A DNA stretch of 23,086 bases from a virus. The DNA lies in the IMG/VR virus record IMGVR_UViG_3300030406_003078, positions 1-23,086 of that record, one strand, 5' to 3'. The notes beneath the pieces were generated by a model that made no database searches, had not been told where the DNA came from, and saw only the letters and a list, made by a program, of their open reading frames with translations. Numbering within the stretch: position 1 is the stretch's first letter; every line of letters starts with the position of its first letter. A program made the position numbers and the translations under genes. This document shows positions 1 to 23,086 of the stretch, in pieces.

Positions 1-45
1 TTCTTGTTTTACCTTTTTGGGTATTGCAATCTTTTTTCTATTCAT
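1..45 (-). CDS. N-terminal fragment of a gene leaving the window, possibly terminase large subunit
   Basis: An ATG at 45-43 opens a frame that stays open to the window edge and encodes 15 residues beginning MNRKKIAIPKK. It overlaps the stop of the preceding 51-aa gene in the pattern ATGAATAG (8 bases), the same coupling seen elsewhere in this genome. A weak AAGG lies upstream. The large terminase usually follows the small terminase in tailed phages, so this position suggests the ATPase/nuclease subunit, but the 15 visible residues carry no diagnostic motif. The product identity rests on context only. Confidence 0.35.
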   Translation of the reverse strand, partial: MNRKKIAIPKKVKQE

Positions 46-193
46 CAATCTCTACCTTAATTTTACCAACTTGTGTAAACATTGTAGAATTATGTACTTG
101 GTTAAAAACATCTAACCACTCAGACCAACTAGCCTTTTTCAATTGCTGTAACGTCTTCGGACTCAACTTCAATCGTTTTGGCGTTGTAGCCAT
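38..193 (-). CDS. 51-aa hypothetical protein overlapping the 3' end of the small terminase
   Basis: An ATG at 193-191 opens a 51-codon frame beginning MATTPKRLKLSPKTL and ending in an acidic tail (KVEIDE). Its first 65 bases overlap the end of the terminase small subunit gene in another frame. The frame stays open upstream to 292, but a start there would overlap much more, so the ATG at 193 is preferred. No good Shine-Dalgarno is visible. The predicted product is basic at the N terminus and rich in Lys, Leu and Trp. It fills the space between small terminase and the next start and is coupled to it by an 8-base overlap. The family is not recognised. Confidence 0.5.
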   Translation of the reverse strand: MATTPKRLKLSPKTLQQLKKASWSEWLDVFNQVHNSTMFTQVGKIKVEIDE

Positions 194-659
194 CGATTTT
201 GTCCGATAGTTCTTTAAGCTTCGTTTCAAGTTGCTCACGTGACATACCCTCCAAACCACTAACTCGTACCTCTTTCCTATCAACATAAGCACCTGCTAAT
301 TGACCTGATCTATATTCAGCATTGATCGCAGCAGCATATTGTTTATCTTTCTCGGCCTTGTCAGAAATTCTTTCTAACCTTTTGTATCTTCTAAGGTTGT
401 CACTTTCATACTTTTTTACTTCTCTTTCAAAAAGTTTATCAAAGTATTTTGCAATATGTGGATTGTGCTTTCTAGATAACATTCTAGATGCAACAGATCC
501 ATAATCCTTCTCATTAGTACAAACATAACCTGCACGTTTAAGTGCTTCAGCTTGAGTTATTGATCCCCAATCTTTTACGTATATCTCTATAAACATTTTT
601 TGTTTAGGAGTGAGATCTAATTCTGTTCTATCTGTTTTTCTTTTTAAACCACCTGGCAT
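129..659 (-). CDS. phage terminase small subunit
   Basis: The 176-aa product has the layout of a phage small terminase, which binds the packaging site on concatemeric DNA and hands it to the large ATPase/nuclease subunit. The N-terminal part carries LTPKQKMFIEIYVKD (about residues 17-31) followed by a helix-turn-helix-like TQAEALKRAGY (35-45) and an AS(R)ML segment around 57-61, typical of Terminase_2/HTH-type small terminases. The middle is a charged helical oligomerisation region. The C-terminal part includes a short MSREQLETKLKEL helix. The start codon overlaps the stop of the upstream microgene (TAATG), so translation is probably coupled. Length is normal for the family. Family assignment is by motif and pattern recognition, not by alignment. 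Confidence 0.82.
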   Translation of the reverse strand: MPGGLKRKTDRTELDLTPKQKMFIEIYVKDWGSITQAEALKRAGYVCTNEKDYGSVASRMLSRKHNPHIAKYFDKLFEREVKKYESDNLRRYKRLERISDKAEKDKQYAAAINAEYRSGQLAGAYVDRKEVRVSGLEGMSREQLETKLKELSDKIDGYNAKTIEVESEDVTAIEKG

Positions 660-838
660 TATTTTCTCGTTTTAGTAAATTTTCTTCTTACTTCTCCTCT
701 TGCATAGGAGTCAGCAGATGAATGAGTCATATGAGTTTTAGCACTATTATAAGTTTCAGTGTATTCTTTTTGTTTTGCCTTATTTCCAGGATATAGCTTT
801 TTTACTACATCTTTAAACAACATAAATTTTTTCATCAT
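659..838 (-). CDS. 59-aa basic microprotein upstream of small terminase
   Basis: An ATG-ATG pair at 838-833 opens a 59-codon frame (MMKKFMLFKDVVKKLYPGNK at the N terminus; ending KFTKTRK). Its stop TAA overlaps the ATG of the small terminase as TAATG, strong evidence that it is a real gene of the packaging operon. The product is very basic, with no Cys, signal peptide or membrane segment. No Shine-Dalgarno is visible. A possible -10-like TATAGT sits only eight bases before the ATG, so the message could be nearly leaderless. The family is not recognised. A DNA-binding or packaging accessory role would fit the charge and position but is a guess. Confidence 0.6.
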   Translation of the reverse strand: MMKKFMLFKDVVKKLYPGNKAKQKEYTETYNSAKTHMTHSSADSYARGEVRRKFTKTRK

Positions 839-840
839 AA

Positions 841-857
841 TTTTCTACTATATAGAT
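841..857 (-). promoter_or_regulatory. left copy of a 17-nt motif in inverted orientation; possible promoter of the packaging operon
   Basis: Read on the minus strand this is ATCTATATAGTAGAAAA, ending two bases before the first ATG of the 59-aa gene. The plus strand at 1063-1079 carries the same motif with one mismatch, pointing the other way, so the pair flanks the repeat cluster. The core CTATATAG is itself palindromic. It may be a -10-type element (TATAGT) giving a very short leader, or a protein-binding site. Confidence 0.4.
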
Positions 858-911
858 TATTTCACCAAAAAGTAATAGCCCCAAAAACTCCTGGTTGCGT
901 TCCCGCAAGAG

Positions 912-1018
912 TGGTGTATCCAAGATACACCATAGATACACCACGGATACACCATTAAAATTGACTAAAAGTGTTGGTATAATTGACTAATAGACGTTTA
1001 GATACACCAGATACACCA
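912..1018 (+). repeat. iteron-like cluster: six copies of GATACACCA
   Basis: Direct copies of GATACACCA start at 924, 935, 946, 1001 and 1010, and one inverted copy (TGGTGTATC) lies at 912-920. The first three direct copies repeat every 11 bp, placing them on nearly the same DNA face; the last two are immediately adjacent (9 bp). The inverted copy and the first direct copy are separated by three bases and form a perfect 9-bp hairpin. Arrays of this type are known binding sites for replication initiators (iterons) or repressors. One further isolated copy was noticed at 13796-13804 inside a coding region, probably by chance. Confidence 0.8.
961..993 (+). promoter_or_regulatory. paired TTGACTAA repeats flanking an extended -10 box
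   Basis: TTGACTAAAAG (961-971) and TTGACTAATAG (983-993) are 10/11 identical and start exactly 22 bp apart, about two helical turns. Between and overlapping them is TGGTATAAT (975-983), a textbook extended -10 element on the plus strand. The first TTGACT is too close (11 bp) to be its -35. The arrangement suggests a plus-strand promoter with operator sites, but no plus-strand gene follows before 3274, so any product would be an untranslated or antisense RNA. Confidence 0.4.
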
Positions 1019-1062
1019 CTTCTGGCCTGGGGGGTACTTTTTATTGATCAGGGGTCTAGAAT

Positions 1063-1079
1063 ATCTATATAGTAAAAAA
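1063..1079 (+). repeat. right copy of the 17-nt inverted motif
   Basis: The plus strand reads ATCTATATAGTAAAAAA, matching the minus-strand reading of 841-857 at 16 of 17 positions. The strictly identical core is 12 bp (846-857 versus 1063-1074). It points rightward, away from the repeat cluster, towards genes that lie on the opposite strand, so a promoter role at this end is less obvious than at the left end. Confidence 0.5.
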
Positions 1080-1251
1080 TCCACCGATCCCGTTCAGTAG
1101 GTTATTTCTGGTTGTCCGGTGTCCGTTTTTCCTGTATAGTTCACCTGTGTTATTTGTTAATAACGTTCTTTGCTTAAATACTCTTGGGGGAGTTCATTTT
1201 AATTGCTCTCTAATCATTCCCCCAGGAGTTAAACACATTCGTCCACCATGA

Positions 1252-1674
1252 CTACGTTAACTTCTTATGATTTTCTTTAAGTATTAATGCACGAATTTTT
1301 CTTCTCTCATCCTTACTTTTAGCCTCCCGATACCTCTTATACAAACTTCGATACCGGATCCAGGCCACTTGCATTTTAGTAAAAATAATTTTTCCATTAT
1401 CTACCATTTTTAAATACTCACCTCTTACAAAGTCAGGATCTAATTCAGCACCCCAACAAACCTGTTGGAAATCTTCTGAATTATCTACAAACCAACAGTG
1501 GCTGTCATGTTTATGGTAGGTTTCTCTTTTAAAATTAGAAGGATTAGTTGCATCTTCCAAAGCTTGCACAAGGATCGCTTGAAACAATCGCTGTTCTGCG
1601 AATGTCTTTGGTTTTGTAATTGCTAGGCTCAACTTAGTGCCCAAAAATTTTAGTAAGCTTGGAGCACAAGTCAT
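1252..1674 (-). CDS. 140-aa hypothetical protein, basic, helical
   Basis: The frame gives a soluble protein with a HKHDSHCWFVDNSEDF segment near residues 55-70 and a strongly basic C-terminal helix (YRSLYKRYREAKSKDERRKI). No membrane segment or signal peptide is seen. The ATG at 1674 lies inside the upstream gene (41-base overlap) and has no clear Shine-Dalgarno. In-frame TTG codons just after the upstream stop are alternative starts that would shorten it by 10-14 residues. It is the last gene of a three-gene minus-strand set (2157 to 1252). The His/Cys/Trp-rich patch and basic helix could suit nucleic-acid binding, but no family is recognised. Confidence 0.65.
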   Translation of the reverse strand: MTCAPSLLKFLGTKLSLAITKPKTFAEQRLFQAILVQALEDATNPSNFKRETYHKHDSHCWFVDNSEDFQQVCWGAELDPDFVRGEYLKMVDNGKIIFTKMQVAWIRYRSLYKRYREAKSKDERRKIRALILKENHKKLT

Positions 1675-1852
1675 ACGCTTTATTTTTATCCATCACAAAA
1701 GTTCGTGATCGCTTACGTCTATACCTTGGCTTCTCATACACTCGAATGTACAAATCCCACATACGTTCAAGGTAATCCATCTTCTCTTGACCTGTCATCA
1801 GATCAAGCATCACAATTGAATCTTTAAGTAAACCTCTAGGTTTCTTGTCCAT
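1634..1852 (-). CDS. 72-aa basic hypothetical protein
   Basis: The product begins MDKKPRGLLKDS and is rich in Arg, Lys and Tyr (YRRKRSRTF near residue 47), with no membrane segment. Three in-frame starts are possible (GTG 1864, ATG 1858, ATG 1852). None has a good Shine-Dalgarno, and ATG 1852 is chosen as the most conservative. It overlaps the next gene by 41 bases. A small basic protein in a short operon of a phage is often a host-takeover or DNA-binding factor, but nothing here identifies the function. Confidence 0.55.
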   Translation of the reverse strand: MDKKPRGLLKDSIVMLDLMTGQEKMDYLERMWDLYIRVYEKPRYRRKRSRTFVMDKNKAYDLCSKLTKIFGH

Positions 1853-1858
1853 TAGCAT

Positions 1859-1906
1859 AACCACGATGCGGGAAAGATATAAGATATGGAAAGATCACAC
1901 CGTGGT
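1859..1906 (-). promoter_or_regulatory. imperfect stem-loop at the gene junction
   Basis: Plus-strand arms ACCACGATG-like (from 1859) and CACCGTGGT (to 1906) pair over about nine positions with one mismatch around a loop of about 30 bases. It sits between the stop at 1906 and the start of the 72-aa gene, and the proximal arm covers the alternative GTG start at 1864. It could modulate translation of that gene. The evidence is structural only. Confidence 0.25.
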
Positions 1907-2157
1907 CAGCTATTTTTTACAACCAGTTTTATGCCCTTTGAATCTGCAGCACGTTTACGCCCTGATCGCCATCGATCCTCGATTTTATCAAGGAAAGAAA
2001 GACTAAAATTTCCTAAACCAAAGTCATTTCCACAATACAACTGAAACATTAAAGACGTTAACTCATCGTAAGTTTGTTTATTTGGACAAACCATTACAAG
2101 CTTATCTAACGCCTGATTTAATGCTTCTTCACTGCTTTTTTTTACAGCTTTACCCAC
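1906..2157 (-). CDS. 83-aa hypothetical protein
   Basis: The frame starts with GTG at 2157, preceded by AAAGGA at seven bases, a good Shine-Dalgarno that fixes the start. The product has a predicted helical middle (EALNQALDKLVMVCPNK, YDELTSLMFQLY), two Cys and a basic C-terminal half (DRWRSGRKRAADSKGIK). It is first of the set running to 1252 and has a plausible promoter about 110 bases upstream. No family is recognised. Confidence 0.7.
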   Translation of the reverse strand: MGKAVKKSSEEALNQALDKLVMVCPNKQTYDELTSLMFQLYCGNDFGLGNFSLSFLDKIEDRWRSGRKRAADSKGIKLVVKNS

Positions 2158-2263
2158 AAAATATCCTTTATTTTAAAAGTTAATTTTATGTTTCGTTGTT
2201 CGGTGAAAATAAAGTGTTTTGAAAGCCCCACTTTTTCATTTAGGCTTAGGAATACATCTATTG

Positions 2264-2290
2264 TTTATAAAAGAAGTGACTTAATTGCAA
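2264..2290 (-). promoter_or_regulatory. probable promoter of the 2157-1252 operon
   Basis: On the minus strand TTGCAA (2290-2285) and TATAAA (2269-2264) are separated by 15 bp and point towards the GTG at 2157, leaving a leader of about 100 bases. TTGCAA or TTGCAT hexamers also occur at -35-like positions near 3553, 3258 and 14030. The short spacer lowers confidence. Confidence 0.35.
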
Positions 2291-2300
2291 CAGTTAATTT

Positions 2301-2333
2301 TAAAAAGGTGGCGTTAGTCTCCCGTACGCCACC
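2301..2333 (-). terminator. rho-independent terminator downstream of the RHH gene
   Basis: An 8-bp perfect GC-rich stem (GGTGGCGT at 2307-2314 with ACGCCACC at 2326-2333) has an 11-base loop. Read on the minus strand it is followed at once by TTTTT. It begins 14 bases after the stop of the gene at 2347 and ends the operon that starts at 3200. Stem, loop and T-run are all in the expected order for minus-strand transcription only. Confidence 0.85.
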
Positions 2334-2346
2334 CTCCACTGATCAA

Positions 2347-2562
2347 TTATTTACCGTTGAGAAGCTTTTTACCCTCAGCCAATAAATTTTGTTTCATTTT
2401 GTCGTAGCTAATATTTTGTTTTTTAGCTATCTTTTTGACCTCATCATCTACTAATTTAGCAATCATATTGCCTGGCCTTCTAAATCCATTCTGTCCCATA
2501 GCTCTAATAATTGTATAAGACTCAATATCAACTGCACATGATTTCCATTTACTTATGTCCAT
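2347..2562 (-). CDS. 71-aa candidate ribbon-helix-helix (Arc/MetJ-type) regulator
   Basis: The start at 2562 has an AGGAGG five bases upstream. The protein fits the ribbon-helix-helix plan: a short strand (SCAVDIE, about residues 8-14), a first helix (SYTIIRAMGQNGF, 15-27), a turn with RRPG (28-31), and a second helix (NMIAKLVDDEVKKIAKK, 32-48), then a Lys-rich tail. In that family the strands of a dimer insert into the DNA major groove and the protein usually represses its own or neighbouring promoters. It is the last gene of a four-gene operon and is followed directly by a strong terminator. The fold is inferred from the helix and turn pattern. Confidence 0.6.
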   Translation of the reverse strand: MDISKWKSCAVDIESYTIIRAMGQNGFRRPGNMIAKLVDDEVKKIAKKQNISYDKMKQNLLAEGKKLLNGK

Positions 2563-2570
2563 TTATCCTC

Positions 2571-2678
2571 CTAATAAAATATTAAATAACCTAAACCACC
2601 AAATAAAAATAAAATTACTTTTGCTGGTAATATTGTAAGCAAAGCAATAAAGATCATACTGAATATTAAATCTTTCAT
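2571..2678 (-). CDS. 35-aa single-pass or hairpin membrane microprotein
   Basis: The ATG at 2678 overlaps the stop of the upstream gene as ATGA, and GGAGGAGG lies just before it. The stop TAG at 2573-2571 abuts the Shine-Dalgarno of the following gene. The product is MKDLIFSMIFIALLTILPAK, then a second hydrophobic stretch VILFLFGGLGYLIFY, so it is almost wholly hydrophobic with only two Lys and one Asp. It most likely sits in the inner membrane. A small holin, superinfection-exclusion factor or host-membrane modulator are all possible and cannot be separated from sequence. Confidence 0.75.
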   Translation of the reverse strand: MKDLIFSMIFIALLTILPAKVILFLFGGLGYLIFY

Positions 2679-2920
2679 TCGTCCTCCTCCATGCCTTTTA
2701 ATTGATCGTAGCAAAGTTCAGAAGCTACCTTTTCGTTAATTATATAAATTGGCATGTCATCAAACTTTAGTGAGCATTGTTGTAACTTACGCATACAATT
2801 TTGAAACTCATCATCAGAATATTCTAATGGCATACCATTAATTGTGTGTCTTGGTAGTTCAGATAAAATATTGTCAACCTGTTGACACCAATTTTTTAAA
2901 GTATCAGATTTATTTTTCAT
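2675..2920 (-). CDS. 81-aa acidic hypothetical protein
   Basis: The product has three Cys (positions 12, 42 and 48) plus one near 69 and ends in an acidic GMEEDE tail. No membrane segment is visible. GGAG lies about 11 bases before the ATG at 2920, and the start overlaps the upstream gene by 11 bases. The stop overlaps the start of the 35-aa membrane gene (ATGA), so all three are probably co-translated. No family is recognised. Confidence 0.7.
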   Translation of the reverse strand: MKNKSDTLKNWCQQVDNILSELPRHTINGMPLEYSDDEFQNCMRKLQQCSLKFDDMPIYIINEKVASELCYDQLKGMEEDE

Positions 2921-3200
2921 TTAGTATCTTCTCCAAATCTTTCATGGGGCTAGACTCTACAATACCCAATGCATCTTTCAACCTTTCATTTTCTTCTGTA
3001 AGTTTTTTTATATTAGCTGTTAGATCATCAAGCTGATCACAAAGTCTTTTACAAACTTTTTGCAATTCATCTAATGCTACATCTAACTCTGTTGCTTCTT
3101 GTGTTAGCACAAGTGGTTTTACAGGTGTGTTTGGACCTGTAGTAATAACTGGACCTGTGGTTATAAGTCCATCCTCATCTAGTTTTATCGTTGTTGCCAT
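2910..3200 (-). CDS. 96-aa coiled-coil protein, first gene of a four-gene operon
   Basis: AGAGGAGG lies six bases before the ATG at 3200, a very strong Shine-Dalgarno. Residues 14-24 contain a small internal repeat (TTGPVITTGP). From about residue 40 to 80 the heptad-like pattern (LDELQKVCKRLCDQL, LTANIKKLTEENERLKDAL) predicts a coiled coil. It heads the operon 3200 to 2347 and is transcribed away from the plus-strand cassette. No family is recognised. Oligomerisation is inferred from the heptads. Confidence 0.75.
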   Translation of the reverse strand: MATTIKLDEDGLITTGPVITTGPNTPVKPLVLTQEATELDVALDELQKVCKRLCDQLDDLTANIKKLTEENERLKDALGIVESSPMKDLEKILNEK

Positions 3201-3212
3201 GTGGCCTCCTCT

Positions 3213-3263
3213 TTGTTATGATTTATAATATCCTAAATATAATTATTTTCATGGGATATGCAA
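3213..3263. promoter_or_regulatory. overlapping divergent promoters
   Basis: For the minus strand, TTGCAT (3263-3258) and TATATT (3241-3236) are spaced by 16 bp and drive the coiled-coil gene. For the plus strand, TATAAT occurs at 3224-3229 and at 3238-3243, the latter lying on top of the minus-strand -10; -35 matches are poor (TTGTTA at 3213-3218, spacer 19). The shared 73-bp gap means the two directions may exclude each other. Confidence 0.45.
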
Positions 3264-3273
3264 GGATAATTTT

Positions 3274-3552
3274 ATGACTAAATTCATGCTCGTTTTACAC
3301 CTTTGTAGCGTTGTAGCTATGAAATGCACTGATGCCACTTATACTGGCTTAATGTTTAATGATCATTACACTTGTGCTTTAGGTGGTTATAGAATGGGTT
3401 ATGAGACTTTTAAAAGATTAGAAAAAGATGATTACTATGGCATAGACCGTATAAACAAAGAAAAAATAGCTATAAAATTTGAGTGTTTAGAGATGGAAAG
3501 TCCCAATGAAAAGCTATTAGTACCACCAAAAAAACCTAAAATTACCACATAG
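3274..3552 (+). CDS. 92-aa protein with N-terminal hydrophobic segment, first gene of the plus-strand cassette
   Basis: AAGGA lies seven bases before the ATG at 3274. The N terminus (MTKFMLVLHLCSVVAMKC) is hydrophobic and could be a signal sequence or a short anchor; no proper lipobox is seen. Four Cys (about 11, 18, 34 and 71) could form disulfides if the protein is exported. The C terminus is Pro/Lys-rich (LLVPPKKPKITT). It starts the plus-strand block that includes the halogenase. The family name is not known to me, and an envelope location is an inference. Confidence 0.7.
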   Translation: MTKFMLVLHLCSVVAMKCTDATYTGLMFNDHYTCALGGYRMGYETFKRLEKDDYYGIDRINKEKIAIKFECLEMESPNEKLLVPPKKPKITT

Positions 3553-3582
3553 TTGCAATTATATCACAATTTGGTATATAAT
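3553..3582 (+). promoter_or_regulatory. strong-looking promoter immediately before the 3588 gene
   Basis: TTGCAA (3553-3558) and TATAAT (3577-3582) are separated by 18 bp and point rightward. The -10 ends only five bases before the ATG at 3588, so transcription would start at or beside the start codon and yield a leaderless message, consistent with no visible Shine-Dalgarno. Confidence 0.5.
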
Positions 3583-3587
3583 CGCTT

Positions 3588-3854
3588 ATGAAACTCTATC
3601 GCGTCCAAGCAAACTATAAGAATATATATATTGATGAGATGCTTGAGGCTGAGAACGATAGGGCAGCTCTTGAGAGTTTTGTAAAGAAGGTTGACTCAGG
3701 AGATGTAACAGAAAGGGAAGGACCAGGTTTTTATAATCCTGATCATTTATTCCTAACCTTCGAGGAGGTTGACCGAGATGCAACTACAAAAGTTAATATC
3801 GGAGAAGCTTCAATTGGAGTCACAATGGGCAACCAAAGCGTTGGAACAGGGTAG
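3588..3854 (+). CDS. 88-aa acidic hypothetical protein
   Basis: The N-terminal 60 residues (MKLYRVQANYKNIYIDEMLE onward) look like a compact alpha/beta domain ending at TFEEVD. The last 25 or so residues are Gly/Thr/Ser-rich, unlike the rest, and are encoded entirely within the overlap with the next gene (77 bases). There is no Shine-Dalgarno and the promoter suggests a leaderless start. The C-terminal tail may be an extension created by reading into the neighbouring gene. No family is recognised. Confidence 0.65.
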   Translation: MKLYRVQANYKNIYIDEMLEAENDRAALESFVKKVDSGDVTEREGPGFYNPDHLFLTFEEVDRDATTKVNIGEASIGVTMGNQSVGTG

Positions 3855-3966
3855 AGTAACTCCAGATATGAAGTGGATGGATATAAAGATTAAGAATCTT
3901 AGAACTAAGATTAATGATCAAAGTGTTGAAGACGCTAAAAAAGGTCTTCTTGATATAGCTAGTTAA
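3778..3966 (+). CDS. 62-aa charged helical protein
   Basis: The ATG at 3778 is preceded nine bases upstream by GAGGAGG, which decides the start over an in-frame TTG at 3769 that has no room for a ribosome site. The product (MQLQKLISEKLQLESQWATK at the N terminus) is Lys/Gln/Asp-rich and predicted to be mostly helical. Its 5' end overlaps the preceding gene by 77 bases. Its stop codon lies within the base of a terminator hairpin. Small proteins of this type occur in many marine phages, but I cannot assign a function. Confidence 0.65.
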   Translation: MQLQKLISEKLQLESQWATKALEQGRVTPDMKWMDIKIKNLRTKINDQSVEDAKKGLLDIAS

Positions 3967-3992
3967 TAAAAAACTAGCATTTAAATTTTTTT
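3958..3992 (+). terminator. rho-independent terminator or attenuator before the halogenase
   Basis: GCTAGTT (3958-3964) pairs perfectly with AACTAGC (3972-3978) around a 7-base loop and is followed by TTTAAATTTTTTT on the plus strand. It overlaps the last codons of the 62-aa gene and lies 22 bases before the halogenase ATG. The stem is short and AT-rich, so termination may be partial. Confidence 0.6.
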
Positions 3993-4013
3993 CACTTATT
4001 CTGCACGCTATCT

Positions 4014-5585
4014 ATGTCTCAAGACAAAACTGAAACAATTGTTATTGTAGGTGGTGGTACTGCAGGATGGTCTACTGCACACAATTTTATTAACAAAACA
4101 AATCAAGACATTAAAATAATTTTAGTGGCTACACCAGAAATTCCTATAATAGGAGTTGGGGAAAGCACAACAGGACGTTTTAATGATTTAATAAATCTAC
4201 AAAACAATTTGACAGGTGTGAATGAAACAGAATTTTTAAAAGAAACTGAGTCTACATTTAAGTTAGGTATAAAACATAGTGATTGGCACACAGTTGGAAA
4301 ATCATTTTATTCTCCTATTGGAGATAATTATAATAATTTTTTTAAATATCCTCACATCAGTTATGATGATTTTAGAACATTTCATATAGCAGATGGTTTA
4401 GATTATGACAAAACTTTTCAATCAAGATTAATGGCCTTAAATAAACTACATTTTACTAATGATGATGAAAATATTTATACAATACAAAAAATTGTTTCTG
4501 AAATACCTGTGGCCTATCATTTGGACACTTTTAAGGTAGGTCAATATTTAAAGAAAAAAGCTATCAAAACAAACAAATGTAAATACATAGATGATCAAGT
4601 AGTTGGGTTTGAACAAGATGAAAATGGTTTTGTAAAACATTTAAAAACAAAATCAGGACAAAAAGTTGAGGGAGATTTATTTGTTGATTGCACAGGATTT
4701 GCAAGAGTATTAATAAATAATATTGAAGAAAATAAATGGGTATCCTACAAAGATAATTTACTTGTAGATAGTGCTTTAAATTTTAATTATGAATTAGGTG
4801 AGAATGAAGAAATTAGAAATTATACACATGCCTGGGCTCAAAAACATGGATGGTGTTGGGAAATACCTACTCAAACTAGAATGGGATGTGGATATGTTTT
4901 TAGCAGCAGATACACAGATTTTGACAAAGCATATGATGAAATTTCTAAAAAATTAAAAAATAGAAAATTAAAAATACAAAAAGAAATTAATTTTAACACT
5001 GGTAGGTTAGAAAAATTTTGGGTTAAAAATGTATTATCAACTGGTTTATCAAGTGCATTTATTGAACCACTTGAAGCTACATCCATTCATGCCACAATTA
5101 TGCAAATAAATCATTTTATAGAATATTATTTTAAGAATAATTTAAATTACAAATGTAATTTATTTCATGAACAATATAATTCAGAAATGACACAAATGTG
5201 GGATAACATTAAAGACTTTATTGTGTATCATTACATCACACCAAGAAAAGATTCTGAATTTTGGAAAGAATCTAGTGATTTAAAAAGACGGTCTTCAAGA
5301 TTAAAAAAATTAATGACTATGTGGTCTTACAAAATGCCAAGAGAAAATGATTATATCAATGATATTGGAAATAATTTTTATTATTTAGGTAATACATTAT
5401 GGTATCAGATAGCTATTGGAATGAAACTTTTAGATCCAAAACTAGCAAAAGCAGAACTACAAAATTATAGTTTATATGAACCCATGAAAAATTTTTATAA
5501 AAAATTAAATGATGATTTAGATAAAAGTATGCATCTATTTACTGAAACAAATAAATTCTATAAAAGCATTCAGTGTCGCAGCTAG
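4014..5585 (+). CDS. flavin-dependent (tryptophan-halogenase-type) halogenase
   Basis: The 523-aa protein has the full signature of FADH2-dependent halogenases, which make hypohalous acid at the flavin and pass it through a tunnel to a Lys that halogenates an electron-rich substrate. Visible are the dinucleotide-binding GGGTAGW (13-19), GVGES (47-51), K83 in FKLGIKHSDW at the position of the catalytic Lys79 of PrnA, FVDCTGF (223-229), the diagnostic WxWxIP motif as WCWEIP (280-285), and FIEPLEATS (349-357) with E354 matching the catalytic Glu of PrnA. Length is normal. A marine viral member, VirX1 from a cyanophage, is known to iodinate varied small aromatics. No flavin reductase is in the window, so FADH2 must come from the host. 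There is no Shine-Dalgarno, and a terminator-like hairpin sits just upstream. The gene is visibly more AT-rich than the structural genes. Confidence 0.9.
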   Translation: MSQDKTETIVIVGGGTAGWSTAHNFINKTNQDIKIILVATPEIPIIGVGESTTGRFNDLINLQNNLTGVNETEFLKETESTFKLGIKHSDWHTVGKSFYSPIGDNYNNFFKYPHISYDDFRTFHIADGLDYDKTFQSRLMALNKLHFTNDDENIYTIQKIVSEIPVAYHLDTFKVGQYLKKKAIKTNKCKYIDDQVVGFEQDENGFVKHLKTKSGQKVEGDLFVDCTGFARVLINNIEENKWVSYKDNLLVDSALNFNYELGENEEIRNYTHAWAQKHGWCWEIPTQTRMGCGYVFSSRYTDFDKAYDEISKKLKNRKLKIQKEINFNTGRLEKFWVKNVLSTGLSSAFIEPLEATSIHATIMQINHFIEYYFKNNLNYKCNLFHEQYNSEMTQMWDNIKDFIVYHYITPRKDSEFWKESSDLKRRSSRLKKLMTMWSYKMPRENDYINDIGNNFYYLGNTLWYQIAIGMKLLDPKLAKAELQNYSLYEPMKNFYKKLNDDLDKSMHLFTETNKFYKSIQCRS

Positions 5586-5650
5586 AATTGAACCCCTGCT
5601 TTCGTCAATCTTCTACTAATCAATAAAATAAAAAATGGAAAATTTGCTCG

Positions 5651-5681
5651 TGGTATAATAGTAAATAAAAAATAAAAGGAG
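5651..5681 (+). promoter_or_regulatory. extended -10 promoter and Shine-Dalgarno of the 43-aa gene
   Basis: TGGTATAAT (5651-5659) is an extended -10 box without a good -35, the same element seen at 975-983. It is followed 15 bases later by AAAAGGAG and then the ATG at 5687 with a spacer of about five bases. The interval 5586-5650 holds nothing else recognisable. Confidence 0.5.
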
Positions 5682-5686
5682 CAATT

Positions 5687-5818
5687 ATGGAATGGAGACA
5701 TCCAAGTTATTATGCAGAACTTAGAAGGCTGCGTAAGATCGAAGAAGAGAAGGAGTCGGAGAACAATGAGGACAAGGACTCTTCTGAACAATCTCAAGAT
5801 CCTCAACCTGAAAAGTAA
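5687..5818 (+). CDS. 43-aa protein with acidic disordered tail (competes with an antisense zinc-finger reading)
   Basis: The product starts MEWRHPSYYAELRRLRKIEE and continues as a Glu/Ser/Asp/Gln-rich tail, probably disordered. Support comes from a complete transcription unit: extended -10, strong Shine-Dalgarno, ORF, then a hairpin four bases after the stop. Against it, its codons end in G or C far more than is usual in this AT-rich genome. The minus strand of the same DNA can be read as a CxxC...CxxC protein following the polymerase gene. One of the two may be spurious. Confidence 0.5.
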   Translation: MEWRHPSYYAELRRLRKIEEEKESENNEDKDSSEQSQDPQPEK

Positions 5819-5927
5819 TCTTAGTGCCCTTGCATTCTTTGCAGGGGCTACTATTCCTTAGCTTCTCCCCAGGATCGTCCGAGTGCAATATCAACTTTGG
5901 AAGGTACTTTGAAATCTCCGATGGCAT
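5721..5927 (-). CDS. alternative: 68-aa small zinc-finger protein overlapping the polymerase 3' end
   Basis: A minus-strand frame from ATG 5927 overlaps the end of the DNA polymerase gene by 77 bases and then encodes SSPCKECKGTKITF followed after a short strand-like segment by SPCPHC. Two CxxC pairs separated by about 20 residues, the first followed by KG, resemble a zinc ribbon or DnaJ-type finger. AAGGAG lies about ten bases upstream of the ATG but also encodes polymerase residues. Its third codon positions are rich in T and look more native than those of the opposing 43-aa gene. Because both readings have support, this one is offered at low confidence. Confidence 0.3.
   Translation of the reverse strand: MPSEISKYLPKLILHSDDPGEKLRNSSPCKECKGTKITFQVEDLEIVQKSPCPHCSPTPSLLRSYAAF
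5823..5852. terminator. hairpin between convergent genes, possible bidirectional terminator
   Basis: GCCCTTGCA (5826-5834) pairs with TGCAGGGGC (5840-5848) with one G-T wobble around a TTCTT loop, extendable by AGT/ACT with one bulge. It lies exactly between the plus-strand stop (5818) and the polymerase stop (5853-5851). No clear T-run follows on either strand, so efficiency is uncertain. The palindrome could instead arise from two CxxC codon groups if the antisense zinc-finger reading is correct. Confidence 0.5.
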
Positions 5928-7719
5928 TTTCCATTATCTCCTTAACGTTTTTTATATCTTCTTCCTTATCTATTGAAAAACATAATTCATCATGAATTTG
6001 AAGTAAAGGTTTATATCCAGCTTTATAGCATTCAATCATTGCTTGTTTAGTTTGATCTGCTGCCGAACCCTGTATTAATCTATTTAAAGCCTTGTAAGTA
6101 AAGGCTCTACGTATATTATTCCCATAAACGGCCTTAGCCTCCTCATATTGCATTGCTTTGTTCATTCCGAAGGTAGATGGCTCCCACATGTCAAATCGGC
6201 ATTTACGACCCCTTATTGTTCGAATAAAGCCATATTTAGATGCAGAGTTAGACACCTCTGTGGCTAATTGCTTAACAAATGGCACTCTTTCTCCATATTT
6301 TAATAATAGTTGTTCAGCTCTATCCTTAGAAATACCTAGTTCTTTAGCTAATTTAGCTTTTCCCATACCATAAAATAGTCCAAGATTAATTGTTTTAGCC
6401 TGATTTCTAGTAATCTGTGCCATATCTGCAACTATTTGGTGAAAGTCAGCAGACTCATTTTTGTAAGCTTCAATAAATTCTTTGCTTCCTGAGAATTCAT
6501 TATTAGTTGAGGCAGCATAGTGAGCTACAATTCTAGGTTCTTGTTGTGAGTAATCAAAACTACCCCATTGTCTACCTTCTTCAGGTAAAAATAAACTTCT
6601 AATTTTGTTTCCATATTCTTTGTTACGAGCTGGGATCTGTTGTAAATTAGGATTAGAATATGACAAACGTCCTGATACGGTTCCACCTTGGTCAGATCTT
6701 AGTTGATTTATTTCAGAATGTATTCTACCTTTGTGAACATAACGTTGAATTGAGTCTATAAATGTTGAATGGAATTTATTTATTTCTCTTGCTTGTCTTA
6801 TTAGTTGCGCTATCGGGTTATCACAATTTACTAACCAATTTTGGGTAAAGCTAGGTTCTCCAGTTTTCGGTGTCCGTGGGTAGTCAACACCTATTCTATC
6901 AAACACTTGCGCTACTGATCTAGCTGCCCAAATATCTACGTCTAGTGTGGTCTGAGATTTTATACTAGACAAAACCTCAGACTCCTTTTGTTTGAATTCT
7001 TTTTTTAACTTAGCAGCCTGTGCTTCGTCAACTCTTATTCCTTTCCTTCTTGTCTCAATTAATATAGGTAATAGTTCCATTTCCATTTCCCATACATCAT
7101 TTAAACTTTGTTTAGATATTTCTGATTTAAATCTTTCCCATAAACGTAAAGTCAAACCTGCATCTTGTTCAGCATAATAACCTACGTAACCTGCAGGCAA
7201 TCTCCAAAGATCAGCTTTAGGATCAATACCCCACTCTTTTGCTTTTTCATTTAAAAAAGTTTCGTTTTTTATTTCACCTAAATAATCTTTAGCACACGCA
7301 TTTAAACTAAAACTAAATCTATTTTCATTAATTAAAGCTGCTGCAATCATTGTATCAACTATCTGTCCACGTATTTCAAAACCATTTACTAGTAACCAAC
7401 CAACATCATAACTTGCATTATGAAATATTTTTGTAGCTGGTAATTTTAATATGTCTTGAAACCATGCGCAGGTAATAGATAAATCCATGTTACCACCTGC
7501 ATCATGTTGAATTGGAAAATACCATTGTTGTCCAAGAGCTGCTACTGCAAAACCTACAATACCCCCATCAAACGTTGCCCAACCTGCACCTTTTGTTTTT
7601 ATGTTTGGATCTTTTGTTTCCAGGTCAATTGCTATTTCTTTTGCTTTAGATAAATCAGGATACTCCGCAGGAGCTATCCAATCGCTGTCATTATATACAA
7701 AATTTAATTGATGAGTCAT
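5851..7719 (-). CDS. family A DNA polymerase (PolA/T7 gp5-like) with 3'-5' exonuclease
   Basis: The 622-aa replicative polymerase has the exonuclease motifs IDLET (D32, E34), HNASYD (N101, D105) and YYAEQD (Y182, D186), then polymerase motif A (FDYSQQEPR, D389), motif B (R438, K442, INLGLFYG 444-451) and motif C (IHDE, 575-578). All catalytic residues are present, so proofreading and synthesis should both work. There is no 5'-nuclease domain, as in T7 gp5. At the position of E. coli Pol I Phe762 it has Leu (L446), a variant recorded in marine viral polymerases and associated in the literature with altered speed/fidelity and with temperate life style. Its ATG overlaps the stop of the zinc-ribbon gene (ATGA). 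It is the last gene of the replication operon. Confidence 0.95.
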   Translation of the reverse strand: MTHQLNFVYNDSDWIAPAEYPDLSKAKEIAIDLETKDPNIKTKGAGWATFDGGIVGFAVAALGQQWYFPIQHDAGGNMDLSITCAWFQDILKLPATKIFHNASYDVGWLLVNGFEIRGQIVDTMIAAALINENRFSFSLNACAKDYLGEIKNETFLNEKAKEWGIDPKADLWRLPAGYVGYYAEQDAGLTLRLWERFKSEISKQSLNDVWEMEMELLPILIETRRKGIRVDEAQAAKLKKEFKQKESEVLSSIKSQTTLDVDIWAARSVAQVFDRIGVDYPRTPKTGEPSFTQNWLVNCDNPIAQLIRQAREINKFHSTFIDSIQRYVHKGRIHSEINQLRSDQGGTVSGRLSYSNPNLQQIPARNKEYGNKIRSLFLPEEGRQWGSFDYSQQEPRIVAHYAASTNNEFSGSKEFIEAYKNESADFHQIVADMAQITRNQAKTINLGLFYGMGKAKLAKELGISKDRAEQLLLKYGERVPFVKQLATEVSNSASKYGFIRTIRGRKCRFDMWEPSTFGMNKAMQYEEAKAVYGNNIRRAFTYKALNRLIQGSAADQTKQAMIECYKAGYKPLLQIHDELCFSIDKEEDIKNVKEIMENAIGDFKVPSKVDIALGRSWGEAKE

Positions 7720-7889
7720 TGTTTCTTTTTACTAAAATTAGTATCCTCTATTACTTTCATTGTTTTAATTGGTAGCCCCAAATGGAAAATATAACATTCA
7801 GCACAATAATAATCATATTTGTGTATTACTACTGCTTGAACCTGATTGCATTTTTCACAGTAGATAATTTCTTTCTTTTTTTGTACCAT
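7716..7889 (-). CDS. 57-aa zinc-ribbon protein upstream of the polymerase
   Basis: The ATG at 7889 is preceded at seven bases by GGGAGGG. The stop TGA overlaps the polymerase start (ATGA). Residues 10-32 show the zinc-ribbon pattern YCEKC then CAEC (C11, C14, C29, C32), a four-Cys site with 14 residues between knuckles, followed by a basic C terminus. Zinc ribbons of this size bind DNA, RNA or partner proteins. Coupling to the polymerase suggests a replication or transcription accessory role, which is inference. Confidence 0.75.
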   Translation of the reverse strand: MVQKKKEIIYCEKCNQVQAVVIHKYDYYCAECYIFHLGLPIKTMKVIEDTNFSKKKQ

Positions 7890-7969
7890 GAAGTGTCCCT
7901 CCCGTTTTCCTTACACCACTCATAATGATTTTTTAAAAGTTTTTCTGATAATCGTTTGTCTTCAATCAT
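7829..7969 (-). CDS. 46-aa basic microprotein overlapping two neighbours
   Basis: An ATG at 7969 overlaps the stop of the upstream oxygenase gene (ATGATTGA, 8 bases) and opens a 46-codon frame rich in Lys, Arg and Trp (HYEWCKENGRDTSWYKKRKK in the middle). The last 61 bases overlap the zinc-ribbon gene. No Shine-Dalgarno is visible. The start/stop overlap, and the otherwise empty gap of about 70 bases between two coupled genes, support it. The family is unknown. Confidence 0.45.
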   Translation of the reverse strand: MIEDKRLSEKLLKNHYEWCKENGRDTSWYKKRKKLSTVKNAIRFKQ

Positions 7970-8429
7970 TTAAAATAATTTTAGTTTTAAAGGCTATAGT
8001 TATTCTTGGTCCTTTTTTAGGTTCATGACCCATGTGTAATTTTCTTGCATCAAAACAAATTAACTTATTTTTTTCAAATTTAAAAGTTTTTTCATCTTTT
8101 ATTTCAAAATTACCTGATCCAACTAACATGTATAAACAAGTTAACCCACCTTCATCATCATCAGTATGAAATTCACCACTCATGCCAGGGTGTTGAATAT
8201 TCATATAAATTCTGTTGAATTGTAAAGTTAGTTGAAGAGTTGTTTGTAACTTAAAAGTTAAATAATTTATAATTAAATCGTTTGAATCAAAATTAAAACT
8301 ATAAAACTTTTTATTTGGGTCTACAGAAAATTCTTGAAAAAAATGTGGTGTTTCATATAAAAATTTATGAGATAAAAATTTATTTAAATCTTGGTCTAAC
8401 CAATTAGTTATTTCTTTGGTTTCAATCAT
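7962..8429 (-). CDS. 2OG-Fe(II) oxygenase, prolyl-4-hydroxylase-like
   Basis: The 155-aa product carries the double-stranded beta-helix dioxygenase triad: EFHTD (H88, D90), a distal LHMGH (H132 or H135) and R142 in PRITIAF for binding 2-oxoglutarate. Such enzymes use iron, oxygen and 2-oxoglutarate to hydroxylate proteins, nucleic-acid bases or small molecules. Phages, especially marine ones, often carry prolyl-hydroxylase-like members with unknown targets. The ATG overlaps the DUF3310 stop (ATGA). The gene is strongly AT-rich with long A/T runs compared with the helicase and primase, hinting at later acquisition. The substrate cannot be read from sequence. Confidence 0.85.
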   Translation of the reverse strand: MIETKEITNWLDQDLNKFLSHKFLYETPHFFQEFSVDPNKKFYSFNFDSNDLIINYLTFKLQTTLQLTLQFNRIYMNIQHPGMSGEFHTDDDEGGLTCLYMLVGSGNFEIKDEKTFKFEKNKLICFDARKLHMGHEPKKGPRITIAFKTKIILND

Positions 8430-8674
8430 TTCTTTTTCTCTTCCTTCAAATGTTCAATTTCTAAATCACAATAATGTTTTATTTTATTAAGATCTTCTAT
8501 TGATTTACCCTTAAATAAATATCTACACACATACTTAATCACATTAGCTTGAAATGGATTTAAACCATTTTTTCTAATAAAAGTCCAAGGTTGAATAACA
8601 AAGTGTTTATAGTGAGATCCACCTACCTGCGTATCTTGAGGAAAGACTTCGTCAAACATATTTTTATCTACCAT
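8426..8674 (-). CDS. DUF3310 protein (nucleotide-kinase-like SaV family)
   Basis: The 82-aa protein has the hallmarks of DUF3310: GGSHYKHFVIQPWTFI (about 18-33), NPFQANVIKYVCRY (39-52), and DLNKIKHYCDLEIEHL at the C terminus. The family is almost exclusively phage-borne and sits among replication genes, sometimes fused to nucleotide-metabolism enzymes; its exact activity is not settled. AAGGAG lies eight bases before the ATG at 8674 and overlaps the stop of the upstream gene (TAAGGAG), so translation is linked. Confidence 0.85.
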   Translation of the reverse strand: MVDKNMFDEVFPQDTQVGGSHYKHFVIQPWTFIRKNGLNPFQANVIKYVCRYLFKGKSIEDLNKIKHYCDLEIEHLKEEKKK

Positions 8675-8686
8675 ACTATTTACTCC

Positions 8687-9304
8687 TTATATTTTTAATT
8701 TTGAAATTTCTGTGTCATCACCTAATAATCCTTTAACAAAAGTATTAAAAGCTAAACTTATTCTTAAATTATTACCAATTTTTTTAGGCACATTGTGTTT
8801 TAATCTAGAAGGAAACATTATTAAAACTCCTGTTTCTACAGGAAAATACCAACTTTCAGAATTAAATAAATTAAATTCTTTTTGACCTAAATGAAAAGGA
8901 TCGTCTATAGGATGATGAAAATAAATTTTATCTGTGTTTATATCTGCATTAAAATACAACACTCCAGAAACTATTGAATTTGGATGAAAGTGTTTATGAT
9001 GACTTTCTTCTTTTTTTGTATAATTTAACCATGATTGTGTAATATAAGGTGTAACTGTTTCTACTATAGATAAAATCTTATCATAATAATTTTTTACGTG
9101 AACATTTAAAATGTTTTTTAAGTTTTTAAATTCTGGCTCTTCAAGAACATATTTGTTAATACTTGTTTTATTTAAATAGTTTTCATTACATTCGTTTTTA
9201 ATTTTATTAACAAAAAATAACTCATCTTTTGTAAAATTTTTATTTAATGTATGCACGTAAATTGGTGTTGAAAAAATACTTTTTACTATAAAATCATCTT
9301 CCAT
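8687..9304 (-). CDS. 2OG-Fe(II) oxygenase superfamily protein (phage type with HxHPN motif)
   Basis: The 205-aa protein matches the phage and cyanophage oxygenase group with an HFHPNSIVSGVLYFNA strand (105-120), IYFHHP (127-132), FPSRLKHNVP (164-173, H170) and LRISLAFN (180-187, R181). These supply the metal ligands and the 2-oxoglutarate-binding Arg. The catalytic class is clear; substrates are unknown for nearly all viral members. It follows the 67-aa gene by three bases and precedes DUF3310. Like the second oxygenase it is very AT-rich. Two different oxygenases separated by a 249-bp gene suggest a shared modification task. Confidence 0.85.
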   Translation of the reverse strand: MEDDFIVKSIFSTPIYVHTLNKNFTKDELFFVNKIKNECNENYLNKTSINKYVLEEPEFKNLKNILNVHVKNYYDKILSIVETVTPYITQSWLNYTKKEESHHKHFHPNSIVSGVLYFNADINTDKIYFHHPIDDPFHLGQKEFNLFNSESWYFPVETGVLIMFPSRLKHNVPKKIGNNLRISLAFNTFVKGLLGDDTEISKLKI

Positions 9305-9307
9305 TTT

Positions 9308-9511
9308 TTATAATTTAAATGGTTGTAACGCTTTTAACTTTTCTTCTGCGTTCGCAATCTTTTCTATTAATTTATCTGCCTCATCTATATGCTGCGGATG
9401 CTCTCCTATCGCCACTGGTTTTTCTAAATAAATTTTAAGTGTTGCCTCTGCTTCAGAGATTTGAGCATTGTATCTATCTTCCAAAGCTTCTATAATTAAT
9501 TTTCTAAACAT
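9308..9511 (-). CDS. 67-aa conserved marine-phage helical protein
   Basis: The product starts MFRKLIIEALEDRYNAQISE, has a conserved-looking GEHPQHIDE in the centre and ends in a second helix (KLIEKIANAEEKLKAL). Both halves look like amphipathic helices that could pair as a helical hairpin. Proteins of this pattern are, as I remember them, common in T4-like and podovirus genomes of marine hosts, with no assigned function. It overlaps the helicase stop by 8 bases (ATGTTTAG), so it is translated with the helicase. Confidence 0.7.
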   Translation of the reverse strand: MFRKLIIEALEDRYNAQISEAEATLKIYLEKPVAIGEHPQHIDEADKLIEKIANAEEKLKALQPFKL

Positions 9512-11114
9512 AATTAGCCTCGTATTGTTTAAAATACTTTCCTAATGGAAAGTTGTATTGATGATAAGTACCTAACAAATGTAATGTTTGTTTGGATCTT
9601 GTTGCACCTGTATACCATACCCTAAGTTCTTTTACCTTATCTGCTAAATTTTTTTTATCAAAATGAGATGGAAAGTTACATTTACTAGCCAACACTACAT
9701 TATCTGCCTCCCCACCTTTTACCTGGTGTATCGTATCAATAATAATTTTTGGTGGTTGTGTTAGATCTACGCCTTCATTCATAAGTTTTTGAAAGTATTG
9801 TTTATCTTTATCTTTAAATTTTCTTTTAAATACCTGATTCCATGGACCTTTTTCATCTCGCATACCACACCTTAAATGTAATTCATCAAATGTAAACACT
9901 TGATTTGGGTGGGCAAAACTCCATTTTTTACTGTCAGATGACCGGTATCCGTGGTCTATGTTTAATAAATATTCATACATTGTTACAGCTTCTTCTCTAT
10001 TTATGCTGCCACCATCACATATTTTTTCCCAATGTTGTATTGCATAAAACTGATTAGGATCAAATGATTTATTATTTTTTTGATCTTGATAATACAATCC
10101 AAGATTCTTTGCTTCTGTTTGTAATTCTTTTTTTACATCATTTATTCTTGCAAGCACCATCCAACTACCATCCATATCCCAAGGCACTTTCTTCAAACCA
10201 TTCCATCTATACACTGCACCTTCTTTATCATTAGAATAAAATTCTTTTGGCACTCTGTTATCACCCATAGAATTTAATAAACATTTAGAAAAGAAATGTA
10301 TGTTTTTATTAAGTCTTACAGATTTTTTTAACACAAGTGATTTACCAGGAAACGTTTGAAACAAAGTTACATCAGCACCATTCCACTCATAGATTGCTTG
10401 GTCATCATCTCCTGCAATGTATACACGTTCTACACCTTCAGACATCTTAACTACCATGTCCCATTGTAAAGGTGTTAGATCCTGAGCTTCATCAACCATC
10501 AATACTTTGAAAGGCACAACTAATCCATCATCAATAAACTTTTGCACCATGTCTGTAAAATCTAATCTGTCTGGTGTCCGTTGTCCGTTTTCCAACTCCA
10601 TTGTTTTAAATTCTTCGTATCCATTAATAATAGATTTAAATTGCTGTAATCGTACAGCCTTTCTAGATTGTTGTTTGTATAGCCATACAGGATCAACTTT
10701 CATGTTTCTTGCCCTGTCATATATTTGTAGAGACCAGTTGTTATATACTTTTTGATCATCGTGGCCTTCTTTGTATTTAATTTTTATTGTACCGTACTGT
10801 GTGTGAAACATAAGCATGTCTGCTTTTGGATCTAGTACAGGTATCTCTGCAAACTGTTGTCTTGCTAATGAGTGAAGTGTTCTAAAATATTTAAATGCAT
10901 CCTCATCGTAACCCTTAAACTTTTGTCTAACTCTAGTTACACATTCGTTTACAGCTTTGTTTGTAAAAGATACGTAACATATCTCATCAGGAGAATAACC
11001 TCTTTCAAGATAACGTTTTACACGTTTCAAAAGGTTCTCTGTCTTTCCAGTGCCAGGTGGTCCAAAGATCTTAATTGTCTTCCCACGCAGCCTTTGCTTT
11101 AACGAATTTGACAT
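9504..11114 (-). CDS. SF1 (UvrD/Rep-like) DNA helicase
   Basis: The 536-aa ATPase, numbered from the chosen ATG, shows Walker A GPPGTGKT (18-25), motif Ia YVSFTNKAV, Walker B DEAQD (208-212), motif III GDDDQAIYEWNGA (235-247), and near the C terminus IHQVKGGEADNVVL and VWYTGATRSKQTL for motifs V and VI. These are UvrD-type 3'-5' helicase motifs. It is compact for the family and lacks most of the 1B/2B insertions. The ATG at 11114 is preferred over GTG at 11132, since neither has a good Shine-Dalgarno and ATG reduces overlap with the primase gene (44 instead of 62 bases). It probably unwinds the template for the family A polymerase. Confidence 0.9.
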   Translation of the reverse strand: MSNSLKQRLRGKTIKIFGPPGTGKTENLLKRVKRYLERGYSPDEICYVSFTNKAVNECVTRVRQKFKGYDEDAFKYFRTLHSLARQQFAEIPVLDPKADMLMFHTQYGTIKIKYKEGHDDQKVYNNWSLQIYDRARNMKVDPVWLYKQQSRKAVRLQQFKSIINGYEEFKTMELENGQRTPDRLDFTDMVQKFIDDGLVVPFKVLMVDEAQDLTPLQWDMVVKMSEGVERVYIAGDDDQAIYEWNGADVTLFQTFPGKSLVLKKSVRLNKNIHFFSKCLLNSMGDNRVPKEFYSNDKEGAVYRWNGLKKVPWDMDGSWMVLARINDVKKELQTEAKNLGLYYQDQKNNKSFDPNQFYAIQHWEKICDGGSINREEAVTMYEYLLNIDHGYRSSDSKKWSFAHPNQVFTFDELHLRCGMRDEKGPWNQVFKRKFKDKDKQYFQKLMNEGVDLTQPPKIIIDTIHQVKGGEADNVVLASKCNFPSHFDKKNLADKVKELRVWYTGATRSKQTLHLLGTYHQYNFPLGKYFKQYEANYV

Positions 11115-12642
11115 CTTTATTCTTATGCTCACTTTGTTTTGGTAAAGTCACAACCCAATGTCTAGATTGAATTCCTTTGAACTTAGCTTTGGGTTTAGCT
11201 CCACCTTGTTCTAAGAATCTTGTACATTCTTTTTCATTCCAATTGTAACTCATTTTTTTCATAAAAGCTCTAAACGTTTCAAGCTTAAATCTCATTTCTG
11301 TTTCATCACGCCATATATTACCACTATCTATTTGATCAAATTCTGTAGTATCTTCAACATCTTCTAAGAATCTTCCCATTCTAGAATTAAATACATCGCT
11401 ACTTTCTTCTCCTGCATCAAAACCTTCCATGTCTTGTTTGTTTGCAATCAATTCTTCAAGCCAATCTCTATATGGATCAGGATCTCTTTTGGTTGGTTTT
11501 AAAGCTCTCCAAACAATGTCAAAGTTTAAAAGTTGTTCTCCAAGTAATTGTTGCTGGTATAATTGTTTTGTTGAAAGTCTAATTGATTTACCTTGTATAG
11601 GCAGAATCCAATAAGGTTCAGGATATGAATTTACTTTAATAAGTTTACCAACTTCAGGTAAAGCTTCGTTTGCACCAATACCAAGTTTACGTTTTACACA
11701 TTCACTTGATACACAATGCATTCTAGCAATAGATGTTTTACACTTGTAAGCATATTCTTTGTTCTCAACACCTTTAAATATATTTTGTAATTCTTTTGGA
11801 TGTAACTTCTCACTACAAACCTTTGTCATCATCTCCCTTGTCCACTCTTCATACATGACAGGGTCAGGATTAATTTTCTTTGCTAAAACTGCAACGTTAA
11901 ACATTGCATCATTTCTACCTTCGCCTTTTTGTACTTTGTTTTTCATAAAATTTACTACACAAGGTGGGTAATCTTTTGTTTCATCGTCTTGGAATATTTT
12001 TAACTTTTTAAATTCATCAGGTGTAAGTCTATATTGTTTTACAAACTCATATAAGTTTTCTAGTTTTATTGAGTTACACAGATCATCCATTGCAACTCTA
12101 GTTGTCATATAAAATTTTTGATATGGTAAGTTTACAAAATTACCTTTTCTTTTTTCATCCCAGTTTTCAGGAGTAAGATCCACTTCATCTTGTGCAGGAA
12201 ATATATCTGTTGTAGTATCATTGATGCCTAAGTCTGATGCGATCTCAATTAATTTTTTACGCATTGAAGATGCAGCAACTACACCATCAATAAATAAAAT
12301 TAAATGGAGTCCGTTGGATTTTGATCTGAATGGTACGAGTGGGTATTTTCTTTTCCGTATAATCGATATAACTTCTTGATGCTGTATATTATAACGATCA
12401 ACATCGATGACCCCCCAACTGCATGTATTATCATCTCGAATGGGAACTGATCCATAGTAGGCTTCTCCTTTTAAATGTTGTTTCCAATGTTCAATTGTTA
12501 TTGGTTTAGGTTCAACCCAATGTTTGAATTCTGCCTTACCTTTAGAGTTTTTCTTACCCGTTGGTTTGGAAACACCAAAATATGTAGTAGAGCCCTGGAA
12601 GAGTTCTACAAACTCCTCCAGGGTTTTGTCAAGTAGGTCCAT
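11071..12642 (-). CDS. AEP-superfamily primase/primase-polymerase
   Basis: The 523-aa protein begins with an archaeo-eukaryotic primase fold: WGVIDVDRYN with D80 and D82 as metal ligands, and SKSNGLHLILFID with H113 for the triphosphate, followed by DIFPAQDEV. Residues 225-256 (YPPCVV, GEGRNDAMFNVAVLAKK) resemble a PriCT-type primase C-terminal domain. A Cys cluster (C301, C310, C315, ending KRKLGIG) looks like the short zinc motif seen in plasmid and phage primases. The C-terminal 170 residues are acidic then basic and are not recognised; no ATPase motif is present, unlike fused primase-helicases. The start lies one base after the stop of the 264-aa gene. It likely primes phage DNA synthesis beside the separate helicase. 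Confidence 0.85.
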   Translation of the reverse strand: MDLLDKTLEEFVELFQGSTTYFGVSKPTGKKNSKGKAEFKHWVEPKPITIEHWKQHLKGEAYYGSVPIRDDNTCSWGVIDVDRYNIQHQEVISIIRKRKYPLVPFRSKSNGLHLILFIDGVVAASSMRKKLIEIASDLGINDTTTDIFPAQDEVDLTPENWDEKRKGNFVNLPYQKFYMTTRVAMDDLCNSIKLENLYEFVKQYRLTPDEFKKLKIFQDDETKDYPPCVVNFMKNKVQKGEGRNDAMFNVAVLAKKINPDPVMYEEWTREMMTKVCSEKLHPKELQNIFKGVENKEYAYKCKTSIARMHCVSSECVKRKLGIGANEALPEVGKLIKVNSYPEPYWILPIQGKSIRLSTKQLYQQQLLGEQLLNFDIVWRALKPTKRDPDPYRDWLEELIANKQDMEGFDAGEESSDVFNSRMGRFLEDVEDTTEFDQIDSGNIWRDETEMRFKLETFRAFMKKMSYNWNEKECTRFLEQGGAKPKAKFKGIQSRHWVVTLPKQSEHKNKDVKFVKAKAAWEDN

Positions 12643-12643
12643 A

Positions 12644-13438
12644 CTAGAATGGAGTTTTTTCTACTGATTCTTCTTTTCCGTGGTTAACTCTGACAGCACC
12701 TTTTTTACAAGTTTCATAAAACTCAAAAGCTGCTTTGATTGTCTCTTCGCTCTCCACTGTCCCTTTGTGCTCGATCTCCCAACCGTACCACGATCCAAGA
12801 TTGTTTTTCTCTAAAACAGTCTTCATGTTGTACATTTGAGTGAAAGGAGCAGGCTTAAAGAACCCTTTGCCATCCTTCTTCTTCGCTCTCAAAGACATCA
12901 TCATAGAATTCCATTTCTTAGATTTCTTTCTTTGAGTAGACTTCATGGTAATTAATGCAGTCGAAGACTTACCTTCTTCTACAATCATCACATAGTGAGA
13001 TGCTGTCTCTTCTATGTAGTTACCATTTTCTAGTCTGTCTTTACCATCGTCACCTCTGGTAGTTTTACTCATAATATCCGAATCAGCAGGATATACATTT
13101 ATAGGAGCAGAGCTACCTTCTTGGCCTCTGTCTCTCCATTCAATGTACTCCAACTTATAATAGCAAGGTATAACTGTAATACCTTGTTGTCCATTATAAA
13201 GCTCATCGGTTACTGTGTTGTAGATCATTCCAGGTCTTGCGCTCTCAATGAACTGGCTATCTCCTTGAGTAACTTGTGGTGATAGTTGTCCTAGAACTTT
13301 TAGGAATGGTAATGCTAGACTTTTTGAATCTACATTATCAAAACCCGTATCAGCGAATTGCTCAATATTTATTGAGGCAAGTGCACCGGCTTCTTTTTTA
13401 ATCGCTACTTCGTTCGATTGTCCGTCTTTTAGTTTCAT
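12644..13438 (-). CDS. 264-aa conserved phage replication-operon protein, candidate ssDNA-binding protein
   Basis: The protein is soluble, with an acidic N-terminal half (IEQFADTGFDNVDSKSLALP), a probable beta-rich core (ITVIPCYYKLEYIEWRDRG), a Lys-rich stretch (STQRKKSKKWNSMMMSLRAK) and an acidic C-terminal part ending in EKTPF. A terminal Phe after an acidic tail is a feature of T7 gp2.5 and of bacterial SSB tips, and the location directly before primase, helicase and polymerase fits an ssDNA-binding protein. I recognise the type from marine phage genomes only as a conserved hypothetical. The SSB idea is inference. AGGT at eight bases gives a weak ribosome site. Confidence 0.7.
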   Translation of the reverse strand: MKLKDGQSNEVAIKKEAGALASINIEQFADTGFDNVDSKSLALPFLKVLGQLSPQVTQGDSQFIESARPGMIYNTVTDELYNGQQGITVIPCYYKLEYIEWRDRGQEGSSAPINVYPADSDIMSKTTRGDDGKDRLENGNYIEETASHYVMIVEEGKSSTALITMKSTQRKKSKKWNSMMMSLRAKKKDGKGFFKPAPFTQMYNMKTVLEKNNLGSWYGWEIEHKGTVESEETIKAAFEFYETCKKGAVRVNHGKEESVEKTPF

Positions 13439-13449
13439 ATTATTACCTA

Positions 13450-13989
13450 TTATTTGTTCGTTATTTTTGTTTTATTTGCGATGTACACACCGAACAGATC
13501 GAAAGGTAGTTCTTTGCCACCTTCAACTTGTTCTCTTACAAAAGCTTTAAGAGTCATTGGTTCTACTTTTTCTTTTTTATTGTAAGCAAAACCATTGTCC
13601 TCACAAACTTTTACAAGTTCCGAGACTTGGTTGTCTTGTCCTCTGCCGAAACTTGCAGTTATAGTATTCTTAATTAAATCCTCATAACCTCTGTTTCGTA
13701 ACCAGCTGAACGCTTCATCAACACGTGACTCAGGAATTTTTGCTGCATAGAATGGTTTGACTTCTACAGTTGAACCATCAGCTAACTTCAGCAAAGATAC
13801 ACCAGCTTCCTGCATCATCTCTGGAATTATTCTCTCTTCCATATCTCTAGCTTTATGCTTTAGTAATGAAAGTTTTTCTTCTTCTTGTTCTATTTGTTTG
13901 TTAAGATCTTTTAAGTGATTACATTTGTCAGATATAGATTTTACACTATCTTGACTAATGTCAATGTTTGACATTTTTTCGATATCCAT
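13450..13989 (-). CDS. 179-aa conserved phage protein with N-terminal coiled coil, first gene of the replication operon
   Basis: AGGAGG lies six bases before the ATG at 13989, which decides the start against an upstream in-frame TTG at 14010. Residues 20-55 form a predicted coiled coil (DLNKQIEQEEEKLSLLKHKA), then an alpha/beta region (SLLKLADGSTVEVKPFYAAK) and a C-terminal domain ending LPFDLFGVYIANKTKITNK. Proteins of this layout sit next to replication and SSB-like genes in many podoviruses, with no experimentally known role that I can name. It is transcribed divergently from the SNF2-like helicase. Confidence 0.75.
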   Translation of the reverse strand: MDIEKMSNIDISQDSVKSISDKCNHLKDLNKQIEQEEEKLSLLKHKARDMEERIIPEMMQEAGVSLLKLADGSTVEVKPFYAAKIPESRVDEAFSWLRNRGYEDLIKNTITASFGRGQDNQVSELVKVCEDNGFAYNKKEKVEPMTLKAFVREQVEGGKELPFDLFGVYIANKTKITNK

Positions 13990-14059
13990 ATTAATCCTCC
14001 TAGGCTCCAATAAATTATTTGTTTGATCTTTGCAAGAAAAAAATATAAAAAGTTTTCGG
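13990..14059. promoter_or_regulatory. divergent promoter region for the replication operon and the SNF2-like helicase
   Basis: This 70-bp gap must serve both directions. Rightward, TTGATC (14023-14028) and TATAAA (14044-14049) are 15 bp apart and the -10 ends ten bases before the ATG at 14060, giving a very short leader. Leftward, TTGCAA (14035-14030) is a plausible -35, but only AT-rich, poorly matching -10 candidates follow at the right distance. Assignments are approximate. Confidence 0.35.
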
Positions 14060-15487
14060 ATGTGGATCTACCCTTATAAAACTCAACCCTATGAGCATCA
14101 ACGTAATGCGTTGAAAGAATCAGCTGAAAAAAAGAACTGGGCATACTTTATGGAAATGGGTACGGGTAAAACAAAAGTAACTATTGATAACATTGCTTTT
14201 TTATTTTTACAAAGAAAAATTGATTCGTGTTTAATTATTGCACCTAAATCAGTATATTTAAATTGGCAATCTGAGATAGAAACTCATATGCCTGATGTTA
14301 TAAAGTATAGGATATATAAGTGGAATATAGATAAACCAAAAGATTATTTTAGATTAAATGAATTTTCACACCTTAGAATCTTTCTAATAAATGTTGAGGC
14401 TTTATCAACTAAAAGGGGACTCGAAGGTTGTGTAGATTATCTTACAAGAAATAAATTAAATTTTGTAGTAGTGGATGAATCAACCACAATAAAAAACAGA
14501 CAAGCAAAACGAACAAAAAACATTTTAGCACTAGGAAAAATATCTCATATAAAGCGAATACTAACAGGATCGCCAATAACAAAATCTCCATTGGATCTAT
14601 TTACACAATGTCAGTTCTTAAGTCCAGAATTATTAGGTTTTCATAGCTATTTGGCCTTTAGAAATCGTTATGCAGAAATGACTGATATACCAGTTGGTTC
14701 AGGCAGATACATATCGGTGCCCAAATACTACAAAAGACTTGAAGAACTTGAAGAGAAAATGAAAGGCTTTGCCACTCGTATACGTAAAGATCAATGTTTA
14801 GATTTAAAACCAAAAGTAAGAACTAGAAGGTACATTGAACTAGATGGTGAAGGCAAAAAAATATATGACCGTCTAAGAACATCTGCGCTAGCGATAGTTG
14901 AAGATAGTACGATATCATTTTCTAACAAGTTAACAGAAATAATTAAACTACACCAGGTATGTAACGGATTTACTAAAGATGATGACGGTAAAATATTAAA
15001 ATTACACAAACAAAAACTAAATGCACTTGAAGAAACATTAGAAGAAACTGATGGCAAAGTAATTATATGGGCAAATTATTTATATAATATACATGAAATA
15101 AAAGATTTTTTGATTGATAAATATGGAGAAGAATCTACTGTGTGTATTTATGGAGAAGTTAGCGTTGAAAATAGAAAGAATGCTGTGGAACGTATACAAA
15201 ACGATGACAGTTGTCGTTTCATGGTTGCTAATCCTACTACTGGGGGCTTTGGTCTTACTCTTACCGCTTGTAATACTGTTATCTATTATTCAAACTCATA
15301 TAACCTAGAAGTAAGAATGCAATCGGAAGATAGAGCTCACAGGCTTGGACAAAAAGGAACTGTTGTTTATATAGACATTGTTGCTAGAAATACGCTTGAT
15401 GAAGCAATAATGAAGTCACTTACTAACAAAGGTAAGCTTGCTGCTAAAACATTAGGTGAAGAGGATCTTAAGAGCTGGCTTCTATAA
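14060..15487 (+). CDS. SNF2-like SF2 helicase/ATPase
   Basis: The 475-aa protein from ATG 14060 has a Q-motif-like YEHQRNAL (11-18), Walker A EMGTGKT (32-38), motif Ia LIIAPKSVYLNW, motif II VVVDES (136-141) where DES replaces the usual DEAH, motif III LTGSPI (168-173), and C-terminal GGFGLTLT and QSEDRAHRLGQ (421-431), the SNF2 motif VI. Compact phage SNF2-like proteins occur in replication modules and may clear roadblocks or remodel forks. The first in-frame start is a TTG at 14030, but the ATG is better placed. It is the only replication gene on the plus strand and converges on the nuclease gene, with stops overlapping by 20 bases. Confidence 0.9.
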   Translation: MWIYPYKTQPYEHQRNALKESAEKKNWAYFMEMGTGKTKVTIDNIAFLFLQRKIDSCLIIAPKSVYLNWQSEIETHMPDVIKYRIYKWNIDKPKDYFRLNEFSHLRIFLINVEALSTKRGLEGCVDYLTRNKLNFVVVDESTTIKNRQAKRTKNILALGKISHIKRILTGSPITKSPLDLFTQCQFLSPELLGFHSYLAFRNRYAEMTDIPVGSGRYISVPKYYKRLEELEEKMKGFATRIRKDQCLDLKPKVRTRRYIELDGEGKKIYDRLRTSALAIVEDSTISFSNKLTEIIKLHQVCNGFTKDDDGKILKLHKQKLNALEETLEETDGKVIIWANYLYNIHEIKDFLIDKYGEESTVCIYGEVSVENRKNAVERIQNDDSCRFMVANPTTGGFGLTLTACNTVIYYSNSYNLEVRMQSEDRAHRLGQKGTVVYIDIVARNTLDEAIMKSLTNKGKLAAKTLGEEDLKSWLL

Positions 15488-16136
15488 GTTTATTATATTG
15501 CTCAACTCTTTGTAAAAATTTATCTCCATATTCTATTAAATCTGACTCATTCAGTCGGAATTCTTGATATTGTAGATCTCTACTACACATGGATATGACA
15601 CCCTGTTCAATAGGACCATAATTTCTTTTGTGCGCTAAATAATAAGCACCAAGCTGTAATTTATAATCTTCAACCCATTCTTCTTTTTTTGGTTTGTTCG
15701 TTTGTTTCCAATCAACAATACTTGGTTTACCGTAACACATTGCTGTTAAATCACACGTACCTGCAAATCTATTTTCAAATTCTAGACTAACTTCGTTACC
15801 CCAAATCTCATCAAGCTTGATGTTATCTAAAATTGTTTTAGCCATCATTCTTGGCTTACTTCCCTCTTCCATAGCATTATAATAACCTTGACCATTTAAA
15901 GTATATTCTAGTACCTGATGCATTTCTGTTCCTATGGAGGATGCTTGTTTCATTATTCTATCTGCCTCAACGTCACCAACACGTCTTCGCCAGTTAGCTA
16001 GAAATCTTTTGTCACTTGTTGCTGATAGAATAGTTGTAACACTTGGAACTTTAACATTATTAACTAAATACTTTCTACCACTTGTATCTGAGAATCTGTT
16101 GTAGTGTTTGTATGGATATTTTTTTAATAATTTCAT
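15468..16136 (-). CDS. PD-(D/E)XK nuclease, Cas4/RecB-like exonuclease
   Basis: The 222-aa protein shows the RecB/Cas4-type nuclease order: H73 in GTEMHQVLE, an acidic residue near E115, D129 in FAGTCDL, the DxK core IVDWKQT (D142, K144), and the QxxxY motif QLGAYY (161-166). The four-Cys iron-sulfur site of Cas4 is not evident. Such phage nucleases process DNA ends for recombination or degrade host DNA. The ATG overlaps the preceding stop as ATGA, tying it to the virion operon rather than to the replication operon. Confidence 0.85.
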   Translation of the reverse strand: MKLLKKYPYKHYNRFSDTSGRKYLVNNVKVPSVTTILSATSDKRFLANWRRRVGDVEADRIMKQASSIGTEMHQVLEYTLNGQGYYNAMEEGSKPRMMAKTILDNIKLDEIWGNEVSLEFENRFAGTCDLTAMCYGKPSIVDWKQTNKPKKEEWVEDYKLQLGAYYLAHKRNYGPIEQGVISMCSRDLQYQEFRLNESDLIEYGDKFLQRVEQYNKLIEASS

Positions 16137-16321
16137 TGTGTAATTAATACAATTATGACTGATGCCATACCTGTAATTAATACACCTGCAGAAGTCAACA
16201 TAATTTTTTCTATTCTGCTTACTGATTTTTCTAAATTGTGAATTTTATCGTGTGTTTGTTTTTGCATTATTCTGCAAAGTTTTTCGTGTGACTCTATTTT
16301 TTGTAAAGCTTCTTTAGACAC
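16133..16321 (-). CDS. 62-aa coiled-coil plus C-terminal membrane segment (XhlA/holin-associated-like)
   Basis: The protein has a charged helical N-terminal two thirds (KIHNLEKSVSRIEKIM) and one hydrophobic segment at the end (LTSAGVLITGMASVIIVLIT, about 42-61), so it should be anchored in the membrane by its C terminus with the coiled coil in the cytoplasm. This layout resembles XhlA-type proteins that help phage holins, but it is generic. It starts with GTG at 16321 within an 8-base overlap with the giant upstream gene, with AGAGAGG upstream. A lysis role is an inference; no endolysin is in the window. Confidence 0.6.
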   Translation of the reverse strand: MSKEALQKIESHEKLCRIMQKQTHDKIHNLEKSVSRIEKIMLTSAGVLITGMASVIIVLITQ

Positions 16322-19300
16322 GACCAGCCTCTCTTCTTCTTGCAGCAGCTATTGTTGTTGGATCGTTTGGAAATAAATCAGCTACTTGTTGTGATGTCAC
16401 TTGTCCGGTGTTCGGTAGCGTTGGTGCAGTAGGAGGCGTAGCTACAGGATCTTCAAGTTGTAAATCCTCCATCACTAATTTTTTTTCTTGTTCTTCAATA
16501 GGTGCTTCTTCTACATCGACCTCTGCTTCTTTTTGTGTAGCGGTAGATAAAAAAGTAACTGCATTGTTATCAGTTTGTAGATCACCTGAAGTACCTGAGA
16601 AATCTTGTGCAAACAATGTTTCAAAATTTTGTTTAGGTATTGTTTTTTCATCATAAATAGGTGCAGGCACAGATGCATCTAACTGTTGCATTCTTTCTGT
16701 AATTTGTTCAGGTGTAATATCTTTAGCATCTATCTTTGGTACATCTACATCATTTTCATTTAAGTAATTTAACAATCTTGCAAAAGCTTCTCTTTTCTGT
16801 GTTAAACCAAGTCTTCCAACAACTCCTGGAGACTGTAAAATGTTTGCAGCTGTTTGAATATCTCTACCTTTAAAGTATCTTCTACCTATACCAAGAACAC
16901 CTGGTACGCCATCACCAACCTTTTTACCTGTAAGTAAAGCTATTTGTTCTTCAGGGTTTAGAGCATCATTGAAAGCTCTCATAGCTATTGGATCTGTAAG
17001 TATTTGACCTGCACGTCTTCCTAATAAAATAAATAATGCAGGTGCTAATGGGTTTACAGCAGCTGAACCTCCAAGAACCACAGCACCTGTAAATGAATTT
17101 AGACCACCAAGTTGTAATCTTCTTTGCATGAACGTTGATGTATCAGCTATTGGCGTGTCTGATACTGCTTTCATATATGTTAAGAACTTTTCAAAATCTT
17201 TTGCTTTAGATCTTCCACCTAATATTGCAATTAATTTTTCTTTACCAACATCATCTGTAATATCTCCAATTCCTAACTCTCTCATAAATTTATTAATATT
17301 AAAACCAGATGTATCTTTTGGACTAAACTTTATCTTAGTTGCATCGAATACACCATTACCTAGTCTTACTTTATCAACGCTAAAATCTAATACAGGATCT
17401 ACAAGATCTCCTTTGTTAACCATTGCCTCCATAACATCAACAGTGCCATTGATACCTGTTTTTACAGTTGCATCATTCATGATTTCATCAATCATAGTTC
17501 TACCTGCTGGTGAGGTTGCTGAGTCAAAACTTTTTATAAATGTGTTAAACATCCATCTTGCTTTAGCAGCGTTATATAGTGCTTCGCCACCACCTTTAGT
17601 TATACCAATTGCTTGACCAGTTTTCTTAGAAACAATTTTATCAGCACCTAATAATTGTCTAAACTGTTTAATCGCAGTTGGATCACCTCTTGTAAATACG
17701 TCATTAGCAAGGTCATTAAAAAATCTTTGTGCTTTTTTTCTTTCCATACCACCAATACCTGCAAGTGCCTTGTTAGTAAATGTAGTTGCATTATAATCTC
17801 TAAATATTTTAGTAGCATTTGCTCTTTGATAAAAATTCATTAATGTAGAAAACGTATCGTTTGCTCCATAAAGTTTGTCTCTAAGTTGTTCTGATTTACT
17901 TATCATTGTATCAATGTTTGAATCAGCTAAAGCTTTGTTTGTTTTTGAAAGTGCATCGTATTGTGCTTTTACAGTGGCATCTTTTAAGAAGGTCTCTTTT
18001 GTTATATTTGCACCAAAACTATTTAAATCGTTTTCTAAAGCTTCTCTAATTGACCACAGCGTAGGTCTAATGTTTTGATATGTAGTTCCTTCAATTGCTC
18101 TATTTAAAGTTGTAATCATACCTTTATATTCTTTTGGAGTTACAAAATCATCAATAGATTCCATGTATCTAAAGAACAATGCTAAAGGATCTCCTGTACC
18201 TTGTAATTTAGCAAGCTCTTTCATATTAATAGGTTCTGCTCCTTGTCTTGCGTAAAGATTAACTCCTGGAAACTGCATCATAATTTCATCTGTATATTCT
18301 TTAGCCATTTGTTTTACATGATTTGTTGGAATAACTTTAGGATTACCAATTGTATCAGCTAATGTATCAAACGCTTTGTAACTTGTATTTATTAAATTTG
18401 AGTTTTGTTTAAAGGCTTCGTCTGCTTGTTTCCAAATTGTTGCAGATAGCATTCCTGTTTTAATAAGTGGGCCATATGTAAGAACCGAATTATTTAAATA
18501 TTCTCTTCCTGCCTTTTGTTCAGCACCTTGTAAAGCTTCTCTTCCAATACCATTGATGAATGGCATGATACCAAGGACTTTAAAAAATTTATTTGCAAAA
18601 CCACCAAGTAATCCAGTTCCTTCCTGAGCTGTCATAACCATTGGAAGTGGTAAACCTTTGTCTCTTGCTATGTTTACTAATTCTTTTGCATCTTTTGATT
18701 TTGCGCCAATAGCTAATCGTCCTACCTTTCCTAAACTTTTCGTAATCACTGGTGTCAATGTTGCGGCTCCAGCGTTCCACATCAAAGCTGTAAACATAGA
18801 ATCTGCTGCATTCGCTAGCATATCTGTATCTACCTCTTTTTTGTCCATGTTTTCCATGTCTGATGCAATTGCATCTAAAACAGCTGTTCCAGCCGTCTCA
18901 TTAAGAATATCGTATCCTATGGACCCAACTCCTGCACCTGCAGTTCCACCAAGCACAGAAGCGATCTCTGCCTGTCCTAGAGGGCTTTTTAGTACCCTAC
19001 CTACAGTCGGATCAGCTACTTTAGCCAAAAGCTTCATAGCACCACCTAATAGTTTAAATCTGCCAGGTAGTCTTGCAGTCAATTTATCTGCAAAGTTATT
19101 AAACATTTTAGATCTAGCGAATAGACCTGTATCTTTGTCACCTGGTACTTTTGATTTTACAGCACTAAATATTTTTTTTCTCATAGCAACATAAGGATAG
19201 ATAGAACCTATAAGATCTCCTGCAAGCACTGCTTCTGATCTACCATCAAGTGAACTACCTTTTTGTTGTAGTTGAACACCAATAGGATTTTTAATTGCTT

Positions 19301-19484
19301 CTTCAATAGTAGCTACATCTTTAGCAGCACCCATTCTTTTGGCTTGCAATTCATCCATGCTTGGACCTTTTAAAAGACCTTTTTTTATTGCCTGATCAAT
19401 TATACTTTTTTGTCTATTTGTATATTTACTAGGGTCAAAAGTATTATTATCTATTGCATCTTGAATTTCTTTTAGTGTTGCCAT
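16314..19484 (-). CDS. 1056-aa internal virion / DNA-ejection protein candidate
   Basis: This very long protein in a late operon has mostly helical, Ala/Lys-rich sequence with hydrophobic Gly/Ala segments (for example SVLGGTAGAGVGSIG around 176-190 and AAVNPLAPALFILLG in the C-terminal third) that could span or perturb a membrane. The last 100 residues are acidic and Pro-rich. Size, position after another large structural gene, and hydrophobic patches resemble the internal core or ejection proteins of podoviruses (T7 gp15/gp16 class). No lysozyme/transglycosylase motif was recognised. Its ATG overlaps the preceding stop as TAATG, with GGAG upstream. Assignment is by context and composition. 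Confidence 0.6.
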   Translation of the reverse strand: MATLKEIQDAIDNNTFDPSKYTNRQKSIIDQAIKKGLLKGPSMDELQAKRMGAAKDVATIEEAIKNPIGVQLQQKGSSLDGRSEAVLAGDLIGSIYPYVAMRKKIFSAVKSKVPGDKDTGLFARSKMFNNFADKLTARLPGRFKLLGGAMKLLAKVADPTVGRVLKSPLGQAEIASVLGGTAGAGVGSIGYDILNETAGTAVLDAIASDMENMDKKEVDTDMLANAADSMFTALMWNAGAATLTPVITKSLGKVGRLAIGAKSKDAKELVNIARDKGLPLPMVMTAQEGTGLLGGFANKFFKVLGIMPFINGIGREALQGAEQKAGREYLNNSVLTYGPLIKTGMLSATIWKQADEAFKQNSNLINTSYKAFDTLADTIGNPKVIPTNHVKQMAKEYTDEIMMQFPGVNLYARQGAEPINMKELAKLQGTGDPLALFFRYMESIDDFVTPKEYKGMITTLNRAIEGTTYQNIRPTLWSIREALENDLNSFGANITKETFLKDATVKAQYDALSKTNKALADSNIDTMISKSEQLRDKLYGANDTFSTLMNFYQRANATKIFRDYNATTFTNKALAGIGGMERKKAQRFFNDLANDVFTRGDPTAIKQFRQLLGADKIVSKKTGQAIGITKGGGEALYNAAKARWMFNTFIKSFDSATSPAGRTMIDEIMNDATVKTGINGTVDVMEAMVNKGDLVDPVLDFSVDKVRLGNGVFDATKIKFSPKDTSGFNINKFMRELGIGDITDDVGKEKLIAILGGRSKAKDFEKFLTYMKAVSDTPIADTSTFMQRRLQLGGLNSFTGAVVLGGSAAVNPLAPALFILLGRRAGQILTDPIAMRAFNDALNPEEQIALLTGKKVGDGVPGVLGIGRRYFKGRDIQTAANILQSPGVVGRLGLTQKREAFARLLNYLNENDVDVPKIDAKDITPEQITERMQQLDASVPAPIYDEKTIPKQNFETLFAQDFSGTSGDLQTDNNAVTFLSTATQKEAEVDVEEAPIEEQEKKLVMEDLQLEDPVATPPTAPTLPNTGQVTSQQVADLFPNDPTTIAAARRREAGRV

Positions 19485-21628
19485 TACAACTCCATTTTTT
19501 CTAATTCTTTTTTAATTTCCTCAACTCCTAAGTCAGAAGTAAGCTGTTGAGATACAGTTCCTTCAAATACTTCAAAGTTTTTAAGTCTTCTTAAATCTTG
19601 TAATGTTGTTTCAAGACCTCCTGCAGTTGTATATAAAGATTCTTGTCTTCTAATATCTGCCTCAAGTTGTCTTCCAATAGCTTCAATAGATGCCTTAACA
19701 TCTTTAGAAGATCTTGTCAGAGAGAATATGTTAACAATATTTCTTGCAGCATCAATATCTCTTTGTGTTAATCTATCTTGATCTTTAAATGTATTAGCTA
19801 GAGCATAAACCAAAGTAGTTTCTTGCACTGCTAATTTTTCTTGTTCTTCTCTTGATAAACCAGATAACAAACCTCTTGATTTTAATCTATCTTTAGCCTG
19901 TTTAATTAAATTTTTACTATCTAATTTTTTCTTAGCTTCTTCTTTTGCGGCATCACTTAAATCAGATCTATCAATAGCAGCATATTCATCCGCTTGTAAT
20001 TCAGCAACCTTTTGTTCTAACTGATCTAAAGATAATCCGCTTACTTCAAATCCAAACAATTCTTTAGAAACTCCCATTAATCTTCTAGTAAATTGATCAA
20101 CAGACAAAGCAGCACCGGCTTTTACAGGATCTCCTGATTCATCTAATTGGTTAAGAGTTTTTAATACATCTCTAGTTACAGATAATGCATTGTATCTATT
20201 ACCAAGAATATCTTGTATGTCGAATAATCTTTTATCAACATTTTTTTGTTCTAAAAAGTTTTCAAATTGACCAATAACATTTCCTTGACTGTCTTCAATT
20301 GGTTGTCCTTGTGATATAGGCACAAAAGATTCTCTTCCGTCTACAATACCAGCAGCCATTGTAATGGTGCCGTCTTTCATTTGGTATGCTTTGAAGTTTC
20401 TTAATCTTCCATCAGCTCCCCTTATTTGCACAATACCACCAGTTTGATCAGGTCTTTCTGCTTTAGCGTTATCATTGACAAATTTCATATGGTCTAATGC
20501 AGCATTAAGTGATGCTTCTCTAGCGTTTTGTCTAAGCTCACCTTCTTTAAGTTTTATAGTTGCATAATTGTTTACAGCTGGTCCTAATGCTTGTCCCAAT
20601 ACTTCCATTGCACCACCTATACCAGATTTTTTTGTAGTGCCTGTAAGTAACCCAGATGCTAAGTTAGCTAAAAATACTAAGTTTGCCTGTGATCCTCTTC
20701 CCTCATAAACTTCATCATAATATTTTTTGGCAAGTGCAATAGTTTTATTAAAGTCTGCGTCATCTGAAATACCACCAATATTGATTTCATTTTGTGATTG
20801 TTTGTTATCCTCTTCTTTTTGATTTTTATCTTCTTCAGTAGTTACTTTTGCATCAGGTAAAGACGGTTGTGGATCTTTTGATGCTAGTACATCAGGTCTC
20901 ATGTTAATTGAGTTTTCCTGCACTGAATCAAGATTAGCTATGTTATCAGAGGTTACTACATTATCAGCTAATAATTCATCTCCCTCTTGTTTAAGTTCTT
21001 CTTCTGTTTTCTTTTTACCAAATCCAACTCTTCCTGATCCAGGTTGTCCTTTTATTATTACTCTGTCTTCTGCAACTTTTTGTTCAATTGGTTTTGGTTT
21101 GAATGCACCAAATTGTTGATTAAATTGATCACTATCTAAATAAGAAGATCCAAACATTTTAGATTTTCTGCTGTGAGCTTCTCTTTCTTCTGGACTCATT
21201 TTAGCGATTCTTTCTCTCTCTTTAGCACCTGCAATTGTAAGATATGCAGGACCTGCAATTAATGCTGCAGATGTTGCTGCTGGTAAACTTGCTAATCCAG
21301 GCAATGCTTTAGATGCTAGATAACCTCCAGTCATTCCAAATGGCATTTGTAATAACGGATTTTTTATTCCTAAACCTTCTGCAACTTTTTCTCCACCGTA
21401 GTAACCACCTGCAAAAGGAATATTAAATATTGATTTTGCAAATCTTGCTGGTGTACTTACAGACATTCTTTCCATAAATGTAGGTGGTTTTCTTAAAGCT
21501 GGAACTGGTGCTGCAGTAGTCGTTTGCCCAACCATAGTACCAATTTGAGCATGAATAGGCTTTAGATGACCTTTTCTCAAAGCCTCTTTTCTAAACATCG
21601 GTCTATTTAATATTTTATTTAAAGACAC
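19484..21628 (-). CDS. 714-aa virion protein candidate with N-terminal Gly/Ala-rich hydrophobic region
   Basis: The frame starts with GTG at 21628, fixed by AGGAGG five bases upstream. After a basic Pro-rich N terminus the stretch from about 99 to 134 (GGYLASKALPGLASLPAATS and following) is hydrophobic enough to interact with membranes. The middle (about 200-300) is acidic, Gln/Asn-rich and probably disordered. The C-terminal half is helical and charged. It lies between the Gln-rich virion protein and the 1056-aa protein, consistent with a second ejection or internal-core component. No enzyme motif is visible. Confidence 0.55.
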   Translation of the reverse strand: MSLNKILNRPMFRKEALRKGHLKPIHAQIGTMVGQTTTAAPVPALRKPPTFMERMSVSTPARFAKSIFNIPFAGGYYGGEKVAEGLGIKNPLLQMPFGMTGGYLASKALPGLASLPAATSAALIAGPAYLTIAGAKERERIAKMSPEEREAHSRKSKMFGSSYLDSDQFNQQFGAFKPKPIEQKVAEDRVIIKGQPGSGRVGFGKKKTEEELKQEGDELLADNVVTSDNIANLDSVQENSINMRPDVLASKDPQPSLPDAKVTTEEDKNQKEEDNKQSQNEINIGGISDDADFNKTIALAKKYYDEVYEGRGSQANLVFLANLASGLLTGTTKKSGIGGAMEVLGQALGPAVNNYATIKLKEGELRQNAREASLNAALDHMKFVNDNAKAERPDQTGGIVQIRGADGRLRNFKAYQMKDGTITMAAGIVDGRESFVPISQGQPIEDSQGNVIGQFENFLEQKNVDKRLFDIQDILGNRYNALSVTRDVLKTLNQLDESGDPVKAGAALSVDQFTRRLMGVSKELFGFEVSGLSLDQLEQKVAELQADEYAAIDRSDLSDAAKEEAKKKLDSKNLIKQAKDRLKSRGLLSGLSREEQEKLAVQETTLVYALANTFKDQDRLTQRDIDAARNIVNIFSLTRSSKDVKASIEAIGRQLEADIRRQESLYTTAGGLETTLQDLRRLKNFEVFEGTVSQQLTSDLGVEEIKKELEKMEL

Positions 21629-21636
21629 TTAACCTC

Positions 21637-22491
21637 CTATTGTACACCAGGTGGTTTCATACCCTGATAAGCAGTAAACGCACCAATACCTGTTCCAACT
21701 GCTTGAGCAAGTGGGCTAGTTGATGGAGCAGTTCCCATTGTAACTCCTGATTGAGTTTTAGGACCTGCAGCATATAAGTTAGCTAAGAACTCTGCTCTTT
21801 GATATGGTTCGTACTGTTGTTGTAATGTTGATTGTCTTTGCGCATCTAATGCTTGTTGAGCAAGTTGTCTTTGAACACCACCCGCAGCAAACAATTGATT
21901 TATGTCTGCTTGAGCCATTTGTTGTTGGCCTAAACCTAATTGACCTAATTGTTGACCCGCTTGCAATCCAACTGCTTGTTGCCTTTGAGCTGCACCTAAT
22001 GCAGTATTAAAACCTTGTTGTTGTGCTCTACCCATAGCCTCTAAAGTTCTGCCTTGAAGCTCTGCTTGTTGAACACCTTCTCTACCACCACCAAACGCAC
22101 CAGATTGTATAGCTTGTTGAGCTAATTGATTTTGCATTATTTGAGATTGTCTTCCAATTTCTCCTGTAACGTATTGTTGGTAAGGATTTAAAAATTGTGA
22201 AATTTGTGCAGCACCAATAGGAGCAGCAGCTCCTGTAACTTGATTTATACCAGCTTGAACAGTTCCTGCACCCACACCAGTTTGACCTGCTCTAGTCATA
22301 CCTTGTTGTTCTAATGCACCTAGACCTGCTACTTGATAGTCTGGAAGATTAATTGGTTGTTGCGCTACCTGACGCGCAATGTCCATCAATTCTATTTTTC
22401 TTTCTTCTATACCAGGAGCCTCTCTTACAAACTGTGTTTGCGATGTAGGTGTTGCTGGTTGTGATGATCTTCCTCCTCCAAAAAAACTCAT
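21637..22491 (-). CDS. 284-aa Gln/Ala/Gly-rich virion protein candidate
   Basis: The protein is extremely rich in Gln, Ala and Gly with repeated QQ-containing helices (GRAQQQGFNTALGAAQRQQA, LGQLGLGQQQMAQADINQL) and a Gly-rich start (MSFFGGGRSSQ) and end (FTAYQGMKPPGVQ). Such Q/A-rich helical proteins are frequent in marine podovirus structural operons and are usually called internal virion or tail-associated proteins; T7 gp14 plays the comparable role in T7. AGGAT lies eight bases before the ATG at 22491. No catalytic motif is seen. The exact position in the particle is unknown. Confidence 0.6.
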   Translation of the reverse strand: MSFFGGGRSSQPATPTSQTQFVREAPGIEERKIELMDIARQVAQQPINLPDYQVAGLGALEQQGMTRAGQTGVGAGTVQAGINQVTGAAAPIGAAQISQFLNPYQQYVTGEIGRQSQIMQNQLAQQAIQSGAFGGGREGVQQAELQGRTLEAMGRAQQQGFNTALGAAQRQQAVGLQAGQQLGQLGLGQQQMAQADINQLFAAGGVQRQLAQQALDAQRQSTLQQQYEPYQRAEFLANLYAAGPKTQSGVTMGTAPSTSPLAQAVGTGIGAFTAYQGMKPPGVQ

Positions 22492-22495
22492 AATT

Positions 22496-22960
22496 TTATC
22501 CTATCCATTTTTCAAGTTGTACATGTTTCTTTTTCCAGCCCCATTTTTTAGAAACTTTTTCCCAACCTGGTCTGGCCATTATACTTAATCTTTTACATTT
22601 ATTTACTAATGCAAAATCTGTTACAGCTTTTATAAGATTGTCTTCCCACAATTCTCTTCTCTTACCTGTACATATAACAATCTCATATTGGTTGAAGTTT
22701 GGCATTACACCTATTCTTCCAACACAAATACCAAATACTTTATTTTCCTCTGTTTCATCAGAACCAAACATAATCCAACATTGCATCATGTCTTTTTTTA
22801 ATTCGTCTTGAATCCATTTAGCATCAGCATAACTTCCTGAAAACTTTAATGCCTCCGCTACCATAAATTCAGCTAGTGGCCAAAAAGTATCTATATCTTT
22901 TGGCTCTAGTGGTAAAATACTTACTAAAGGTTTAATTGATTTTTTGTTTGCTGTCGCCAT
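22496..22960 (-). CDS. GNAT-like acetyltransferase-fold protein (T7 gp13-like position)
   Basis: The 154-aa protein reads like a degenerate GCN5-type acetyltransferase: an N-terminal helical part (FWPLAEFMVAEALKFSGSYA), a central strand pair (CWIMFGSDE, VFGICVGRIGVM), a helix (LWEDNLIKAVTDFALVN), strand RLSIMARPGW, then KVSKKWGWKKKHVQLEKWI like the GNAT C-terminal strand. The usual acetyl-CoA pyrophosphate loop (Q/RxxGxG/A) is not evident, so it may be a structural relative. GNAT-like proteins appear beside internal virion genes in T7-type phages. AAAGGA at six bases supports the ATG at 22960. Confidence 0.65.
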   Translation of the reverse strand: MATANKKSIKPLVSILPLEPKDIDTFWPLAEFMVAEALKFSGSYADAKWIQDELKKDMMQCWIMFGSDETEENKVFGICVGRIGVMPNFNQYEIVICTGKRRELWEDNLIKAVTDFALVNKCKRLSIMARPGWEKVSKKWGWKKKHVQLEKWIG

Positions 22961-23086
22961 TTCTATCCTTTAATAAATCAAATACTCTTTTGTATCTTCT
23001 TTGTTGTTCATAGAAATATTGGGCACCTTTTTCTCTCATGTCTTTCATGCTATTCGGATTAGCACCTGCTATGATTCCAGCACCTA
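22932..23086 (-). CDS. C-terminal part of a virion-operon protein entering from the right
   Basis: The only open minus-strand frame at the right edge encodes about 50 residues (GAGIIAGANPNSMKDMREKG, then YFYEQQRRYKRVFDLLKDRN and a basic end) and stops at 22934-22932. It overlaps the GNAT-like gene by 29 bases. The GAGxIAGANP start resembles Gly-rich segments of phage structural proteins, but the fragment is too short to name. Confidence 0.55.
   Translation of the reverse strand, partial: GAGIIAGANPNSMKDMREKGAQYFYEQQRRYKRVFDLLKDRNGDSKQKIN

Follow-up and report, generated by a model that had tools for sequence, protein, structure and literature searches.

A probable replication origin in relatives of pelagiphage HTVC023P, with iterons that covary with the C-terminal wing of the phage primase

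The six-copy iteron array at positions 912 to 1018 most likely belongs to a phage replication origin, an element extending from 840 to 1080 whose iterons are, with good probability, bound and read by a winged helix of the primase. This reading is favored because the iteron word and the tip of the protein always change together (47 contigs). The array is conserved among relatives, two of its bases switch in a coordinated manner, and this switch covaries perfectly with residues of the primase only. The window, i.e., the whole stretch of 23,086 nucleotides that was analyzed, represents a 23-kb part of the genome of a SAR11-type ocean phage with kinship to pelagiphage HTVC023P; its DNA polymerase A (PolA) is 61.5% identical to that of Pelagibacter phage HTVC023P, and its small terminase subunit (TerS) about 50%. 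Read leftward, the genes are arranged as structural genes, exonuclease, gp33-like, gp34-like, primase, UvrD-type helicase, PolA, small genes, the array, a 59-aa ORF, and TerS. A tryptophan halogenase gene (4014-5585, plus strand; PF04820, E 3.8e-104) lies on the strand opposite to its neighbors, and a gene for a putative 2OG-Fe(II) oxygenase (8687-9304, minus strand; PF13759) is located amid the replication genes.

The original prediction, made from the window alone, described five direct copies and one inverted copy of GATACACCA within the 107 bp from 912 to 1018, with 11-bp steps for three copies and two copies abutting. Exact matches were found at all of these positions, and the coordinates agree with the spacing. 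The array, the element around it, and the adjacent terminase gene comprise the following features:

129-659, minus strand: small terminase subunit (TerS), neighbor of the array
840-857, no strand: outer inverted repeat, first arm, with palindromic CTATATAG core (repeat search, relatives)
898-908, minus strand: near-invariant CGTTCCCGCAA, TTGCGGGAACG on the minus strand, beside the inverted iteron (at least 95% conserved)
912-920, minus strand: inverted iteron copy (exact GATACACCA; kept in relatives)
924-932, plus strand: iteron copy of the 11-bp phased trio (exact GATACACCA)
935-943, plus strand: iteron copy of the 11-bp phased trio (exact GATACACCA)
946-954, plus strand: iteron copy of the 11-bp phased trio (exact GATACACCA)
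955-1000, no strand: AT-rich gap separating the two groups of iterons, putative unwinding element
1001-1009, plus strand: iteron copy of the abutting pair (exact GATACACCA)
1010-1018, plus strand: iteron copy of the abutting pair (exact GATACACCA)
1063-1080, no strand: outer inverted repeat, second arm, likewise with palindromic CTATATAG core (repeat search, relatives)

On the minus strand the iterons of the window read GGTGTATCT. Six of the eight exact matches to GATACACCA in the window fall within the 107 bp of the array, and at up to one mismatch the window contains 19 matches versus 3.7 ± 1.7 in shuffled sequences (maximum, 10). Folded as single-stranded DNA, the array is more strongly structured than its shuffles (z −2.9). 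The perfect 9-bp hairpin proposed between the inverted copy and its neighbor can indeed form, with a 3-base loop, but in the minimum-energy fold the partner of the inverted copy is instead the copy two positions away; because of this more distant pairing, the hairpin is given no special weight beyond the inverted orientation. No tRNA or Rfam RNA was found at the array site. The array had also been placed in the only long noncoding region, which is slightly overstated: no gap in the ORF list exceeds the segment from 839 to 1251 (413 bp), but that from 5586 to 5850 is also sparse.

The iterons sit inside a conserved element of approximately 240 bp (840-1080) that includes the AT-rich gap and the outer inverted repeats; these outer repeats, two repeats within the gap, and CGTTCCCGCAA at 898-908 were absent from the original prediction. 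In relatives, the gap has a mean GC content of 22.6% versus 36.7% for the element, and its two repeats of approximately 16 bp (956-971 and 978-993) are 22 bp apart. Both arms of the outer inverted repeat were present in 77 of 85 in-register relatives, mostly with 13 to 16 of 16 bases complementary; HTVC023P-type phages carry a different inverted repeat of approximately 20 bp at this location. Retrieval via TerS yielded 80 relatives with a TerS at least 89% identical, 49 of which possess an array with the offsets of the window, namely, an abutting pair, a 55-bp step, the 11-bp trio, and one inverted copy. The offsets are fixed at 0, 9, 64, 75, 86, and 97 (inverted) while the distance between array and TerS varies from 245 to 863 bp, and the array is therefore regarded as a separate unit. 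Between the candidate origin and TerS (659-838 and the equivalent region in relatives) lies a hotspot of gene exchange, where close relatives carry small genes that vary in kind, number, and length. In total, the element is rigidly kept in more than 100 distinct relatives (108 distinct element sequences), with one array per long contig tested, and the array is located upstream of TerS in every relative examined, HTVC023P-type phages included. A direct search with the array DNA gave no match in named phages.

Absence of the repeats from close relatives, named at the outset as an observation that would speak against the origin or operator reading, was not what we found; the repeats are kept, though with a coordinated base switch. 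The word of the window is missing in 31 of the 80 relatives, and the 26 of these with enough upstream sequence retain the frame with copies of GGTGTCCCT rather than GGTGTATCT. A scan based on the frame only returned 181 loci, 111 of type T1 (AT, as in the window) and 70 of type T2 (CC), and no other type, with some contigs represented twice. Among the complete arrays, 100 have AT in all six copies, 63 have CC in all six, and none mixes the two (some contigs were fetched twice); four arrays miss or vary one copy. The flanks of close T1 and T2 relatives are approximately 88% identical on both sides of the array, so the switch is not simply a large local replacement. Since two bases are switched in every copy, a sequence-specific reader is indicated. 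The TTGCGGGAACG stretch at 898-908 is the same in T1 and T2 arrays but differs in sequence in groups T1′ and T3, and some other protein may bind there. A search of 84,980 bacterial and archaeal genomes did not turn up the T1 array pattern.

For 18 phage genes, columns separating T1 from T2 were sought over up to 207 typed loci, including long contigs of both types; results for genes more than approximately 30 kb away and for genes not universal in the group rest on few contigs. Perfectly separating columns were obtained for the primase alone, at positions 486 (A/S in T1 versus K in T2), 489 (K versus Q), and 492 (Q versus D/S). They cluster near the C terminus, and the rule holds in 30 of 30 typed T1/T2 contigs. 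None of the remaining genes, including those for TerS, the RHH protein, the 140-aa protein, PolA, and both helicases, possesses such a column. The genes and segments concerned are as follows:

2347-2562, minus strand: RHH-like 71-aa protein (RHH assigned by eye from the sequence)
11071-12642, minus strand: archaeo-eukaryotic-type primase, proposed initiator reading the iterons (PF22548, phrog_21866, covariation)
11146-11316, minus strand: predicted C-terminal winged helix, residues 443 to 499 (AF2 models; weak winged-helix matches)
11161-11187, minus strand: predicted wing loop, residues 486 to 494, with type-specific A486, K489, and Q492 (column screen and AF2)

The primase had been proposed as a binder of the array together with the RHH protein and the 59-aa protein, and it is the only one of the three singled out by covariation; identical 59-aa sequences and three unchanged RHH sequences occur with both array types. 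The same TerS protein is likewise found with both types (L053 with T1; L054 and L055 with T2), its largest column separation being 0.45 over 102 distinct rows. Because identical proteins accompany both types, neither TerS nor the RHH protein reads the switched bases. The HTH-like 140-aa protein showed no separating column over 110 distinct rows. ORF family 34, located downstream of the array, at first gave a 1-NN accuracy of 1.0, yet it is represented by only 45 loci and is not universal. A ParB-like 262-aa protein is missing from the window and other genomes and showed no separation.

The primase matches PF22548 (E 4.4e-13; 49.8 bits, above the curated cutoff of 27) and phrog_21866 (E 1.1e-66). 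Residues D80, D82, and H113 are invariant in 28 relatives; from family knowledge, we take D80 and D82 to be the catalytic acidic pair and H113 the catalytic histidine. Pfam detected neither a helicase domain nor PriCT-1 in the 523-aa protein, the helicases being encoded by separate genes, and no Rep_3-type initiator was found among the proteins of the window, a genome fragment, scanned with Pfam. For the C terminus, AF2 predicts the order strand, helix, helix (470-479), strand (483-485), loop (486-494), and strand (495-499), i.e., a winged helix modeled with modest confidence (pLDDT 64 and 68). Structure comparison with the PDB returned generic winged helices only (IBP39, HSF, ETS, and Fur; Z up to 6), and these matches support the predicted fold class rather than any closer relationship. 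The P4 alpha origin-binding domain was not among the Foldseek/VIA matches listed, and a search of the PDB with the winged-helix sequence gave nothing meaningful.

The analysis of the wing was extended to 47 contigs with four array types, the added sets stemming from relatives of the mosaic contig G072, and residues 486 and 492 fit the array in 47 of 47. Specifically, A/S486 and Q492 accompany TAT arrays (25/25), K486 and D/S492 accompany TCC arrays (14/14), and K486 and N492 accompany both GGT/TCC arrays (7/7) and the single CTAGGAAA array (1/1). In the added sets, TAT arrays occur with an AKFQG(I/V)QARHW wing, GGT/TCC arrays with KKFQ(G/S)NNTRHW, and the CTAGGAAA array with KKFESINTRHW. Residue 489 is less likely to be decisive, since outside T1 and T2 a Q at this position also occurs with TAT. 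Contig G072 (L479, L480; approximately 15.3 to 16.4 kb) joins window-type replication genes to an HTVC023P-type array and TerS, and it may be either a natural recombinant or an assembly chimera; it fits the covariation rule in that its wing, KKFESINTRHW, is neither T1 nor T2.

On the best tree inferred with the C terminus left out, the state TAT versus other switches seven times, at least four of these on branches with good support, and the wing changes along with every switch; the DNA tree has five state changes, three of them on well-supported branches. A sign test over strictly independent pairs gave 4/4 (p 0.125), a comparison that is underpowered. As significance is not reached by the phylogenetic test on its own, the case depends on a combination of three findings, namely, the concordance, the clean control, and where the residues lie. 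In very close T1 and T2 primases, 5 of the 9 wing residues differ versus 17 of the first 420. Array and primase are approximately 8 to 10 kb apart, and the intervening genes show no association with the type, so that a joint transfer of the two as a single block is disfavored. How metagenome contigs have recombined is uncertain, however, and some, such as G072, may be chimeric.

We infer direct binding, melting, priming, and origin activity, the last from the layout, from analogy, and from the identity of the reader. In the proposed mechanism, the C-terminal winged helix of the primase would bind the six iterons of approximately 9 bp, with the wing (residues 486 to 494) reading the central bases of each. 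By binding to iterons spaced approximately one helical turn apart, several primase molecules would be lined up along the same side of the double helix; this would be followed by opening of the AT-rich gap, primer synthesis, and the start of replication by the phage helicases and PolA. Of the two roles first suggested, phage origin or master operator, the origin is the best-supported option, and the operator found no support. GC skew, suggested as a check, is confounded by gene direction and showed no turning point at the array; third-position skew gave no clear signal either.

That the primase binds the iterons as an accessory site (for replication control, as an enhancer, or for incompatibility-like titration), with initiation elsewhere, appears unlikely. 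Covariation indicates binding specificity only and not initiation, and P4 requires a second iteron region, crr, in addition to ori; however, none of five long contigs contained a second cluster of at least four GGTGNNNCT words within 110 bp, and an AT-rich gap, as would be expected for an origin, is present in the element. That the array is a packaging site (pac or cosB-like) to which the adjacently encoded TerS binds is quite improbable. The cos sites of lambda-like phages contain repeated TerS sites, and the constant position upstream of the TerS gene would suit this function, but the occurrence of one TerS protein with both iteron types, the lack of any TerS column separating them, and the location of the perfectly linked residues in the primase, approximately 10 kb off, speak against it.

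We regard it as distinctly improbable that the array serves as an operator at which a regulator of the phage, be it the RHH protein, the HTH-like 140-aa protein encoded next to the array, or some other protein, controls the leftward packaging genes. The array is located in the leader of the TerS transcript, and RHH proteins bind short phased repeats; against this, the three RHH sequences do not change with the array, the 140-aa protein has no separating column, and the genes after the array differ among relatives. A host-encoded reader differing between host lineages, with the primase motif tracking the host by chance, is very improbable. The covariation screen covered phage genes, which leaves room for such a reader, but the linked primase residues are confined to the predicted DNA-contacting loop and change in each of the four to seven switches, and the remaining replication genes of these phages show no such association with the type.

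If the primase-read origin is correct, it would provide a candidate origin and initiator for HTVC023P-type pelagiphages and their relatives, which are described as widespread but little known (PMC9599517). It would also predict which residues read which bases, open origin specificity, and possible exclusion among ocean phages that infect the same cell, to tests in vitro, connect an archaeo-eukaryotic-type primase that stands alone with an origin layout resembling that of P4, and offer a natural set of initiator-origin switches for studying the evolution of protein-DNA specificity. More generally, it would show that covariation between an array and distant genes in metagenome contigs can name a DNA-binding partner. 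A tentative interpretation, to which we give somewhat less than even weight, is that origin specificity is a fast-switching trait: the wing and all six iterons change together repeatedly, unlike the genes that lie between, as though the selective force were conflict with co-infecting phages, satellites, or origin-directed nucleases. Conflict with co-infecting elements as the cause of switching is a guess drawn from analogy.

Among named phages, those of the HTVC023P type share the genome layout around the array and carry an array of close geometry upstream of TerS, but differ in the iteron word (CTAGGAAA), in having degenerate copies, and in a far more divergent primase (about 30%); in HTVC023P, the CTAGGAAA array lies at approximately 11.7 kb of MN698239, and no mention of it was found in the passages of PMC9599517 that were searched. 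Other phages show other structures upstream of TerS. HTVC027P (L083:10253-11260) has a different array with CAAGC words in 7-bp steps and both orientations, and DSL-LC04 (L191:4101-4303) has a 36-nt inverted repeat, 83% complementary and 131 nt apart, which is perhaps a counterpart of the 840-1080 element. The upstream region of psg01 contains other repeat types.

The closest known arrangement is that of satellite phage P4, whose alpha protein binds type 1 repeats with a winged helix before unwinding and priming (PMC4234260). The P4 record annotates six 8-bp type 1 repeats at 9310-9413 (approximately 104 bp) in both orientations, inside GGTGAACAG words. Like the window array, P4 ori thus has six iterons of approximately 8 to 9 bp over approximately 105 bp in both orientations, and the two share a three-copy group (10- to 11-bp steps in P4), a single inverted copy, a stretch rich in AT, and two closely placed copies; the initiator, in the pelagiphages a proposed one, is a primase with a C-terminal winged helix, here predicted. 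The order of the iteron groups differs, however, and GGTGAACAG and the pelagiphage word GGTGTATCT have only the initial GGTG in common. P4 alpha is a bacterial-type primase fused to a helicase, whereas the pelagiphage primase is archaeo-eukaryotic-type and stand-alone. P4 has crr, whereas no crr-like second array was found here, and, unlike in P4, the iteron sequence switches within one phage group.

The ColE2 Rep protein is an archaeo-eukaryotic-type primase without helicase that recognizes and opens its origin (PMC5862659, PMC5304414). ColE2/ColE3 Rep resembles the pelagiphage primase in combining this catalytic type with a C-terminal HTH module, here a predicted winged helix, and no helicase domain; ColE2-type origins, however, are very small and without iteron arrays, in contrast to the six iterons in approximately 107 bp described here, and PriCT-1, which belongs to the ColE2-type Rep architecture, was not detected by Pfam in the pelagiphage primase. 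In the PLE satellites, the DNA-binding domain of the initiator RepA and the iterons covary and have been swapped several times, which is linked to an origin-directed nuclease, ICP1 Odn (PMC8263062). PLE exchange whole RepA_N domains and iterons of approximately 30 bp, whereas in the pelagiphages the changes affect a few residues of the wing and two or three bases in each iteron. The pelagiphage system would work like those of P4, ColE2, and PLE, yet it fails defining features of each.
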